A stretch of DNA of 64,000 nt from Gemmatimonadaceae bacterium. GTDB taxonomy: Bacteria > Gemmatimonadota > Gemmatimonadetes > Gemmatimonadales > Gemmatimonadaceae. Where the stretch lies: the NCBI GenBank assembly GCA_030647905.1, contig JAUSJA010000008.1:124001-188000 (forward strand). Reading direction: 5' to 3'. A model generated the notes under the pieces. It did not search any database and was not told the origin of the DNA. It saw only the letters and a list, made by a program, of their open reading frames with translations. The translations under genes were made by a program, and so were the position numbers. Within the stretch, counting starts at the first letter, position 1. Each line of letters begins with the position of its first letter. Positions 1 to 64,000 of the stretch are shown here, one piece after another.

Positions 1-165
1 TGGCGGCGCGGGGATGACCACGACCCCGTTCTGAGCGCGCGCGTTTGCGGCTTCTTTGGCCGCTTGTTCGGCAGCGATCTGCGCATCGCGAACGGTCTCC
101 CGAATCTCCTGTCTCAGCTGGTCCCGCGATATGCCAGGATCCTGAAGCAGCATAGATTTGGACAT
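1..165 (-). CDS. Hypothetical protein, N-terminal part only
   Basis: An open frame reads leftward from an ATG at 165-163 and runs off the window start, giving the first 55 residues. They are rich in Glu, Gln, Arg and Ala (for example QEIRETVRDAQIAAEQ), which suggests a helical or coiled-coil N-terminus, followed by a Val/Pro-rich stretch. I recognise no family. Its ATG shares bases with the ATG of the divergent YdcF-like gene, leaving no room for separate promoters, so one of the two true starts probably lies further inside its gene. Confidence 0.5.
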   Translation of the reverse strand, partial: MSKSMLLQDPGISRDQLRQEIRETVRDAQIAAEQAAKEAANARAQNGVVVIPAPP

Positions 166-1033
166 GGCAACATCCCCGACATTGAGTGAGAAACTGCGGG
201 CAGATCCCGCCGCGTCAATTTACGAGGGGCAACATCCGCGGGCCAGCGTACTTGGGAGGGTGATCGTCCACGCAGCTACCGGCCTCGTGCTCGGCGCCGC
301 GTGCTGGGACATCATCGCGCGTCTCGGCGCTCCGAACATTTTCGGCATCGGCACTTTTTCCGGACTGATACCTTCCGCGATTGCAGGAGCCGCACTTGGA
401 TTGACGCGCTGGCGGCGTGCGCTGCTATGGCTTTCGGCCGGGCTCGTTGCAATCCTCGTCATCGTCGCATACACGGGACTGATCGGACCCTCGCGCCGTC
501 TCATCCGCGCCGATCCGGTTCCGCGCACAGCGGACGCAGTCGTGGTGCTCTCGGCCGGCGTGACCGGTGACGGCTTTGTACCACAGCAGGGCACCGACCG
601 ACTCCGTAAGGCGCTGGAGCTGGTGAGATCGGGGGTTGCCACGAATCTGGTGGTGACGCGCGAGGTCACGCGAATCGACGGTAAAGTCGTGACTTCTTCG
701 GCCGATCAGGGCCGGCTGATCGCGATGGCTGGAGTGACCGAAGTGTACTCTGCGGGACTGGCCAGGAGCACACGCGACGAGGCGCTCGGTGTAGCGGCGC
801 TCGCGCGTGCGCGCGGCTGGCGCCGCATGGTGGTCGTGACGTCGCCATATCATTCGCGCCGGGCCTGCGCCACGTTCGAGAAAGTCGGACTGATCGTGGC
901 TTGCGTGCCCGCCGACTCGCGCGACATTGCCATTCGCACGTTGTCGTCGCCGGAGGACCGCGTGGATGCGTTCGCGATGTGGATCTACGAACTGGCCGGA
1001 ACGCTGCGATACCGGCTGTCGGGCTGGATGTGA
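164..1033 (+). CDS. YdcF/SanA/ElyC-like DUF218 membrane protein
   Basis: The 289-residue product has three predicted membrane helices near residues 29-48, 58-78 and 85-106, followed by a soluble DUF218 domain from about residue 120. Visible family features are the strand ADAVVVLSAG, the segment STRDEALGVAALA and the conserved VTSPYHSRRA near the C-terminus. DUF218 proteins are linked to envelope and peptidoglycan or carrier-lipid homeostasis, but the reaction is unsettled. The ATG at 164 was chosen; a TTG at 158 would add two residues. Neither start has a clear Shine-Dalgarno, and both overlap the divergent start at 165. Confidence 0.8.
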   Translation: MATSPTLSEKLRADPAASIYEGQHPRASVLGRVIVHAATGLVLGAACWDIIARLGAPNIFGIGTFSGLIPSAIAGAALGLTRWRRALLWLSAGLVAILVIVAYTGLIGPSRRLIRADPVPRTADAVVVLSAGVTGDGFVPQQGTDRLRKALELVRSGVATNLVVTREVTRIDGKVVTSSADQGRLIAMAGVTEVYSAGLARSTRDEALGVAALARARGWRRMVVVTSPYHSRRACATFEKVGLIVACVPADSRDIAIRTLSSPEDRVDAFAMWIYELAGTLRYRLSGWM

Positions 1034-1091
1034 CCGGGCCGAAACCGCGCCGATCGGACGGACGTAGTGTGAATCTCGACGGGAGCTCCCG

Positions 1092-1691
1092 ATGAATTCA
1101 GTTACGACACTCGCACAATCGCTAGGTGTCGCGTTCGCCGCCGGAATCAATCTTCCGGCAACGGTCGCCGTGCTCGGTATCGCCGATCGCGCGGGATGGA
1201 TCGATCCGCTGCCCGGCGCGCTCCATGCTGTGAGCAGCGTCTGGGTAATCGGTATCGCGTCGGTACTCTACATGATGGAGTTCGTGGTCACTCTGGTGCC
1301 GGGAGTGACGAGCATCTGGGAGACCGTGCAGAGCCTGATTCGGCCACCCGCCGCCGCGCTGCTGGCCGTCGCAACGACGTACAACCTGAGTCCGCCTCTC
1401 GTGGTCGCGGCCGGACTTCTTGGTGGCGGACTGGCGCTCACCACGCACGGCACGAAGCTCGGGCTGCGATACGCGGTGGACACATCTCCGGAGCCGGTCA
1501 CCAACGGCCTCGCGAACGTAGCCGAGCTCGCGACGATATCGTCTATCGCGCTGTTCGTCTGGAGCCATCCCTTCGTGACGCTCTCAGTCGCGATCCTCGT
1601 CCTCATTCTGCTCATCCTCGTCGTACGCAGGATCATGAAGACGCTGCGCTCCCTGTTCCGCGGCGACTGGAAGCGGGGAATCCCGGCATAG
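1092..1691 (+). CDS. DUF4126 family membrane protein
   Basis: The 199-residue protein is almost entirely hydrophobic, with about five membrane segments and a short basic C-terminal tail (RRIMKTLRSLFRGDWKRG). The opening AAGINLPATVAVLGIADR, the central block around VPGVTSIWETVQSLIRPP and the motif LTTHGTKLGLRYAVDTSPEP match DUF4126 as I know the family. Function is unknown; the last motif suggests conserved polar residues inside or next to the membrane. It starts 58 nt after the YdcF-like gene and may be co-transcribed with it. Confidence 0.8.
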   Translation: MNSVTTLAQSLGVAFAAGINLPATVAVLGIADRAGWIDPLPGALHAVSSVWVIGIASVLYMMEFVVTLVPGVTSIWETVQSLIRPPAAALLAVATTYNLSPPLVVAAGLLGGGLALTTHGTKLGLRYAVDTSPEPVTNGLANVAELATISSIALFVWSHPFVTLSVAILVLILLILVVRRIMKTLRSLFRGDWKRGIPA

Positions 1692-1748
1692 TGCGCCGCG
1701 TCCTTCGAGGGCGCACATTTATGGCTCGCTGAGGGCGGGCCTGCCCTC
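1691..1748 (+). terminator. Two adjacent hairpins between genes
   Basis: The gap after the DUF4126 gene holds a 7-bp stem (1691-1697 with 1710-1716) followed by a weak T-rich stretch, and a 6-bp stem (1731-1736 with 1743-1748). Neither has a proper T-tract, so a rho-independent terminator is possible but not convincing. Confidence 0.3.
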
Positions 1749-1774
1749 GTGAATACTATGAGGGCATTCCTGAC

Positions 1775-2656
1775 GTGTTGACGCTCGCACTGCTCGTTGC
1801 GGCCGGTACCGGCCTCATGCACGACTCCGCCTCCCTGCGCGACTCCATTCAATCGCGTGTCGCGGCGTCTCTGGGCGCCACGGTGGCGGTGTCCTATCTC
1901 GACCTGGAGACCGGCGAATCGCTCGCGGTCAACGCGGACGCCGTGTTCCACGCCGCCAGCACGATGAAGATCCCCGTCATGATCGAGGTGCTGCGCCGCT
2001 CCCAGGAAGGCGCCTTTTCGCTCGATCAGGGAATACTGCTCGTCAATCAGTTCGCGTCGCTCGCGGACGGATCCCCATTCTCGCTCATCGCGTCCGAGGA
2101 CGGCGACACTGCACTCTACCGGAAGGTCGGCGGGCGCGTCACTGTCCGTGAGCTGATGCGGCGAATGATCACGCTCTCGAGCAACCTCGCGACCAATCAG
2201 CTCATCGCGCTGGTCGGTGCGGATCGCGTCACCGCGGCCGCAAGACAGCTGGGAGCGATGCACATACAGGTATTGCGCGGCGTCGAGGACCAGAAAGCGT
2301 TCGACAAGGGGATGAACAACACGACAACCTCGGCCGATCTCGCGGTGCTCCTCAGCGCCATCGAGCGAGGACAGGCGCTGTCTCCGGCGAGCTCTGCCGA
2401 GATGCGCGAGATCCTGCTCGCGCAGGAGTTCAACTCCAAGATTCCGGCAGGGCTTCCTCCGGGTACGCGAGTCGCGCACAAGACAGGAGAGATTACCGCC
2501 GTCTCGCATGATGCCGCAATCATCTATCCACCCGGACGCAAGCCGTACGTACTCGTCGTTCTTACACGTGGATTGAGGGAAAGCGCCGCTTCGGGCTCTC
2601 TCATCGCGGACATTTCCAGGATTGTCTGGGCGCACGCGACAGGGATGCGGCGATGA
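1775..2656 (+). CDS. Class A beta-lactamase-like serine hydrolase, exported
   Basis: This 293-residue protein of the PF13354 beta-lactamase/D-Ala carboxypeptidase fold begins at a GTG, with a short hydrophobic leader (residues 2-14) consistent with export. The nucleophile motif S62-T-M-K65 (ASTMKIPV), an SSN motif at 135-137 replacing the usual SDN, and the KTG triad at 236-238 (HKTGEI) are all in order. A Glu lies at residue 171, at the spacing expected for the deacylation Glu166, but the usual E-x-x-L-N context is absent. It is most likely a penicillin-recognising hydrolase; true lactamase activity cannot be read from the sequence. It overlaps the next gene by 4 nt (ATGA). Confidence 0.82.
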   Translation: MLTLALLVAAGTGLMHDSASLRDSIQSRVAASLGATVAVSYLDLETGESLAVNADAVFHAASTMKIPVMIEVLRRSQEGAFSLDQGILLVNQFASLADGSPFSLIASEDGDTALYRKVGGRVTVRELMRRMITLSSNLATNQLIALVGADRVTAAARQLGAMHIQVLRGVEDQKAFDKGMNNTTTSADLAVLLSAIERGQALSPASSAEMREILLAQEFNSKIPAGLPPGTRVAHKTGEITAVSHDAAIIYPPGRKPYVLVVLTRGLRESAASGSLIADISRIVWAHATGMRR

Positions 2657-3540
2657 AGATCGCTTTCCTCGGACTCGGGGCGATGGGCGCGCCGATGGCG
2701 CGTCATCTGGCCGGTGAGCCATTCGAGCTCACTGTGTGGAACAGGACTGCCGAAAAGGCGACGGCGTTCGCCACCGCCCATCGCGCTGTGGCAGCGGCGA
2801 CGCCCGCGGATGCTGTCACCGGTGCGGACGTCGTCATCACATGCCTTCCGTCGTCGCGCGAAGTGGAGCAACTGGTCGAAGGCGAATCGGGCATCGCATC
2901 CGGTCTGAAAGACGGAGCGATCTTCATTGACTGCACTTCCGGCGATCCAACCACATCGCGCGCGATCGCTGCGCGGCTCGCCGAACGCGGAATCAGATTC
3001 GTGGATGCCCCGGTCAGTGGTGGTGTGAAAGGCGCCGAGGCGGGCACGCTGACGGTAATGTGCGGAGGGACCGAAGCAGCAGTGGACAGCGCCCGTCCTG
3101 TCCTCGAAGCTTTTGGAAAGAAGATCGTGCGCTGCGGCGACGTTGGCGCCGGTGATGCCGTCAAGGCGATGAACCAGGCGCTTCTGGCGATTCACATCTG
3201 GTCGGCGGGTGAGGCGCTGGCCGCGCTCGCCAAGGTGGGGGTCAACACGCATCTGGCGCTCGACGTGATCAACGGATCGAGCGGGAGATCCAACAGCTCC
3301 GAGAATCTCTTTCCCGAGCGCGTGATGGGTCGAGCGTTTCCACGGACCTTCAAGCTCGCGCTGCTCGACAAGGACGTGTCCATCGCGGCGCGAATCGCCG
3401 AGGAGAACGGACTGCCGGCTCCGTTCATCGAGCTCGCCGCGCGATTGTTTGCCGAGGCCCACGGGATTCTCGGCGAAGAGGCCGACCACGTCGAAGCCGT
3501 GCGCGTGATCGAGGAGAGGGCGGGCGTGCTGATCTCGTAG
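2653..3540 (+). CDS. NAD(P)-dependent 3-hydroxyisobutyrate dehydrogenase-family oxidoreductase
   Basis: A 295-residue beta-hydroxyacid dehydrogenase. The N-terminal Rossmann motif is IAFLGLGAMGAPMARHL, followed by the substrate loop FVDAPVSGGVKGAEAGTLTV and the catalytic Lys region AVKAMNQALL. The family reduces or oxidises short beta-hydroxyacids (3-hydroxyisobutyrate, tartronate semialdehyde, succinic semialdehyde in some members), and the substrate cannot be fixed from sequence. The start overlaps the hydrolase stop, so the two are probably translated together although no shared pathway is obvious. Confidence 0.88.
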   Translation: MKIAFLGLGAMGAPMARHLAGEPFELTVWNRTAEKATAFATAHRAVAAATPADAVTGADVVITCLPSSREVEQLVEGESGIASGLKDGAIFIDCTSGDPTTSRAIAARLAERGIRFVDAPVSGGVKGAEAGTLTVMCGGTEAAVDSARPVLEAFGKKIVRCGDVGAGDAVKAMNQALLAIHIWSAGEALAALAKVGVNTHLALDVINGSSGRSNSSENLFPERVMGRAFPRTFKLALLDKDVSIAARIAEENGLPAPFIELAARLFAEAHGILGEEADHVEAVRVIEERAGVLIS

Positions 3541-3590
3541 CGCGCCCCGCGCTTCAATTACACGCGGGCCGTCTCCATATTTGTCAATCG

Positions 3591-4157
3591 ATGCCTTCCC
3601 GTACAACAGAACCGAAGACTGTGCTCACCGCTCCCGCCGTCGAGCGGACGCTGAGGCGAATGGCCGATCAGATTGTCGAGCTGAACGACGGCACCGACAG
3701 ACTCGTGATCGTCGGCATTCAGCGACGCGGCGTGCAGCTTTCCCGCCGCATCAGCGCGCTCATCGAGGAGAGCGAGGGCGAGAGGGTCCTCCAGGGCTCG
3801 CTCGACATCACGCTGTATCGGGACGATCTCCAGACCGTGGGTCCGCGTCCTGTCGTCGGCCCCACCGACATCCCCTGGGAAATCGACGGCCGGAACGTCG
3901 TGATCGTGGACGATGTGCTTTACACCGGCCGGACGGTCCGCGCGGCGCTGGATGAGCTGGCAGACTTCGGGCGACCGGCACACATCGTTCTCGCGGTTCT
4001 GATAGATCGCGGCGGACGTGAGCTTCCCATCCAGCCGGACATAGTTGGAAAGAAACTCTCCGTGGAGCCGCGTGACCGCGTGGATGTACTGGTGGAGGAT
4101 CTGGATGGCAGGACCGCGGTAGTGGTCGTGCCCGCATTGGAGGATGAGACTCCGTGA
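3591..4157 (+). CDS. pyrR: PyrR pyrimidine regulator / uracil phosphoribosyltransferase
   Basis: The 188-residue protein has the type I phosphoribosyltransferase PRPP motif [13 protein letters not shown] at residues 103-115 and the PyrR-typical segments ILVGIQ-like [13 protein letters not shown] and [10 protein letters not shown]. PyrR proteins sense uridine nucleotides and, in Gram-positive relatives, bind pyr mRNA to cause attenuation; they also make UMP from uracil and PRPP. It heads pyrR-pyrB-pyrC. The 50-nt gap upstream contains no recognisable PyrR-binding hairpin, so its regulatory mode here is open. The GTG of pyrB overlaps its stop. Confidence 0.93.
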
Positions 4158-5113
4158 CCAGCGCGCTCGGCAAGGACCTGCTTGGACTCGAGTTTCTGTC
4201 GAGCGAGCAGATCCGTCTGATCCTGGACACTGCCGAGCCATTCAAGGAGATCAGCGAGCGGTCAATCAAGAAGGTGCCCGCGCTGCGGGGCTCGACCATC
4301 GTCAATCTCTTCTTCGAGAATTCGACACGGACGCGCATCTCCTTCGAGTTCGCTGAAAAGCGACTATCAGCCGACACGGTCAACGTCTCTGCCTTGGGGT
4401 CGAGCGTGCAGAAGGGGGAGACGCTCGTGGACACCGCGAGAAATCTCGAGGCGATGCGCATTGACATGGTTGTCATCCGCCACGGTGCATCCGGCGCCGC
4501 ACAGTTCCTCGCCGATCGGATCGAGTCGAACGTGATCAACGCCGGCGACGGACTGCACGAGCATCCGACCCAGGGCCTGCTCGACCTGCTGACGCTTCGC
4601 GACCGCTTCGGCGAGCTCGCGGGAAAGAAAGTGTGCATCTGCGGTGACGTTCTGCACTCCCGCGTGGCGCGCTCCAACATCTGGGGCCTCAAGAAAATGG
4701 GCGCCGAAGTCGCTGTGTGCGGGCCGAGATCGCTTCTGCCGCACGGCATCGAGGAATTCGGCGTCACCGTGTTCGAGCGCATCGAAGACGCCATTCAGTG
4801 GGCTGACGCCCTCAACGTTCTCCGGCTCCAGCTCGAGCGCATGACGGCGGGGTACATTCCGTCCAGCCGCGAGTACAATCGCGTTTTCGGAGTCACACGC
4901 GAGCGCCTCGAGCGCGCGCCGCACGACATTCTCATCCTTCATCCCGGACCGATGAACCGAGGTGTGGAAATAGACTCCGACGTCGCCGACGGACCGCACA
5001 GCGTCATCCTGCATCAGGTCACCAACGGCGTCGCCATCCGCATGGCCGTGCTGTACCTGCTTGCCGGTGGACGGCCCGAGCTCGCCGAAGCGGCCAAGGG
5101 AGGAGCCCGCTGA
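4154..5113 (+). CDS. pyrB: Aspartate carbamoyltransferase catalytic subunit
   Basis: PyrB condenses carbamoyl phosphate with aspartate, the committed step of UMP synthesis. The 319-residue product has the carbamoyl-phosphate motif FFENSTRTR at residues 53-61, the HPTQ motif, and [11 protein letters not shown] and HPGPMNRG in the aspartate-binding half. It starts at a GTG overlapping the pyrR stop by 4 nt and ends in TGATG shared with pyrC, so the three genes are tightly coupled. No pyrI regulatory subunit is present beside it. Confidence 0.96.
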
Positions 5114-6447
5114 TGAGCTCTCAACGGCCCATTCTGCTCCGCGGCGGAAGAGTGCTGGATCCCTCGCGCAACATTGACGATGTCGGCGACGTGCTCGTTT
5201 CCGACGGCCGGATCGAGAGCGCGTCGGGGCGCATCGGCTCGCACGATGACGCCGAGATCATAGACTGCGATGGCTGCATCGTGTCGCCGGGATTCATTGA
5301 CGTTCACTGCCATCTGCGCGAGCCGGGCAGGGAGGATGTCGAGACGATCGCGACCGGCGCGCGCGCAGCCGCGGCTGGCGGGTTCACGGCGGTCTGCGCG
5401 ATGCCGAACACCGATCCGGTGACGGATAATCAGGCGGCGGTCGGATTCATCATTCGCCAGGCGCAACGCGCGGATGCGTCGCGCGTGCATGTGATCGGCG
5501 CCATCTCGGTCGGCCAGATGGGCGAGCGACTGGCCGAGTTCGGGGAAATGGTGGCGGCGGGCGCAGTCGCCGTGAGTGACGACGGAAAGCCGGTGGTGAG
5601 CGCGCAGCTCATGCGTACGGCGCTCGAGTACGCACGAAGCTTCTCGATTCCCGTGATCGATCACTGCGAGGAGCCGACGCTCGCGCTCGGCGGATCCATG
5701 AACGAGGGAATCGTCAGCGCGCGGCTCGGCCTCAAGGGCATTCCTTCGGAGGCCGAGGAGATCATGGTGATCCGCGACATTCTGCTTGCGCGCCGGTCGG
5801 GTGGCCACGTGCATCTCGCGCACATGAGCACGCACGGCTCGGTCGAGCTCATCCGATGGGGCAAGGACCGCGGCATCAACGTGACCGCCGAGGTGTGCCC
5901 GCACCACGTGTCGCTCACCGAGGAGCGCATTCTCTCGTACGACACGAACGCGAAGATGAATCCGCCGCTTCGCACGGCGAAGGATGTCGAAGCGCTGAGA
6001 AACGCCGTGAAGGACGGGACGATCGACATGATCGCGACCGATCACGCTCCTCATCACTATGACGAAAAGGAGCGGGAATTCGCCGACGCGCCCAACGGCA
6101 TCGTGGGCCTGGAGACCGCGTTGGCGGTAGCGGTGACGAATCTCGTGAAGAGGGGACATATTGACTTCCGCACGCTTGTAGAGAAGATGTCGTGCGCGCC
6201 GGCCCGGCTTTTCGGACTGCCGGGCGGGACTTTCGCGCACGGCTCGCCGGCTGACGTCACGGTCTTCGACCCGCAACTGAGCTGGCGAGTGGATCCGTCG
6301 GAATTCCTGACGAAGGGACGCAACACGCCGTATGCGGGTATGACACTCGAGGGACGCGCGATCTGCACGATCGTCGGGGGAAAGGTTGTGCACAGGCTGG
6401 CCAGCGATGGCGCGAACGCACGGCAGAGCCGTGCTTCATCGGGGTGA
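5113..6447 (+). CDS. pyrC: Dihydroorotase, class I
   Basis: A 444-residue amidohydrolase that cyclises carbamoyl-aspartate to dihydroorotate. Visible motifs are the metal ligands H65-C-H67 in FIDVHCHLREPG, the AMPNTDPVTD segment, the VIDHCEEP and HLAHMSTHGSVEL metal-ligand regions, and the catalytic ATDHAPHH around residue 310. Length and motifs fit the long class I enzyme that usually associates with PyrB. Its start overlaps the pyrB stop (TGATG). Confidence 0.95.
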   Translation: MSSQRPILLRGGRVLDPSRNIDDVGDVLVSDGRIESASGRIGSHDDAEIIDCDGCIVSPGFIDVHCHLREPGREDVETIATGARAAAAGGFTAVCAMPNTDPVTDNQAAVGFIIRQAQRADASRVHVIGAISVGQMGERLAEFGEMVAAGAVAVSDDGKPVVSAQLMRTALEYARSFSIPVIDHCEEPTLALGGSMNEGIVSARLGLKGIPSEAEEIMVIRDILLARRSGGHVHLAHMSTHGSVELIRWGKDRGINVTAEVCPHHVSLTEERILSYDTNAKMNPPLRTAKDVEALRNAVKDGTIDMIATDHAPHHYDEKEREFADAPNGIVGLETALAVAVTNLVKRGHIDFRTLVEKMSCAPARLFGLPGGTFAHGSPADVTVFDPQLSWRVDPSEFLTKGRNTPYAGMTLEGRAICTIVGGKVVHRLASDGANARQSRASSG

Positions 6448-7322
6448 CGGAGAGAATGAGCAAAGCCAAGACGAATGCACTGGACGCGCTTCGAGCGCTC
6501 ATCGCCGAGAGGCAGCAGTACGAGCAGTGGATTTCCGCGCTCGAAGGCAAAAGGGGTGGCACACCTGAGCACGTTTTCGAGCGGGTTCAGGCGGATTACC
6601 GCAGTCGGCTGGATCGCGTGGTGGCGGACATTCGCGGCCATGCGGAGGAGCTTCAGCTCAGCATATCGGCTCTCTCGTCCCGGCTGGTCGAAGTGGCGCG
6701 TGACGAGGATAGCCGCCGCGAGGGACTTCAGGAGGCGGAACTGCGTGCAGCGGTGGGAGAATACGAGCCCGGTCAGTGGGAGCAGTTGAGAACCGAGGCC
6801 GCGCAGGCGCTGGAGAAGATTGCGGCTGATCGCGCGTCGCTCGACGGCCAGCTGGGTGAGCTGCGCTCGATTCAGAAATTGAGCGAGGTTGGAAGCGTAG
6901 GTACTCCGGTGAGCTCGAGTGTTGACTCCGCGGCGCCGGTACCGGAAGCCGAGCCAACGCCGCCAGCGCCGCCGAGTGACGCGCGGCCGGCTCCCGGGCC
7001 GGTAGCGGCGGCAGTGCCTGCGCCAGCGTCCCCTCCTCCCGCTGTACCAGCTTCGAATGGGCTCGCGGCGCCAGCCAGAGCGCCCCAGGATCAGGGCCGC
7101 CTGCCACTCGATCCGGTCGCGGCAGCGGCGTCGGCAGCGGCCGGCACCACCGCAAGGCCGCGGTCGTCGAAAACTCCGCCCGGTGGCGTTTCAGCCGTCC
7201 GGAAGACGGAAGCCGTGAAGCCGGATCAGTCGAAGACTCTCAAGTGCCCCGAGTGCGGAACACCGAATTATCCGACGGAGTGGTATTGCGAGCGGTGCGG
7301 GGGCGAGTTGGCGACGATGTAG
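6444..7322 (+). CDS. Coiled-coil protein with C-terminal zinc ribbon
   Basis: A 292-residue protein of unknown function with three regions. Residues 1-145 are charged and helical, probably coiled coil (ERQQYEQWISALEG, LDRVVADIRGHAEELQLSI). Residues 150-255 are a low-complexity Ala/Pro linker. The C-terminus carries a four-Cys zinc ribbon (LKCPECGTPNYPTEWYCERC) at about residues 266-286. The GTG start overlaps the pyrC stop; an in-frame ATG lies 12 nt later. The layout suggests a scaffold that binds a partner through the ribbon. No link to pyrimidine synthesis is visible beyond operon position. Confidence 0.72.
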   Translation: MTERMSKAKTNALDALRALIAERQQYEQWISALEGKRGGTPEHVFERVQADYRSRLDRVVADIRGHAEELQLSISALSSRLVEVARDEDSRREGLQEAELRAAVGEYEPGQWEQLRTEAAQALEKIAADRASLDGQLGELRSIQKLSEVGSVGTPVSSSVDSAAPVPEAEPTPPAPPSDARPAPGPVAAAVPAPASPPPAVPASNGLAAPARAPQDQGRLPLDPVAAAASAAAGTTARPRSSKTPPGGVSAVRKTEAVKPDQSKTLKCPECGTPNYPTEWYCERCGGELATM

Positions 7323-7360
7323 TCGCAGGGCCAGGAGAAGGTCCCCGGAATCTCTTTAAG

Positions 7361-7390
7361 AGAAAAAACGGGCGCCATTTGAGCGCCCGT
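7361..7390 (-). terminator. Rho-independent terminator of rpsT
   Basis: An 8-bp perfect stem (7368-7375 with 7383-7390) and 7-nt loop are followed, in the minus-strand direction, by a run of T (plus-strand A-run 7363-7368). It lies 24 nt past the rpsT stop and may also slow readthrough from the plus-strand pyr operon. Confidence 0.88.
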
Positions 7391-7413
7391 TCGATGTTCG
7401 TGACCCAGCTGCC

Positions 7414-7659
7414 TTACTTCGTGGCGGCGGCCTTCTTCGCCATCCGGCTCTTGTGCCGGGCAGCGGTGTTCTTGTGAATCAGCCCCTTGCGGGCGGCGCG
7501 ATCGAGGAGCGTGACGGCGACCGCCGTGTCCTCGCCGGGAGCGGCCGCGACGTGCGCCTTCTTGAGCGCTGTGCGAAGTGCGGAGCGCTGGGCACGATTG
7601 CGCGCCATGGCGGCTCTGGACTTACGCATGTTCTTCTTCGCGGACGCGATATTCGGCAC
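7414..7659 (-). CDS. rpsT: 30S ribosomal protein S20
   Basis: The 81-residue basic protein begins [20 protein letters not shown] and continues with the S20 signatures LRTALKKAH and [23 protein letters not shown], ending in a Lys/Ala tail. S20 binds 16S rRNA early in small-subunit assembly. The start is a GTG at 7659, preceded by GGAG about 8 nt upstream. It is a monocistronic unit with its own promoter and terminator. S20 genes often use non-ATG starts and autoregulate translation, but that is not shown here. Confidence 0.95.
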
Positions 7660-7721
7660 TATTCGGTCTCCAGTCTTTGAGAGCCGCGCGTTCCCTTTTT
7701 TCGCGGCGAGTCTAGCCGCTA

Positions 7722-7751
7722 ATGATACCCGGTTTCGAGGGCGGAAGTCAA
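7722..7751 (-). promoter_or_regulatory. Sigma70-type promoter for rpsT
   Basis: Read on the minus strand, TTGACT (7751-7746) is separated by 18 bp from TATCAT (7727-7722), each one mismatch from consensus. A start near 7714 would give a leader of about 55 nt before the GTG of rpsT. Confidence 0.7.
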
Positions 7752-7923
7752 CGGGACACCCGTAGAATTCCACCTTCCCTCGGAGAGGGGAAGTGCAAAG
7801 CCTGGCCGGGCGACTCGCACCCGCTACGCACTTGGATAAGCTGACCGCACTCGTCTCATGCTGCCGCGGACTATCCCCATCCGGTAAGTTTCCTCCGCCG
7901 TCTTCACTCCTCTCACGAGACAA

Positions 7924-8607
7924 TTGAGCCCGCTCCAGAATTTCATCCTGATCGCGCCCGTGCTGCTGTTCTCCATGGTCGCCCACGAGTACGCGCACGG
8001 GTATGCAGCCCTCAGGAATGGCGACGCCACCGCCTACCAGCTCGGCCGCCTGACCTGGAATCCGGCGAAGCACATCGATCCGTTCATGACGATCCTTCTG
8101 CCGCTGCTGCTGTTCTTCGCCAACGCTCCGATCTTCGGCGGTGCCAAGCCGGTACCGGTCAATCCCCGGAACTACCGGAACTTCAAGAAGGGCGACATCA
8201 TCGTTTCGCTCGCCGGAGTCGCGACGAATATCGTCATCGCCTTCCTCTGCGTGCCGCTGATCATGCTCGTGCACGCCGTCGGATCGCGAGTGGATGTTCT
8301 CACGGCCCCCGCGTCGATCTTCCAGTTGATGCTGCTGGTCGGGATACAGCTGAACGTTGTCCTCGCCGCCTTCAACCTCATTCCGCTGCCCCCCCTCGAC
8401 GGCTCGCACGTCATGAAGTATCTGCTTCCCCCGGCGTGGAGCCTCAGTTACCAGCGCTTCGGGCGGTACGGCCTCATTCTGCTTTTTATTCTGATCTCGT
8501 TCGGCCGTCCCGTTCTCATGCTGTGGTTCACTCCGGCATTCGGACTGATCACGGCCCTTCAGCGCATCGTCGTTCCATTCGTCATTCCGAGCCCATGGAC
8601 AATGTGA
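7924..8607 (+). CDS. Site-2-protease-like M50 membrane metalloprotease
   Basis: A 227-residue intramembrane zinc protease of the short, PDZ-less S2P group. The zinc motif H21-E-Y-A-H25 sits in the first helix and the third metal ligand D159 in [11 protein letters not shown]. The intermediate [15 protein letters not shown] loop is typical. About five hydrophobic helices are visible. The TTG at 7924 is the only reasonable start for the helix containing HEYAH. Substrate is unknown. It is followed at once by scpA, a pairing seen in many genomes. Confidence 0.9.
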
Positions 8608-9344
8608 ATCAGGCGGCATCACGGGAGGGCGAGGTGTTCGTCGTCGAGCTGACACAGTTCTCAGGTCCGCTCGATCTCCTGCTCACGCTCATCCGCGACG
8701 AGCAGATAGACATCCAGGATATTCCCGTTGCGCGCATCGCCGAGCAATTCCTCGAGCGGATCTCGACCCTCGCGCTCGATGAAGCGGCCGACTATCTGGA
8801 GATGGCCGCGCGACTCGTCCGCATCAAGGCCCAGATGCTTCTGCCTCGCCGTGAAGGTGACGAAGCGTGGGAGGATCCGCGCGCGGAGCTGGTGCGCCGG
8901 CTCCTCGAGTACCAGCAGGTCAGGGAGGTGGTGGACATTCTCGAGCGGCGCAGCGACGAGCGGCGCAACCGCTTCGCGCGGGCGTATCTGCCACAGAATT
9001 TCTCCTCGCCCGCGCCGGCCGCCGCGGCTTTGTCGCTCTCGCTGCCTGAGCTCTTCGCCGCGGTGGACCGCGTTCTGCGCGTCGCGAAGAAGCCGACGAT
9101 GCACGATGTCGTTCCGCGCGCGCTCGATGTGGACGGCGCCATGGCGACGGTCCGCGCGGTGCTCGCACTTCGCGCGTCCGCCCGGTGGGGAGACGTCATC
9201 CAGTGCGACGCCGAGCCATGGCAGGTTCTTTCCGTTCTTCTGGCATTGCTCGAGCTCGCCAAGCGAGGCGAGCTCAAGATCGCTCAGTCCAGACCATTCG
9301 CCTCCGTCGAGATAACCAGTGATACCGCTAGCGAAGCTGCTTGA
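8595..9344 (+). CDS. scpA: Segregation and condensation protein A
   Basis: ScpA is the kleisin subunit of the SMC-ScpA-ScpB condensin, bridging the SMC head domains. The 249-residue product shows the family N-terminus [19 protein letters not shown], the [18 protein letters not shown] helix and a C-terminal winged-helix region ([19 protein letters not shown]). The frame is open further upstream, but the ATG at 8595 gives the correct N-terminus and overlaps the preceding protease gene by 13 nt. It overlaps scpB by 26 nt. Confidence 0.93.
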
Positions 9345-10029
9345 GGCAGCGCTGTTCTCCAGTGCGCACCCCGTCGCCATCGCCGACCTCAAGGCAATGG
9401 TCGCCGATGGAGAGACGACGGGCGACGATGTCACGGCCGCTCTCCAGGAGCTGCGCCGCCATTACGACGAAGACGGCCACGGCGTCGAGCTGATCGAGGT
9501 CGGGGGCGGCTGGCAGATACTCACGCGTCCCGAATACACGGAGACGATCGAGCGTGCGCAGCTCGCCGCGAGACCGCAACGGCTCTCCGCCGCCGCGCTG
9601 GAGACGCTCGCGATCATCGCCTACCGGCAGCCCATCGGGCGCGCCGAGATCGAGGAGATCCGCGGCGTCGGCTGCGGTCAGATGCTCAAGTCGCTGCACG
9701 AGCGCGAGTTGATCGAGGTCGTCGGCCGCGGGGAGGGAATGGGCCGACCGCTGCTTTACGGAACGACTCCCGGATTCCTTGAGCAGTTCGCCCTGCGCCA
9801 CCTCGGCGAGCTTCCGCGCGCGGACGAGCTCGCGGTTGCGCTGCGCGATCCCAACGCGCCGCTGCCGCCGATTGCGAACGCGACACCGGAACTGGCGCCG
9901 GAAGTGGACGCTTCGGGCTCCGACAGCAATTCCTCCTCTGCGCCAACAGGTGACTCCGGCGTCGCCGAATCCGAACGCATCGCCATCGAGAGCACAGACT
10001 CGCCCTACGCAGCAGTGCAGAGCCGATGA
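9319..10029 (+). CDS. scpB: Segregation and condensation protein B
   Basis: ScpB dimerises and binds the ScpA kleisin in the bacterial condensin. The 236-residue protein has two winged-helix domains, with the diagnostic RLSAAALETLAIIAYRQPI and the following RGVGCGQMLKSLHERELIE and GRPLLYGTT. The GTG start lies inside the end of scpA. The last 60 residues or so are a low-complexity Ser/Pro/Glu tail beyond the core. It is coupled to rluB by an ATGA overlap. Confidence 0.93.
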   Translation: MIPLAKLLEAALFSSAHPVAIADLKAMVADGETTGDDVTAALQELRRHYDEDGHGVELIEVGGGWQILTRPEYTETIERAQLAARPQRLSAAALETLAIIAYRQPIGRAEIEEIRGVGCGQMLKSLHERELIEVVGRGEGMGRPLLYGTTPGFLEQFALRHLGELPRADELAVALRDPNAPLPPIANATPELAPEVDASGSDSNSSSAPTGDSGVAESERIAIESTDSPYAAVQSR

Positions 10030-10745
10030 CTGAGGTCATGCGCATTCAGCGCGCCCTCGCGCGCGCCGGCGTCGCCTCCCGTCGCAAGGCCGAAGAGCTC
10101 GTCGCTGCGGGGAGAGTGAAAATCAACGGCGTCGTCGCCACCACTGGTCAGAGCGTGGATCCCGACGGCGACACTATCACCGTTGACGACAAGCCCGTGG
10201 CCCAGCCGACTGGATTCCACTGGCTTGTTCTGAACAAGCCGCCCGGAGTGCTCACGACCAAATCGGATCCCGGCGGCAGGCGCACGGTGTTCGACTTCGT
10301 CGCCGACAAGCCCGGCCTCACCTACGTCGGTCGTCTCGACTACATGACGGAAGGGGTGCTGATCTTTACGACGGATGGCGAGGCGGCCCACAAGCTCACG
10401 CATCCGAGCACGGAAGTGGAGCGGACCTATGTCGCGACGGTTCGCGGCGACGGCCCGGCCGCAGTCCGTGCGGCCCGGAACGGTGTAGAGCTGGAGGATG
10501 GATGGATGCAGCCGCTCGACATCGTAGCCCGAAACATCAGCAGGGGGCTTTGGGAGCTCGACGTGACCATCGCCGAAGGTCGCAATCGGGAAATCCGGAG
10601 ATTCTGCGCCGCCCTCGGCCTCGGAGTGGAGCGACTTGTGCGTACGCGGTTCGGTCCAGTCTCGCTCGGCAACCTTCCTTCGGGAGCGACGCGTCTCCTC
10701 ACGGGGCGGGAGCGGGATATCATCCTGGCTATCACGCAGGCATAG
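10026..10745 (+). CDS. rluB: RluB/RsuA-family rRNA pseudouridine synthase
   Basis: The 239-residue enzyme has an N-terminal S4 RNA-binding domain (RIQRALARAGVASRRKAEEL, with VAAGRVKINGVV) and a pseudouridine synthase domain whose catalytic Asp lies in VGRLDYMTEGVLIFTTDG. The RNREIRRFCAALGL motif is the conserved late block. RluB modifies U2605 of 23S rRNA in E. coli; RsuA-type specificity for 16S rRNA cannot be excluded. The scpA-scpB-rluB order is common in bacteria. Confidence 0.9.
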   Translation: MTEVMRIQRALARAGVASRRKAEELVAAGRVKINGVVATTGQSVDPDGDTITVDDKPVAQPTGFHWLVLNKPPGVLTTKSDPGGRRTVFDFVADKPGLTYVGRLDYMTEGVLIFTTDGEAAHKLTHPSTEVERTYVATVRGDGPAAVRAARNGVELEDGWMQPLDIVARNISRGLWELDVTIAEGRNREIRRFCAALGLGVERLVRTRFGPVSLGNLPSGATRLLTGRERDIILAITQA

Positions 10746-10784
10746 AGACAGCTCCGCGGCAACACAACGAATAAGGAGACGCAC

Positions 10785-11759
10785 GTGGCAACACAGGTTC
10801 CCGCCGCCGTAGATACCGGAATGATCCACGACATCGTGGACCAGGTCAGCCGGCGAATCGTCGGCCAGAACTACATGATCGAGCGGCTCGTGATCAGCAT
10901 CCTCACCGGCGGCCATGTGCTGCTGGAGGGAGTTCCGGGACTGGCGAAGACGCTGGCCGTCAGCACTCTCGCCGAGACTATCAGCACCACCTTTCAGCGC
11001 ATTCAGTTCACCCCCGACCTGCTGCCGGCGGACATTCTCGGCACACAGGTCTACGATCAGTCGAACGGACAGTTCAGCGTGAAGAAGGGGCCGATCTTCG
11101 CCAACATCATCCTCGCCGATGAGATCAACCGTGCGCCAGCCAAGGTGCAGGCTGCGCTGCTCGAAGCGATGCAGGAGAAGCAGGTGACGATCGGCGGCAC
11201 GACGTTCAAGCTCGACGAGCCATTCCTCGTGCTGGCGACGCAGAACCCGATCGAGCAGGAAGGGACGTACCCGCTCCCCGAAGCGCAGGTTGACCGCTTC
11301 ATGCTCAAACTGCACGTCGGCTATCCGACGCAGGAGGAGGAGAAGGAGATACTTCGGCGCATGGCTGGCGGACACGCCATCGCCGTTCGTCACGTCGCCA
11401 CTCCGGAGGCGATCATGGCGGCGCGAGCGCGCATAGCCGATCTGTACATGGACGAGCGGATCGTGGATTACATCGTGTCCATCGTGCACGCGACGCGCTT
11501 TCCCGCCGACGCGGGGCTTCAGGATCTCATTCCGCTGATCGAGTTCGGTGCGAGCCCGCGCGCGACGCTGTCGCTCGCCCAGGCGTCGCGAGCCCACGCG
11601 TTCCTGCGCGGGCGCGCGTTCGTAACACCCGACGACGTGAAGGCGATCGCGCCGGACGTGCTTCGGCACCGTGTGCTGACGACGTACGAAGCGGAAGCGG
11701 AAGAGATGACCAGCGACGCAATCGTCTCGCGCATCCTGGCCGCCGTAGCGGCGCCGTGA
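10785..11759 (+). CDS. MoxR-family AAA+ ATPase
   Basis: A 324-residue AAA+ ATPase with MoxR Walker A GVPGLAKT, Walker B ILADEINRAPAKVQAALLEA, sensor region LATQNPIEQEGTYPLPEAQ and a C-terminal lid. MoxR ATPases are thought to act as chaperones with von Willebrand A proteins. A strong AAGGAGA precedes the GTG start. It opens a five-gene cluster with DUF58, BatD-like, BatA and BatB-BatC proteins, joined by 4-nt overlaps, so the products very likely function together at the membrane. Confidence 0.93.
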   Translation: MATQVPAAVDTGMIHDIVDQVSRRIVGQNYMIERLVISILTGGHVLLEGVPGLAKTLAVSTLAETISTTFQRIQFTPDLLPADILGTQVYDQSNGQFSVKKGPIFANIILADEINRAPAKVQAALLEAMQEKQVTIGGTTFKLDEPFLVLATQNPIEQEGTYPLPEAQVDRFMLKLHVGYPTQEEEKEILRRMAGGHAIAVRHVATPEAIMAARARIADLYMDERIVDYIVSIVHATRFPADAGLQDLIPLIEFGASPRATLSLAQASRAHAFLRGRAFVTPDDVKAIAPDVLRHRVLTTYEAEAEEMTSDAIVSRILAAVAAP

Positions 11760-12811
11760 TCATCCGCCGCACTCCGCTCGCGAGGCGGCGCGGGGGCAAC
11801 CTCGTCGCGCGCCGCGAGGAAGAGGAGCGCGACGAGAGATGGTCGCTGTTTCGTCGCACACGGCGCGAGCGCCCGCATGAGCCGCGCCAGGCGTCAGCGG
11901 CGGTCGCCGAGGCAATCAGGGAGGGCGTTCCTCCAGAAATACTCCGACAGGTCAAGCTCATCGAGCTTCGCACACGCAGCCTCGTGAACTCGCTCTTCAC
12001 TGGCGAGTATCGCAGCACGTTCAAGGGGCAGGGAATGGAGTTTTCGGAGGTGCGCGAATACCAGCCCGGCGACGAGGTGCGTACCATTGACTGGAACGTC
12101 ACTGCCCGCATGCGGCGTCCGTTCGTCAAGCGCTACATCGAGGAGCGCGAGCTGACGGTGATGCTGGCGGTGGATCTCTCCGGCTCCGAGCGATTCGGCA
12201 CGGTGCGCCGGTTCAAGAGCGAGCTGGCGACCGAGCTTGCTGCGGTGCTTGCGATGTCAGCCGTGCGCAACAACGACCGCGTCGGCGTCGTCCTCTTCAC
12301 CGATCGCATCGAGTACGTCCTGCCGCCGCGGAAGGGACGCAAGCATGTGCTCAGGATTCTCCGCGACATCCTCACCTTCGAGCCCGTCGGGCGCGGCACC
12401 GACATCGCCGGTCTGACGAATCATCTCGCGCGCACGCTGTCGCAGAAGACGATTGTCTTCCTGATATCCGATTTCGATGCCCCGGACATCGAGCGCCCGC
12501 TGAAGATTCTCGCGCAGCGGCATGACGTGGTTGCGGTGACCGTCGAGGACCCGAGCGAGCGGGAGCTGCCTGACGTCGGGCTCGCGCGCTTCGTGGATCC
12601 CGAGACAGGGCAGACGTTCGAGATTGACACGAGCTCTTCACGGGTGCGCGCCGACTACGCCCGGCAGGTCGGCGAGGAGCGCGACGCGCGCCGTCATCTG
12701 CTGCGACGGCTCGCGATAGATGAAGTGCCGGTGAGCACCGACGGAAACTATATCGAGCCGCTGCTCAGGTTCTTCCGCTCGCGGGAGACACAGACGAGAC
12801 GCAGAAGATGA
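11756..12811 (+). CDS. DUF58 domain protein
   Basis: A 351-residue soluble protein with the DUF58 signature YQPGDEVRTIDWNVTAR near residue 100 and a von Willebrand A-like core (VMLAVDLSGSERFG, then FLISDFDAPD). DxSxS in AVDLSGS suggests a metal-ion-dependent adhesion site. DUF58 proteins regularly pair with MoxR ATPases. The first 50 residues are Arg-rich and atypical. The GTG start overlaps the MoxR stop, but an internal start nearer residue 40 cannot be excluded. Confidence 0.88.
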   Translation: MIIRRTPLARRRGGNLVARREEEERDERWSLFRRTRRERPHEPRQASAAVAEAIREGVPPEILRQVKLIELRTRSLVNSLFTGEYRSTFKGQGMEFSEVREYQPGDEVRTIDWNVTARMRRPFVKRYIEERELTVMLAVDLSGSERFGTVRRFKSELATELAAVLAMSAVRNNDRVGVVLFTDRIEYVLPPRKGRKHVLRILRDILTFEPVGRGTDIAGLTNHLARTLSQKTIVFLISDFDAPDIERPLKILAQRHDVVAVTVEDPSERELPDVGLARFVDPETGQTFEIDTSSSRVRADYARQVGEERDARRHLLRRLAIDEVPVSTDGNYIEPLLRFFRSRETQTRRRR

Positions 12812-13773
12812 TCCTTCCGGTGGCGCTCACGCTGCTGCTCCAGGGCGCGGGAGCTGCCGCACCTCCCGCTGCGTCCGGCGCGCAGCTCCCGGTGCAGCTC
12901 CCGGTGCAGCTCGGGGTCGGTGTCACCAGCGACACTGTGACGGTAGGGCAGCGCTTCGTCGCAATCGTGAGGATCCGCGCGCCACGTGGTGCCACGATCA
13001 AGTTCCCTACCGAAAGCGATTCCGCCGCTGCGGCGTCTCCAACCGCGACCGAGCTGATCGGGAAGCCGGTCGTGCAGCCGGTTCCCGACTCGACTGCGAC
13101 GACCATGACGGCGGCGTACCGCCTCGCGGCATGGGACGTCGGCCCGCAGCGGCTCGGACTCGGCAATGTCGTCGTTCGCCTCGGCGGTCGGACCGGCTAC
13201 GTCTCGCTCGCCGATCGCGGAGTGTTCGTGCGCTCGGTCCTGCCCGTTGATTCCGCGCTTCGCGTGCCGAAGCCTCCGCGCCCGGCGATTGACCTCGAGC
13301 CCTTCGACTGGCTCCCGCTGGCGCTTCTTGCGGCCGCTTTGGTGGCTGCGGCTCTCGCGTGGCGCGTCTGGGTCTGGTACCGCCGCCGGAAGGATGCGCC
13401 TCTCGACCCGTTCGCCGCGGCTGAGCGTGAGTTCAACCGGATCGAGGCGCTGCGGCTCACCGAATCGGGAGAAGGCGAGCGGCACGGGACGCTCATGACT
13501 GACGTGCTGCGCGATTACCTCGCCGCGCGCGTCCCGGGGATCGCGCGTTCGCACACTTCGTCGGAACTGCTCGCGGCGGGGGAAGACATTCGAGGCATCG
13601 CCGGCGGTCTTGGCGAGCTCCTCTGGCGCACGGACCTGATCAAGTTCGCCAACGCGCGCGTCGCGCCCGATGAAGCAGAGCGGCTCGGCAGCTGCGCGCG
13701 CGGAATCGCCCGCGCCGTCGAGAGCCATTTCGTCGAGCGCGAGAAGGAATCGGCGGAGAAGCGCGCGGCATGA
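12808..13773 (+). CDS. BatD/DUF4381-like single-span membrane protein
   Basis: A 321-residue protein with an N-terminal signal peptide, a beta-rich extracytoplasmic domain (about 30-155), one membrane helix near 168-190 (LPLALLAAALVAAALAWRVW) and a cytoplasmic helical domain. The layout fits the BatD-like component of Bat/MoxR clusters, though sequence similarity is too weak for a firm name. Just after the signal peptide the gene has a 12-bp tandem repeat encoding QLPVQLPVQL. It overlaps both neighbours by 4 nt. Confidence 0.7.
   Translation: MILPVALTLLLQGAGAAAPPAASGAQLPVQLPVQLGVGVTSDTVTVGQRFVAIVRIRAPRGATIKFPTESDSAAAASPTATELIGKPVVQPVPDSTATTMTAAYRLAAWDVGPQRLGLGNVVVRLGGRTGYVSLADRGVFVRSVLPVDSALRVPKPPRPAIDLEPFDWLPLALLAAALVAAALAWRVWVWYRRRKDAPLDPFAAAEREFNRIEALRLTESGEGERHGTLMTDVLRDYLAARVPGIARSHTSSELLAAGEDIRGIAGGLGELLWRTDLIKFANARVAPDEAERLGSCARGIARAVESHFVEREKESAEKRAA
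12883..12912 (+). repeat. 12-bp tandem repeat in the BatD-like gene
   Basis: Two full copies of a 12-bp unit plus a half copy encode QLPV QLPV QL at the mature N-terminus. The copies are identical at base level, suggesting recent slippage. Confidence 0.8.
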
Positions 13774-14762
13774 AGATTCCCGATCTCTTCACTTTCCAGT
13801 CGCCGCAGGCACTGCTGCTCCTGCTGATCCTGCCTGTGTGGTGGTTGTGGCGACGGCGCAGGTCTGAAGACGCAATCGTTTTTTCGAGGACATCCGTGCT
13901 GGCGCGCGGTCCGAAGGCCGGACAGGGAATCGCGCGCGCGATCTTCGTTCTCAGGAACCTCGTCATTGCCGGAGTGATCGTCGCCATCGCAAGACCGCGC
14001 AGCGGAGCACACGTGGAGAACATCACCAGCTCTGGCATCAACATCGTGCTCGCGCTGGATCTCTCCAGCTCGATGCTCGCGCAGGACTTTCGACCGAACA
14101 ACCGTCTCGAGGTCGCAAAGGCGCGGGCGAAACAATTCGTGCGCGCGCGCGAATCGGACAGGATCGGCATCGTCGCTTTTGCCGGCGAGGCGCTGACACA
14201 GGTGCCGCTCACCACCGACCACCCGGTGGTGCTTCAGGCGATAGACAATCTTCAGGCCGGACAGCTCGAGGACGGAACCGCCATCGGGCTCGGCATCGCC
14301 ACCGCGGCCAACCGGCTGCGCGACGCACCCGGGCGCTCGCGAGTGATGATCGTCGTCACTGACGGCGTCAACAATCGCGGAGAAATCGATCCGCTGTCGG
14401 CCGCGAAGGCGGCCGCGGTGTACGGCATCAAGATCTACGGCATCGGCGTCGGCACCGAGGGAGTCGCCCCGGTGCCCGTCGGGCGCGACGCCTTCGGGCT
14501 CCGGTTCGAGAACCAGCCGGTGAAGATAGACGAGGCTTTGCTCCGCCAGATCGCGGCGCTGACGGGAGGGCGCTATTTCCGAGCGCGCGACGGCGCGGCG
14601 CTGGGGCAGATCTATTCGCAGATCGACCGGCTCGAGCGAGTGCCGGTGCAGTCGCGCTCCCTCGTCACCTACACCGAGCTGTACCGATGGGCGCTGGGCG
14701 TCGCGATCCTCGCCTTGCTTCTCGAGCTGGGTCTCACCGCGTGGAGGGCTCCGCTGCCATGA
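13770..14762 (+). CDS. BatA-like von Willebrand A membrane protein
   Basis: A 330-residue protein with two N-terminal hydrophobic helices (about 12-27 and 58-74), a von Willebrand A domain with MIDAS motif D97-L-S-S-S (VLALDLSSSM), the partner TDGVNNRGEID, and a C-terminal membrane helix. This is the BatA/BatB topology, in which the VWA domain sits between membrane anchors. It belongs to the MoxR cluster and overlaps the next gene in ATGA. Confidence 0.88.
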   Translation: MKIPDLFTFQSPQALLLLLILPVWWLWRRRRSEDAIVFSRTSVLARGPKAGQGIARAIFVLRNLVIAGVIVAIARPRSGAHVENITSSGINIVLALDLSSSMLAQDFRPNNRLEVAKARAKQFVRARESDRIGIVAFAGEALTQVPLTTDHPVVLQAIDNLQAGQLEDGTAIGLGIATAANRLRDAPGRSRVMIVVTDGVNNRGEIDPLSAAKAAAVYGIKIYGIGVGTEGVAPVPVGRDAFGLRFENQPVKIDEALLRQIAALTGGRYFRARDGAALGQIYSQIDRLERVPVQSRSLVTYTELYRWALGVAILALLLELGLTAWRAPLP

Positions 14763-16369
14763 TGGATCTACGCTACGTGAGCTGGCCGTGGGCTCTGCCG
14801 CTGGTGGTCGTCGTGCCCGTGATCACTGCGTGGATGATCGCCACCGCCCGGAGAGTGCGCGCCCGGCGCCTTGCCCATCTCGGAACTCCGTTGATGATCG
14901 CGCGTCTTGCACCCGCCGCCGCTGCCGCTTCGCGCTGGCAACCGCTGCGATTGTCTCTCGCCGCGCTCTGCCTGGCGATTGCTTTCGCCGGACCTCGCTG
15001 GGGAATCGAGCGCACCGTCGTCCGGCAGCCGGGCATAGACGTAGTTCTCGCTCTCGACGCGTCGTCGTCAATGCTTGCGCGCGACGAATCCCCGGACCGC
15101 CTCACGAAGATGAAGCAGGTCGTTGACCGGCTTCGCGAGCTGTCGCCCAGCGACCGGTTCGCTCTCGTGGCGTTCGCCGGGCGCAGCTACGTGCTGAGCC
15201 CGTTCACCACTGACGATGCGGCGCTCAATCTTTTCATCAGCAATCTCGATCCGACCATCGTGGGTCAGTCTGGCAGCTCGATCGCCAGCGCCCTGCGCCA
15301 GGCGAACAACCTCCTCGCTCTGTCGAAATCCGATGCCGAACGCGCGATAGTGGTGATGAGCGACGGTGAAGGGTTCGAGGGCCAGGATGAGGTTCTCACC
15401 GAAGCTCGACGGGCTGCCGAGGCTGGCACGTCGGTGATCACCGTCGGTTTCGGCACGACGCCGGGCGCCACGATACCGGTCGTGGAGAACGGAGTCACGA
15501 CACAGAAAAAGGATCAGTCCGGAGCGGTCGTGGTAACGAAATACTCGCCCGATCTGCTGAAGGCAGCTGCCGATGCCGGGCACGGCGTCTTCGTCCCACC
15601 GACCGATCCCGACCGGGCGGCTGCGGTGAGACAGACGCTCGCCGGCCTGCGCACGGAACAGCGGTCTCTCACCAGGGGAACGGATCTCGGACAGCGATTC
15701 CAGCTGTTTCTCATTCCGGCACTGCTGCTCGTGGTTCTCGACACCTTCCTTTCGACGCGGCGCGGCAGGCGGCGCGAGCTTTCCGCCGTCGCGACGGCAG
15801 CGTCTGCCGCGGCGCTGGTGATTCTCAACGCCTGCTCCACCGGCGACGTACGCGATCGGGCCGCGGTGAAACTGTACAATCGCGGCACAGCGATGCTCGC
15901 GATCCCGGACTCGATGGAAGCGGCGGTGCCCGTGCTGAAGCAGGCGGCCCAATCGAAGGACGTCGAAGTCGCATTCAGGGCCGGATTCAACGCCGGCTAC
16001 GTCCATCTGCGCGATGGCCTGCGGCTGCGCGGCGACTCGGCGACGATGCCGCTCGACAGCGCGCTTGCGGTTTACAAGCGGGCTCTTACACTGCGGTCCG
16101 ATGACATGGACGCCAAATGGAATTACGAGCTCGCACTTCGGAAGCAGAAGAGCGGAGGCGGCGGCGGCGGCGGAGGCGGCGGCGCCAACCCGCAGCCTGA
16201 GCCGCAGAACTCTCAGAACGAGGCGCCGCGCCCGCGTCCGATTCCCGGTATGACCGAGCAGCGCGCCGAGCAGATACTCAATTCGATGGAGCAGCAGGAG
16301 CAGGACGTGCAGGGGCGCAAGCAGCGGAGAAGCGTGCCGACGCCGCCGCCCAACGGACGGGACTGGTAG
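14759..16369 (+). CDS. BatB-BatC fusion: VWA domain plus TPR-like tail
   Basis: The 536-residue product joins two parts. Residues 1-350 are BatB-like: an N-terminal membrane helix, a second near 63-77, a VWA domain with MIDAS D100-A-S-S-S, and a closing membrane helix. Residues 360-536 resemble BatC, with a tetratricopeptide-like helical region (AVYKRALTLRSDDMDAKWNYELALRKQ), a run of ten glycines and a Pro/Gln tail. A second hydrophobic stretch ending in ILNACSTG looks like a lipoprotein signal but lies mid-protein, as if a former BatC start were fused in. Start ATG 14759 overlaps BatA by 4 nt. Confidence 0.82.
   Translation: MMDLRYVSWPWALPLVVVVPVITAWMIATARRVRARRLAHLGTPLMIARLAPAAAAASRWQPLRLSLAALCLAIAFAGPRWGIERTVVRQPGIDVVLALDASSSMLARDESPDRLTKMKQVVDRLRELSPSDRFALVAFAGRSYVLSPFTTDDAALNLFISNLDPTIVGQSGSSIASALRQANNLLALSKSDAERAIVVMSDGEGFEGQDEVLTEARRAAEAGTSVITVGFGTTPGATIPVVENGVTTQKKDQSGAVVVTKYSPDLLKAAADAGHGVFVPPTDPDRAAAVRQTLAGLRTEQRSLTRGTDLGQRFQLFLIPALLLVVLDTFLSTRRGRRRELSAVATAASAAALVILNACSTGDVRDRAAVKLYNRGTAMLAIPDSMEAAVPVLKQAAQSKDVEVAFRAGFNAGYVHLRDGLRLRGDSATMPLDSALAVYKRALTLRSDDMDAKWNYELALRKQKSGGGGGGGGGGANPQPEPQNSQNEAPRPRPIPGMTEQRAEQILNSMEQQEQDVQGRKQRRSVPTPPPNGRDW
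16154..16185 (+). repeat. GGC-rich microsatellite
   Basis: A run of GGC/GGA triplets encodes ten consecutive glycines between the TPR-like region and the Pro-rich tail of the BatB-BatC fusion. Its length may vary by slippage in whole codons. Confidence 0.8.
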
Positions 16370-16370
16370 C

Positions 16371-18098
16371 TTGCCCGTCATCGCTGTGCTGCCGAGCGCG
16401 GTCGCCGATCAGATCGCCGCCGGCGAAGTGGTCGAGCGTCCCGCATCAGTCGTGAAGGAGCTGGTGGAAAATGCGCTCGACGCGGGGGCCATGACCGTGG
16501 ACGTGGCGATCGAGGAGGGGGGCCACAAGCTCATTCGCGTCAGCGACGACGGCTCGGGCATGGACCGCGAAGATGTCGCGCTTGCTCTGTTGCGGCACGG
16601 AACGTCCAAGATCCGGACCGCATCCGATCTCGTTGGAGTCGAAAGCTTCGGATTTCGCGGGGAAGCTCTCTCCGCGATCGCGTCAATATCGCGACTCGAA
16701 ATAGATACGAGCCCGGCGGACGGCGAAGGCGCGCTGCTCAGCGCGGCGGGAGGCTCGGCGAGCACGATCTCGTCATCCGCCAGGCGTCGTGGCACCACCG
16801 TGAGCGTCGCACAGATTTTCTTCAACACGCCGGCCCGCAAGAAATTTCTCCGAAGCGCGCGCTCCGAATGGCGCGCGATCGCCGATGCGTTGAGCAACAT
16901 CGCCCTGACCAGGCCCGATGTCCGCTTCACTCTGAGCCATGACGGCAAGGCGGCGCTCGTGCTCCCGCCGGTTTCTTCCCTCCGCGCGCGAGTGAGCGGG
17001 ATCTGGGGAGGAAAATACGCGGGGGCGCTGCTCGAGGTGGACGACGTCAGCGGAGCCGTGCACACCAGCGGACTGGTGGAGCGCCCGGCGGACGTGGGCA
17101 CGGCTACACGCCGCATTCTCATATCGGTGAACGGGCGGTCCATTCGCGACACCGGAATAGTGCGGGCCGCGGAAGCTGCGTACCGCTCCACGATTTCCGC
17201 GGGGCTCAGGCCTTCGCTCTTCCTCAGCGTTACGCTTCCCGCGTCGACGGTGGACGTCAACGTCCATCCCGCGAAAGCTGAAGTGCGCTTCCTGGAGAGA
17301 TGGCCCGTCGAACGAGCAGTGGAGACTGCCGTGCGGCGTGCGCTCGGCACTTTCGATGCGTCGGCGGGGCTGGGCGGGCGCTACTTCCGTCCGGCGAGAC
17401 CCGACCTCGAGTCGCTTGGCGCTGCGCTGGTCAACCACGCATCGGTGCTCTCTTCTTCGCGCGCTCCATCGGAGGGATTGTTCGAGTCGCCCGCATTGAG
17501 TGAACCGGCGGCGGACGTGGATCGCCAGGAGATACCTGATCTCTTCCAGTTCCGCCGCACATACATCGCGTTCGAGCATCCCGACGGACTCGTGCTGATT
17601 GATCAGCACTCCGCGCATGAGCGTATTCTCTTCGAAGAGTTCATGACTGCGCTCGAGACCGGACACGCGCCTGCACAACGGCTGCTGCTTCCGATCACGT
17701 TGCACCTGGGCCCGGCGGAAGCCGACGCGTTTGAGTCCAATCGCGAGTATCTGGAGAAGCTCGGATTCGAGATCGAAGGGTTCGGCGGCAGCACCCTCAT
17801 CGTGAATACGGTGCCCATGCCGCACCGGCGGTTCGATGCCGAGCGATGCCTGCGGGAGACACTGGACGCCCTCACCGGCAATCGTGTCGCCGGCACTGCT
17901 ACTCGTCACGAGCACCTGGCCGCGACAGTGGCGTGCAAGGCGGCGATCAAGGCGGGAGAAGCACTGTCGGCGCCGGAAATGCGGGCCCTCTTCGCGTCGC
18001 TCCGCGACACGACTCTTCCCGCGCACGACGTTCACGGCCGGTCAACGATTGTGCAGCTCAGCTGGGATGAGCTGGATCGGCGGTTTGGCAGAAAATAG
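16371..18098 (+). CDS. mutL: DNA mismatch repair protein MutL
   Basis: MutL couples MutS mismatch recognition to strand removal. The 575-residue protein has the GHKL ATPase N-terminus (VVERPASVVKELVENALDAG, FRGEALSAI, RRGTTVSVAQIFFNTPARK) and a C-terminal dimerisation domain. The endonuclease motif is present as D411-Q-H-S-A-H-E (normally DQHAAHE), but the usual CPHGRP zinc motif reads D553-V-H-G-R-S and ACR reads ACK, so nicking activity is doubtful. The TTG start directly follows the Bat operon. No mutS is in the window. Confidence 0.94.
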   Translation: MPVIAVLPSAVADQIAAGEVVERPASVVKELVENALDAGAMTVDVAIEEGGHKLIRVSDDGSGMDREDVALALLRHGTSKIRTASDLVGVESFGFRGEALSAIASISRLEIDTSPADGEGALLSAAGGSASTISSSARRRGTTVSVAQIFFNTPARKKFLRSARSEWRAIADALSNIALTRPDVRFTLSHDGKAALVLPPVSSLRARVSGIWGGKYAGALLEVDDVSGAVHTSGLVERPADVGTATRRILISVNGRSIRDTGIVRAAEAAYRSTISAGLRPSLFLSVTLPASTVDVNVHPAKAEVRFLERWPVERAVETAVRRALGTFDASAGLGGRYFRPARPDLESLGAALVNHASVLSSSRAPSEGLFESPALSEPAADVDRQEIPDLFQFRRTYIAFEHPDGLVLIDQHSAHERILFEEFMTALETGHAPAQRLLLPITLHLGPAEADAFESNREYLEKLGFEIEGFGGSTLIVNTVPMPHRRFDAERCLRETLDALTGNRVAGTATRHEHLAATVACKAAIKAGEALSAPEMRALFASLRDTTLPAHDVHGRSTIVQLSWDELDRRFGRK

Positions 18099-18996
18099 AG
18101 TCCGGGTCATCTGCGGACCAACCGCGGCGGGGAAGTCGGCGATCGCCGCAAGTCTCGCGCTGGAGCACAGTGCGACGATCATCAGCGCAGACTCGCGTCA
18201 GATCTATCGCGGTTTCGACGTCGGAACCGCCAAACCCGACTGGAGCGAGAGGAAAGCGATCGCCCACGAGGGCATCGACATTGCCGAGCCAACGGAGCGC
18301 TTTTCGGCATCGCGGTGGGCAGGCCTGGCGATGCACTGGATGGCGGCATCGCGCGCCGCGGGCCGCACGCCGCTCGTAGTCGGCGGTACCGGCTTCTATA
18401 TCCGCGCCCTGTTCGATCCCCTCTTCGACGCGCCGGAGCTTGATCCGGCTCGGAGAAATGCGCTCGAGGCATTTCTTGTTGCCAGAAACTCGAGCGAACT
18501 CCGGCGCTGGTGCACGGCGCTCGATCCCGCGCGCGCCCACCTCGGCAGGCAACAGCTCTGCCGCGCGATCGAGACCGCCTTGCTTTCTGGTGAACGGATC
18601 AGCGCGATGCACGCGGCGGAATTGAGGGAATCGCCGGTGCGTCCGGTCTACCTGATAGTGGATCCGGGTCCCGCACTCGCGGCACGCATCGAGCACCGCG
18701 TGGACGCAATGCTCGACGCCGGATGGCTCGACGAAGTGCGCGCCCTCGGCGCGACGGTTCCGGAAAGCGCACCGGCCTGGAAAGCCAGCGGTTATCAGGT
18801 GATGAGACGCGTTGCGCGCGGCGAGCTCGATTTGTCATCGGCGCGCGAGCGGATCATTATTGAGACTCGGCAATATGCCAAGCGGCAGAGAACCTGGTTT
18901 CGCCATCAGCTTGGCGATGCGCCGGTGGCCCGCGTCGATCCGGACGATCCGGATTGGCAGGCGACCGTTCAACGCTGGTGGAAGGAGTCTTCTTGA
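18067..18996 (+). CDS. miaA: tRNA dimethylallyltransferase
   Basis: MiaA adds dimethylallyl to A37 of tRNAs reading UNN codons. The 309-residue product has the P-loop CGPTAAGKS, the DSRQIYRGFDVGTAKP block, VVGGTGFYIRALF and the late RQYAKRQRTWFR. The frame is open far upstream inside mutL. The ATG at 18067 gives a normal N-terminus and a 32-nt overlap; a TTG at 18085 is an alternative start. It is linked by TTGA to bshA. Confidence 0.93.
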   Translation: MSWIGGLAENRVRVICGPTAAGKSAIAASLALEHSATIISADSRQIYRGFDVGTAKPDWSERKAIAHEGIDIAEPTERFSASRWAGLAMHWMAASRAAGRTPLVVGGTGFYIRALFDPLFDAPELDPARRNALEAFLVARNSSELRRWCTALDPARAHLGRQQLCRAIETALLSGERISAMHAAELRESPVRPVYLIVDPGPALAARIEHRVDAMLDAGWLDEVRALGATVPESAPAWKASGYQVMRRVARGELDLSSARERIIIETRQYAKRQRTWFRHQLGDAPVARVDPDDPDWQATVQRWWKESS

Positions 18997-20123
18997 AGAT
19001 CGGGATCACCTGTTATCCGACGTACGGAGGCTCCGGCGCCGTCGCGACCGAGCTCGGCATTGCCCTCGCGGCGCGCGGTCACGAGATCCATTTCATCACG
19101 TACCGGCAGCCGTTCCGTCTCCCGGCGTTTCTGCCGAATGTCTTCTTCCATGAGGTGGACGTCGGCCGCTACCCGCTGTTCGAGTACCCCCCGTACGACC
19201 TCGCTCTCGCGGTGCGAATGGAGGAGGTGGTGCGGACCCACGGGCTCGATCTGCTTCACTGCCACTACGCCATTCCGCACGCGACGAGCGCGTGGATCGC
19301 GCGCGAGATGCTGCGCGAACAGAAGCGCGACGTGAAAGTGGTCACGACGCTTCACGGAACCGACATCACGATCGTCGGCCAGGACCCGTCTTTCAACCTG
19401 ATCACGAAGTTCTCGATCGAGAAGTCCGACCGCCTGACTGCGGTTTCGGAATTTCTGAGGAAAGAGACCTACGACGCGTTCGGCTGCACGGCGTGCGACG
19501 TTGCAGTGATCAACAACTTCATCGATCCATCCATCTACAACCGCGACAAGTATCAATCCGTGCTCAGGAAGCAGCTGGGCGCGGCGCGGCCGATTCTGAT
19601 GCACATCTCCAACTTCCGGGCGGTTAAGCGCGTCCGCGACGTGGTCGGGATCTTCGCGCGAGTGCACGCCGAGCTTCCGTCGTGGCTGGTGATGGTGGGT
19701 GACGGGCCCGATCGCCCGGAGGCGGAGGACGAAGCCCGCGCGCTCGGGATAGACGACTCCGTCCATTTTCTCGGCAAGATAGACGACGTCGCGCCGCTTC
19801 TGGCATCGGCGGATCTCTTTCTCCTCCCGAGCTCCAGCGAATCGTTCGGATTAAGCGCGCTCGAGGCGCTGGCGTCGGGCGTACCGGTTGTGGGAACGAA
19901 CGCCGGCGGTCTGCCTGAGGTCGTAAGGAACGGCGAAACCGGCGTGCTGTGCGGTGTTGGCGACGTGGATGGCATGGCCCGCGAGGCCCTGGCGATTCTT
20001 CTGGATCCCGCTCGATGGAGAGCCATGAGCGAGCTTGGTATTGCGGATGCGCGGGAGCGCTTCTCGCTCGATCAGATCGTGAGCCAGTACGAGCACCTCT
20101 ATACCACCTCTCTCGCAATGTGA
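18993..20123 (+). CDS. bshA: N-acetyl-alpha-D-glucosaminyl L-malate synthase (bacillithiol)
   Basis: BshA transfers GlcNAc from UDP-GlcNAc to L-malate, the first step of bacillithiol synthesis. The 376-residue GT4 enzyme shows KIGITCYPTYGGSGAVATEL at the N-terminus, HCHYAIPHATSAW, TTLHGTDITIVG, and the C-terminal nucleotide-sugar motif SSSESFGLSALEALASGVP. The TTG start at 18993 is fixed by GGAAGGAG just upstream and overlaps the miaA stop. bshB and bshC are not in the window. The start and the GlyGly-rich opening match BshA better than generic GT4 enzymes. Confidence 0.9.
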   Translation: MKIGITCYPTYGGSGAVATELGIALAARGHEIHFITYRQPFRLPAFLPNVFFHEVDVGRYPLFEYPPYDLALAVRMEEVVRTHGLDLLHCHYAIPHATSAWIAREMLREQKRDVKVVTTLHGTDITIVGQDPSFNLITKFSIEKSDRLTAVSEFLRKETYDAFGCTACDVAVINNFIDPSIYNRDKYQSVLRKQLGAARPILMHISNFRAVKRVRDVVGIFARVHAELPSWLVMVGDGPDRPEAEDEARALGIDDSVHFLGKIDDVAPLLASADLFLLPSSSESFGLSALEALASGVPVVGTNAGGLPEVVRNGETGVLCGVGDVDGMAREALAILLDPARWRAMSELGIADARERFSLDQIVSQYEHLYTTSLAM

Positions 20124-20127
20124 CGCC

Positions 20128-20931
20128 GTGACGATTTTTCAGGCGCTGATTCTCGGTCTGCTTCAGGGACTCACCGAGTTCCTTCCCGTCAGCAGCTCGG
20201 CGCACCTCGCGCTTGCTCCGTTTTTTTTCGGCTGGAAAGATCCCGGGCTGGCATTCGACGTGGCGCTCCACTTCGGGACTCTTATCGCGGTGCTGTGGTA
20301 CTTCCGGCGCGAGTGGGCTCAGCTCATTGGGGCGACGATGGGCATCCTGCGCACACGCCGGATCGAGACGGTGGAACAGAAGCGCGTCGCCTTTCTGATT
20401 CTCGCGACCTTCCCCGGCGCCATCGGCGGACTGCTGCTGGAGAAGAAAGCGGAGACAGTCTTCAGGGCTCCCGCGTTGACCGCGTCCGCGCTCATCGTCA
20501 TGGGCATCATTCTCTGGGCGGCGGACAGGTTCAGCGCGCAGGGGCGGCCTCTCGAGAGAATGCGATGGCTGGATGCCCTGCTCATCGGTCTCGCGCAGGT
20601 CATCGCGCTGATTCCGGGAGTGTCGCGCTCCGGATCCACGATCTCGGCGGGTCGGGTGCTGAGCTTCGACAGGCAGTCGGCGGCCATTTTCAGCTTCCTG
20701 ATGAGCATGCCGATCATCGCCGCGGCAGTGATCCTCAAGGCTCCCGACGTCCTCGCTGAGGGCGGGATCGGACTTCAGGTAGTCGTAGGTGTGCTCGCCG
20801 CTGCCATCAGCAGCTGGCTCGCCATCGCCGTGCTGCTGCGCTATGTGAGCAAGCACAGCTACGGCGTATTCGCGCTGTACCGGGTCGTTCTCGGTCTGGT
20901 TGTGCTGGCGATCCTCTACGTGCGTGGCTGA
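20128..20931 (+). CDS. uppP: Undecaprenyl-diphosphatase
   Basis: UppP (BacA) dephosphorylates undecaprenyl diphosphate to recycle the lipid carrier for peptidoglycan and polysaccharide synthesis. The 267-residue protein has about eight membrane helices and both catalytic motifs: GLTEFLPVSSSAHLAL near the N-terminus and LIPGVSRSGSTISAG in the second half. It starts at a GTG 4 nt after bshA and overlaps birA by 8 nt. High expression of this family is known to confer bacitracin resistance. Confidence 0.95.
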   Translation: MTIFQALILGLLQGLTEFLPVSSSAHLALAPFFFGWKDPGLAFDVALHFGTLIAVLWYFRREWAQLIGATMGILRTRRIETVEQKRVAFLILATFPGAIGGLLLEKKAETVFRAPALTASALIVMGIILWAADRFSAQGRPLERMRWLDALLIGLAQVIALIPGVSRSGSTISAGRVLSFDRQSAAIFSFLMSMPIIAAAVILKAPDVLAEGGIGLQVVVGVLAAAISSWLAIAVLLRYVSKHSYGVFALYRVVLGLVVLAILYVRG

Positions 20932-21673
20932 CGATTTCAGATTCGACGGACTGACCGCTGATGAGCTGGCGGAGCTCCTCGGCCTGCCGGGGGTCGAGCT
21001 GCTGGAGAAGACGACGTCGACACTGGATGTCGCACACCGGCTCGGCGCAGCGGGAGCGACAGCCGGCACTCTGGTGATCGCTGAACATCAGACCGCGGGA
21101 AGAGGAAGAAGCGGCGGCCGCTGGACTTCTCCCGCCGCTCACGGACTCTGGCTGACCCTTCTTGAAAGACCAGCCGATCCCTCGGGCATGGATGTTCTCG
21201 CCTTGCGCGTCGGACTGCGCGCCGCGCGCGCTCTCGATCGATTCGCAGCGGAGCCGGTGCGCGTGAAGTGGCCGAACGATCTTTACGTCGAAGACCGCAA
21301 ACTGGGAGGCATTCTGATCGAGGCGCGCTGGCGCGAGAGCCGGCTCGAGTGGGCAGCGATCGGAATCGGAGTGAATGTCTCCACTCCCGCCGACGTGACC
21401 CTCGCCGCCGCGCTCGATCCGGGCACCCGGCGCGTCGAAGTGCTCGCCGACCTGGTCCCCGCACTTCGCGCGGCGGCTGCCGCTCCCGGCCATCTCGCAC
21501 ACATCGAGATGGCGGAATGGGACGCACGCGACATGGCGCGCGGACACCGTTGCGTCGAGCCGGCGCGTGGAATCGTCGAAGGTATCAGTCCCGCCGGTGA
21601 GCTTCTCGTTGCGCTCGCCGACTCCATCGCCAGATTCCGGTCGGGCTCACTCGTCCTCGAACAGCCATCATGA
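20924..21673 (+). CDS. birA: Biotin--[acetyl-CoA-carboxylase] ligase
   Basis: The 249-residue enzyme makes biotinyl-AMP and biotinylates acetyl-CoA carboxylase. Motifs are the biotin/ATP loop GRGRSGGRWTSP and VKWPNDLYVEDRKLGGILIE. It lacks the N-terminal helix-turn-helix of the E. coli repressor form, so it is a monofunctional ligase. The GTG at 20924 overlaps the uppP stop. coaX follows with a 4-nt overlap, the common birA-coaX pairing of cofactor genes. Confidence 0.92.
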   Translation: MADDFRFDGLTADELAELLGLPGVELLEKTTSTLDVAHRLGAAGATAGTLVIAEHQTAGRGRSGGRWTSPAAHGLWLTLLERPADPSGMDVLALRVGLRAARALDRFAAEPVRVKWPNDLYVEDRKLGGILIEARWRESRLEWAAIGIGVNVSTPADVTLAAALDPGTRRVEVLADLVPALRAAAAAPGHLAHIEMAEWDARDMARGHRCVEPARGIVEGISPAGELLVALADSIARFRSGSLVLEQPS

Positions 21674-22440
21674 TCCTCGCCTTCGACGTCGGTAACACAG
21701 AGACAACAGCGGCACTCTTTGACGGAGACGCCATCCTCGCCCACTGGCGGGTGACGACGAGTCTCCCGCGCACTCCGGACGAGTTCTCTCTGCTGTTGCG
21801 TTCCCTGCTTCACGCGGAGGGAATGCAGCCGGAGGTCGTGACGGGAACCGCGATCTGCTCCGTAGTCCCACCCGTCACTCAGACTCTCGCTCAAGCGTGC
21901 GAGGATTGTTTCGGCTCTCAACCAGCGTTCGTGGACGCACGTGCCTCGCTTCCCATACGTCTCGAGGTGGATGAGCCATTGACCGTCGGCGCGGACCGCG
22001 TCGCCAACACGCTCGCCGCCAGCCGGCTGTGGCACCGGGACGCGATAGTCGTGGACCTGGGAACGGCGACGACGTACGACTGCATCACCGCGGACGGCGC
22101 GTTCATCGGCGGTATCATCCAGCCCGGCGTGAGAACGTCGGCCGAAACGCTGTTTCGCAGGACGTCGCAGCTCGCCGCCACCGAGCTCATCCCGCCGCAA
22201 CACGTGATCGGAACGCGGACCGACGAATGCATCCGATCCGGCGTGCTGTACGGGGCGGCCGATTCGATAGACGGTCTGGTCGGCCGGATCAAAGGCGAAT
22301 GGTCCGCCGCCTCTCCCATCGTGATCGCTACGGGCGGTCTTGCCGAGACACTTCGGCCATGGTGCCGGTCCTTCGACGACGTGGACCCGTTCCTTACCCT
22401 CAAGGGAGTCCGGATAGGTTACAAGCTTCTCCGGGGCTGA
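21670..22440 (+). CDS. coaX: Type III pantothenate kinase
   Basis: CoaX phosphorylates pantothenate, the first step of coenzyme A synthesis, and resists CoA feedback. The 256-residue ASKHA-fold protein shows ILAFDVGNTETTAALF (phosphate 1), GADRVANTLAASRLW, VVDLGTATTYDCI and the late IVIATGGLAETL. Length is normal for the family. The ATG overlaps the birA stop. It closes the run beginning at mutL; the next 168 nt lead into the groES promoter. Confidence 0.94.
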   Translation: MILAFDVGNTETTAALFDGDAILAHWRVTTSLPRTPDEFSLLLRSLLHAEGMQPEVVTGTAICSVVPPVTQTLAQACEDCFGSQPAFVDARASLPIRLEVDEPLTVGADRVANTLAASRLWHRDAIVVDLGTATTYDCITADGAFIGGIIQPGVRTSAETLFRRTSQLAATELIPPQHVIGTRTDECIRSGVLYGAADSIDGLVGRIKGEWSAASPIVIATGGLAETLRPWCRSFDDVDPFLTLKGVRIGYKLLRG

Positions 22441-22579
22441 GTATTGCGGCCGCCGTAACAGGCAGTAATGGGGCCGTATGTTATGATGTCGGGTACCCCC
22501 TACGCCCACGTGATGTGGCCGGTGAAATGAGTTGGGGTCGAGCTGGGACACGTCAGCCTCCTGGATTAGGTCGCCCCGC

Positions 22580-22608
22580 TTGAAATAGCTCTTCTTACCG
22601 TCTAGCTT
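22580..22608 (+). promoter_or_regulatory. Promoter of groES-groEL
   Basis: TTGAAA (22580-22585) and TAGCTT (22603-22608) are separated by 17 bp. The -10 box is weak, but the predicted start near 22615 would fall at the CIRCE operator, as expected for HrcA repression. The 139 nt from the coaX stop to this promoter hold nothing else I recognise. Confidence 0.55.
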
Positions 22609-22649
22609 AGGGGCATTAGCACTCTCCATGCGTGAGTGCTAATGCCCCT
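22609..22649 (+). promoter_or_regulatory. CIRCE operator (HrcA binding site)
   Basis: A perfect CIRCE consensus, TTAGCACTC-N9-GAGTGCTAA, lies at 22616-22642. The symmetry extends seven more bases on each side, giving 16-bp perfect arms at 22609-22624 and 22634-22649 around a 9-nt spacer. HrcA binds this element and represses groESL until heat or misfolded protein titrates GroEL. No hrcA gene is in the window. Confidence 0.97.
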
Positions 22650-22684
22650 TTTTCATGCCATTCTCAGCAGGAGGGATGCACAAT

Positions 22685-22987
22685 ATGGCTACGAAGACCA
22701 GCACCAGTGTTTCACCCCTCGCGGACCGCGTCGTCGTCCGCGCAACAGAAGAGACCGAGCAGATGCGCGGTGGACTCTTCATTCCCGACACCGCCAAGGA
22801 AAAGCCGATGCAGGGCGAAGTCCTTGCCGTCGGCCCCGGTCGGTTCGAGAAGGACAAGCGCGTTCCCATGGAGCTCAAGGTCGGCGACAAGGTCCTGTAC
22901 GGAAAGTACAGCGGGACCGAGGTCACGATCGACAATGAGCCGCTCCTGATCCTCCGCGAAGCCGACGTGCTCGCGGTCGTCAGCTAA
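22685..22987 (+). CDS. groES: Co-chaperonin GroES
   Basis: GroES caps the GroEL folding chamber. The 100-residue product has [20 protein letters not shown], the mobile loop region [18 protein letters not shown] and [12 protein letters not shown]. The ATG at 22685 has AGGAGG about 10 nt upstream; an earlier in-frame ATG at 22676 sits too close to that site. It lies 24 nt upstream of groEL under the CIRCE operator. Confidence 0.97.
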
Positions 22988-24649
<1,662 letters not shown>

Positions 24650-24672
24650 GCTCGGCTCTGCGCTCTAAACGA

Positions 24673-24705
24673 GACGGGGTCGCGAAAGCGGCCCCGTCTT
24701 TTTTT
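24673..24705 (+). terminator. Rho-independent terminator of groES-groEL
   Basis: An 11-bp stem with one G-T pair (24673-24683 with 24688-24698) and a GAAA tetraloop is followed by seven T residues. This is a textbook intrinsic terminator. Confidence 0.95.
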
Positions 24706-24729
24706 GGAACATCGCTTGCGTTTGGATGT

Positions 24730-24957
24730 GTGAATACTGTCTTGCGAAGGATGAATCGAATGAATCGATGGAACAAAGCGGCGACCGCCGCTGCAGCTAT
24801 TACAATCGGATCTTTCTCTCTCATCGGCATGGCCAGCCCATTCGTGGACGGTCGCGAATTGAATGGGCCGAGGCTGGTTGCCGACCTCTCTGACAAGATC
24901 CTCTACGTCTACGAGGGTGACTCCGTAGTGGACATGTACGACACCGCTTCGCGATGA
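24730..24957 (+). pseudogene. 5' stump of an L,D-transpeptidase-like gene
   Basis: The 75-codon frame encodes a basic N-terminus, a signal-like hydrophobic stretch (AATAAAAITIGSFSLIG) and then LVADLSDKILYVYEGDSVVD, which resembles the first strands of a YkuD L,D-transpeptidase catalytic domain. The domain stops after about 28 residues: the HGT and SHGCIR catalytic region is missing, and the frame ends exactly where the decarboxylase begins. I read it as the remnant of a longer exported gene. A genuine small secreted protein is the alternative. Start is the GTG at 24730 or the ATG at 24751. Confidence 0.55.
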
Positions 24958-26423
24958 CGCGCTCTCCGCTGGATCTCGATCAGGCGACGATGAAGCGGCT
25001 CGGACATCGAGTGGCGGACCTCGTCGCGGACCATCTTGCCAACATCCGGGAAGAGCTGGTGATCGCCGCTGCGCCGCGTCACGCCCTGAACGAATCGCTG
25101 CTCATTCCCGCGCCGCGCGATGGTACGGAATTCGAATCCCTCATCGCGACTCTCCGCGAGAATGTCTTTCCGTATCACGCTCGTGAGCCGCATCCGGGTT
25201 TTCTGGCCTACGTTCCGAGCTGTCCGACTTTTCCCGCGCTGCTCGGAGACTGGATCGCCACCGGCTACAACTTCTTCGCGGGCGTCTGGCCGGTGGCGGC
25301 AGGGCCCAATCAGATCGAGATGGTCGTGCTCGAGTGGATCCGCGAATGGATGGGTATGCCGGCGGGCGCGAGCGGGCTTCTCACGTCGGGTGGCTCGGCG
25401 GCAAACATGACGGCGGTCGTCGCGGCGCGGCACGCGGCGATCGAGAATGGGGCGGATATCTCCAAGCTTACGGTCTACACATCAGCGCAGGCGCACTCAT
25501 CAGTCGTGCGCGCGGCCTGGATCGCGGGCATCAAGCGCGAGAACGTGCGCATAATCGAGATGGACGATCTGTTTCGCATTGTGCCGTCCGACCTGGACCG
25601 CAAGGTCGCCAGCGATCGCGATGCCGGCCTCGCTCCGTTCCTCGTTGTTGCGAGCGCCGGAACCACAAACACCGGTTCGGTGGATCCCATTCACCCGGTC
25701 GCCGACTTCTGCGTGAAGGAGAATCTGTGGCTGCACGTTGACGCAGCGTATGCGGGATTCGCTGCGCTTACCGCAGAAGGCAGCCGCATGCTCGACGGAA
25801 TCGAGCGTGCGGACAGTCTCACGCTCGATCCACACAAGTGGCTATTCGTTCCCTTCGAATGCGGATGCCTGATGGTTCGCGATCCGGCGCGGCTCGAGGC
25901 GGCGTTCCGTATCTGGCCGGAGTATCTGAAGGACGTCGAGCCGGGCGAAGAGGAAGTCAACTTCGCCGATCGCGGCGTGCAGCTCACACGATATTCGCGT
26001 GCGCTCAAGATCTGGATGTCGGTGAGCTATTTCGGAACCGCCGCGATCACTCAGGCCATTCAGGACGGCATGGACCGGGCGCGGCTTCTCGAGTCGCTCA
26101 TCCATGAGTCCGATGACTTCGAGTCACTATGTCCGGCGCAGTTCGGAATATTCTGCTTTCGCGCCAACCCGCGTCACGTGCCTGCGGAAGCTCTCGACGC
26201 GCTCAACGAGCGAATCAACGCGCGCGTCGTCTCCGAAGGAAGATTCCTCATCTCATCCACCCGCCTGCGGGGACACTTCTCGCTGAGGATGTGCACGCTT
26301 GGCTTCCGCACGACGCACGACGACATTCGCGACCTTTTCGCTTCCATCGAGCGCGCATTGCACACCGAGCTCGGCGAGCTGCAGGTGGATGGTGCTTCTG
26401 CCGGAGCGGCTATCGCGCCATGA
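24954..26423 (+). CDS. PLP-dependent group II amino acid decarboxylase
   Basis: A 489-residue member of the aromatic-L-amino-acid decarboxylase family. PLP-binding features include LTSGGSAANMTAVVAARHA, SAQAHSSVVRAAW, the Asp of HVDAAYAGFA and the Schiff-base K295 in LDPHKWLFVPFECG. The N-terminal YHAREPHPGFLAYVPSCPTF matches bacterial tryptophan/tyrosine/DOPA-type members, but the substrate is not determinable. The ATG overlaps the transpeptidase stump, and the 3' end overlaps an opposite-strand stump by 14 nt. It looks inserted between two damaged genes. Confidence 0.88.
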   Translation: MTRSPLDLDQATMKRLGHRVADLVADHLANIREELVIAAAPRHALNESLLIPAPRDGTEFESLIATLRENVFPYHAREPHPGFLAYVPSCPTFPALLGDWIATGYNFFAGVWPVAAGPNQIEMVVLEWIREWMGMPAGASGLLTSGGSAANMTAVVAARHAAIENGADISKLTVYTSAQAHSSVVRAAWIAGIKRENVRIIEMDDLFRIVPSDLDRKVASDRDAGLAPFLVVASAGTTNTGSVDPIHPVADFCVKENLWLHVDAAYAGFAALTAEGSRMLDGIERADSLTLDPHKWLFVPFECGCLMVRDPARLEAAFRIWPEYLKDVEPGEEEVNFADRGVQLTRYSRALKIWMSVSYFGTAAITQAIQDGMDRARLLESLIHESDDFESLCPAQFGIFCFRANPRHVPAEALDALNERINARVVSEGRFLISSTRLRGHFSLRMCTLGFRTTHDDIRDLFASIERALHTELGELQVDGASAGAAIAP

Positions 26424-26535
26424 CTGCGCGCCTGGCGGCTCGCGGCTCGAGCCCGCCGTAACCCATGTCGAGATCGAAGCCGTTAGCTCCGACGACGTCG
26501 TCGCGCCTGCCGCTCCCGAGAACGCACAGCTTCAC
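26410..26535 (-). pseudogene. 5' stump of a possible MBL-fold hydrolase gene
   Basis: A 41-codon frame starts at a GTG (26535) that overlaps the stop of the GlmU-like gene in a GTGA arrangement, the usual sign of a coupled downstream gene. It begins VKLCVLGSG, a common opening strand of metallo-beta-lactamase-fold hydrolases, followed by GFDLDMGYGGL, reminiscent of the next strand of that fold. It ends within the 3' end of the decarboxylase, long before any HxHxDH motif. The family assignment is tentative; the truncation is clearer than the name. Confidence 0.4.
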
Positions 26536-27743
26536 TGCGAATCCCCGCTGACACGGTACGCTACCTCGAGCTGCTTCCTCGCTTTCGCGCCGAGGGAGAC
26601 ATGGCGGCGAGCCATCATTCGCTCGGCTACCTCGAGGAATTTCCCCGATTCGAATCGCGAGTACGGCTCGGTGTCGCCCCACGCGAACGGCGGAACGTGC
26701 TTCGGCGAAGTGTGCGCACCATAGATACTGGCGCCGGCACCCATGACGCAGCCGGTCGTCAGCATGGTCCCGATCCCCGTCTTGGCGTGATCGCCTATGA
26801 GGCTGCCAAGAAACTGCAGGCCAGTGTCCCTCAGACCGTGCGGAGTCCACATCTGCACCGGCCCATAAGTGTTCTTCAGGTTGCTGGTCGTGGTGCCCGC
26901 GCCGAGGTTTACCCAGCGGCCGATGTACGAGCTCCCGACGAACCCCGTGTGTCCCTTGTTCGAGTGCCCGAGCATGATCGTGGACGAGATCTCGCCGCGT
27001 ACCTTGCACATGTCACCAATGGAGCACGAGCGAATCGCGTCACCCACGACGTGCGAGTCCTCGCCGATGTAGCACGGGCCGACGATTCGCGTGAACGATG
27101 CGATGGTCGCACCTCGCCGGATGAGCACGGGTCCTTCCGATGCATCGAGAACCACGAACGGCTCGATGCCGGCACCCGTATCGCAGTAAATGCCGTGCTT
27201 GCCGATAACGGTGGCGTTTTCCACTACCGCGCCGGAAAGCGTTCCGCCGATCAGGGGAATGTCCTCAGAGAGCTGATCGGACAGCTGTCCCACGAGATCC
27301 CAGACCGCGCGCAGCCACCGTCCTGCGATGGGAGTCGGCTCCGCGTCGCCGGCGACCAGACTCTCCAGCGTCAGCGATCCGTCGTCGAGCCCCGCGATGT
27401 CTATGGACTTCCGCAGCCTGACCGCGCAGACCGCGCCGTCACAGCTGAAGGCCGCGCTGATGTCGTCAATCGCCGCGTCGACTGCGACGACGAACCGCGA
27501 GTTGGCGATGACCGATCCCGCCGGAATGGTCGTCTCGCCGGACACCGCGGGAGGCGCGTCGAGCTCCTCGAAGCTCGAAAGATGCGGCGCTCCGATGAAT
27601 CCGTACGCCTTGGTCCGCGCCACGCGCTCCCACCGGAGGCGGATGATTTCCGCGCCGGCGCGCAGCTCGGACACCGGCCGCGTAAGCGCGAACGGCTCGA
27701 AGTTGCGCGCAGTGGCATCATCGTAGAGATAGAGTCGCTTCAT
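26532..27743 (-). CDS. GlmU-like sugar nucleotidyltransferase/acetyltransferase (Bacteroidetes type)
   Basis: The 403-residue protein resembles the alternative GlmU family (TIGR03991) that replaces classical GlmU in Bacteroidetes. It has a divergent N-terminal nucleotidyltransferase-like half starting MKRLYLYDDATARNFEPFALTRPV and a left-handed beta-helix of hexapeptide repeats (VIGKHGIYCDTGAGIEPFVV, YIGEDSHVVGDAIRSCSIGD). The expected role is making UDP-GlcNAc from GlcN-1-P. The substrate is inferred from the family. It overlaps manC by 4 nt and sits in the roadblock-response regulator-manC operon. Confidence 0.8.
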   Translation of the reverse strand: MKRLYLYDDATARNFEPFALTRPVSELRAGAEIIRLRWERVARTKAYGFIGAPHLSSFEELDAPPAVSGETTIPAGSVIANSRFVVAVDAAIDDISAAFSCDGAVCAVRLRKSIDIAGLDDGSLTLESLVAGDAEPTPIAGRWLRAVWDLVGQLSDQLSEDIPLIGGTLSGAVVENATVIGKHGIYCDTGAGIEPFVVLDASEGPVLIRRGATIASFTRIVGPCYIGEDSHVVGDAIRSCSIGDMCKVRGEISSTIMLGHSNKGHTGFVGSSYIGRWVNLGAGTTTSNLKNTYGPVQMWTPHGLRDTGLQFLGSLIGDHAKTGIGTMLTTGCVMGAGASIYGAHTSPKHVPPFAWGDTEPYSRFESGKFLEVAERMMARRHVSLGAKARKQLEVAYRVSGDSQ

Positions 27744-28777
27744 ACGATGTCGCGAAGACGCGCCGGCAGGGAATCAATCAGGTTCTTGAGATCGGCGGAT
27801 CGGTCCGTCGTCGTCACCAGCGTCAGCCCTCCTCTCGTAACCACGACCAGATCCGATACGCCGTACAGAACGACCGTGCTGCCTTCCGCATGGACGACGT
27901 TGCCGGTTGCGTCGAGCGCGTGAACGTCGCCGCTCACGACATTGCCGTTGGAATCTTCCGGCTTTACCCGGCGAAGAGCGCCCCACGTCCCGACATCGTC
28001 CCATCCGAAATCTCCGGTCACGACACGGATGCGTCCGCTTCGCTCCAGAACACCGACGTCAACCGAAACCGGCTCGACGGCGTCGAAAAACGCCGGCAGT
28101 CCATCGTCGGAATGTCGCGCGAGCGCGTCGGATACCTCGGGCGTCAGCGATCTGACCTCGGAAAGAAAGTCGCCGACGCGCCACGCGAAGATCCCGGTGT
28201 TCCACAGATATCCCTCGTGAACCATCCACTCCGCGCGCGCTCTGTCCGGCTTCTCGACGAATCGGGTAACAGATCGCGCGCCGCTCTCGGTCTCCGGGCC
28301 GGGCTGGATGTATCCGAACCCGGGGTCAGGGCGGGTAGGTACGACGCCAACGGTAACGAGTGCCTGCTCCATGAGCGCGACACGCTCCGCCGCCAAAAGC
28401 GCGTCTCTGAATGCGGCATCGTCGGCGATCGCCCAATCGGCGTGGACGCAGATCATCGTCGCCTCGGACCCGCTGCGGCGCTCTATCTCTCTCGCGGCCC
28501 ACGTCAATGCGGCTGCAGTCCCCGCTGGCTTCGGCTCGGCGATGATGTTGGCCGGCGGAAGAGAAGGCGCGACCGCGGAGACCGCGCTGGCCAGCGACGC
28601 ACTCGTCAGAACCAGAGTTCGCTCGGGCGGAACGATGTCCCCGAGCCTGCCAATCGTGTTCGAGAGGAGCGGCTCATCGTTGACCAGAGGAAGAAGCTGC
28701 TTCGGACGCGTCAGCGTGCTGAGAGGCCAGAAGCGGGAGCCAACGCCCCCCGCGAGAATTACAGCCCACCTAGTCAT
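27740..28777 (-). CDS. manC: Mannose-1-phosphate guanylyltransferase
   Basis: This 345-residue enzyme makes GDP-mannose from mannose-1-phosphate and GTP for glycans. The N-terminal pyrophosphorylase motif LAGGVGSRFWPLSTLTRPKQ and the later FVEKPDRARAEWM, YLWNTGIFAWRV and GDFGWDDVGTWGAL are diagnostic. It lacks the C-terminal isomerase domain of bifunctional ManC/AlgA. The frame is open upstream, but the ATG at 28777 is correct for the motif position and overlaps the response regulator by 8 nt. Confidence 0.92.
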   Translation of the reverse strand: MTRWAVILAGGVGSRFWPLSTLTRPKQLLPLVNDEPLLSNTIGRLGDIVPPERTLVLTSASLASAVSAVAPSLPPANIIAEPKPAGTAAALTWAAREIERRSGSEATMICVHADWAIADDAAFRDALLAAERVALMEQALVTVGVVPTRPDPGFGYIQPGPETESGARSVTRFVEKPDRARAEWMVHEGYLWNTGIFAWRVGDFLSEVRSLTPEVSDALARHSDDGLPAFFDAVEPVSVDVGVLERSGRIRVVTGDFGWDDVGTWGALRRVKPEDSNGNVVSGDVHALDATGNVVHAEGSTVVLYGVSDLVVVTRGGLTLVTTTDRSADLKNLIDSLPARLRDIV

Positions 28778-29192
28778 TGGATTCACCTGCGGAATCGTCG
28801 CTCGCCACACCCGTGAGCTTCGCGATGAGCGCGTACAGCTTCTTCGGGCTGAACGGCTTGGTGAGGAAGTCGGTCGCGCCGCTCTTGCGGGCTTCTCGCT
28901 CGTATTCTTCCTCGCCCGCGGCAGTGAGAATGATGCATGGCAGGTCCCTCCAGCGCGGACTCGAGCGAATGCGGTCGAGAACATCGAGGCCGCTCAAGCG
29001 GGGCATCATGAGGTCGAGCACCACGAGGTCTATTCTGTCCTCCTGCTCAAGGATGTCCACCGCTTCCTGTCCGTCGAATGCGAGCGTCACCCGGAACGGA
29101 CCCTGCTCCATCTTGATCTTGATTATTCGCCCGATGTGTGCCTCGTCGTCGGCGACGAGAACGTGGCGCTCTTCCACTCCAGTATCGGTCAT
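28770..29192 (-). CDS. Stand-alone response regulator receiver protein
   Basis: The 140-residue protein is a single receiver domain with acidic pair D15-D16 (LVADDE), phospho-acceptor D60 (LVVLDLMMP), T90 (ILTAAG) and K112 (TKPF). No output domain is present, so it must act through a partner protein. It lies between the roadblock protein and manC. The single receiver plus roadblock pairing recalls Mgl/gliding or polarity systems, but no GTPase is beside it. No cognate kinase is adjacent; a histidine kinase lies about 2.4 kb away on the other strand. Confidence 0.92.
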   Translation of the reverse strand: MTDTGVEERHVLVADDEAHIGRIIKIKMEQGPFRVTLAFDGQEAVDILEQEDRIDLVVLDLMMPRLSGLDVLDRIRSSPRWRDLPCIILTAAGEEEYEREARKSGATDFLTKPFSPKKLYALIAKLTGVASDDSAGESND

Positions 29193-29198
29193 GCCGCG

Positions 29199-29552
29199 CT
29201 AGAAAAGACGGGCGATGGATTCGCGATGCCGGCGGACGTCGTAAAGGAGGCTGCCCAGGTCGGCCGACCTCGATGTCAGCACGCAGAGCAGGGCGTCGTC
29301 CCCGACAGATGAGACGACGGCGTATCCGTTCTCCTGCTCGATCAGGGCGATGCGCATCTCGCCCCTGCCCGTCGTCGCACCGATCTCGTCTGCGGAAGCA
29401 ACGATTCCGGGAACTCGCGCTGCCAAACCTTCCGCGTCGAGGCTGGTTGCGCACTGGCTGTCGATCAGCAATCCGTCGCGGCCGAGGACCACGACGGCCT
29501 CGATGCCGGGCCGGTTTCGGATGGCGACTGTCAGGTCGCGAATGCTCGGCAT
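29199..29552 (-). CDS. Roadblock/LC7 domain protein
   Basis: A 117-residue single-domain roadblock/LC7 protein (MglB-like fold). Typical features are GIEAVVVLGRDGLLIDSQ in the first strand pair and NGYAVVSSVGDDALLCVLTS in the later sheet. Such proteins dimerise and often regulate small Ras-like GTPases. The ATG at 29552 is favoured, with GGAG 8 nt upstream; a TTG immediately before is also in frame. It heads the minus-strand operon ending at the GlmU-like gene, facing a divergent lipoprotein gene. Confidence 0.85.
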   Translation of the reverse strand: MPSIRDLTVAIRNRPGIEAVVVLGRDGLLIDSQCATSLDAEGLAARVPGIVASADEIGATTGRGEMRIALIEQENGYAVVSSVGDDALLCVLTSRSADLGSLLYDVRRHRESIARLF

Positions 29553-29601
29553 CAAGGCTCCGTGGAAAGTATTGCGAATCTGGAGATCCCATGAAATCTA
29601 G

Positions 29602-29619
29602 TCAAGCGTATTCGCTTGA
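29602..29619. promoter_or_regulatory. 7-bp perfect inverted repeat between divergent genes
   Basis: Arms TCAAGCG (29602-29608) and CGCTTGA (29613-29619) surround a 4-bp centre. The right arm overlaps the -35 box of the plus-strand promoter, and the left arm overlaps a TTGACT on the minus strand, so the site could be a shared operator. Confidence 0.45.
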
Positions 29620-29644
29620 ACTGCCACGAGTTACAGGGTATTAT
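29616..29644 (+). promoter_or_regulatory. Promoter of the lipoprotein-serS unit
   Basis: TTGAAC (29616-29621) and TATTAT (29639-29644) are separated by exactly 17 bp. Transcription would begin near 29651, about 40 nt upstream of the lipoprotein start. Confidence 0.7.
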
Positions 29645-29689
29645 CGAAACCGGGGCGACTCTGTCGTCCCACTTCCCTTAATGCAGGTT

Positions 29690-30265
29690 ATGAATCCTCG
29701 CAGATTGGCGTTGGCGTTAATCGCCAGCGCATCCGTCCTGTCGGCTTGCGGCGATCCCGCGTCGCTCCGCGCCGCGCTGCCTACGGTCCAGGACGTATAT
29801 ACGGTATTCGCCCTCACCGGCACGCCAGCGGCGTATCCAAGCGGAATCAACACGTACATCAGGTCGGCGATGCGTGTGGACGGAAACGGCAATTTCGATG
29901 TCGCCTTCGATCTGGATGCCGCCGGGCGCGTGATCGTGCTGCCGGTACAGAAGGTGGTCAGCTTGCTCTCCGGCACGAGGAAGGTGGGCATCAGAAAAGT
30001 CGCCGGAACGTTCGCCGAGGTGACGCTGGCGCCGAGCGGCACATATGCTGACTCCGTCGTCGTCGCCTCTCGGGGCGACATCGTCGTTGTCCAGGCCGTG
30101 CGCAACGGCTCCGGCGATGCCTGCCAGTTCAACATCTCACCCTACATCTACACCAAGATGCTGATCGACTCGGTCGCCATGGCAACGCGCACTATCGTCG
30201 TGCAGACCGTGCTCGACCCCAATTGCGGCTTCCGCTCGTTCGAATCGGGCGTACCGGCGAAGTAG
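29690..30265 (+). CDS. Putative lipoprotein of unknown function
   Basis: The 191-residue product begins MNPRRLALALIASASVLSAC, a clear lipoprotein signal with the lipobox Cys at residue 20. The mature part is beta-rich (AAGRVIVLPVQKVVSLLSG, GTYADSVVVASRGDIVVVQA) and has two Cys near the C-terminus (DACQFN, PNCGF) that could form a disulfide. I recognise no family. The ATG at 29690 was chosen; 29681 is an in-frame alternative. It lies 3 nt upstream of serS, with which it is probably co-transcribed. Confidence 0.75.
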   Translation: MNPRRLALALIASASVLSACGDPASLRAALPTVQDVYTVFALTGTPAAYPSGINTYIRSAMRVDGNGNFDVAFDLDAAGRVIVLPVQKVVSLLSGTRKVGIRKVAGTFAEVTLAPSGTYADSVVVASRGDIVVVQAVRNGSGDACQFNISPYIYTKMLIDSVAMATRTIVVQTVLDPNCGFRSFESGVPAK

Positions 30266-30268
30266 AAA

Positions 30269-31543
30269 ATGCACGATCTGCGCATGGTCCGGGAGCATAT
30301 CGAAGTGCTTCGTGACGGCATGCGCCGTCGCGGCAAGCTCGACGCGCTCGCCCCGGTAATCGACCGCGCCCAGCAGGTAGACACTGAGCGCCGCGGCCTG
30401 ATCCAGGCTGTCGAAGAGAGAAAGGGCGCCCGCAACAGCATCAGCCAGGAAGTCGCCCGCCGCAAGCGAGCCGGTGAGAATGCGGACGAGCTTCTCGCAC
30501 AATCTCGCACTCTGGGCGAAGAGATCGCGCGTCTCGAGGGTGAGCTTGCGATTCTGGAATCCGAGCTCGAGCGGGCGCTGCTCGAGATTCCGAACATCAC
30601 CCTTCCGGACGTTCCGGAGGGCGGGGAGGAGAACAACCGGCACGTGCGTTCATGGGGATCTCCGCGGGACACGGCGGGACTCAAGCCCCATTGGGAGTTG
30701 GGCGTATCTCTGGGCCTCATAGACTTCGAGCGCGGCGCGAAGATCAGCGGTTCCGGCTTCATTGTTTTCCGCGGGAAGGGCGCGCGCCTCGTCCGCTCGC
30801 TGATGAACTTCATGCTCGATCTGCATACCGCCGAGCACGGATACGAGGAGACCTGGGTCCCCATCGTCGTGAACCGCGCGTCCATGACGGGAACGACGCA
30901 GCTCCCGAAGTTCGAGGACGACATGTACGCAATCCGGGATGAGGAGCTGTTCCTCATTCCCACAGCGGAGGTGCCGGTCACCAATCTTTACGCCGGTGAG
31001 ATTCTCGCTGCGGCCGACCTTCCGCGCGCGATGACGGCCTATACGCCGTGCTTCAGGCGGGAAGCTGGCGCGCACGGCAAGGACACGCGCGGCCTCATCC
31101 GTGTGCACGAATTCGACAAGGTCGAGCTGGTGCGCTACTCGACGCCCGAGACATCGTCCGACGAGCTCGAGCTTCTGACCGGACAGGCCGAGAAGGTTCT
31201 GCAGCTCCTCGGCCTTCCATATCGTGTCGTGCTTCTCTCCGCGGGCGACACCGGTTTTGGAAGCGCCAAGACGTACGATCTCGAGGTGTTCGCGCCGGGC
31301 GTGGGCGTCTGGCTGGAGGTGTCGTCCTGCAGTGTCTTCACCGATTTTCAGGCACGGCGCGCCAACATCCGCTACCGTCCCGCGGACGGCGGGAAGCCGA
31401 GATTTGTTCACACGCTGAACGGATCAGGAGTGGCTTTCCCGCGGGTGATCGCGGCAATCATCGAGCACTACCAGAATGCGGACGGCACAGTGGACGTTCC
31501 GGAAGTGCTGCGACCGTATCTGGGAACCGACCGGCTGAGCTGA
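30269..31543 (+). CDS. serS: Seryl-tRNA synthetase
   Basis: The 424-residue class II synthetase has the N-terminal coiled-coil arm that grips the tRNA-Ser variable arm (about residues 30-110), motif 2 CFRREAGAHGKDTRGLIRVH and a normal motif 3 region near GSGVAFPRVIAAIIE. SerS also charges tRNA-Sec with serine, so it supplies the first step for the selenocysteine tRNA encoded at 54.7 kb. It starts 3 nt after the lipoprotein stop. Confidence 0.97.
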   Translation: MHDLRMVREHIEVLRDGMRRRGKLDALAPVIDRAQQVDTERRGLIQAVEERKGARNSISQEVARRKRAGENADELLAQSRTLGEEIARLEGELAILESELERALLEIPNITLPDVPEGGEENNRHVRSWGSPRDTAGLKPHWELGVSLGLIDFERGAKISGSGFIVFRGKGARLVRSLMNFMLDLHTAEHGYEETWVPIVVNRASMTGTTQLPKFEDDMYAIRDEELFLIPTAEVPVTNLYAGEILAAADLPRAMTAYTPCFRREAGAHGKDTRGLIRVHEFDKVELVRYSTPETSSDELELLTGQAEKVLQLLGLPYRVVLLSAGDTGFGSAKTYDLEVFAPGVGVWLEVSSCSVFTDFQARRANIRYRPADGGKPRFVHTLNGSGVAFPRVIAAIIEHYQNADGTVDVPEVLRPYLGTDRLS

Positions 31544-31546
31544 GTC

Positions 31547-32689
31547 GTGCGTCGGCTCGCCCCGGTCACGCTGGTCTCGGTCTGCGTCGCCGCGCTGCTC
31601 GTCTGGTACGTCATCTACACACAGGGAGTCGTGCGTGAGTTGAGGCGCGAGGCGTCGCGGGTCGGCCTCATGTACGCGCGCGTGTACGACGGCCTCAACG
31701 ATCCCGGACCCGATGCTGCCACCACCGCGCTCCTCGGCCTTTCGCGCCACATCCGCGAGTCCGGAGTTCCGCTCATCATCACGGACTCCAAAGGAAATCC
31801 GACCGCCGCGGCAAACCTGCCGCGCGAGCTCCCCCTCGACTCGCCGGAGATTCGCGAGTTCGTGTCCGCGCTCGACCGGCAGAACCGCCCGATCGCCGGG
31901 GGCGACGCGGGGACGGTTCATTTCGGCAATACGCCGCTCGTGCGCGGGCTTCGGATCATCCCGCTGCTCCAGTCATTGCTGATTGGGATGTTCCTGCTCG
32001 CGGGCGCGTATGCCCTGCGCACCCGGGGCCGAGCCGACCGCGAGCAGATCTGGGCGGGAATGGCGCGTGAATCGGCGCACCAGCTGGGCACGCCGATCTC
32101 GAGCATGAGCGGATGGATCGAGCTTCTTCGCGAAGCTGGCGGGGATGCGATGACGGAGAGCGCGCTGGCGCACATGGACGGCGATCTCGAGCGTCTCAAG
32201 CGCGTCGCCAACCGATTCGAGAGGATCGGCAGGCCCCCGCGGAAGGAGAAGGTGGACATGGGAGATCTGGTCGAGCGTGTCGCGACCTATTTCCGTGCCC
32301 GCGTTCCCACTCTCGCGCAGCGGGTGACGGTGCGATCATCCCGTGGCGACGGGCCGCTGGTAGTGAGCGGTGACCCGGTACTTCTCGAATGGGCGATCGA
32401 ATCCCTCGCCAAGAATGCGATAGACGCGCTTGCCGGCCGCGATGGGCAGGTAGAGATGTCCGCCATGGCGCTGCCGGAAGGCCGCGTGCGGGTCCGGGTG
32501 AGCGACAACGGGCCGGGAGTGCCGCAAGAGCTCGGCAACAGGATCTTCGAGCCCGGCTTCAGCACCAAGGAACGTGGATGGGGTATCGGGCTTCCCCTGG
32601 CGCGGCGGATCGTGCGTGACAACCACGGCGGCGAGCTCGTGCTCACCCCGTCCGAACGCGGAGCAACATTCGATATTATCTTGAGTTGA
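31547..32689 (+). CDS. Sensor histidine kinase
   Basis: The 380-residue protein has an N-terminal membrane helix (about 5-25), an extracytoplasmic sensor region, a second helix near 140-160, a DHp helix with H178 (SAHQLGTPISSMSGWIELL) and a HATPase domain with N-box LAKNAIDALAG and G-boxes DNGPGVPQE and GWGIGLPLARRIV. The His is followed by QLGTP rather than ELRTP. No response regulator is adjacent on this strand. It starts at a GTG 3 nt after serS and overlaps the helicase in TGATG. Confidence 0.9.
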   Translation: MRRLAPVTLVSVCVAALLVWYVIYTQGVVRELRREASRVGLMYARVYDGLNDPGPDAATTALLGLSRHIRESGVPLIITDSKGNPTAAANLPRELPLDSPEIREFVSALDRQNRPIAGGDAGTVHFGNTPLVRGLRIIPLLQSLLIGMFLLAGAYALRTRGRADREQIWAGMARESAHQLGTPISSMSGWIELLREAGGDAMTESALAHMDGDLERLKRVANRFERIGRPPRKEKVDMGDLVERVATYFRARVPTLAQRVTVRSSRGDGPLVVSGDPVLLEWAIESLAKNAIDALAGRDGQVEMSAMALPEGRVRVRVSDNGPGVPQELGNRIFEPGFSTKERGWGIGLPLARRIVRDNHGGELVLTPSERGATFDIILS

Positions 32690-35013
32690 TGAATGAAACG
32701 CTGGATGCCACCGGGTCTTCCGCCTCTTCCGGTGATGCAGAGCCCCTCGCGCGGCTCAACCCTGCACAGCGCGAGGCCGTACTCCACTTCGAAGGCCCAC
32801 TTCTCGTAATAGCCGGCGCCGGCTCCGGCAAGACGCGCGTGCTGACCACGCGCATCGCGCGCCTGATTCAGCATCACGGAGTGGATCCGACTCGAATTCT
32901 GGCCGTCACCTTCACCAACAAGGCCGCGGGCGAGATGCGCCAGCGCATCGTGAAGCTGGTGGATTCCGATCTGAAGGGCATGTGGTGCGGAACGTTCCAC
33001 GCGATCGGCGCGCGCATGCTGCGCGCGAATGCGGCGTCTGTCGGCCGCACACCCAACTTCACGATCTACGACGAAGACGACACGCTCGGCGCGGTCAAGC
33101 GGGTCATGGAAAAGGTCGGTGTCTCCCCGAAGCAGTGGACACCGAAATCCATCGTCTCTCCGATCTCGGACGCGAAGAACGCACTCGTCACTCCTGCCGA
33201 GTACCAACAGGTCGCTCTGGATCCGCTGTCGCGCGCCGCTGCCGCCGTTTACGCCGCACTCGAGCCTGCGCTTCGCGCTGCAAATGCCGTGACCTTCGAT
33301 GACCTTCTCGTGCTGCCCGTACAGGTGCTTCGCGAGAACGCTCCCGTCCTGGACCGCTACCGGCAGAAGTTCCAGTTCATCCTGGTGGATGAATACCAGG
33401 ACACCAACCGCGCGCAGTTCCAGTTCATCAAGCTGCTCGGCGGCGGCCACGGCAATGTCTGCGTGGTAGGAGACGACGATCAGTCCATCTACGGCTGGCG
33501 CGGCGCGGATATTCGCAACATCCTCGACTTCGAGAAGGAATTCGCGTCGGCGCGCGTCGTGAAGCTCGAGGAGAACTATCGTTCTACTTCGTCCATCCTT
33601 GACGTCGCCAACGCCGCCATCAGCGCGAACGTCGGCCGTCGCGGAAAAACGCTTCGCTCAACAAAGCCCGGCGGTGAGAAGGCGACGCTTTATGCCACGC
33701 TCGACGAGCGCGACGAGGCAGACATGGTGGTGGACGAGATCCGTTCGCGCCAGGCGTCGGAGAAGCGCTCGCTCCGCGATTTCGCGATTCTCTATCGCAC
33801 CAACGCGCAGAGTCGTGCTCTCGAGGATGGGCTGAGAAAGAACGCCATTCCTTACCGGCTCGTGGGCGGAGTCCGGTTCTACGACAGAAAGGAGATTCGC
33901 GATCTGATGAGCTATCTCAAGCTCATCGCGAACCCTTCGGACAACGAAGCATTCCGCCGCGCGGTCTCGGTTCCCCGGCGCAAGCTCGGTGAGACTACCA
34001 TCGAGGCGCTCGGCGAGATCGCGACCCGTGCCGGCGTCAGCATGCTCGAAGCAGCGGGACGCGCCGATCTTCTCGACAGACTTCGCGGCGCCGCGCAGGC
34101 GGGGCTTCAGGAGTTCGCCGCGCTCATCCACCGGCTGCGCGACAGAGCGCGTGAAGCCAGCGTTGACGAGCTGCTTCGCGAGCTGGTGGACGCCATCCGC
34201 TATGGCGACTACCTGCAGGCCGACTCGCCGGAGACGGCACGGGACAGAAGCGAGAACGTCAGCGCGCTCATTGACGGCGCGGCCGAGACCGTCGTGGACG
34301 ATGGAGGCGAAGTCGGACTCACGCCGCTCGATCATTTTCTTCAGCGCGCCATGCTCGTCGCGCAGACAGACGCTCTCGATCCGAATGCGGACGCCGTGAG
34401 TCTGATGACGCTTCATAATGCCAAGGGGCTCGAGTATCCGGTCGTGTTCGTGACTGGTCTCGAGGACGGATTGTTCCCCGGCGCAAGCTCGATGGAGGAC
34501 GCGGATCGGTTGGAGGAGGAGCGTCGTCTTTTCTACGTCGGCATCACGCGTGCCGAGCGCAAGCTGTACCTCTCGTTTGCTGAGAGTCGCAGGCGAAACG
34601 GTCAGATGATGCAGTCCCTGCGGTCCCGCTTCCTGGGCGATATTCCCCCCGCCATGCTCGAGGAGAAAAAGACGCTCAAGCTCCGGTCGACCGGAAGGAT
34701 GACATTCTCGCGCGACGCGATGTCGCGCAACGAGGGATTCGGGCAGACCGCATGGCGTGGCGGGCCCTCCCGCCAGTCACACGAGGTTCCGGCGTGGCGC
34801 GGCTCGAAGGCAGCGGCCGTCGAGGCAGCCGATTCCGCGCCCGCCTATTTTTCCGGTGAGCGGATCCGGCACAGGCTCTTCGGCGGCGGACGCATCGAGG
34901 AAGTCTCCGGAACCGGCAGGGACGTGAAGGCCGTAATCGAATTCGACGATGCCAACGTCGGACGCAAGACTATCAAACTGGCATACACAACTCTGGAGCG
35001 GGGACAGGGCTGA
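32689..35013 (+). CDS. pcrA: PcrA/UvrD-type ATP-dependent DNA helicase
   Basis: The 774-residue superfamily 1A helicase unwinds DNA 3' to 5' in repair and replication restart. Motifs are Walker A G43-A-G-S-G-K-T49 with Q-motif LNPAQREAV, motif II LVDEYQDTNRAQF, motif III VVGDDDQSIYGWRGAD, motif IV EENYRSTSSIL, motif V LMTLHNAKGLEYPVVF and motif VI YVGITRAERKLYL. The last 110 residues form the less conserved tail with a Tudor-like end. The ATG at 32689 overlaps the kinase stop. The PcrA name is preferred over UvrD on length, but both are possible. Confidence 0.93.
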   Translation: MNETLDATGSSASSGDAEPLARLNPAQREAVLHFEGPLLVIAGAGSGKTRVLTTRIARLIQHHGVDPTRILAVTFTNKAAGEMRQRIVKLVDSDLKGMWCGTFHAIGARMLRANAASVGRTPNFTIYDEDDTLGAVKRVMEKVGVSPKQWTPKSIVSPISDAKNALVTPAEYQQVALDPLSRAAAAVYAALEPALRAANAVTFDDLLVLPVQVLRENAPVLDRYRQKFQFILVDEYQDTNRAQFQFIKLLGGGHGNVCVVGDDDQSIYGWRGADIRNILDFEKEFASARVVKLEENYRSTSSILDVANAAISANVGRRGKTLRSTKPGGEKATLYATLDERDEADMVVDEIRSRQASEKRSLRDFAILYRTNAQSRALEDGLRKNAIPYRLVGGVRFYDRKEIRDLMSYLKLIANPSDNEAFRRAVSVPRRKLGETTIEALGEIATRAGVSMLEAAGRADLLDRLRGAAQAGLQEFAALIHRLRDRAREASVDELLRELVDAIRYGDYLQADSPETARDRSENVSALIDGAAETVVDDGGEVGLTPLDHFLQRAMLVAQTDALDPNADAVSLMTLHNAKGLEYPVVFVTGLEDGLFPGASSMEDADRLEEERRLFYVGITRAERKLYLSFAESRRRNGQMMQSLRSRFLGDIPPAMLEEKKTLKLRSTGRMTFSRDAMSRNEGFGQTAWRGGPSRQSHEVPAWRGSKAAAVEAADSAPAYFSGERIRHRLFGGGRIEEVSGTGRDVKAVIEFDDANVGRKTIKLAYTTLERGQG

Positions 35014-35327
35014 TGGCTGTCACACACGATGACGTGCGCCACGTCGCGGAGCTCGCGCGGCTGGGAGTGGACGAGGACCGCCTCGACCACCTCGTCGCCG
35101 AGCTCAACGGCATCCTCGAACATATGGACGTGCTGTCGCAGGTTGACACGACGGAGAGCGAGAAGACGATCTCCGCGCCGACCGAGTGCACTCCCCTCCG
35201 CTCCGATTCGAGCGGCCCGATCCCTCTGCTGTCACCTCTCGAGAGCTTCGCCGCATCCATGCGCGACAGACTCTTTCTCGTGCCGCGACTCGCGACTCAC
35301 GAGGACGACGCCGGCCGCACACCATGA
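35013..35327 (+). CDS. gatC: Aspartyl/glutamyl-tRNA amidotransferase subunit C
   Basis: GatC is the small belt subunit that stabilises GatA-GatB in the amidotransferase making Gln-tRNA and/or Asn-tRNA from misacylated Glu- or Asp-tRNA. The 104-residue protein has the family opening DDVRHVAELARLGVDEDRLD and HMDVLSQVDT. It overlaps pcrA by one base (TGATG) and gatA by 4 nt, giving gatC-gatA-gatB as a coupled unit. Confidence 0.93.
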   Translation: MAVTHDDVRHVAELARLGVDEDRLDHLVAELNGILEHMDVLSQVDTTESEKTISAPTECTPLRSDSSGPIPLLSPLESFAASMRDRLFLVPRLATHEDDAGRTP

Positions 35328-36808
35328 ATACGTCCGAATTTGCATCTCTTCGGGCGACAGCGATTGCGGCGCGTGTCGGGGATGGCAGCCTCGCGCCGGC
35401 GGATGTCGTGCAGGCCAGCTTCGCGCGCGCCGCTGTAGCGGGCGCCGGTCGCGACGAGCTCAACATGATTCTGTGGAGCGATCGCGATCAGGCGCTTCGC
35501 GACGCCGCCGGGCTTGCCGAGGGCATGGCCCGCGCGGGAACCGGCGGCCGGCTCGCCGGTGTGCCCATCGCCCTCAAGGACAACATCGCCACGCTTTCGC
35601 TGCCGACTACCTGCGCGTCGAAGATCCTCGCCGGCTACGTCAGCCCGTACGAAGCGACCGCGGTGACGCGGCTCCGCGAAGCCGGGGCGATAGTCGTTGC
35701 GAAAACCAACATGGACGAGTTCGCGATGGGCTCGTCCACTGAGAACAGTGCGTACGGACCGGCGAGAAACCCGCACGACATCCGGCGCGTTACTGGCGGC
35801 TCTTCGGGCGGATCGGCGGCGGCGGTGGCTTCCGGCATCACCCCGATTGCTCTCGGATCGGAGACGGGCGGATCGGTCAGACAGCCCGCGGCTTTCTGCG
35901 GCGTAGTGGGAGTGAAGCCGACATACGGCCGCGTCAGCCGCTACGGCCTCGTCGCATTCGCGTCTTCCCTCGACCAGATCGGCACGTTTGCCGCGAATGT
36001 GGACGATGCGGCGCTCGCTACGGAGATCATCGCCGGCGTCGATCCGAAGGACTCGACGAGCTCTTCGGTCACGGTCGGATCTTACCGCGACCAGTTCCTC
36101 TCCATCGCCAGCTCTCCGGCTCCGCTCGACGGCCTCACGATCGGTGTGCCGGAGGAATACTTCCCGGAAAATCTCGATGCCGGCATTCGTCGTCAGTGTG
36201 AGCGGGCGATAGATGCGCTCAAGTCGGTCGGCGCAAAGGTCGTGGACGTCAAGCTGCCCCACACGAGCCTGGCGATACCCGTCTACTACATCGTTGCGCC
36301 CGCCGAGGCGTCGTCCAACCTCGCGCGCTTCGATGGAGTGCGCTACGGCCATCGCTCGTCTCGCGGTTCGACTCTTCGCGAGATGTTCGCCGAGACCCGG
36401 TCAGAGGGATTCGGGCCCGAGGTGACGCGCCGCATTCTGCTTGGAACTTACGTGCTCTCGGCGGGCTACTACGACGCCTATTACCGGAAAGCGCAGGCAG
36501 TGCGCGCGCTGATCACGCGCGATTTCGGAAACGTGTTTGGAACCGGCATCCACGCGCTGTTCACGCCGACTACGCCGACCACGGCGTTTTCGATCGGCGC
36601 GGTCACCGATCCATACGAGATGTACCTGAGCGACATCTTCACTGTCACCGCGAACCTCGCGGGCGTACCGGCAATGTCAATTCCGATCGGTAGGGAAGGC
36701 GGATTGCCCGTCGGCGGGCAGATCATCGCCGGCCATTTTGCCGAGTCCACGATGTTCCGCGTTGCATACGCGCTCGAGGCGGCACTCGGCGGGGAGGCGC
36801 ACAAGTGA
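35324..36808 (+). CDS. gatA: Aspartyl/glutamyl-tRNA amidotransferase subunit A
   Basis: GatA is the amidase subunit that releases ammonia from glutamine. The 494-residue product shows the catalytic Lys in GVPIALKDNI, the cis-Ser region and nucleophile in TGGSSGGSAAAVASGI, and the GSETGGSVRQPAAFCGVVG block. The frame is open upstream, but the ATG at 35324 overlapping gatC gives the usual N-terminus. Length is normal. Confidence 0.96.
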   Translation: MNTSEFASLRATAIAARVGDGSLAPADVVQASFARAAVAGAGRDELNMILWSDRDQALRDAAGLAEGMARAGTGGRLAGVPIALKDNIATLSLPTTCASKILAGYVSPYEATAVTRLREAGAIVVAKTNMDEFAMGSSTENSAYGPARNPHDIRRVTGGSSGGSAAAVASGITPIALGSETGGSVRQPAAFCGVVGVKPTYGRVSRYGLVAFASSLDQIGTFAANVDDAALATEIIAGVDPKDSTSSSVTVGSYRDQFLSIASSPAPLDGLTIGVPEEYFPENLDAGIRRQCERAIDALKSVGAKVVDVKLPHTSLAIPVYYIVAPAEASSNLARFDGVRYGHRSSRGSTLREMFAETRSEGFGPEVTRRILLGTYVLSAGYYDAYYRKAQAVRALITRDFGNVFGTGIHALFTPTTPTTAFSIGAVTDPYEMYLSDIFTVTANLAGVPAMSIPIGREGGLPVGGQIIAGHFAESTMFRVAYALEAALGGEAHK

Positions 36809-38247
36809 GCTCGACGCGCTATGAGATGGTCGTCGGGCTCGAGGTTCACGTTCAGCTCAAGACGAAGAGCAAGGCGTTCTGCGGCTGCTCTACGGATTTC
36901 GGAGCTGCGCCGAACTCGAACACGTGTCCTGTCTGCCTCGCGCTGCCCGGAGCGCTTCCCGTGCTGAACGAAAAGGCCGTCGAGCTCGCAGTGCGCGCGG
37001 CGCTCGCGCTCGGATGCACACTTCATCCCGTCTCGATCTTCGCGCGCAAGAATTACTTCTATCCCGATCTCCCGAAGGGCTACCAGATCTCGCAGTTCGA
37101 TCAGCCTCTCGCTACAGGCGGCAGTGTGACAATCGACATCGGCGAAGGCGAGAAGAAGATCGGTGTGACGCGTGTGCACATGGAGGAGGATGCCGGGAAA
37201 TCGCTTCACGACAGGTATCCCGGAGCGACCGCCATAGACCTCAACAGGGCAGGTGTGCCTCTCATCGAGATCGTGAGCGAGCCGGACATGCGGTCCTCGA
37301 AGGAAGCGGGCGCGTACCTCCGCACGTTGCGGCAGATCCTGCACTATGTGCGCGTCAGCGACGTGAGCATGGAAGAGGGAAGCCTGCGTGTGGACGCGAA
37401 CGTCAGCGCGCGCCCCATCGGCCAGAAGGAGCTCGGCACGAAGACCGAGGTCAAGAACATGAACTCGTTCTCCGGCGTCGAGCGCGCTCTCGACTTCGAG
37501 TTCGCGCGACAGCGCGCGCTGCTCGATCGCGGAGAGATGGTCACACAGCAGACGTTGCTATGGGATGCGGCGAAAGGAGAGGCGCGCGTCAGCCGGACCA
37601 AGGAGGGAAGCCACGACTATCGGTACTTCCCGGAGCCGGATCTGGGCCCGCTCGTGCTCGACACCGAATGGGTCAACGGAATCAGGTCGTCGATTCCCGA
37701 GCTGCCGGGCGCGCGCAAGGGACGCATCGCAACCGAGTACGGGATCGGTGCCGGGGAGATCGAGCAGCTGACGTCCAACCCGGCGCTCACCGATTATTTC
37801 GAGAGCACCGCGCGCGAGTCAGGAGATCCGAAAGCCGCGGCCAACTGGGTGATGGGCGAGGTTCAGGCGGCGATCAATGCGACGGGGACTCAGATCGAAA
37901 CGCTGCGCGTCCGCCCGGCTGATCTGGCACAGCTCATCAAGCTCATCGGCGATGGCCTCGTCAGCCACGCTGCAGGCAAGAAGATATTCGCACTGATGGT
38001 GGAAACCGGAAAGCCCGCGGCGCAGATCGCGCACGACTCGGCGCTCCTCCAGGTGGGCGATGACACAGCGCTCGCCGGCTGGATCGACGAAGTTCTGCGC
38101 GAGCACCCGGAAGAGGCCAGGCGCTATCTCGCCGGCGAGCGGAAGCTGCAGGGAGTACTTGTCGGAATGGTAATGAAGAAGTCGGCGGGAAAGGCCGACC
38201 CCAAGCGCGTGAATCAGCTGCTGATGTCGCGGGTGGGCGCCGGATAA
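36805..38247 (+). CDS. gatB: Aspartyl/glutamyl-tRNA amidotransferase subunit B
   Basis: GatB phosphorylates and amidates the misacylated tRNA in the GatCAB complex. The 480-residue protein starts MVVGLEVHVQLKTKSKAFCG, has CPVCLALPGALPVLNE, FYPDLPKGYQISQ, and the C-terminal YqeY-like tRNA-binding tail. The GTG start overlaps gatA by 4 nt. The 3' end runs 34 nt into the convergent phospholipase gene. Confidence 0.96.
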   Translation: MSSTRYEMVVGLEVHVQLKTKSKAFCGCSTDFGAAPNSNTCPVCLALPGALPVLNEKAVELAVRAALALGCTLHPVSIFARKNYFYPDLPKGYQISQFDQPLATGGSVTIDIGEGEKKIGVTRVHMEEDAGKSLHDRYPGATAIDLNRAGVPLIEIVSEPDMRSSKEAGAYLRTLRQILHYVRVSDVSMEEGSLRVDANVSARPIGQKELGTKTEVKNMNSFSGVERALDFEFARQRALLDRGEMVTQQTLLWDAAKGEARVSRTKEGSHDYRYFPEPDLGPLVLDTEWVNGIRSSIPELPGARKGRIATEYGIGAGEIEQLTSNPALTDYFESTARESGDPKAAANWVMGEVQAAINATGTQIETLRVRPADLAQLIKLIGDGLVSHAAGKKIFALMVETGKPAAQIAHDSALLQVGDDTALAGWIDEVLREHPEEARRYLAGERKLQGVLVGMVMKKSAGKADPKRVNQLLMSRVGAG

Positions 38248-39170
38248 ACCGGCTCACCGAGTTTCGACGAGTAGGTGAGCGTGGACGCGGGCATTCCGAA
38301 ATACGCGCGGGCCTTGTCCACCACGACCGCCTCGTCACCCGCCCGCAGCGCGGCACGCCTGACGCGCTTTGCTTCGCGCAGTGCGTCGAGCCCCGCCGGA
38401 TCGAGCGAGTACGGCTCCGCCCCATCGAACCTGTTGAACAGGTCCACGATGTAGTCGTACGAGCGCGTCATGTACGCGCCGATCTCGTTCTGCGGCAGGT
38501 CCCAGCGGCTTTTTTCCGACACCATCTGAAAGATCCGCTGCCATGACTCGGTATCGGTGACGTACACCATGCCCCGGAATATTCGGCGGTTGGTCGGTGT
38601 GCTGAAGATCGTCGGGCTCAGAATTCTGTCGAGATGCCCGTCGGAAGCCGAATGATCGAGGAGAATGATCTCTCTCGCGCGCCGACTGAATCGCTCGCCC
38701 ACATGCGTGTCAATGCGGCTCTCCCAGTAGCTGTGGCCGAGCGCAGCCGTGGTGGACGTTATCGCGAGCTGATGCGGAACGAAATAGTTGTGCGCGACCG
38801 TATCTGCCGCGAGATGCGCGAGATAGCCGAGTCCGAACGCGCGCATCGGCTCGGGCCCGGCCTCGTTGTAGATCTCGAGGCCGACATTCCACGAATGGCA
38901 GTGACGTCCGGCTGCGGCGTATTTCTTCGCGATGCTCGTGTCGGCGGCGATGCTTCCATAAAGAAAATCATACGGGAACGCCGCGATTGTCTGTGCGATT
39001 GACGACGGCAGGAGCGACAGCGACCGCATGATCGCTTCGCCGAGAAAGATATGGGTGCCCGGAGTCCACGCGTGTGCTGTGGAGGGCGTGGCGGCGATCG
39101 CGATGAGTGCGACGCCGGCCACGCAGAACAGGAACACCAGGGGCTGTCGAGCCGACAGCCGTATGGCCAA
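38214..39170 (-). CDS. Secreted zinc-dependent phospholipase C-like protein
   Basis: This 318-residue exported protein has a signal peptide ending near AHA (residues 1-33) followed by the zinc phospholipase C fold signature. The mature N-terminal WTPGTHIFLGEAIM and the His/Asp cluster GYLAHLAADTVAHNYFVPHQ (about residues 116-135) supply the expected metal ligands. PF00882 members hydrolyse phospholipids, but many bacterial paralogues are uncharacterised. The gene converges on gatB with a 34-nt overlap. A further minus-strand gene ends 1 nt upstream of its start, so these may be co-transcribed. Confidence 0.82.
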   Translation of the reverse strand: MAIRLSARQPLVFLFCVAGVALIAIAATPSTAHAWTPGTHIFLGEAIMRSLSLLPSSIAQTIAAFPYDFLYGSIAADTSIAKKYAAAGRHCHSWNVGLEIYNEAGPEPMRAFGLGYLAHLAADTVAHNYFVPHQLAITSTTAALGHSYWESRIDTHVGERFSRRAREIILLDHSASDGHLDRILSPTIFSTPTNRRIFRGMVYVTDTESWQRIFQMVSEKSRWDLPQNEIGAYMTRSYDYIVDLFNRFDGAEPYSLDPAGLDALREAKRVRRAALRAGDEAVVVDKARAYFGMPASTLTYSSKLGEPVYPAPTRDISS

Positions 39171-39171
39171 C

Positions 39172-39699
39172 CTAGATCCCGATCCGCTTGCGCTGCCGCC
39201 GGACCGCTTTGCGGAGGTCGTTCATCTCGGCGCGGACAACGTCGTTGATCGCCTCGCGTGCGCCATCTACGTACTCGCGCACAGAGTCGGCGATGTCGTC
39301 AACCGGTACGGAGTCCATGAGCTCTTCGCCGCGCTCGCGGGCAGCGTGATACCCGCGTGCCGACCGCTCGCCGGCCCACCCGGCGGCGTCCCGCCCGCGC
39401 TCCGCGGCCCATCGGGCTCCCGGAGCTGTGCGCTCACCCGCCCAGCGTGCGCCTCCGAGGCCGGCAAGAGCGGCCCACTTCGCGCCCCTGCCCGTCGCGC
39501 TCAGCATCGGCGCGATCGGCCGGCGGCCGCTCGGTCCTGTGCGGAAGATCAATGTCACTACGGCCCCCACGACTGCGCCGAGAAGGGCCGCGGTCAGGAG
39601 GTCAAACTGCTGCTCACTCTCGCCTTCCGAAGTCGTCTCGCGGACGGACGCGCGGGCGTGGCTTCTCCCACTCGGAGTCGCCTTCAATGTATCTGTCAT
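39172..39699 (-). CDS. Small membrane protein with Gly/Ala/Arg-rich tail (YtxH-like layout)
   Basis: The 175-residue protein has a single membrane helix near 32-52 (LLTAALLGAVVGAVVTLIF), then a repetitive Gly/Ala/Trp/Arg segment (WAGERTAPGARWAAERGRDAAGWAGE) and an amphipathic C-terminal helix. The segment repeats the unit WAGER/WAAER several times. The layout resembles YtxH-type stress proteins, but no direct match is claimed. An AGGAGGAGG lies upstream of the ATG at 39699, and the 5' end overlaps the DUF948 gene by 86 nt. Confidence 0.65.
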   Translation of the reverse strand: MTDTLKATPSGRSHARASVRETTSEGESEQQFDLLTAALLGAVVGAVVTLIFRTGPSGRRPIAPMLSATGRGAKWAALAGLGGARWAGERTAPGARWAAERGRDAAGWAGERSARGYHAARERGEELMDSVPVDDIADSVREYVDGAREAINDVVRAEMNDLRKAVRRQRKRIGI

Positions 39700-40222
39700 C
39701 CAGATCCTCCTCCTTATCGAATGCTTCATGAATGCCGGTGCGAACGCCGCGCAGCGTGGACGCGGTGGACACGAACGCGGCCTCCGCCTCCTCCTGCACC
39801 ACTGCCAGGAGCGCGTTGAGCTCCTTCACGCGGTCCTCGGCCGCGGCGACCGAGGCGACGAGCTTCTGATTGGCGGCGGCGATCGTCTGGCTCACCTGCT
39901 GCACGTCAACGCGGATCGACGTCGAGATGTAATTCACGTTGTCGGCGATCGTGCTGGCGTGCCGCATGATCGGATTGATGTCGCCATAAATCCGGTCGAG
40001 CATGTCGCTGACCTTCGCGTAGCTCTTCCGAAAATTCCACGCCGCGGGGACCAGAGCCACCGCGAGAATCAGCAGCGCGATCGAAGCGAGCCCGCTGGCG
40101 TACGTCGTGAGCTTCTCGAACGTGGACGCTTCCGACTGCACTTGCTTCGTGATGATCGTGTCGGGGAGCGCAGCGGCGGCCTGCAGCAGCCAGTGTGCTC
40201 CCGTCGTCAGCCATTCCGTCAT
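39614..40222 (-). CDS. DUF948 domain membrane protein
   Basis: The 202-residue protein has one membrane helix near residues 40-60 (LASIALLILAVALVPAAWNF) and a long helical, probably coiled-coil region with DUF948 character (SDMLDRIYGDINPIMRHAST, NVNYISTSIRVDVQQVSQT). DUF948 proteins commonly sit beside YtxH-like proteins and have no known biochemical role. The ATG at 40222 was chosen; a further in-frame ATG lies at 40261. The C-terminus is charged and runs 86 nt into the next gene. It is divergent from murA. Confidence 0.8.
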   Translation of the reverse strand: MTEWLTTGAHWLLQAAAALPDTIITKQVQSEASTFEKLTTYASGLASIALLILAVALVPAAWNFRKSYAKVSDMLDRIYGDINPIMRHASTIADNVNYISTSIRVDVQQVSQTIAAANQKLVASVAAAEDRVKELNALLAVVQEEAEAAFVSTASTLRGVRTGIHEAFDKEEDLDDRYIEGDSEWEKPRPRVRPRDDFGRRE

Positions 40223-40380
40223 ACGCGCGTTGTGTGCAAGGGTAAGGCCATCCCCGGCCATCGTTGTGTGAAACGGTACAAAGAGTGCTACGCGCAATAT
40301 ATTAGCGCAACCGCGCCCACGTTCCGGCTCTGGCCACGCGGTTGAACGATCGTGAGCCTTCCCCGCATCTGATGAGAGAA

Positions 40381-41685
40381 ATGCCCGCTGTCCAATATAT
40401 CGTAGAGGGAGGGCGCACCCTCCACGGCACCATCCGCCCTTCGGGGAACAAGAACGCAGCACTTCCGATCGTCGCCGCCGCGCTGATCTCGGACAAACCC
40501 GTCCACCTCGAGAATGTCCCGCACATCCGCGACATCGAGACGCTGATGGAGCTCATCGCCTCCGTCGGAGCATCGGTCCAGTGGACCGGCGACAACTCAC
40601 TGCGAATCGAAGCGAAGGAGCTCACCGCTCGGGACCTCGACGCCGGACTGTGCGCCAAGATCCGCGCATCCATCCTCCTCGCCGCACCGCTGCTCGTGCG
40701 CTGCGGCGAGATCATTCTCCCACCCCCCGGCGGCGACGTGATCGGACGACGGCGGCTCGACACGCATTTCCTCGCTCTCGAGCAGCTCGGCGCCAAGGTC
40801 ACGCTCGGGGAAGGCCTGCTCCGGCTGTCGGTAAAGGAATTCCGTGGCGCCGATGTGTTCCTCGACGAGCCAAGCGTTACGGCGACCGAGAATGCCCTCG
40901 TCGCCGCCTGCGCCGCCTCGGGCAGAACGATCCTGCGCAATGCCGCGAGCGAGCCGCACGTTCAGGATCTCGCGAACTTTCTCCGCGCGCTCGGCGCCGA
41001 GATCAGCGGCGTCGGAACCAACTGCATCACCATCGAGGGAGGGCGGCCGCTCGGGAAGACCGAGGTCACGCACAGGATCGGTCCCGATCACATCGAGGTC
41101 GGCTCGTTCATCGGTCTCGCCGCTGTGACTCGTTCCGAGCTGCGCATCGAGCAGGCGGGGATCGAGCACCTGCGCTCCACGCGCATGGGATTCGAACGGC
41201 TCGGCATCGTCTGCGAGGTGGACGGCGACGATCTGATTGTTCCCGCGAAGCAGACACTCAAGATTCAGGCGGACATGGGCGACCACGTGCCGAAGCTGGA
41301 AGACCAGCCATGGCCGGCTTTCCCGGCCGACACCATGTCCATCGCGATTGTCACGGCGACGCAGTGCGAAGGGTTGATCATGATGCACGAGAAGATGTTC
41401 GAGTCCCGGCTCTTCTTCGTTGACAAGCTCATTGCGATGGGCGCGAGGATCGTGCTGTGCGATCCGCATCGCGCGCTCGTGTCCGGCCCTTCGCGGCTTC
41501 GCGGCGCCACTCTCGACTCTCCCGACATCAGAGCCGGCATGGCGCTGCTCATCGCCGCTCTCTGCGCGGAAGGGAAGAGCGTGATTAACAACGTCGGTCA
41601 GATCGAGCGCGGCTACGAACGGATCGATCATCGTCTGCGTGCGCTCGGCGCGTCCGTCGAGCGCGTCGCCGACCGGCGCAAGTGA
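40381..41685 (+). CDS. murA: UDP-N-acetylglucosamine 1-carboxyvinyltransferase, Cys-to-Asp form
   Basis: MurA transfers enolpyruvate from PEP to UDP-GlcNAc, the first committed peptidoglycan step. The 434-residue protein has catalytic Lys in RPSGNKNAALPIVAAAL and FPADTMSIAIV near the second-domain Asp. The active-site loop reads PPGGDVIGRRRLD, so the Cys115 of E. coli is D119 here (codon 40735-40737). Cys-to-Asp at this site is the known basis of natural fosfomycin resistance in mycobacteria and chlamydiae. The ATG at 40381 is preferred; 40372 is an alternative. Confidence 0.95.
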   Translation: MPAVQYIVEGGRTLHGTIRPSGNKNAALPIVAAALISDKPVHLENVPHIRDIETLMELIASVGASVQWTGDNSLRIEAKELTARDLDAGLCAKIRASILLAAPLLVRCGEIILPPPGGDVIGRRRLDTHFLALEQLGAKVTLGEGLLRLSVKEFRGADVFLDEPSVTATENALVAACAASGRTILRNAASEPHVQDLANFLRALGAEISGVGTNCITIEGGRPLGKTEVTHRIGPDHIEVGSFIGLAAVTRSELRIEQAGIEHLRSTRMGFERLGIVCEVDGDDLIVPAKQTLKIQADMGDHVPKLEDQPWPAFPADTMSIAIVTATQCEGLIMMHEKMFESRLFFVDKLIAMGARIVLCDPHRALVSGPSRLRGATLDSPDIRAGMALLIAALCAEGKSVINNVGQIERGYERIDHRLRALGASVERVADRRK

Positions 41686-41728
41686 GGGGCGGTCCACGAC
41701 AGGCATTGAATCACCAGGCGGTGCGCCG

Positions 41729-42445
41729 ATGACGGCCGCCCCCGGATCCATTCCGCGACAGGACGTTGCTGAATTCGCGGGGTTCGGCATCGGCGCGTTC
41801 ACGACGACGCGTGATGCGGGAACGTTCAGCTTTTCGGGCCCCGATCCCGTCGGCGAAGTCATGGCGCGATGGACCGGACTGCAGGAGGAGCTGAGCGCCC
41901 AGGCCCGCCGCATGGTGATCGGAAGACAGGTGCAAGGCTCGAACGTGCTCACCCACCGCGGAGGATGGGAAGGACTTCTCCGCACGGGAGAGGCGGACGG
42001 GCACCTCGCGGCGGAGCGGGGAATCGTGCTCACAGTCTCCGTCGCCGACTGCGTTCCGATTTTCATCGCCCACCCGAGCGGGATAGTCGCCCTTCTCCAT
42101 TCCGGCTGGCGCGGCACGGTCGCACGGATCATTGACGCCGGCATCAGCGCCTACGCGCGTCTCGGCATGCCCCCCGACGAGCTGAAAGTCCACCTCGGAC
42201 CGGCGATCTGCGGCCGGTGCTACGAAGTGAGCGCCGAAGTAAGGGCACAGTTCACCGGCCAGCCCGTCAATCGTCCCGGCAAGGTGGACATCCGCTCACT
42301 CATCGCCGAGCACGCGAGGGAAATCGGCGTAACCGACGTGAGCGTGAGCTCCGACTGTACCCGCTGCGACAACGACCGATACTTCTCGCACCGTGCGGGC
42401 GACACCGGCAGGCAACTAGGGGTGATCGTAGCCGGGCTCTGGTAG
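41729..42445 (+). CDS. pgeF: Peptidoglycan editing factor PgeF (laccase-domain protein)
   Basis: The 238-residue YfiH/DUF152 protein has metal-ligand and catalytic residues in VADCVPIFI, HSGWRGTVARII and GPAICGRCYEV, with SSDCTRCDNDRYFSHR near the end. Family members remove mis-incorporated residues from peptidoglycan precursors, and also show purine nucleosidase/adenosine deaminase activity. Its position beside murA agrees with a cell-wall role. The ATG at 41729 gives a standard N-terminus 43 nt after murA. Confidence 0.88.
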   Translation: MTAAPGSIPRQDVAEFAGFGIGAFTTTRDAGTFSFSGPDPVGEVMARWTGLQEELSAQARRMVIGRQVQGSNVLTHRGGWEGLLRTGEADGHLAAERGIVLTVSVADCVPIFIAHPSGIVALLHSGWRGTVARIIDAGISAYARLGMPPDELKVHLGPAICGRCYEVSAEVRAQFTGQPVNRPGKVDIRSLIAEHAREIGVTDVSVSSDCTRCDNDRYFSHRAGDTGRQLGVIVAGLW

Positions 42446-42470
42446 GATGATCGCGCTCGCCCTCATCGCC

Positions 42471-42499
42471 TTGACTCTATAAGTAGCGAGGCCTAGATT
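42471..42499 (+). promoter_or_regulatory. Promoter of the rimP-nusA-infB operon
   Basis: TTGACT (42471-42476) and TAGATT (42494-42499) are 17 bp apart. Transcription would begin near 42506, giving a leader of about 80 nt that contains the hairpin at 42535-42560. Confidence 0.7.
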
Positions 42500-42534
42500 G
42501 CCATGAGTCGCGCGACGATCGCCGCGGACGGAAA

Positions 42535-42560
42535 TGTGGGGATGCCCCCCACATTTTTTT
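42535..42560 (+). terminator. Intrinsic terminator/attenuator in the rimP leader
   Basis: A 7-bp stem (42535-42541 with 42547-42553) and 5-nt loop are followed by seven T residues. It lies between the putative promoter and the rimP ATG, so it may attenuate the nusA-infB operon; terminating readthrough from pgeF is the other possible role. It also argues against rimP starting upstream at 42503. Confidence 0.8.
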
Positions 42561-42586
42561 GTTTCGTGAAGGTGGCTCGAAAGAAC

Positions 42587-43066
42587 ATGAGCGAAGCGCC
42601 ACAAGACATTGTCGTTTCAGAACTTGCCCCGCTTGGACTGGAGCTTTTTGAACTCCGGACTGGGGGCACGAAAAACCGGCCTGTCCTCGATGTTCGCATC
42701 GAGCGAAAGGACGGCGAGAAGATCACTGTTGACGATTGCGCACGGGCATCACGCGCGATCGAGGCGAAGCTGGATGCGGGGAACGCCGTGGGCACGAGAT
42801 ATGTCCTCGAGGTCTCCTCGCCCGGGGTCGAAAGACCTCTCCGGAATGCCGCCGACTGGGGGAAGTTCGTGGGCCGCGATGCGGTTGTCACGACTGACTC
42901 CATCGAAGGCGCCGCGGGACTGAGCTCGAAAGAGGTTCGCATTGCCAGGGTCGAAGGGGATCCGGGCGCAGAAATTGTCATTGTCGAAGACGCGTCGGGC
43001 GCTGCCCATCGTGTTCCGCTTGCCGCGGTCAGAAAGGCGCGGCTGGCATTCAACTGGAAAAGGTAA
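42587..43066 (+). CDS. rimP: Ribosome maturation factor RimP
   Basis: RimP assists 30S subunit assembly. The 159-residue protein matches in LAPLGLELFELRTGG, RPVLDVRIERKDGEKITVDDC and YVLEVSSPGVERPLR, with the C-terminal SH3-like domain after residue 85. The frame extends upstream to 42503 through the terminator hairpin, so the ATG at 42587 is preferred. Shine-Dalgarno signals are weak. It heads the rimP-nusA-infB-rbfA-truB-ribF operon. Confidence 0.93.
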   Translation: MSEAPQDIVVSELAPLGLELFELRTGGTKNRPVLDVRIERKDGEKITVDDCARASRAIEAKLDAGNAVGTRYVLEVSSPGVERPLRNAADWGKFVGRDAVVTTDSIEGAAGLSSKEVRIARVEGDPGAEIVIVEDASGAAHRVPLAAVRKARLAFNWKR

Positions 43067-43075
43067 GGAGCGGGG

Positions 43076-44575
43076 ATGGCCGGTTCACTTGAAATCCTGA
43101 CTGCAATCAGGGAGCTGACGAACACGAAGCAGCTCGACCGCACGGAGCTGCATGGTCTGCTGTTCGACGGCATCACAGCCGCACTCGCGAAGAAACACGG
43201 CCCGACGGTTCAGGCCGAAGTGGATATCGACGAGGACAAGGGCACGATCAGAATCGTGCGCCTTCGCACTGTCGTTGCCGAGGTCACCGATCCGGCTCGC
43301 GAGGTCTCGCTCGAAGAGGCGCGCTTCGAAGACCCGGAGTTCCAGGTCGGCGACGTTCTCGAGAATCCCGTCGATTTCGCCGAGTTCGGACGCATGGCCG
43401 TGCTCGCCGCCAAGCAGCGCATCATCCAGCGCGTGAGGGAAGGCGAGCGGACCAAGATCCGCGACGAGTTCACGAGCCGCGTCGGTGATCTCCTGTCGGG
43501 CGAAGTACAGCAGATCGAGCGCGGCAAGCTCGTCATCATGCTGAACAAGTTCCGAGAGGCGGAAGCGGTGATCCCGTACCGCGAGCAGAACCATCGCGAG
43601 CATTTCCATCAGGGTGATCCGCTGCGCGCCGTGCTCAAGCGCGTCGAGGAGACTCCTAAGGGACCGCGCCTCATGCTGAGCCGCGGCGACCCGATGTTTG
43701 TCAAGGCGCTGTTCAAGCTCGAGGTTCCTGAGATCCAGCAAGGCATCGTCGAGATTCGCGCTGCGGCGCGCGAGGTCGGCAATCGCACCAAGATCGCGGT
43801 CTTCTCACGCGACGACTCGGTAGATCCGGTGGGCGCGTGCGTCGGCCTCAAGGGCTCGCGCGTGCAGGCCGTCGTCAACGAGCTGGGCGGTGAGAGAATC
43901 GACATCGTGCCGTGGTCCGCGGATCCCGAGCGCTTCGCCAAGCTGGCGCTCGCGCCGGCTCGCGTTGCGCGCGTGTTCAGCGACGCCGCGACGAAGACGA
44001 TTCAGGCAGTGGTGGACGAGGATCAGCTTTCGCTCGCGATCGGCCGCAACGGTCAGAATGTGCGACTGGCGTCCGAGCTCACCGAGTGGAAGATCGAGCT
44101 CTACTCGAGCCGCGAGTGGATGGAGCGCGGCTCCGAACAGCAGCTCTTTGCGCCGCTTCCGGGCGAGGGCGAAGAGAACGTCAACCCGCGCCTCTCCGAG
44201 ATCGAAGGTCTCGAGCCGGCTACGGTTGCCGTCCTCGAGGAGGCGGGTTACCGCACGCTCGACGACATCATTGATCTCGAGCGCGAGGACTTCCTGCGTC
44301 TTGCCGGTATTGCGCCCGAGGAGGCCGATCGGCTGATGACGATCATCAACGAGCTGACGACGGAGGATGGTGGCGGCGAAGAGGTGAGCGACGCTGTGGC
44401 GGCGGAGATTCCGGAGCCGCCTCAGGCCGACTCCGATACCCCGGCCGCGAGCGCAACGGTCGGCAGTGACGGTGGAGCGGGAGACGCGACGAACGCCACC
44501 GACGGAGAGTCGGGCGCCAAGTCCGATGCCGCTTCCGCGCCGCGCAGCAAGCGCGGAGAGAAAAAGGGCGAATGA
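43076..44575 (+). CDS. nusA: Transcription termination/antitermination factor NusA
   Basis: NusA binds RNA polymerase and controls pausing, termination and antitermination. The 499-residue product has the N-terminal polymerase-binding domain, an S1 domain near residues 135-200, KH1/KH2 domains (DPVGACVGLKGSRVQAVVNE, then LSLAIGRNGQNVRLASELT), one helix-hairpin-helix region (LSEIEGLEPATVAVLEEAGY) and a low-complexity acidic tail ending KRGEKKGE. It starts 9 nt after rimP and overlaps the L7Ae-like gene by 4 nt. NusA could act on the leader hairpin upstream. Confidence 0.96.
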   Translation: MAGSLEILTAIRELTNTKQLDRTELHGLLFDGITAALAKKHGPTVQAEVDIDEDKGTIRIVRLRTVVAEVTDPAREVSLEEARFEDPEFQVGDVLENPVDFAEFGRMAVLAAKQRIIQRVREGERTKIRDEFTSRVGDLLSGEVQQIERGKLVIMLNKFREAEAVIPYREQNHREHFHQGDPLRAVLKRVEETPKGPRLMLSRGDPMFVKALFKLEVPEIQQGIVEIRAAAREVGNRTKIAVFSRDDSVDPVGACVGLKGSRVQAVVNELGGERIDIVPWSADPERFAKLALAPARVARVFSDAATKTIQAVVDEDQLSLAIGRNGQNVRLASELTEWKIELYSSREWMERGSEQQLFAPLPGEGEENVNPRLSEIEGLEPATVAVLEEAGYRTLDDIIDLEREDFLRLAGIAPEEADRLMTIINELTTEDGGGEEVSDAVAAEIPEPPQADSDTPAASATVGSDGGAGDATNATDGESGAKSDAASAPRSKRGEKKGE

Positions 44576-44958
44576 CGGACGACGTCGCCAAGCGGAAAGT
44601 GCTGGGCCTCGTAGGTCTGGGACTCCGCGGGCGGCATGCCGTTGTTGGAGTACAGCAGGTGAGGGATGCGGCGAAACGGGGCAAGCTCAAAGTTGCGCTT
44701 GTGGCGAGCGACGCATCGCAGAATAGTTTGGACAAGGTTTCGGGACTGCTCGTCGCGCGCGGCGTGCCGGTGATCGGAGAGTTGTCTGCTTCCGAGCTCG
44801 GCGGCGTGGCCGGACGCGAGGCGGTCGCAGTGATCGGAGTTACGAATGCGGGACTGGCCAGAGGAATCGTTACCGCGATTCCACCGGTCGGAGAAATCGC
44901 TGGTGAAAGTGGCAAGCGGGCGGCTCGACCATCGGGCCGTCGGGATTCAAGGAGGTAG
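44572..44958 (+). CDS. L7Ae/L30e-family ribosomal protein (YlxQ-like)
   Basis: A 128-residue protein with an L7Ae/L30e/Gadd45 RNA-binding core (RHAVVGVQQVRDAAKRGKLK, ALVASDASQNSLDKV, VIGELSASELGGVAGREAV). Family members bind kink-turn RNA. In Firmicutes the YlxQ protein holds this place between nusA and infB, usually with the DUF448 protein YlxR, which is absent here. The C-terminus has a basic tail (GKRAARPSGRRDSRR). Its stop lies 4 nt upstream of the infB TTG. Confidence 0.85.
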   Translation: MTDDVAKRKVLGLVGLGLRGRHAVVGVQQVRDAAKRGKLKVALVASDASQNSLDKVSGLLVARGVPVIGELSASELGGVAGREAVAVIGVTNAGLARGIVTAIPPVGEIAGESGKRAARPSGRRDSRR

Positions 44959-44962
44959 TGTT

Positions 44963-47722
44963 TTGAGCAAGCTTCTCGTGAACGACCTGGCGGGCGAGTT
45001 CGGGATATCAGTCGATGAGGTGATCAACCTCCTTCGACAGATGGATGTCCCCTTTCGCAGCCATATGACACCGCTCTCGGACGACCAGGTCGCCCGCATC
45101 AGAGCCCGGTGGGAGCGCGAGAAGAGAGTCCGGGCCACCACCCCTGCCGCCGCTCCCGCGCGTCGCCGTCGAGGTACCGCCGCTGTCGAAGCGCCGGCAC
45201 CCGCTCCCGAGCCGGCTCCGGAGACAGCCGCAGGACGCCGCCGCCGCCGCGCCGCTGACGCCGCTCCCGCTCCTGTCGAGCCGGAGACTTCTGCCGTCGC
45301 CGATGTAAGCGCGGAGCCGGTACCAGCGCCGCGTCGTCGCGCGGCCGCACCTGCCCCCGAGGCTGTGGCTCAGGCCGAGCCGTCCGCAGAGCCTTCGGAG
45401 CAGGCCGCCCCTCGCGCCGCACCCGCACCCGCGCCGGCCTCGGCTGTCTCCGATGTCTCCGATGTCTCCGATGTCTCTGAGGCGCCCACTCCGCGCGCCG
45501 CCGCCCCGCAGGGGGCGCCGCCAGCGTCTCCGGGCGCATCCGCGCCGCCAGCTCAGTCCACTGCGCCGAGCGCTCCGGCTGCGCTTGATCGTCAGCGTCC
45601 GCGGCCGATCGTTCCTGGCGCACCGCGTCCTCGCCCAGTCGCGACGGGCACGCCGTTCACTCCGCCTCGTCCGGTCGCGTCCGCGGCCCCGGGAGCAGGC
45701 GCCGGATTCCCCGGTGCCCGCCGCGATGACCGCCCGCGTCCGGGTGGCGACGATCGCGCACGCCGCGGCAAGAAGGGCAAGCGCGGCTCGGTGGATCAGG
45801 AAGCGGTGTCATCGAGCATCTCGAAGACGATGACCGCGCTACGGGGCACAGCGCCCCGCCGGGGCGGACCCCGCCGTGCCGACGATGCAAGCTATCGCGA
45901 GGAGATGGAAGCGCAGCGCGTGGCAGCCGTCGAGCGCGAGAAGAAGACGGTACACGTCAACGAGTTCATCACGGTCAGCGAGCTCGCCGGCATCCTCAAG
46001 ATCCCCGCGACGCAGATCGTCGGATTCGCGTTCAAGAATCTCGGCTTGATGGTCACGATCAACCAGCGACTCGACTTCGATCAGATCGAGCTCATCGCCG
46101 GCGAGTTCGGATTCCAGGCAGTGAAGGAAGAGGAGTACACCGCTGGCCTCGAGGAAGCCGTCGTCGTCGAGAACCCCGAGGATCTCGAGCCGCGTCCGCC
46201 CGTCGTGACGATCATGGGTCACGTCGATCACGGAAAGACCTCGCTTCTCGATTACATCCGCAAGGCGAACGTCGTCGCCGGCGAGTCAGGCGGAATCACG
46301 CAGCACATCGGCGCGTATCACGTCACGCTGCCGTCCGACAAGCACATCACCTTCCTCGACACGCCGGGCCACGAAGCGTTCACGGCCATGCGCGCGCGCG
46401 GCGCCCAGGTCACGGACATCGTCGTGCTCATGGTCGCCGCCGACGATCAGGTGATGCCTCAGACGATCGAAGCGATCTCGCACGCCAGGAACGCCGGTGT
46501 GCCGATGATCGTCGCGATCAACAAGATCGATCTTCCCTCCGCCAATCCCGGAAAAGTGAAGCAGGATCTTCTCCAGCACGGCGTCGTGCTCGAGGAGTTC
46601 GGCGGCACCACTCTCTCCAGCGAGATCTCGGCGAAGAAGGGAACAGGCGTGGACTCCCTGCTCGAGCAGATTCTGCTGCAGGCGGAGATTCTCGATCTCA
46701 AGGCCAACCCGAACCGCCGCGCTGTCGGCGCCGTCATCGAAGCGCAGCTCGATCCCGGCAAAGGACCTGTCGCCACGGTGCTCGTCTCCGCCGGAACGCT
46801 GCATGTCGGCGACGACTTCATCTGCGGCATGTACTCGGGTCGCGTTCGCGCGCTGCTCGATGAGCGCGGCAAGGCGCTTAAGTCCGCTGGCCCCGCGATC
46901 CCCGTGCAGATTCTCGGAATAGGCGGCGTGCCGATGGCCGGAGACCAGTTCGTGGTGGTCGAGGATGCGATGGAGTCGCGCGAGATCGCGCAAACTCGCC
47001 AGCGGCTCGACCGCGAGGCCAAGAGCCGCCGCACGTCCAAGAGCATCGTATCGCTCGAGGACTTCATGAACGCCGCAGCGGCGGGCGAGAAGCGCACACT
47101 GCGCGTGGTCATCAAGGCGGACCAGGGCGGCCCGGCGGAAGCGCTCGCCGACGCCCTCGCACAGCTGTCGCATGATGAAGTCTCGGTGGACGTCATCCAC
47201 CGCGGCGTCGGCTCGATCACGGAGAGCGACATCCTGCTCGCGCGCGCATCCGGCGCGATCATCGTCGGGTTCCATGTGCGTCCCGACAACAACGCCCGCG
47301 CCGCCGCCGAGCGCGAAGGCGTGGACATCAAGCTGTACAAGGTCATCTACGAAGCGGTCGAGGACGTTCGCGCCGCGCTCGAGGGAATGCTCAAGCCCGA
47401 GGAGCGCGAAGTGGTGCTCGGCGAGGCGGAAGTGCGGGAGACGTTCAAGGTTCCGCGCATCGGGCTCATCGCCGGGTGCTCGGTTCGCAGCGGGCTGATC
47501 AACCGCCAGGCGCGCGCCCGCGTGATCCGCGACGGCGTGGAGGTGTACGACGGGAACATCGGCTCACTCCGCCGTTTCAAGGACGACGTCAAGGAAGTGC
47601 GCGAAGGATTCGAGTGCGGTATCGGTATCGAGAACTTCAACGACATCAAGGTGGGCGACGTCATCGAGTGCTATCGCAAGGAGCAGGTTGCGCGCACCCT
47701 GGCGTCGACTGCCTCTGCGTAA
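44963..47722 (+). CDS. infB: Translation initiation factor IF-2
   Basis: IF-2 is the GTPase that places fMet-tRNA on the ribosome. The 919-residue protein has an N-terminal helical domain starting [20 protein letters not shown], a long Ala/Pro/Arg-rich linker (about residues 55-300), G1 GHVDHGKT near residue 420, then G-domain motifs DTPGHEAF and INKIDLP, followed by domains II-IV. The frame is open upstream, but AAGGAGG just before the TTG at 44963 fixes the start. A tandem repeat in the linker encodes [11 protein letters not shown]. Confidence 0.96.
45445..45480 (+). repeat. 9-bp tandem repeat in the infB linker
   Basis: Four copies of a 9-bp unit (the last with one mismatch) encode SDV repeats in the variable linker of IF-2. 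Identical codons in three copies suggest recent slippage. Confidence 0.85.
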
Positions 47723-48131
47723 TAATCGTCGCGCGGACCGTGTGGCCGAGGCGGTCCGCGAGGAGATAGCGACGTTCCTCGCCGAGTCAGTAAAGGATCC
47801 CCGCATCGTCGGCTTCGTGACGGTGACGGGAGTTGACATCACTCCCGACCTGCGTCACGCGAAGGTTTTCGTGAGCGTGATGGGAAGCGACACCGAAAAG
47901 GAAGCGACCTTCGCCGGGCTCGCGAGCACGGCGTCCCACCTTCGCTCGCGCGTCGGCCGGGCACTCCGGCTCCGCGTCGCGCCCGAGATCAACTTCCGCG
48001 AAGACGACAGCGTCGCGCGGGCAGCGCGCATCGAGTCGCTGCTCGCGGGGATCAAGGCGGGGTCGCCGCAGGCGCCCGCTCCGGCCGAACCTTCTTCGCC
48101 AGCCTCCTCAGGCGAAGACACGGACGACTGA
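47688..48131 (+). CDS. rbfA: Ribosome-binding factor A
   Basis: RbfA helps mature the 16S rRNA 5' end during 30S assembly. The family core is clear: RRADRVAEAVREEIATFLAE, DPRIVGFVTVTGVDITPDLRHAKVFVSVMG (in overlapping parts) and RLRVAPEINFREDDSVARA. The start is uncertain. TTG 47688 has AAGGAG about 4 nt upstream and overlaps infB by 35 nt; the ATG-less N-terminus would also fit a CTG at 47715. The C-terminus is a short Pro/Ser/Asp tail. truB follows after 10 nt. Confidence 0.9.
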   Translation: MRAPWRRLPLRNNRRADRVAEAVREEIATFLAESVKDPRIVGFVTVTGVDITPDLRHAKVFVSVMGSDTEKEATFAGLASTASHLRSRVGRALRLRVAPEINFREDDSVARAARIESLLAGIKAGSPQAPAPAEPSSPASSGEDTDD

Positions 48132-48141
48132 GGGCGCGCGA

Positions 48142-48831
48142 GTGTCGGCGCGCCCTGAAGGACTCCTGCTGGTGGACAAGCCCGCAGGCATCACGTCCCA
48201 CGATGTCGTGCAGTTCGTCCGCCGCGTGTATGGTGAGCGCAGCATAGGCCACCTCGGGACCCTCGATCCGTTCGCCACGGGTCTTCTCGTTCTGCTCATC
48301 GGACGGTCGACGAGACTCTCGACGTTCATCGTGACGGACCCGAAGGTCTACGATGCAACGATCCGGTTCGGCGCCGAGACGGATACCGACGACTGTACGG
48401 GAGCCGTGATTCGCGAGGCCGCAGCTCCAGCCCTCAACACGGTCGCAAGCGCGATTCCATCTTTCACAGGCGACATCCTCCAGGTGCCGCCGGCCTACTC
48501 CGCCAAGTCGGTGGACGGCACGCGCGCGTATGATGCAGCGCGGCAGGGTGAACCACTCGATCTTCCTCCTGTACGCGTGCGCGTGGACGGGTGGACGATC
48601 GTTGCCGCGCGCCCAACGGAGATTGACGTCACGATAACTTGCGGCACCGGCACATATATCCGCGCACTGGCCCGCGATCTCGGCCGCTCGACGGGCAGTG
48701 CGGCCCATCTCTCCGCGCTGCGCAGGGCGAGGAGCGGCCCGTTCGATGTGAGCGACGCTGTGACGATGGATCAGCTGCGAGTTGCTCCACCTCCGCTCAG
48801 AGCATTGACCGTGATAGCCTCGCATGGCTGA
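48142..48831 (+). CDS. truB: tRNA pseudouridine(55) synthase
   Basis: TruB makes pseudouridine 55 in the T loop of tRNAs. The 229-residue protein has GLLLVDKPAGITSHDVVQFV and catalytic D42 in GHLGTLDPFATGLL, plus PPAYSAKSVDGTRAYDAAR and GTGTYIRALARDLG. It is shorter than the roughly 310-residue E. coli form and appears to lack the C-terminal PUA domain. The GTG start follows rbfA by 10 nt, and ribF overlaps it by 8 nt. Confidence 0.94.
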   Translation: MSARPEGLLLVDKPAGITSHDVVQFVRRVYGERSIGHLGTLDPFATGLLVLLIGRSTRLSTFIVTDPKVYDATIRFGAETDTDDCTGAVIREAAAPALNTVASAIPSFTGDILQVPPAYSAKSVDGTRAYDAARQGEPLDLPPVRVRVDGWTIVAARPTEIDVTITCGTGTYIRALARDLGRSTGSAAHLSALRRARSGPFDVSDAVTMDQLRVAPPPLRALTVIASHG

Positions 48832-49828
48832 CGCGGAGCTCGAGCTGTCCGAATCGGGGCTTCCACCGACGGTCACAGGTACGGTCGTCACCGTCGGGAC
48901 TTTCGATGGCGTCCACCGCGGCCACCTCGACGTGTTACGACGCCTCGTCGCACGGGCGAGAGAGAGAGAGCTGCCCAGCCTCCTCGTCAGCTTCGATCCG
49001 CATCCGCTCGAAATCGTGAATCCGGCCGCGGCGCCTCTCCTTCTCACGACCAGCGAGGAAAAGCTCGAGGTGATTGCCGAGACCGGAGTGAACTATTTCG
49101 CCATCGTGCCGTTCACGCACAACCTCGCCTCATATGGCGCCGAGGAGTTCGTGGACAGAGTTCTTCTCGCGCGCTTCCGGATGTCGGAGCTGCTGATCGG
49201 ACACGATCACGGTTTCGGCCACCGCCGGGCGGGGAACATGACCGTTCTCCAATCCCTCGGTGCGGCGCGCGGTTTCAGCGTGGACGTCGTTGACCCGGTG
49301 TCGCTCGGCGACGGGCAACACGTTTCGTCCACATCCATCCGGCGTGCGGTGGCGGGGGGCGATCTGCAGCGCGCCGCCGAAGGGCTTGGTCGGCTCTATT
49401 CCGTCTCCGGCACCGTCGTCGCGGGCAATTCGCGCGGACGGCAGCTGGGTTTCGCGACGATCAATCTTTCCGATCCGGGAGCGAGGAAACTTCTGCCACC
49501 GGAAGGTGTGTATGTGGTGATGGTGCAGACGCCGCTGGGGCGTTTCGGCGCAATGATGAATCTCGGTCCGCGTCCCACATTCGGGGAGAGCGGGCGCACG
49601 CTCGAAGCGCATTTGTTCGACGTCACCGCCGATTTCTACGGACGGCGGGTGCGCATCGATTTCGTGTCGTTCCTGCGTGAGACGAGGCAGTTCCCGGACG
49701 CTGAGGCGCTGGAGAGACAGCTTGGAAGAGATCGAGAGAGCGCGCTTCGCGCGTTGACTCCCCACGCTGTCTCCGATAATCTTACAGGCTCTGTCAGAAC
49801 AGCAAATTTCACCCCTTCAGTCGCATGA
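48824..49828 (+). CDS. ribF: Bifunctional riboflavin kinase / FAD synthetase
   Basis: RibF converts riboflavin to FMN and FAD. The 334-residue protein has the N-terminal nucleotidyltransferase domain ([46 protein letters not shown]) and the C-terminal flavokinase domain ([39 protein letters not shown]). Length is normal. It overlaps truB by 8 nt and secD by 4 nt. Confidence 0.96.
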
Positions 49829-51480
49829 CCCTGAAGTATCGAATACTCATAATCGTCGGCCTGATCCTCGCATCGGCGGCAGCTCTCTTTCCGCGCAACG
49901 TGAAGGAGCGCGTAAAGGGGCCCAACGGCTTCGTCTACGATACCGTGAGACGTGTTCCGCTCAAGCGGGGACTCGATCTCCAGGGTGGCATGCACCTCGC
50001 GCTCGAAGTGGATGAATCGAAGGGCATCGTCCCGAAGAAAAGCGAGGCGATCGACCGGGCGCTGAAGGTGGTTCGCACTCGAATCGATCAGTTCGGCGTC
50101 TCCGAGCCGCTCGTCCAGAAGTCCGGTAACGACCGGATCATCGTCGAGCTGCCGGGTATTGACGATCCGCAGCGCGCGCAGGAAGTCGTCCAGAAGTCCG
50201 CCTTCCTCCAGTTCCAGATCACCGACAAGACGCAGGCGCTGGAGAAGGCGCTTCCGCGTCTCGATGCGGCGCTGAAGAACAGGGGCGCAACACCGGCTGT
50301 CGCCTCGACGGCGACCAGGGACAGCGCCGGTTCGTCATCGGCGAGCGGCGTGGCCGGCCTCTTCACAAAGGACACGGCGAAGAAACCTGCCGGCGATTCC
50401 GCCAAGGCCGACTCCGCGGCGACACCGACTAGCGGTGCGTTCTCGAAGCTCATTCAGCAAGGGCAAATGCCCGGCGAGTATTACGTCGCCGACGGGGATA
50501 TGCCGACGCTCGAGTTGTACCTCGCGATGCCCGCGGTGCAGGCGGCGCTTCCGCCTGGTAAGGTCATCCGGTTCGGCAGCGATTCGACCCAGCTCGCCAA
50601 CCGGTGGTATCGCGCCATCTACGTGCTCGATGCGCGGCCGATCATCACCGGTGAGTTTCTCACCGACGCCAAGCCGAACACGTCGCCGACTGAAGGAACG
50701 ATCGTCGAGTTCCAGTTCAACAACGAAGGCGGACGCAGGTTCCGGAACGAGACCTCCAAGCACATCAAGGATTTCATGGCGATCGTCCTCGACGACCGCG
50801 TGATGGGACGTCCTCCGGTGATCCAGAGCGCCATCGGCAGCCGCGGCCAGATCACGATGGGAGGAAAGGGTCTCCAGGACGCATCCGACCTCGCGCTCGT
50901 GCTCCGTGCCGGCTCTCTGCCCACGCCGCTCAAGATCGCCGAGATCCGCTCCATCGGCGCCAGCCTTGGCCAGGACTCGGTGTCGAAGGGCATCACGGCG
51001 GGAATCATCGCGGTCCTGCTCATCGTCGGCATCATGATCGTGTACTACCGCTTCTCCGGGCTCCTGGCCGTTCTCGCTCTGAGCCTGTACATGCTCTTCA
51101 CGATGGCCACGCTGGCTGGCTTCGGCGCTGTGCTGACGCTGCCGGGCCTCGCCGGATTCGTCTTGTCCATCGGCATCGCGGTGGATGCCAACGTCCTGAT
51201 CTTCGAGCGCATACGCGAGGAGCTCGCGCACGGAAAGACGGTCCGCACCGCGGTTGACGAAGGCTTCAAGCACGCGATGAGCGCGATCATCGACTCCAAC
51301 GTGTCTACCGCTCTGACGGCGGCCGTTCTGTACCAGTACGGCACCGGGCCGGTACGCGGCTTCGCTGTCACTCTTCTCGCCGGTATCGCGGCGTCGATGG
51401 TCACCTCGATCTTCGTCGTGCGGACCTTCTACATGATCTGGCTCAACCGCTCCAAGAGCACACAGGCACTGAGCATCTGA
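49825..51480 (+). CDS. secD: Protein translocase subunit SecD
   Basis: SecD, with SecF, uses the proton gradient to pull exported proteins through SecYEG. The 551-residue protein has an N-terminal helix, the SecD P1 domain starting [15 protein letters not shown], a low-complexity Ala/Ser/Asp insertion near residues 150-210, and six RND-type helices with [19 protein letters not shown]. The insertion looks disordered and is absent from E. coli SecD. Its stop overlaps secF by one base. Confidence 0.95.
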
Positions 51481-52469
51481 TGATTCGAATTCTTCACGAC
51501 ACGAGCTACGACTTCATCCGCTGGTGGAAGTGGGCCGTCGGGCTCACCGCCGCCTTCATCGCGCTCGGACTTGGCTCGCTCGCGCTGCAGGGGATCAACT
51601 ACAGCATCGAGTTCACCGGCGGGACGATGATGCAGGTCGAGTTCTCCAAGCCGGTTGACGTCGCCGCGCTTCGTGCTGCGCTCGACAACGCGGCCATCCA
51701 CGGGGCCGAGATCCAGCAGTTTGGCACCAACCGAGAGTTCACGATCCGCGCGCAGGAAGCCGAGCAGGCGGGCGCGAAGACAACCGGCGCCGAGACGGTC
51801 GCCGGCCGGATCCGGAACGTCCTCACCACAAGGTACGGGTCCGATCAGATCCGCGTCGTACGAACGGAGGCGGTCGGTCCGCGCGTCGGCAGCGAGCTCA
51901 GGCGCGATGCCGTGATCGCCATGTTTCTCTCGTTCCTCGTCACCACCGTCTACCTGGCAATCAGGTTCGAGTGGCGCTTCGGCGTGGCGGCGCTCATCGC
52001 GACCGGCCACGACGTATTCACAACGCTGGCGTTTCTCAAGCTGCTGCACCTCGAGGTCTCGCTCACCGTGGTTGCCGCGATCCTCACGGTCATCGGCTAC
52101 TCCCTCAACGACACGATCATCATCTTCGATCGCGTCCGCGAAGATCTTCGCAAGGGCAGGAAGGAAACGCTCTATCAGACCCTCAATCGGGCGATCAACG
52201 AGACGTTGCCCCGTTCGATTCTGACCCACGCCACCACTCTTGCGGCGACCCTCGCGCTTCTTTTCTTCGCCGGCGAAGTGATCAGGCCGTTCGCGTGGGT
52301 GATGGCGTTCGGTATCTTTACCGGAACGTTCAGCTCGATTTACATCGCGAGCCCGGTGCTGCTCTGGATCGAGAGGAAATGGCCGAGGAAGACGGCAACA
52401 TCGAAGGGTACATTGACAGCCACGCGCACCTCGCCGACCCGGCGTTCGACGGCGACCGCAGCGACGTAA
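51480..52469 (+). CDS. secF: Protein translocase subunit SecF
   Basis: SecF partners SecD in the translocon. The 329-residue product has the family opening YSIEFTGGTMMQVEFS, and membrane helices including FLVTTVYLAIRFEW and the SecF signature LTVIGYSLNDTIIIFDRVRE. The last helix ends near LLWIERKWP; the final 30 residues (Thr/Ser/Arg-rich) are read through the first 91 nt of tatD in another frame and are probably unstructured. Confidence 0.95.
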   Translation: MIRILHDTSYDFIRWWKWAVGLTAAFIALGLGSLALQGINYSIEFTGGTMMQVEFSKPVDVAALRAALDNAAIHGAEIQQFGTNREFTIRAQEAEQAGAKTTGAETVAGRIRNVLTTRYGSDQIRVVRTEAVGPRVGSELRRDAVIAMFLSFLVTTVYLAIRFEWRFGVAALIATGHDVFTTLAFLKLLHLEVSLTVVAAILTVIGYSLNDTIIIFDRVREDLRKGRKETLYQTLNRAINETLPRSILTHATTLAATLALLFFAGEVIRPFAWVMAFGIFTGTFSSIYIASPVLLWIERKWPRKTATSKGTLTATRTSPTRRSTATAAT

Positions 52470-53191
52470 TCCGGCGGGCGAAGGAAAGTGGAGCCGAAGC
52501 GATTGTCTGCATCGGCTCCGGCAGCGGCGCCGGGGATGTCCTCGGCGCCGCTCGCGCATCGCGGGACGTCGCGGCCGCCCATCGGGGAGTCGTATGGTTT
52601 ACGGCGGGAGTCCATCCGCACGACGCGATCGGGTTCGACCCGGCTCGCGACATCCCGGCGCTCCGTGAGCTCGCCGATGAGGGAGCCGTCGCGATCGGCG
52701 AGTGTGGCCTCGACTATCACTACGACAACTCTCCCCGTGCCGAGCAGCGCCGCGCATTTGCCGAGCAGCTGCGGCTGGCACGGGAGACGTCGCTGCCGGT
52801 CGTCGTTCACACGCGCGACGCGGAGGACGACACGCGAGCGATGCTCGTCGAGGCGGCGGCGGCTGGCGTTGCAGGCGTTCTGCACTGCTACACGGGCTCG
52901 CACGAGCTGGCAGGTGCCGCGATCGACGTGGGCTGGTACGTGTCCTTCAGCGGAATCGTCACGTTCCGTAAATGGAGCGACGACGCGCTGCTCCGGCTCG
53001 TTCCGGTGGATCGAATTCTGGCAGAGTCCGACGCGCCATATCTCGCGCCGGTTCCGAACAGAGGGAAGCGCAACGAGCCCGCATGGGTCGCACACACCGT
53101 CGCGAAGCTCGCTGCGGCCCGCGGAACGACTGGCGACGCGATGGCCGCGTCGGTAGCCGGCAACGCGCGCCGACTCTTCAAGCTGGCGTGA
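52379..53191 (+). CDS. tatD: TatD-family metal-dependent hydrolase
   Basis: A 270-residue TatD/YcfH-type DNase. Metal-ligand motifs are YIDSHAHLADPAF, the Glu/His of IGECGLDYHYD, VVVHTRDAEDDTRAML, HCYTGSHELA and SDAPYLAPVPNRGKRNEP. The frame is open far upstream, but the only ATG giving a normal N-terminus is 52379, inside secF, so the two genes share 91 nt in different frames. Family members are 3'-5' exonucleases or deoxyribonucleases; the in vivo substrate is not settled. Confidence 0.9.
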   Translation: MAEEDGNIEGYIDSHAHLADPAFDGDRSDVIRRAKESGAEAIVCIGSGSGAGDVLGAARASRDVAAAHRGVVWFTAGVHPHDAIGFDPARDIPALRELADEGAVAIGECGLDYHYDNSPRAEQRRAFAEQLRLARETSLPVVVHTRDAEDDTRAMLVEAAAAGVAGVLHCYTGSHELAGAAIDVGWYVSFSGIVTFRKWSDDALLRLVPVDRILAESDAPYLAPVPNRGKRNEPAWVAHTVAKLAAARGTTGDAMAASVAGNARRLFKLA

Positions 53192-53251
53192 GCCGATCCG
53201 ATATGAGTAACATTGCCGTCGTATTCACTTTCTGCATGAGCGAGGATTAGC

Positions 53252-53632
53252 GTGGAGCAAGTAAAGACTGACATGGCGCCGGCTGCGATCGGCCCGTATT
53301 CGCAGGCCGTGATCGCCAACGGATTCCTTTTCTCGGCCGGACAGATCGCGCTCGATCCCGCCACCGGCCAGATGGTCGAGGGGGACATCACGCGGCAGAC
53401 CGAGCGCGTGATGCAGAACCTGCAGGCGGTGCTGGAAGCCTCCGGGCTCGCGTGGAAGGATGTCGTCCGAACCACGGTGTATCTGCACGACATGGCCCAT
53501 TTCCCGGCGGTCAACGAGATCTACGGAAGGTGGATCGGTGATGCGCGCCCATCCCGGTCCACCGTTCAGGTGACCGCGATTCCGCGCGGAGGACTGGTCG
53601 AGATGGACATGATCGCCGCCACCGGCCGTTAA
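53252..53632 (+). CDS. ridA: RidA-family reactive intermediate/imine deaminase
   Basis: The 126-residue trimeric enzyme hydrolyses reactive enamine/imine intermediates from PLP enzymes. Diagnostic features are AIGPYSQAVIANGFLFSAGQ, the Arg region VVRTTVYLHDM, and the C-terminal ARPSRSTVQVTAIPRGGLVEM containing the carboxylate-binding Arg. It starts at a GTG 60 nt after tatD and ends 18 nt upstream of selD. Its product protects PLP enzymes generally; no specific link to selenium is implied. Confidence 0.93.
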   Translation: MEQVKTDMAPAAIGPYSQAVIANGFLFSAGQIALDPATGQMVEGDITRQTERVMQNLQAVLEASGLAWKDVVRTTVYLHDMAHFPAVNEIYGRWIGDARPSRSTVQVTAIPRGGLVEMDMIAATGR

Positions 53633-53650
53633 CATCTGCAAGGAGTCGTC

Positions 53651-54721
53651 GTGAGCACATCCAGGACCCGCGAAGAGCTGTTTCGCCTGACGGCATTCGC
53701 GCGGTGTGCTGGTTGAGCGTCCAAGATGGGTCCGGGTGACCTGTCCGAGATGCTCGCGCCACTTCCCGCGTCGAAGGATCCGCGCCTCCTCGTAGGCCGC
53801 GAGACCTTCGACGATGCGGGAGTGTATCTGCTGTCCGACGAGATTGCGCTCGTCCAGACAGTGGATTTCTTCGCGCCCATCGTTGACGACCCATACGACT
53901 TCGGACAGGTCGCCGCCGCCAACGCACTCTCCGACGTGTACGCCATGGGCGGACAGCCGCTCACCGCGCTCAACATCGTCGCGTTTCCGACTGGCGAGAT
54001 TCCGCTGGCGGTGCTCACCGAGATCCTGCGCGGCGGTCAGGACAAGGTCCATGAGGCCGGCGCGCTCATCGTTGGCGGCCACACCGTTATCGACAGCGAG
54101 CTCAAGTACGGCCTGGCGGTGACAGGTCGCGCCCATCCTTCGTTTCTGCTGACGAATGCAGGCGCCAAGCCGGGGGACAGGCTCGTGCTCACGAAGCCGA
54201 TCGGCAACGGAATTCTCGCGACAGCGCTCAAGCGCGCGTCGGCAGGGGACGAGAAATTCCGGACGATGATGAACGATTCCATCGCCGGCGCGATGCTCGA
54301 CGGAATGAAGACGCTGAACGGCTCAGCCAGCCGCGCCGCTCTCGCCGCGGGCGCAAAATGCGCCACCGACATCACCGGCTTCGGACTGCTCGGGCACGCG
54401 TCCCACATCGCGCGAGGCAGCGGCGTCACGCTGCGCATTCACTCGGCGTCCGTTCGGCGGCTTGCGGGCGCGGAGAACGCGTGGAGCGCGGGTGCGTCGA
54501 GCGATGGGTTGAGGCGCAACTCCGAGTACCTCGAGCCGCTGGTCGAATGGGGAACGGTATCCGGCGTGACGCGCGCTCTGCTGTGCGATCCGCAGACGTC
54601 GGGAGGGCTCCTCGTCGCCGTGCCTTCCGCGCGTGTTGCGGAGTATCTTTCCCGCGTGAATGGAGCGACTGAAATCGGAGAAGTGATCGAGCGAGACGGA
54701 TTTGCCATCGCGGTGGACTGA
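53651..54721 (+). CDS. selD: Selenide, water dikinase SelD, itself a selenoprotein (in-frame UGA)
   Basis: SelD makes selenophosphate from selenide and ATP. Ordinary ORF calling begins at the ATG at 53726, but an in-frame extension with AGGAG upstream starts at GTG 53651. It reads FRLTAFARCAG-U-ASKMG, with the TGA at 53714-53716 exactly where E. coli SelD has catalytic Cys17 (RLTQYSHGAGCGCK); K25 matches Lys20. The 356-residue protein continues with VQTVDFFAPIVDDP, ANALSDVYAMGG, TDITGFGLLGH and LCDPQTSGGLLVAV. I read UGA as selenocysteine, supported by an 8-bp hairpin 9 nt downstream and selC immediately after. Confidence 0.92.
53717..53745 (+). promoter_or_regulatory. Candidate bacterial SECIS element
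   Basis: Directly after the UGA of selD, 53725-53732 pairs with 53738-53745 (8 bp, two G-U) around a five-base loop CGGGU. The loop begins 16 nt after the UGA, close to the spacing of the E. coli fdhF SECIS read by SelB. Confidence 0.6.
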
Positions 54722-54725
54722 GCAT

Positions 54726-54822
54726 GGGGGTGGATGGGGCCTGGTGGCTTCCCCAGTCTTCAAAACTGGTGTGACCCGACTTCGTCGGGCCGGGTGGGTT
54801 CGATTCCCACACTCTCCCGCCA
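54726..54822 (+). tRNA. selC: tRNA-Sec (anticodon TCA)
   Basis: The selenocysteine tRNA starts 4 nt after the selD stop. The anticodon stem CCAGT/ACTGG encloses the loop with TCA at 54760-54762. The long variable arm has a 6-bp stem, and the T arm is GTGGG-TTCGATT-CCCAC. A 6-bp D stem with 4-nt loop, 8-nt acceptor 3' strand, discriminator G and encoded CCA fit tRNA-Sec. The 8-bp acceptor as aligned has two mismatches, so its 5' boundary may be slightly off. Confidence 0.92.
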
Positions 54823-54857
54823 CGACTGCATTATCGCTCGGCGTCCTGGTTGTTGCT

Positions 54858-55418
54858 GTGGCCTTCACGGCCCCCGCGGACGCGGCGGCTCAGCGCGCCG
54901 ACAGCACTCGTGCGGGCGTGTCGCGAACCGCGCCACGCACCGCCGCCGATACCTCTGCGCAGCGCTCGATTGCGCCCCGCCGTGCGTTTCTCACTTCTCT
55001 CATCGCGCCGGGACTGATGCAGCTGCGGCTCGGACGTCCCAAGGCGGCAACGCTCTTCCTTGCGGCAGAAGCGGGGACGATCGGCATGTCGGTGAAATCG
55101 TGGAACGATCTCAGCAAGGCGAAAGCGGCCAAGCGGGACACCGTCGGGACCCCGGTCGTGGATGGATCTGGCAAGGCGGTGATCGACACGACGACGGGGC
55201 TGCAGAAAATCACGTACGCTCCGCGCGACCCGAATCTCGTCGGCCGCATTCGCGCGCGGCGCGCGCATCTCGAGGACTGGATCGCGGTGCTCGTGTTCAA
55301 TCACCTCTTCGCGGGAGCGGACGCGTACGTCGCGGCCAATCTGGCAGATGTCAACGCCAATGTGCAGGTCAGCTCGTCGGACCGCGATGTTCGAGTGACG
55401 GCTCGCGTGGCATGGTGA
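54858..55418 (+). CDS. Hypothetical exported protein (DUF5683-like)
   Basis: About 186 residues. The core RRAFLTSLIAPGLMQLRLGRP with following hydrophobic stretch resembles DUF5683 proteins, small membrane-associated proteins of unknown role. The upstream frame runs back through the tRNA-Sec gene, and the apparent signal peptide is encoded straight after the tRNA CCA. The only conventional start after the tRNA is the GTG at 54858, which trims that signal; CTG at 54846 is another possibility. The start is unresolved. Confidence 0.6.
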   Translation: MAFTAPADAAAQRADSTRAGVSRTAPRTAADTSAQRSIAPRRAFLTSLIAPGLMQLRLGRPKAATLFLAAEAGTIGMSVKSWNDLSKAKAAKRDTVGTPVVDGSGKAVIDTTTGLQKITYAPRDPNLVGRIRARRAHLEDWIAVLVFNHLFAGADAYVAANLADVNANVQVSSSDRDVRVTARVAW

Positions 55419-55434
55419 TGGTGTACAAGAGTGC

Positions 55435-56268
55435 ATGACTTCGAAAGCTGAGGACTTTGCTTCCGCCGGATCGGACGCTCCGATCGGCGTATTCGATTCG
55501 GGCATCGGCGGCCTGACGGTCGTTCGGGAGCTCATTCGCCAGCTTCCAAATGAGAGCATCATCTACTTCGGTGACACCGCCCGCGTCCCATACGGTCCAA
55601 AGAGCCCGGACACGGTGCTTCGCTACAGCCGCGAGATCACCAGCTTTCTCCGAGGCGAGGGAGTGAAGGCGGTCGTGATCGCGTGCAACACCGCCACTGC
55701 GCATGCTCTCTCGGCGCTGAAAGAGGAAAACGATCTTCCGATCGTCGGCGTCATCGAGCCCGGAGCGAGAGCCGCGGCCGGCGCCACGCGCAGCGGCAGG
55801 GTCGGCGTAATCGGCACTCAGGGAACGATTCACTCGCGAGCTTATGAGCGAGCCATCTCGGCCGTCTCGCCCGGAGCGGAGATTACGGCGCTGGCGTGCC
55901 CGCTGTTCGTCCCGCTGGTCGAGGAGGGCTGGCTCGACACCGAGGCCACGCGCCTCATCGCGCGTGAATACCTGGAGCCGATGGCCGCAGCGAACGTGGA
56001 CACGCTTGTGCTGGGGTGCACGCACTACCCGTTGCTGAAGCACGTCATCGGTTCGGTGGTGGGCCGCGACGTGCGTCTCATTGACAGCGCGGAGGAGACC
56101 GCGGCGGAGACCGCGACCACTCTGCGCGACGCCGGCCTGGCCCACGAGGCGACCGACGATGCGCGTTACCGCTTCATCGCATCCGATGCGCCCGGGCAGT
56201 TCCTACGCGTCGGCCAGCGCTTTCTCGGCGCGTCTATTGATCGAGTGGAGACAGTCACCCTCGGCTGA
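55435..56268 (+). CDS. murI: Glutamate racemase
   Basis: MurI makes D-glutamate for peptidoglycan. The 277-residue protein has IGVFDSGIGGLTVVRELIRQ, FGDTARVPYGPKS, the first catalytic Cys in VIACNTATA and the second in LVLGCTHYPLL. Length is normal. Its 3' end overlaps the convergent lpxH gene by 66 nt, so both C-termini share that DNA. Confidence 0.95.
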   Translation: MTSKAEDFASAGSDAPIGVFDSGIGGLTVVRELIRQLPNESIIYFGDTARVPYGPKSPDTVLRYSREITSFLRGEGVKAVVIACNTATAHALSALKEENDLPIVGVIEPGARAAAGATRSGRVGVIGTQGTIHSRAYERAISAVSPGAEITALACPLFVPLVEEGWLDTEATRLIAREYLEPMAAANVDTLVLGCTHYPLLKHVIGSVVGRDVRLIDSAEETAAETATTLRDAGLAHEATDDARYRFIASDAPGQFLRVGQRFLGASIDRVETVTLG

Positions 56269-56991
56269 TCCGTCCCGCGTCTCGCGGAGCTCGATGACAT
56301 CCTCGGTCACACGCAGAAAAGTGGGAGCATCGAGCCAGGATCCGGCGTTGCCGAAGACCCCGCCTCCGGGTGCGCGCTCGAGCGCCGCGACGTGTGAATG
56401 CCCGTAGATCAGGAGATCCAGCGCGGGGTCGGCCGCGAGCTGCTGTAGCGCGATCACGCGAAGTCCGCGACCTTCATCGCGCGAGCGGTACGTCCTGCTG
56501 GCACCGGAGCTGCCGACCGCAAGGGCCGTCGCCCAGTCGGGATGCAACGCACGGAATGCCTTGATCGCCGCGCGATTTCGCATGATCGGCCTCACCATTC
56601 TGTATCCGCGGTCCTCTTTCTGACGCAGACCGTCGCCGTGCTCCACGAGAGTGTTCCAGCCGGCCACGCTGCCGCGCCAGGTCGCAGCGTGATAGTCCAC
56701 GCCGATATCGTTGCGCAGCACTTCATCTCCCCAGCAGTCGTGGTTTCCCGCGATCCACGTGATCGGTATCCCGCTCTCGCGCAGATCGGCGAGCGCCGCG
56801 AGCGCCCGGAAGCTGTTTCGCGGAATCACCGTCTTCCACTCGAACCAGAAATCGAACAGGTCGCCGTTGATGAGCAGCGATCCAGCGCGCCCTTCCAGTC
56901 CGCGCAGAAATGAGACGAGCGCCCGCTCGATCACGGGAGAGGCCACGCCAAGATGAGCGTCGGAGACTACATAGCACGGAGCGTTGAGCAC
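56203..56991 (-). CDS. lpxH: UDP-2,3-diacylglucosamine diphosphatase
   Basis: LpxH makes lipid X for lipid A synthesis. The 262-residue metallophosphoesterase has YVVSDAHLGVA, LLINGDLFDFWFEW, TWIAGNHDCW, VEHGDGLRQKEDRGYR and LIYGHSHVAALE. The FEW after DLFDFW and the RGYR block are LpxH-type. It is on the minus strand and converges on murI with a 66-nt overlap. Its presence supports a lipid A-containing outer membrane. LpxI-type alternatives are excluded by these motifs. Confidence 0.88.
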   Translation of the reverse strand: MLNAPCYVVSDAHLGVASPVIERALVSFLRGLEGRAGSLLINGDLFDFWFEWKTVIPRNSFRALAALADLRESGIPITWIAGNHDCWGDEVLRNDIGVDYHAATWRGSVAGWNTLVEHGDGLRQKEDRGYRMVRPIMRNRAAIKAFRALHPDWATALAVGSSGASRTYRSRDEGRGLRVIALQQLAADPALDLLIYGHSHVAALERAPGGGVFGNAGSWLDAPTFLRVTEDVIELRETRDGSAEGDCLHSINRRAEKALADA

Positions 56992-57065
56992 ACGCCAATT
57001 GTAGCGGACGCGCGTGTGCTTTACAAACCGGCGGGCGATTGTCTCAGGCCTTATCTTACTGGGCC

Positions 57066-57488
57066 ATGCCCGCCGCTTCCCCCGTTTCCAGCGAAGTCGA
57101 GTTCCGCGTTCGTTACGCGGAAACCGACCAGATGCAGGTTGTGTATCACGCCAACTATCTCGTGTGGTGCGAAATCGGCCGCACGGATCTGATTCGCCGG
57201 CTCGGTACGTCGTACGCCGACCTCGAGAAGCAGGGGATCAAGCTGGCCGTCGTGGACGCGAGGCTGCGCTACCACGCCGCGGCGCGGTACGAGGATACCA
57301 TTCGCGTTCGTACCATCCTCGTCGAGGCGCGGTCGCGCAGCGTGACCTTCCAGTACACCATCGAGAACGCGGATACCGGCGCGAAGCTCGTCACAGCCCG
57401 CACGACCCTCGCATCGATCAACAGAGACGGAAAACTTGTCGCCATGCCTGAAGAGCTGCGCAGCTCGCTCGAAAATGCAGTCACGTAG
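57066..57488 (+). CDS. Acyl-CoA thioesterase, YbgC/4HBT family
   Basis: The 140-residue hot-dog protein has the catalytic region RVRYAETDQMQVVYHANYLV (Asp and His) followed by WCEIGRTDLIRRLG, the 4-hydroxybenzoyl-CoA thioesterase signature. YbgC-type members hydrolyse acyl-CoA or acyl-ACP and often associate with Tol-Pal. Here no tol genes are adjacent, and a HEAT-cyclophilin gene follows with a 14-nt overlap. The ATG at 57066 is preferred; an in-frame TTG at 57039 would add nine residues. Confidence 0.88.
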   Translation: MPAASPVSSEVEFRVRYAETDQMQVVYHANYLVWCEIGRTDLIRRLGTSYADLEKQGIKLAVVDARLRYHAAARYEDTIRVRTILVEARSRSVTFQYTIENADTGAKLVTARTTLASINRDGKLVAMPEELRSSLENAVT

Positions 57489-59604
57489 GCTCGCGTCGTT
57501 CGTCGTCGCAGCGCTGCTGCTCGGTGCGACCGCGGCGAGCGCATCTGCTCAATCGTCATCCCGCGGGCCTGGCGCGGCCGAAGTCCGTCTCTACGCACAG
57601 CTGATGGCCATGACCGACTCGCGGACGTTCGACCGCGCACTGCTCGACAGCGTGATGGGCTCTTCGTGGGCTCCGCTTCGCGCGGCCGGCGCTCTTGCGG
57701 TTGGACAGGTTGGCGCCGCGCACGGAATGCCCGGCGCGCCAGCGCTGCACGCGCTGCTCCGTGATCGCAATCTCACGGTCGCGTCGAACGCCGCGTATGC
57801 GCTCGGCCTCCTTCGTGATTCAGCCGCCGTGTCCGCGCTTGCGACGGCGCTCTCCGCACAGTCCCGGGTTGCGCGCGAGGCGGCGTGGGCGCTCGGCGAG
57901 ATCGGTGCTCCGGCACGGGGCGCGATAATCGCCGGCCTGGCGAATCCCCGCACCGATGACGCGCGGATGATTCAGCTGCTCCTCGCTGCTGCCAGGCTCC
58001 GGCCGGTACCGGTCGCCGACGTGCGTTCATATCTGGCAATGTCGGCGCGCTCATCGGTGCAGTGGGCAGCGGCCTATGCCATCGCTCGCATTCGCTCGCC
58101 TGCCGGTGTGCGCGATCTCATCTCGCTCGCCACCAATCCGCAGTTCGTCAGGGTATCCGCTGACGAAGCGCGCCTCGGGACCGGCGCGCCTCACGTCGTG
58201 CCGCCGGCCGGCTCACTCACTGCCGACGCCTATGTGTCTGCGCCCACGGGCCGCCAGCGCGCACGCGCCGAGATCGCGCGGGGTCTCGCTCACTCTGCTG
58301 CTGGCGATTCGCTCGCCAACGCCGCGGTTGCTGTTCTGCTGCCGCTCGCCGGCGATCCGTATCCGCACGTGCGCATCAATGCCGTGCGGTCGCTTGGAAC
58401 CTACGGCGCTCGCGGCCGGGAAGCGGTCGTCGCCGCGACAACTGACGCGGATGCCAACACGCGGATCGCGGCCGCACAGTCACTCGGCAACGTCCTCGAT
58501 TCGACGTCCGCCTCATGGACGCCACTTTGGCAACGCGATACTTCGCTGATGTATCGCGCGAGCCTCCTCGCTTCGGCTACCAGTGCCGGCGCGGACCTCG
58601 CGGCATTGAGCGATTGGACGACGCATCGCGACTGGCGCTATCGCGCCGCGGCTCTCAATGCGGCGGGCGGAGCGAATGATCCGGCCGTCGCTGCGCGCGC
58701 GGCGAACGCGATGCTGAAGGACGTTGACGGCAGGGTCCGCGCGGCTGCTTATGGGCTTCTGACAGGAAGCGATACGACAACCCCTTTGCCGGCGGTTCAT
58801 GCCGCGTTGATCGAGGGTCTCACGGACCGTGACTTCTACGCCCGCGCCACAGTCCTCGGCAACATGTCGAGGCATCCGCGTGCTGCAGATGTCCCCGCCG
58901 TTCTGGCGAGCTATTCCCGCTCGCTCGCCGATTCGGGAAACGACGCGCGGATCGCCGCAATTCAGTATTTGGCCGCCGCATGGAAGAATGACAGCGCGTC
59001 GTTCACGCCCGCGCTTCGGAATCAGGTCGCGTCGCTCGGGCCGTCCGACGACCCTCTGGTGCGCGCGGCGGTTGACAGCGCATCCATATTTTCCGCCTGG
59101 CCGTCCACCTCAGGAAACCCTCGGCCTCTTTCGTGGTATCAGAACATCGTCCGCACGTACGTCGTGCCCGCGCTTCGCGGGCAGACGCAGCGCGCGACGA
59201 TCCGTACCCGCCGGGGCGACATCGTTCTCGAGCTGTTCGGCGCCGATGCTCCCATCACCGTCTGGAACTTCATGAATCTTGCGCGTACGGGGTATTACCG
59301 CGGAACCGGATTCCATCGCGTCGTGCCGAATTTCGTCGCGCAGGATGGCGATCCGCGCGATGACGGCAATGGCGGGCCGGGTTATGCCATTCGCGACGAG
59401 ATGAACCCACGACGTTACGAGCGCGGCGCGCTCGGCATGGCTCTCTCCGGCCCCGATACAGGGGGAAGCCAGTACTTCATCACGCATTCCCCGCAGCCGC
59501 ATCTCGACGGTCACTACACGGTGTTCGGACGTGTGCTCCGCGGATATGCGGCGCTCGATGCCGTCGTGCAGGGCGATCGCATTCTGTCAATCGTGGCTCG
59601 ATGA
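57475..59604 (+). CDS. Exported HEAT-repeat protein with C-terminal cyclophilin domain
   Basis: The 709-residue protein has a signal peptide (residues 1-24, ending ASAQ), then a long series of HEAT-like helical repeats (for example LRAAGALAVGQVGAAHG, SNAAYALGLLRDSAAV, REAAWALGEIGAPARG, VRINAVRSLGTYGARG) to about residue 560. The last 135 residues are a cyclophilin peptidyl-prolyl isomerase (TRRGDIVLELFGADAPITVW, GTGFHRVVPNFVAQDGDP, GGSQYFITHSPQPHLDGHY). It probably acts as a periplasmic chaperone on a bound partner. The fusion order, HEAT then PPIase, is unusual. Confidence 0.88.
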   Translation: MQSRRLASFVVAALLLGATAASASAQSSSRGPGAAEVRLYAQLMAMTDSRTFDRALLDSVMGSSWAPLRAAGALAVGQVGAAHGMPGAPALHALLRDRNLTVASNAAYALGLLRDSAAVSALATALSAQSRVAREAAWALGEIGAPARGAIIAGLANPRTDDARMIQLLLAAARLRPVPVADVRSYLAMSARSSVQWAAAYAIARIRSPAGVRDLISLATNPQFVRVSADEARLGTGAPHVVPPAGSLTADAYVSAPTGRQRARAEIARGLAHSAAGDSLANAAVAVLLPLAGDPYPHVRINAVRSLGTYGARGREAVVAATTDADANTRIAAAQSLGNVLDSTSASWTPLWQRDTSLMYRASLLASATSAGADLAALSDWTTHRDWRYRAAALNAAGGANDPAVAARAANAMLKDVDGRVRAAAYGLLTGSDTTTPLPAVHAALIEGLTDRDFYARATVLGNMSRHPRAADVPAVLASYSRSLADSGNDARIAAIQYLAAAWKNDSASFTPALRNQVASLGPSDDPLVRAAVDSASIFSAWPSTSGNPRPLSWYQNIVRTYVVPALRGQTQRATIRTRRGDIVLELFGADAPITVWNFMNLARTGYYRGTGFHRVVPNFVAQDGDPRDDGNGGPGYAIRDEMNPRRYERGALGMALSGPDTGGSQYFITHSPQPHLDGHYTVFGRVLRGYAALDAVVQGDRILSIVAR

Positions 59605-60239
59605 CTCATCGTGCCCGGCCCATCGCACGGGTGGCGCTCCTTGTGCTGCTTGGCGCGTGCGCTCCCCTCGCGGTCCCGCTGGGTGGAATTCCGGCGCCGG
59701 AGCGGCGTCTGCCGGTGATCGAGCTGGCGCCTGGTCATCGGCGCATCGTTTTCCGTTGGAACTACGAGGAGAACAGCCTCATCGCAAAGGGGGAGGGAGC
59801 GATTCGCGCCGCGTCGCCGGACAGCGCTCGGGTTGACCTGTTTGTTGGCAGCGGCGTGGCAGTCGGTCGCGCAGTTCTCATCGGCAACACACTTACCGCG
59901 ACCAATCAGGACCATGTCTCGCGCGTGCTGCCGCCGCCTCCCATGATGTGGGCGGCGCTCGGACGGCTTGCGATTCCGGCGCTTCCGGATACAGTGGTGA
60001 CCGTGGAGGGCGACGTGCTCCACGCTGACATCGGCCGTCCGGCCACCTGGAGGGTGACAGTGCGCGGCACCCGGCTGATGCAGCTCGCGCGTCTGAGTGG
60101 CGGGCGGATCGTGGAACTGGTTACAAGGGATGAAGGCGGGCGTCTTTTATATGAGGTTCCCGGCCGGCGGAAGCTCTGGTTAGGGATCACTCGCGATGAG
60201 GAGGTACCGGCGTTCGATGCATCGATTTGGGGCCGTTAG
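59601..60239 (+). CDS. Putative lipoprotein of unknown function
   Basis: The 212-residue product begins with a lipoprotein signal (VALLVLLGACAP, lipobox Cys at residue 20). The mature part is beta-rich (RRIVFRWNYEENSLIAKGEG, TWRVTVRGTRLMQLARL) and could form a LolA/LolB-like open barrel, but I claim no family. It overlaps the cyclophilin gene in ATGA and lies upstream of the LptE-like lipoprotein, so an envelope role is likely. Confidence 0.7.
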   Translation: MTHRARPIARVALLVLLGACAPLAVPLGGIPAPERRLPVIELAPGHRRIVFRWNYEENSLIAKGEGAIRAASPDSARVDLFVGSGVAVGRAVLIGNTLTATNQDHVSRVLPPPPMMWAALGRLAIPALPDTVVTVEGDVLHADIGRPATWRVTVRGTRLMQLARLSGGRIVELVTRDEGGRLLYEVPGRRKLWLGITRDEEVPAFDASIWGR

Positions 60240-60708
60240 CATCCTCCTGACGATGTCGGCATGCTTCCCGTACGGCTTTGCCGGCGGGGGTTTGCCGTCG
60301 CACGTACGTACGGTCGCCGTGATTCCATTCGAGAATCTCACGTCGGCGCCGGAGATCCAGCAGGAGCTGGCTCTCGCGCTGCGCACGGAGCTGCGGAATC
60401 GCCTCGGCCTCCGCGAAGCGGCGGAGAATCGCGCGAGTGCGATCGTTCGCGGCACAATTCAGCGGTACGAAACCGACATCCCAATCGGCTACAGCGCGAC
60501 CAACAAGGATCAGACGAGCGCGCGGCGGCAGCTGCAGATCTCGGTGGATATAGAGATGGTGGACCAGGTGTCCGGAAAATCTCTCTGGCAGCGGAAGGGG
60601 CTGATGGCGGAAGGTCAGTACGAGGAACGTGGCGAAGCCGGCGGGCGAAAGCAGGCGATCGAGCGCATCGTCAACGAAGTGATTCAGGGAGCCCAGTCAC
60701 AATGGTGA
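60217..60708 (+). CDS. lptE: LptE-like LPS-assembly lipoprotein
   Basis: The 163-residue protein has a lipoprotein signal (LLTMSAC, lipobox Cys near residue 16) and a mature LptE-family domain (VRTVAVIPFENLTSAPEIQQ, RASAIVRGTIQRYE, RQLQISVDIEMVDQVSGKS, LWQRKG). LptE plugs the LptD barrel that inserts LPS into the outer membrane; lptD is not in the window. An AGGAGG lies about 13 nt upstream of ATG 60217; ATG 60196 is an in-frame alternative that overlaps the previous gene more. Confidence 0.78.
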   Translation: MHRFGAVSILLTMSACFPYGFAGGGLPSHVRTVAVIPFENLTSAPEIQQELALALRTELRNRLGLREAAENRASAIVRGTIQRYETDIPIGYSATNKDQTSARRQLQISVDIEMVDQVSGKSLWQRKGLMAEGQYEERGEAGGRKQAIERIVNEVIQGAQSQW

Positions 60709-61076
60709 GCGTCCGCTCCTGCTCGAGCGCGCGCTGCGGCGCGAGCCGCCTCGGCTGCCTTATCCAGGTCATCGTGCTCGGCGCGCTGCTATACTTCGGG
60801 TCCATCGTCGGCGAAGAGGCCCTGATCTACTACCGGTTCCATGACGCAATGAAGAACGAGGCGCGCTTCGCGGCGCGCCGGAGCGATCAGCAGATCAAGG
60901 ATCGGCTGAGAGCTTTTACCGATTCAGTGGATCTGCCTGCTTCCGCGAAGGATGTGAACATCGTTCGCGAAGGAAACACGATCCGGATCTGGAGCGAGTA
61001 CGATCAGGAGTTCAATCTGCCCTTCAACAAGCATCGCATCGTTCACCTCAGGCCGTCAGTCGAGAAATCGTTCTGA
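60702..61076 (+). CDS. Small single-pass membrane protein
   Basis: The 124-residue product has an N-terminal membrane helix (LGCLIQVIVLGALLYFGSI, about residues 18-36) and a short extracytoplasmic domain (DQQIKDRLRAFTDSVDLPAS, DVNIVREGNTIRIWSEYD). No family recognised. The layout resembles DUF4845-type proteins, with one helix followed by a small alpha/beta domain, but this is a resemblance only. It overlaps lptE by 7 nt and ends 26 nt before rfaE2. Position suggests a cell-envelope role. Confidence 0.7.
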   Translation: MVSVRSCSSARCGASRLGCLIQVIVLGALLYFGSIVGEEALIYYRFHDAMKNEARFAARRSDQQIKDRLRAFTDSVDLPASAKDVNIVREGNTIRIWSEYDQEFNLPFNKHRIVHLRPSVEKSF

Positions 61077-61102
61077 GTCCCCGCACTCCCGCTGAAAAAA
61101 TC

Positions 61103-61552
61103 TTGACATGGGACGATGCCCGCCGCTGGCGGTCATCGCGTAACGGACGTGTCGTCTTCACCAACGGCGTCTTCGATCTTCTCCACCCTGGACACGTGGA
61201 TATTCTCACTGCGGCCCGCGCGCGGGGCGATGCGCTCGTCGTGGGCTTGAACAGCGACGCGTCGGTGCGCCGTCTCAAGGGGCCCGGGCGCCCGGTCCGC
61301 AGCGAGGCGGAGCGCGCCTACGTTCTCGCCGCCCTCGAGTCGGTGGACGCGGTCGTTTTGTTCGATCAGGATACGCCGCTCGACCTTGTGCTCGCGCTGC
61401 GACCCGACGTCATCGTAAAAGGCGGTGACTACACCGTCGAGACTATCGCCGGGGGCCGCGAAGTACGGGAGTGGGGCGGGGAAGCGGTGGTGATTCCGCT
61501 GACGCCCGGACAGTCCACAACCTCAATCATAGAGAAGCTGAGTGCCCGATAA
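61103..61552 (+). CDS. rfaE2: D-glycero-beta-D-manno-heptose 1-phosphate adenylyltransferase
   Basis: The 149-residue nucleotidyltransferase makes ADP-heptose for LPS inner core. The motif [19 protein letters not shown] contains the HxGH, and [45 protein letters not shown] and STTSIIEKL complete the family. It lacks the RfaE1 kinase domain, so it is the split form. The start is the TTG at 61103; no good Shine-Dalgarno precedes it, and no upstream start is available in frame. Confidence 0.92.
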
Positions 61553-62267
61553 GGCAGTTGTTCGCACCGACCGCAGCAACTCGGACCTGCGCGTCGTTTC
61601 GCTCGAGCGCGGTGTTGCACCTTATGCCGAGGGATCGTGTCTGGCGACGTTCGGTTCGACGAAGGTCTTGTGCACCGCCTCCGTCGAGACCGGGGTACCG
61701 GCCTGGCGTCGCGGCAGCGGGCTGGGATGGCTCACGGCGGAATATGCGATGCTTCCGCGCGCGACCAAGACCAGGACGTCGCGCGAGCGGTCGCAGGTGG
61801 GCGGCAGAACGCATGAGATCCAGCGACTCATCGGGCGCAGCGTGCGCGCGATGCTCGACGACTTCGCGTTCGGCGAGTTCACTATCAAGCTCGATTGCGA
61901 TGTGCTTGTCGCGGACGGCGGGACTCGAACAGCGGCGATCACCGGTGCGTCGGTTGCGATCGTGGACGCTTTCAACTGGATGGTGGAGACACGCAAGCTT
62001 GGCGCAACGCCCGTCAAGCGGCGGGTCGCCGCGATCAGCGTGGGAGTGATAGGCGGCGAGCCGCGCCTCGATCTCGACTATCCCGAGGACGTGGGTGCGG
62101 AAGTGGACATGAATGTCGTGATGAGCTCGACCGGGCAATTCGTCGAGGTGCAGGGAACGGCGGAGAACGGCACGTTCGATCGCGCGCAGCTCAACTCACT
62201 GCTGGATCTCGCCGTTGCCGGAATCGCGGAGCTCGATCGCAAACAGCAGGAAGCGCTTGCCGGCTGA
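61542..62267 (+). CDS. rph: Ribonuclease PH
   Basis: RNase PH trims tRNA 3' ends phosphorolytically. The 241-residue protein shows [34 protein letters not shown], the phosphate-binding R(T)[16 protein letters not shown] region, [18 protein letters not shown] and the C-terminal [12 protein letters not shown]. The GTG start overlaps rfaE2 by 11 nt. It overlaps rdgB by 11 nt, a pairing common in many bacteria. Confidence 0.96.
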
Positions 62268-62883
62268 TGCCCGCGTCCTGATCGCGACGCGGAGCGCGGG
62301 CAAGCTCAGGGAGTTCCATGGACTGCTTGCCGACGCCGGGCTCACGGGTATCACGCTCGATGAGGCGGGAATCGCCTACTCGCCGGAAGAGGAAGAGATC
62401 GAGTGCCTCGACACCTTCGAGGAAAACGCGCTCGCCAAGGCGCGCTACTTCAATGGACTGTCTGGAATGCCCGTCATCGCCGACGATTCGGGGCTGTCCG
62501 TCGTCGCGCTTGGAGGCGCGCCTGGTATCTGGAGCAAGCGATACTCCGGCCGGGATGATCTGAGCGGCCAGGCGCTGGACGACGCCAACAACGCGAGGCT
62601 TCAAGCCGAGCTTCGCGGGTTTCGCGATACGACTGCGAGTTACATGTGCGCCGCCGCATACGTGAAGGGCCATGAGGAAGTCGTCGCGATCGGACAGACG
62701 TTCGGGAAGATCATCGCCGAGGCCAGGGGCGACCACGGATTCGGCTACGATCCGTACTTCTATTCCACCGAATTGAGCAAGACGTTCGGCGAAGCTGGCA
62801 TCGAGGAGAAGGCGGTAGTGAGCCATCGCGGGCGGGCTTTCCGCGGCCTCGTTGCCGCGTTGCGCGTTCGCCGTGGCGGATAG
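62257..62883 (+). CDS. rdgB: XTP/dITP diphosphatase (HAM1/RdgB)
   Basis: RdgB hydrolyses dITP, XTP and ITP, keeping deaminated purines out of nucleic acid. The 208-residue product has [46 protein letters not shown]-type [12 protein letters not shown] and [13 protein letters not shown]. The TTG at 62257 is preferred because AGGAAG lies just upstream; the frame is open further inside rph. It overlaps rph by 11 nt. Confidence 0.93.
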
Positions 62884-62901
62884 TAGTTTGCGAGAGTTGT
62901 T

Positions 62902-62975
62902 CGGGGCGTAGCGTAGCCCGGTATCGCGCCTGCTTTGGGAGCAGGAGGTCCCCGGTTCAAATCCGGGCGCCCCGA
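62902..62975 (+). tRNA. tRNA-Pro (anticodon TGG)
   Basis: A full 7-bp acceptor (62902-62908 with 62968-62974), anticodon stem CTGCT/AGCAG around the TGG anticodon, and T stem CCCGG-TTCAAAT-CCGGG give a 74-nt tRNA. The CCA is not encoded, unlike the tRNA-Sec. It lies 18 nt after rdgB. Confidence 0.95.
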
Positions 62976-62987
62976 CTTTTTAACACA

Positions 62988-63018
62988 AAGCCCTGCCGTT
63001 CTTTCGTCGGCAGGGCTT
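62988..63018 (+). terminator. Strong hairpin after tRNA-Pro
   Basis: An 11-bp perfect stem (62988-62998 with 63008-63018) with a 9-nt loop lies 12 nt after the tRNA. No T-tract follows on the plus strand, so it may be a processing or stabilising hairpin or a rho-assisted terminator. The remaining gap to 63122 holds nothing I recognise. Confidence 0.5.
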
Positions 63019-63122
63019 GGTGCTTCGTTGAGTTTCTTTGCCCGTACCTTTGCCTGTTTGGCGGGAAATCAGGGGGTTTCGCTTTCAGGATTCCGTTCAG
63101 GACACCGGCTGCTTTTCGAGGC

Positions 63123-63638
63123 CTACCGAATCACCAGCCTGTCCTGCAGCTCTCGATGGATCGAAACCCACGGCGCGTTCGGAATGTTCTTCAAGCCGGT
63201 AGCCCAGCGCTGACTCGGCATCAGCCGAGCCTCGATTCCCATGCGGATCTTGCTCTCTGATTGCCGGATACGGAAGGTGTAACGCTGCTCGCTGGTAGCG
63301 CCTTGACTCACGATTGACCGACCCCTTCCGTCTCTCAGCCCGGTATATAGCGTGACAGACATGTCGACCGGCCGCCATTCAGTGCGCACGTAGCCGCTCT
63401 CCTTGTCGAGAACGCCTATGGCCGCCCGTTCTGAGACGACGTCCATGACAGTCTTCCAGGTTCGATCGAAGTCCTTCGACTCGATCGGAATGTCAACCCA
63501 GAACGGCCATTCGTTGACGGTTATCTGCGCCGGCAATCCAGTGAGTCCGACTGGCTCGGGAGGTGGTGGTGGCGCCGACGCGCAACCGAGAGCGATCATA
63601 CCCGTTACTATCGTAGTCGCGAGACGAGCAAGGACCAT
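63123..63638 (-). CDS. Putative lipoprotein of unknown function
   Basis: The 171-residue product has a signal ending in the lipobox MIALGC (Cys about residue 19), then a Pro run (ASAPPPPPEP) and a domain of alternating strands (FWVDIPIESKDFDRTWKTVM, VTLYTGLRDGRGRSIVSQGA). No family recognised. GGAGGA lies 8 nt upstream of the ATG at 63638. It faces the lplA end and is separated from tRNA-Pro by a short gap. Probably a monocistronic envelope protein; nothing indicates the partner. Confidence 0.72.
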   Translation of the reverse strand: MVLARLATTIVTGMIALGCASAPPPPPEPVGLTGLPAQITVNEWPFWVDIPIESKDFDRTWKTVMDVVSERAAIGVLDKESGYVRTEWRPVDMSVTLYTGLRDGRGRSIVSQGATSEQRYTFRIRQSESKIRMGIEARLMPSQRWATGLKNIPNAPWVSIHRELQDRLVIR

Positions 63639-63775
63639 TTTGCTACGTCCTCCAAGGTTTCAAGGAACAAGCAACCGTGTGCGCGAGGGGTCCGAATCGT
63701 CGAGAATGTATGGTACTACGCTGGTGTACGCAACGAGAACCTGCAAAAGGAAGAGAAGGAAGACACGAGGAAGGA

Positions 63776-64000
63776 TCAGGGGCAGATGAGATCCATCACA
63801 TCCTCCCGACGCACCTCGCCCAAGTAGTCCGACAGGTCCAGTCCTTCCAGCGCATTCGCGACGGCATCGCGCGAATAGGGAAGTCCGGTAAGTCGGCCCT
63901 CGAGCAGCTCGACGCTCTCCCGGCCCATGAAATCGCCGAAAATACGAATCGAGGCGATCCGGCCATCCCGCACATCTATTCGCAAGTCTATCTCGCCGGC
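63776..64000 (-). CDS. lplA: Lipoate-protein ligase A, C-terminal part
   Basis: Only the last 74 codons are in the window; the gene continues beyond position 64000. The sequence IDVRDGRIASIRIFGDFMGR followed by LEGRLTGLPYSRDAV and SDYLGEV matches the C-terminal accessory domain of lipoate-protein ligase, which binds lipoyl-AMP and the acceptor domain. The catalytic N-terminal domain is outside the window, so substrate and completeness cannot be judged. Confidence 0.75.
   Translation of the reverse strand, partial: AGEIDLRIDVRDGRIASIRIFGDFMGRESVELLEGRLTGLPYSRDAVANALEGLDLSDYLGEVRREDVMDLICP

Follow-up and report, generated by a model that had tools for sequence, protein, structure and literature searches.

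A probable rimP-leader attenuator of the rimP-nusA-infB operon is conserved before rimP in sampled Gemmatimonadota

Introduction

An intrinsic terminator placed between a promoter and the first gene of an operon may control the operon behind it, or might simply end the transcripts of the gene in front. This question is raised by a hairpin that precedes rimP in the window, by which we mean the whole stretch of 64,000 nucleotides of DNA from a Gemmatimonadaceae bacterium that was analysed here. An earlier note on this DNA had proposed that the hairpin attenuates the nusA-infB operon, possibly as an autoregulatory loop closed by NusA, the product of the operon's second gene. The primary paper on autoregulation of NusA by leader attenuation in B. 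subtilis is reportedly that of Mondal et al. 2016. To the extent covered by the portions of the sources available, the rimP-leader of Naville and Gautheret 2010 was proposed to be a NusA feedback attenuator (PMC2965389), NusA autoregulation by leader termination in B. subtilis is stated in a review (PMC12288461), NusA feedback has been described for E. coli (PMC6511841), and in the leader of the S. agalactiae gbs0413-gbs0418 operon termination was mapped 31 nt after the start site, before rimP, with NusA feedback being suggested (PMC4448216). We put at roughly 0.7 the probability that promoter, terminator and rimP, in an order that is conserved, constitute a rimP-leader attenuator of the rimP-nusA-infB-rbfA-truB operon with NusA feedback as its likeliest control. 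Taken separately, that the element is an attenuator seems very probable from its sequence and conservation, while a role for NusA as the regulator here is somewhat favored by analogy.

Results

The order of the genes around the hairpin, pgeF-rimP-nusA-L7Ae-like-infB-rbfA-truB, was confirmed by Pfam, and the individual genes are as follows.

41729..42445, plus strand: pgeF (Cu-oxidase_4 / laccase-like), the upstream gene; PF02578, E 6.6e-47; its stop lies 25 nt before the promoter
42587..43066, plus strand: rimP, first gene of the operon; PF02576 RimP_N, E 7.1e-18
43076..44575, plus strand: nusA, the proposed feedback regulator; NusA_N, E 8.8e-32, and KH_5, E 9e-29
44572..44958, plus strand: gene for an L7Ae-family protein; PF01248, E 3.6e-6
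44846..47722, plus strand: open frame of infB (IF-2), with an approximate start; PF11987, E 4.5e-38, on 44957-47719
47688..48131, plus strand: rbfA; PF02033, E 3.3e-33
48142..48831, plus strand: truB; PF01509, E 7.8e-45

Between the pgeF stop (42445) and rimP there are 141 nt of intergenic sequence, which hold three elements.

42471-42499, plus strand: sigma70-like promoter TTGACT-17-TAGATT, from a consensus scan
42507..42529, plus strand: possible small 5' hairpin before the terminator, from folding
42532..42560, plus strand: predicted intrinsic-terminator hairpin AAATGTGGGG-ATGCC-CCCCACATTT with its T tract (candidate rimP-leader attenuator)

The promoter, the 7-bp hairpin with seven T residues (42535-42560) and the rimP ATG at 42587 were all found as the earlier note had described them. 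This promoter is the only promoter-like site across 41000-44000 on both strands, where shuffled sequences average 0.1; from its position, transcription would be expected to start at ~42505-42507, and the end of its -10 element is 36 nt from the hairpin. The hairpin core consists of TGTGGGG (42535-42541), the loop ATGCC and CCCCACA (42547-42553), followed by T7 (42554-42560). Three extra A-U pairs are possible between 42532-42534 and 42554-42556, and folding gives a stem of 12 pairs once the A-U and G-U extension is counted. With 5 G-C pairs, an energy of ~-14.5 kcal/mol and T7, the terminator looks strong by sequence, a strength which does not in itself indicate factor dependence, and it ends 26 nt before the rimP start. 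A simple scan of 41000-44000 returned four terminator-like sites versus 1.1 expected, the other three being on the minus strand, and a strict filter that demands a stem of 9 or more with 5 or more G-C pairs yields 0.05 sites per strand by chance, as estimated from 20 dinucleotide shuffles of the window. An extended rimP that would begin at the in-frame ATG at 42503 and run through the hairpin (42503-43066, 187 aa) was rejected, as it is not kept in relatives when these are inspected by eye.

Further strong terminators found in the window (24673-24698, 7391-7367 and 63016-62990) have stems unrelated to that of the rimP hairpin. When 265,913 bases of the same genome were surveyed for terminators, 11 intergenic ones emerged, two of them attenuator-like in position, at L233:10465-10486 and at 22610; because the gene caller began rimP at 42503, this survey omits the rimP hairpin and provides a picture of the other terminators only. 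The site at 22610-22648 is an inverted repeat, TTAGCACTC-N9-GAGTGCTAA, which we take to be CIRCE-like and which is immediately followed by two frames, one groES-like (22655) and one groEL-like (23012-24649); the terminator at 24673-24698 is a separate one that follows the latter frame. Elsewhere in the window, a selenocysteine tRNA gene was identified at 54724-54822 with ARAGORN and Rfam.

RimP was sought in 298 Gemmatimonadota genomes and matched in 265, and 110 rimP loci were examined: 30 from the window's own family, the window included, and 80 picked to spread over families, so that the sample covers eight families (f1-f7 and f9; f8, f10 and f11 were left out). Orientation by tblastn gave 109 loci, after removal of L001, which duplicates L002, and of L087, for which tblastn returned no match. 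Conservation near rimP in relatives, on which the earlier note had made its proposal depend, was indeed found: a terminator finder blind to the motif placed a hairpin with a T tract before rimP in 107 of the 109 oriented loci, which are related, so that such counts are not independent events, and by eye all 107 of these hairpins carry a GGG..CCC core. In L087 the hairpin was seen by eye, which brings the total to 108/110. The motif-blind finder returned no hairpin before rimP in L100, and in L078 the 5' arm and the promoter are missing, with pgeF running into the hairpin's remaining 3' half as a result of either a deletion or an assembly error. Some of the comparisons below use the 106 loci that matched our search pattern, thus excluding L078, L089 and L100 (of these, L089 does carry the hairpin according to the motif-blind finder), and others the 91 leaders left after 15 short ones were removed. 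All 106 loci have a T run of 6-9. Across loci, the hairpin begins ~4-75 nt downstream of where transcription is expected to start, and 0 to ~100 nt separate it from rimP, whose start was extrapolated from the match to the protein.

Support for a selected RNA hairpin came from comparing the stem arms in the 50 distinct arm pairs present among the 106 loci, which had been picked with a pattern that restricts the core letters but leaves pairing free at positions 2 and 5. Core positions are complementary in 50/50 arm pairs: G-C is unvarying at positions 0, 3 and 4; position 1 is U-A, U-G or C-G; position 2 is G-C except for a single C-G; and position 5 has G-C in 40 and C-G in 10. The two-sided changes between G-C and C-G at pairs 2 and 5, which preserve pairing, are what one would expect if the hairpin is under selection as RNA. 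Outside the core restricted by the pattern, the arms are complementary in 41/50, 42/50 and 44/50 at positions -1, -2 and -3, respectively. The invariant GGG..CCC suggests that something beyond pairing is being kept, and could reflect any binding protein. The loop was also considered as a recognition site, since GAAGTTC is common to some f1 and f2 loci, yet 57 distinct loops occur among the 106 loci, and because of this variety we make no claim for it.

Within the 3.1-Mb genome from which the window comes, GTGGGGN{3,9}CCCCRCN{0,3}TTTTT has a single match, located at rimP. The same pattern was found in 88/99 genomes of the family and is absent from 11/99, while a reversed control pattern had no match in family genomes, among the matches listed. 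Wherever the matches listed include both the site and RimP (48 genomes), the site is 51-121 nt before the RimP match and on the same strand (48/48). One genome (G018) has a second site that is not at rimP, and another (G307) carries the rimP-type hairpin twice, in differing copies, on contigs C75 and C81, perhaps owing to a mixed assembly. The variant GCGGGC..GCCCGC-T6 occurs, counted at whatever place in the genome, in 42/151 genomes of the order and not in the window's own genome (0 matches).

The earlier note had also allowed that the hairpin might only end pgeF transcripts, with the real promoter of the operon downstream or elsewhere. A terminator in this position would act on pgeF transcripts too, pgeF being the same-strand upstream neighbor in 94/109 loci. 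However, a sigma70-type promoter that scores at p<=0.05 against dinucleotide shuffles stands upstream of the hairpin, between it and pgeF, in 103/106 loci (67/70 same-family, 17/17 order-level and 19/19 class-level), and promoter scores of at least 8 are seen upstream of the hairpin in 100/106 loci versus 1/106 downstream, where the search space is smaller. A far-upstream control, read by count because its mean is distorted by a placeholder used where a candidate is absent, gave 0 loci with a score of at least 8. The distance from the -10 element to the hairpin has medians of 37, 12 and 43 nt in same-family, order-level and class-level loci (range 10-82), and in the 70 same-family loci, measured from the end of the -10 element, the median of 37 comes with a range of 28-68. 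Furthermore, of the 15 loci whose fetched stretch shows no pgeF match, 14 keep the hairpin, which is still present in L103, L109 and L110, where the end of pgeF is 373, 423 and 897 nt from rimP. As it persists without a nearby pgeF, the hairpin is not merely a pgeF terminator, and these promoter and neighbor counts indicate that it travels with rimP and its promoter rather than with pgeF. The reading that confines it to pgeF transcripts is contradicted by these data and we consider it very unlikely; the attenuation reading is supported by them, in that the order promoter-terminator-rimP appears to be conserved in the sampled phylum independently of pgeF.

Loci of the f2 family show this arrangement in a compact form. 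Their hairpin is GCGGGC..GCCCGC in 15/18 loci and lies ~5 nt from where transcription is expected to start, a site which in six loci is 34-37 nt from the ATG. In 13/18 loci (L072-L077, L079-L084 and L088) only 0-3 nt lie between the end of the T tract, a T8, and the rimP ATG, and a Shine-Dalgarno sequence has therefore no room there; neither is there space for a promoter downstream of the hairpin, a further point against the pgeF-only reading. It is conceivable, even if we regard it as speculative, that in f2 the promoter is fused with the attenuator and the start codon (hairpin at ~+5, U8, AUG at ~+35) into one element that sets both termination and translation start, with NusA and the initiating ribosome competing on the same 35 nt, and that the window element is its unfused relative. 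The same geometry, with a hairpin so close to the expected start and a T8 that abuts or nearly abuts the ATG, could also be taken to mean that the hairpin chiefly shields the mRNA at its 5' end or, together with the T tract, presents the ribosome-binding site, and causes no termination. Such an explanation we find hardly credible, as the T tract stays beside the stem while the distance to the gene varies from 0 to ~100 nt, a constant adjacency which fits termination better than a role in translation.

Additional structures were seen in a few leaders. In 6/106 loci (L092, L094, L095, L096, L099 and L111) the main hairpin is directly preceded by another that is GC-rich and has a T-rich tail, the two resembling tandem terminators, and a second stem-loop, GGGG..CGTCGC..GCGG..CCCC, was seen by eye between attenuator and rimP in L094-L097, L101, L102 and L104. 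The small 5' hairpin that may precede the terminator is weakly supported, with a mean z of -1.17 versus dinucleotide shuffles in the 91 leaders.

A base-paired antiterminator is not supported by our analysis of the same leaders. The longest complement to the 5' arm averages 5.67 nt versus 5.57 nt in shuffled leaders, and that to the 3' arm 4.03 versus 4.01 nt, without enrichment in either case (n=91); complements to the 5' arm of at least 6 nt, with G-U allowed, do occur in 45/91 leaders, no more than the shuffling average. With arm pairing at the shuffled level, a classical antiterminator of this kind is unlikely, and action of a protein or termination at a fixed efficiency remain as explanations. 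In 85/106 loci, the T tract is interrupted by G or A and continues with TT or TC (GTT in 59, ATT in 13, GTC in 13), and 9 further loci of the 106 read ATG at this place, which is the start codon.

In order to look beyond Gemmatimonadota, GTGGGGN{3,9}CCCCACN{0,2}TTTTTT was scanned for in a collection of 84,980 species genomes, which returned at least 117 stretches. Of the 117 matches listed, 31 have rimP or nusA nearby on the strand of the match, namely 19 in Gemmatimonadota (including Roseisolibacter), 9 in Chlorobiaceae, 1 in Nitrospirae and 2 in Planctomycetota. GTGGGG..CCCCAC-T6 thus precedes rimP-nusA in at least nine Chlorobiaceae and at least one Nitrospirae. On the two Planctomycetota contigs, L163 and L185, the hairpin is 3 and 84 nt before the extrapolated start of nusA, and rimP can therefore not fit in between. 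The other 86/117 matches listed are elsewhere, or were not tied to rimP or nusA by tblastn with the window proteins, so that in other phyla this stem is not exclusive to the operon.

Discussion

By those features that can be tested in sequence, the window element would belong with the rimP-leader of Naville and Gautheret. As described in the available portion of that paper (PMC2965389), both are intrinsic terminators before rimP in a rimP-nusA-infB operon, share a GGG..CCC stem core with a T stretch, and have no visible antiterminator, as none was enriched in the 91 Gemmatimonadota leaders. The terminators of the rimP-leader set are 4-130 nt from the gene start, a range which includes the 26 nt of the window, whereas 13/18 f2 loci, at 0-3 nt, fall below it (PMC2965389). 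There is also a difference in the fourth pair of the stem: the published core is GGGc(...)gCCC (PMC2965389), while in Gemmatimonadota this pair is mostly G-C, with GGGG..CCCC in 40/50 arm pairs, the window included, and the GGGC..GCCC form in 10/50. The leader of the E. coli K-12 metY-rimP-nusA-infB operon has, by eye, GGGC-TTTAG-GCCC-T7 before rimP. The Rfam model for rimP (RF01770, 102 positions) gave 0 matches in the window's own genome and no match up to E 10 in 42300-42800, and among 14 control genomes it matches E. coli alone. Matches to Bp1_162, skipping-rope and sraA, all of them below the gathering scores, were rejected as identities. We found no description of a rimP-leader in Gemmatimonadota in the open-access literature, the supplementary species lists of 2010 aside. 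On the whole, we appear to be dealing with a self-limiting switch of a type already known.

If the attenuation reading is correct, RNA polymerase would start at ~42506 and synthesize a leader of ~55 nt that ends in the intrinsic terminator; part of the polymerases would halt at the T tract, and the remainder would pass on to transcribe rimP and the genes that follow. Plentiful NusA would increase pausing and hairpin completion and in this way lower expression of its own operon, while scarce NusA would allow read-through to rise. Both the use of the promoter and termination at 42471-42560 are predicted from sequence, and our search of the literature returned no start-site, 3'-end or expression data for Gemmatimonadota. 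In the S. agalactiae operon, which likewise has RimP, NusA, IF2 and RbfA behind a predicted intrinsic terminator, termination is instead measured by RNA-seq, at least according to the part of the report available; the leader predicted in the window is longer than the 31 nt seen there, and the f2 leaders, with 34-37 nt from start to ATG, come closer (PMC4448216). In B. subtilis, an intrinsic terminator in the leader controls transcription into nusA, as we propose for the window, with the difference that in B. subtilis dependence on NusA is reported, as far as the review text goes (PMC12288461), and in the window it is a prediction.

It could be argued that the terminator is a constitutive throttle, which at a fixed efficiency sets the basal level of the operon and insulates it from read-through without any feedback. 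The complementarity of the leader to either arm, which equals that of shuffled leaders, would agree with this, as would a hairpin energy that averages -16.2 kcal/mol in the 70 same-family loci. A throttle, however, does not need a GGG..CCC core that is invariant across lineages and phyla, since a weaker promoter would suffice, and NusA feedback is reported for both B. subtilis (PMC12288461) and E. coli (PMC2965389 and PMC6511841) in the portions of these papers available. For these reasons we consider a throttle of this kind possible but unlikely.

Alternatively, the attenuator might respond to another factor, such as RimP, cold-shock protein antiterminators, NusG, or the operon's L7Ae-like protein. 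Feedback by RimP is named as possible by Naville and Gautheret 2010 in the text available (PMC2965389), and a study of cold stress in E. coli (PMC6511841) cites Bae et al. 2000 for the proposal of antitermination by the CspA family; the northern blots of that study, in the part available, were nonetheless inconsistent with Csp antitermination. The A-U base of the stem and the interrupted T tract resemble features of NusA-dependent as well as of NusG-dependent terminators of B. subtilis, going by the available text of PMC8060035. We judge control by any of these other factors to be rather improbable. Based on the literature on NusA feedback for the rimP-leader, B. subtilis, E. coli and S. agalactiae, NusA-stimulated termination would be the likeliest mode of control at this locus.

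The feedback loop predicted here on NusA, IF2 and ribosome-assembly factors would be extended by our results to a little-studied phylum. In addition, the range of geometries seen among these loci, with the hairpin ~4-75 nt past the start and 0 to ~100 nt before the gene, may offer a natural series for the study of how NusA acts on terminators that lie near promoters.

Follow-up and report, generated by a model that had tools for sequence, protein, structure and literature searches.

The selD locus

The stretch of DNA analysed here (64,000 nucleotides, hereafter the window) belongs to a 3.1-Mb draft genome of 37 contigs, 98.6% complete, whose closest named relatives are metagenome assemblies of Gemmatimonadaceae or Gemmatimonadota. 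It carries a selenophosphate synthetase gene, selD, located between a ridA-like gene and selC, the tRNA gene for selenocysteine (Sec). The features of the locus are the following:

53252–53632, + strand: ridA-like gene, named from its translation; neighbour order conserved in relatives
53641–53645, + strand: Shine-Dalgarno-like AGGAG, 5 nt ahead of GTG 53651, read from the sequence
53651–54721, + strand: selD, 356 codons, predicted Sec at residue 22; identified by the TIGR00476 profile and by alignment with E. coli SelD
53714–53716, + strand: UGA, the predicted Sec codon, aligned with Cys17 of E. coli SelD and compared among related loci
53715–53755, + strand: predicted bacterial SECIS element, from folding and comparison with relatives
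53715–53721 / 53749–53755, + strand: lower stem of this element, not conserved in all relatives
53723–53725, + strand: AAG encoding Lys25, aligned with the essential Lys20 of E. coli SelD
53725–53732 / 53738–53745, + strand: upper stem of the element, 8 bp, its conserved part
53726–53728, + strand: ATG at which ordinary ORF calling begins selD, not conserved as ATG
53733–53737, + strand: loop CGGGU, 5 nt, beginning 16 nt past the UGA
54719–54721, + strand: true terminator of selD, also TGA
54724–54822, + strand: selC, tRNA-Sec with anticodon UCA (Rfam bounds 54726–54818; 69 bits, cut-off 47)

Start and catalytic motif of selD

Ordinary ORF calling gives just a 331-residue selD frame, from ATG 53726. 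The first-pass annotation, made from the sequence alone, had proposed that this frame lacks the catalytic N-terminus of SelD, that the gene begins at GTG 53651 behind AGGAG and that an in-frame UGA, within RLTAFARCAG-U-ASK, replaces catalytic Cys17 while Lys20 is kept. All these elements are present, and profile scores and alignment bear the proposal out. Indeed, GTG 53651 is the sole in-frame ATG, GTG or TTG between TGA 53714 and the upstream stop of the frame, which is the TAA of ridA (53630–53632). When the UGA is read through (RLTAFARCAG-U-ASKMGPGDL), the score against the SelD equivalog profile TIGR00476 rises from 342.9 bits for the frame from ATG 53726 to 365.7 bits, the start of the match moves from profile position 16 to position 1, and the match covers positions 1–308 of 311.

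The readthrough product aligns over nearly its full length with SelD of E. coli (3u0o; 222.9 bits) and of Aquifex (2yye, 2zod; 201.8 bits), the catalytic motif and the Lys being kept; 2yye is taken here to be the Aquifex enzyme. In the alignment with 3u0o, U22-A-S-K25 stands opposite C17-G-C-K20, the UGA facing the catalytic Cys of AGCGCK. The arrangement typical of SelD, a catalytic Cys or Sec followed three residues on by a Lys, is thus found as U22/K25, and every row of this SelD type, whether TGA or Cys, has this Lys. Two features distinguish it from the E. coli enzyme: UGA occupies the catalytic position, where the E. coli chain has Cys, and Cys19, the other Cys of the E. coli motif, gives way to Ser or Ala in this SelD type.

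According to another explanation, translation would start at ATG 53726, leaving the upstream frame untranslated and yielding an N-terminally short SelD-like enzyme. This is the gene that ordinary ORF calling delivers, and the short form still scores above the curated equivalog cut-off of TIGR00476 (125 bits). However, an N-terminus at this ATG is unlikely, because the codon is CTG or CTC in 11 of the 32 TGA relatives and because the short form is devoid of both Sec22 and Lys25, i.e. of the catalytic Cys/Sec and Lys. Furthermore, no Shine-Dalgarno-like sequence was seen ahead of ATG 53726, and all relatives show conserved SelD sequence in the residues encoded 5' of the UGA, which leaves the short enzyme with hardly any credibility as an account of this gene.

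Exchange of Sec and Cys codons among relatives

Related SelD genes were collected from related genomes and by a scan of genome contigs, giving 126 loci that correspond to 110 distinct genes once near-copies and one short fragment are dropped. At the position of the UGA, these 126 loci carry TGA (74), TGC (43) or TGT (9) and no other codon. As in bacterial selenoprotein genes, the in-frame UGA therefore exchanges with Cys codons. On the SelD protein tree, the Sec/Cys label changes 14 times overall, 13 of these changes being forced by well-supported branches, and 9 changes occur inside this SelD type. The tree is compatible with both orders of change, so that Cys may have replaced Sec or Sec may have replaced Cys.

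A TGA that is only one base away from TGC, in a gene whose relatives include Cys forms, might also be a nonsense mutation or a sequencing or assembly error in a former TGC gene, and a misread TGC or TGT had been named beforehand as a finding that would overturn the Sec reading. However, the same TGA recurs in dozens of separately assembled genomes from several phyla, and the hairpin located downstream is kept with TGA and mostly lost without it (see below). As a general explanation, mutation or error is already excluded by the relatives, and for the present gene it is exceedingly improbable.

A hairpin that tracks the UGA codon

The first-pass annotation had also described an 8-bp hairpin, with its loop 16 nt after the UGA, as a bacterial SECIS. 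The hairpin is found at 53725–53732/53738–53745 with loop CGGGU and, like known bacterial SECIS elements (bSECIS), it is a stem-loop lying directly past the Sec-UGA, within the coding sequence, with a small G-containing loop. The published bSECIS model (PMC13188914) specifies a loop of 3–9 nt, a stem of 4–16 bp, a G in loop positions 1–2, a spacing of 16–37 nt and a minimum free energy of at most -7.5 kcal/mol. The selD hairpin agrees with it on every point (loop of 5 nt with G at its position 2, stem of 8 bp, spacing of 16 nt and -21.2 kcal/mol), its UGA-to-loop spacing being equal to the lower limit of the model. Judged by folding alone, the 47-nt element that starts at the UGA is moderately unusual (z -2.85; 3 of 200 shuffled sequences fold as well), and it is the comparison of relatives that goes well beyond chance.

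This SelD type is represented in the comparison by 47 distinct genes, of which 32 have TGA and 15 a Cys codon. Taken over its full 47 nt, the element separates the TGA and Cys genes of this phylum weakly by folding energy (mean z -0.72 and 0.25, respectively; Mann-Whitney p 0.006 on z, 0.15 on energy), and therefore the apical stem and the codon usage within it were compared, a test selected after inspection of these same sequences. The apical 4-bp stem GGUC/GACC is intact in all 32 TGA genes but in 1 of the 15 Cys genes, and the Gly codon located five codons after the UGA is GGT in 32/32 TGA genes against 3/15 Cys genes, comparisons for which Fisher p values ignore the relatedness of the genes. 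Elsewhere in the same TGA genes, GGT represents 15% of the Gly codons. When relatedness is considered through 8 independent pairs of the tree, the apical stem tracks the Sec/Cys codon in 7–8 of them and runs opposite in none (sign test, p 0.008–0.016). The stem is thus kept with TGA and gone with Cys in this SelD type, as expected of an element selected as RNA. Taken together, these data support the view that the hairpin behaves as a SECIS, for which binding of SelB and readthrough are predicted.

The sister families f2 and f3 lack the apical stem at its fixed position (0/17 rows). Their selD genes carry a different hairpin, located some 32 nt past the UGA, mostly GCGCA-GGUCY-UGCGC, which is present in 17/17 TGA and 0/4 Cys genes, a contrast that corresponds to three independent pairs only. 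Such SECIS-like hairpins occur at loci L018–L028, L030, L037, L128, L129, L133 and L138.

Sec machinery and gene order

Absence of selA or selB from the genome would have spoken against a Sec codon; both were found and checked as genes. With 533.8 bits, selA lies on a different contig, and selB, with 353 bits, shares the contig of the window. The selC gene that begins just past the selD stop is the sole tRNA-Sec above the cut-off in the genome. Therefore, as expected for a selenoprotein producer, selA, selB, selC and selD are all found in one genome.

The machinery was surveyed in 61 genomes (this one and relatives), 60 of which could be scored, one having a partial selD only. A tRNA-Sec was found in 43 of the 46 genomes with SelD (32/35 with TGA-SelD and 11/11 with Cys-SelD) and in none of the 14 without. 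SelB scored above its cut-off in 30/35 TGA-SelD, 10/11 Cys-SelD and 4/14 no-SelD genomes. Every TGA-SelD genome has SelB, tRNA-Sec or both, and gaps in draft assemblies may account for the missing ones. Two genomes depart from the usual pattern: G029 (98% complete) carries a selB-like gene (309.7 bits), yet selD and tRNA-Sec were not found in it, and the f1-family genome G033 carries a divergent Cys-SelD gene (locus L017) with selB and tRNA-Sec nearby on the same contig, a cluster perhaps acquired horizontally.

Gene order around selD is highly conserved. The sequence downstream was long enough for this comparison in 44 genes of this type, and in each of them a tRNA-Sec gene lies 3' of selD in the same orientation, no more than 50 nt away in 43 of them and overlapping the end of selD, by the bounds used, in the remaining one. 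A ridA gene upstream recurs in most loci of this type, and a small protein and murI (RidA and MurI being both named from translations) recur downstream in most loci where the contig reaches. The order ridA-selD-selC is common to the Sec and Cys forms and is therefore not a consequence of the UGA. As the gap between ridA and selD is 18 nt, the two genes are probably co-transcribed; scans for promoters and terminators in the vicinity of selD yielded no signal that clearly exceeded chance. Genes selA, selB and selD often lie near unusual tRNA-Sec genes (PMC5330540), and the fixed adjacency of selD and selC could possibly couple the supply of tRNA-Sec to selD transcription.

A second selenoprotein gene

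As the first-pass annotation had suggested, the genome was searched for other selenoproteins. A search for the AhpC-TSA family revealed a peroxiredoxin with one in-frame TGA:

L147:551–1021 (G000:C34:21250–21720): PrxQ-type peroxiredoxin gene with in-frame UGA, same genome as selD

This TGA (21382) lies at the peroxidatic position (FFYPKDNTSG-U-TREACDF). Among NCBIfam families, the protein is nearest to PrxQ/BCP-type thiol peroxidases, with a score under their curated cut-offs. Thirty orthologues were fetched (own gene included), 14 with TGA and 16 with TGC or TGT. The 14 TGA rows share a hairpin with an invariant loop GGUUC, paired in 100% of the cells. In some rows both partners of a pair have changed, which concerns three pairs and 8 cells, a number that none of 500 shuffles reached. 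This hairpin is lost or weakened in the Cys rows, and the PrxQ gene is accordingly predicted to have a covarying SECIS of its own. Its loop thus differs from CGGGU in selD of the same genome and from GGUCY in selD of the sister families f2 and f3.

Decoding of UGA as another amino acid, through genome-wide recoding or general suppression, would account for the readthrough itself and for nothing else. However, selD and the PrxQ gene both terminate in TGA, Cys is the sole exchange partner of the UGA, the hairpin is locus-specific and the genome holds a full Sec machinery, so that Sec is preferred and any other amino acid has next to no chance of being the one inserted.

A probable selenoprotein that would make its own selenium donor

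From these comparisons, selD almost certainly encodes a Sec-containing selenophosphate synthetase, translated from a GTG start by SECIS-directed readthrough of UGA, which needs its own product and supplies PrxQ. Ribosomes would start at GTG 53651, and SelB with Sec-tRNA-Sec (encoded by selC and charged through SelA) would bind the hairpin just 3' of UGA 53714, where Sec would be inserted as catalytic nucleophile of the 356-residue SelD. This enzyme is expected to make selenophosphate from selenide and ATP. Since selenophosphate would be the selenium donor for Sec-tRNA, making SelD would require the product of SelD. The enzyme would also supply at least one other selenoprotein, the PrxQ peroxiredoxin.

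Sec in SelD had been presented in the first-pass annotation as known from other bacteria, in agreement with the literature (PMC4561486, PMC13188914). Indeed, Sec-SelD, with SPS2, is a well-known kind of selenoprotein, and the present gene shares with it the family (TIGR00476), the position of the UGA, Cys as the only alternative and a genome encoding the Sec machinery; it differs in that selC directly follows selD. What is added here is its occurrence in a phylum that has received little study, supported by evolutionary evidence of unusual clarity. Gemmatimonadota is not named in the selenoproteome literature text-searched for that phylum, in which this work places Sec use, and none of the publications combining Gemmatimonadota and selenoprotein terms, mostly as judged by title or abstract, is about this selD. 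Besides correcting the annotation of a key gene of selenium metabolism, the repeated Sec/Cys switches at one codon, tracking an RNA element, provide a natural set of cases well suited to testing what a SECIS requires.

What the Sec trait serves

Selenoproteins were sought by targeted family searches, so that the list for this genome, Sec-SelD and Sec-PrxQ, is partial. Because neither selenouridine synthase nor formate dehydrogenase was found in the genome, selenophosphate would most simply be used for Sec synthesis, which narrows the reasons why the Sec trait is retained. Two candidates were rejected: FdhA, since the only two PF00384 proteins look, from their sequences, like ActB and NuoG, and a ResA-like WAxxUGC selenoprotein, for which there were weak matches only, without stops. 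All selenoproteomes of a previous set held FdhA or SelD (PMC1794560), a pattern that the present genome fits through SelD.

Within the same genus, three genomes have kept selB and selC with a Cys-SelD, namely G012 (98% complete) and the less complete G014 and G016. No formate dehydrogenase candidate was found in them (PF00384, E up to 1e-20), their PrxQ has Cys or no close PrxQ was found, and no selenoprotein was found in them in the three families searched (SelD, PrxQ and formate dehydrogenase). As selB and selC are nevertheless kept, it is conceivable, although rather doubtful, that an unrecognised selenoprotein maintains the Sec trait in this lineage, and it might also exist in the genome of the window. 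Five other relatives with Cys-SelD (G019, G034, G036, G039 and G058) encode a TGA-containing protein of the molybdopterin family, which is likely a Sec-FdhA.
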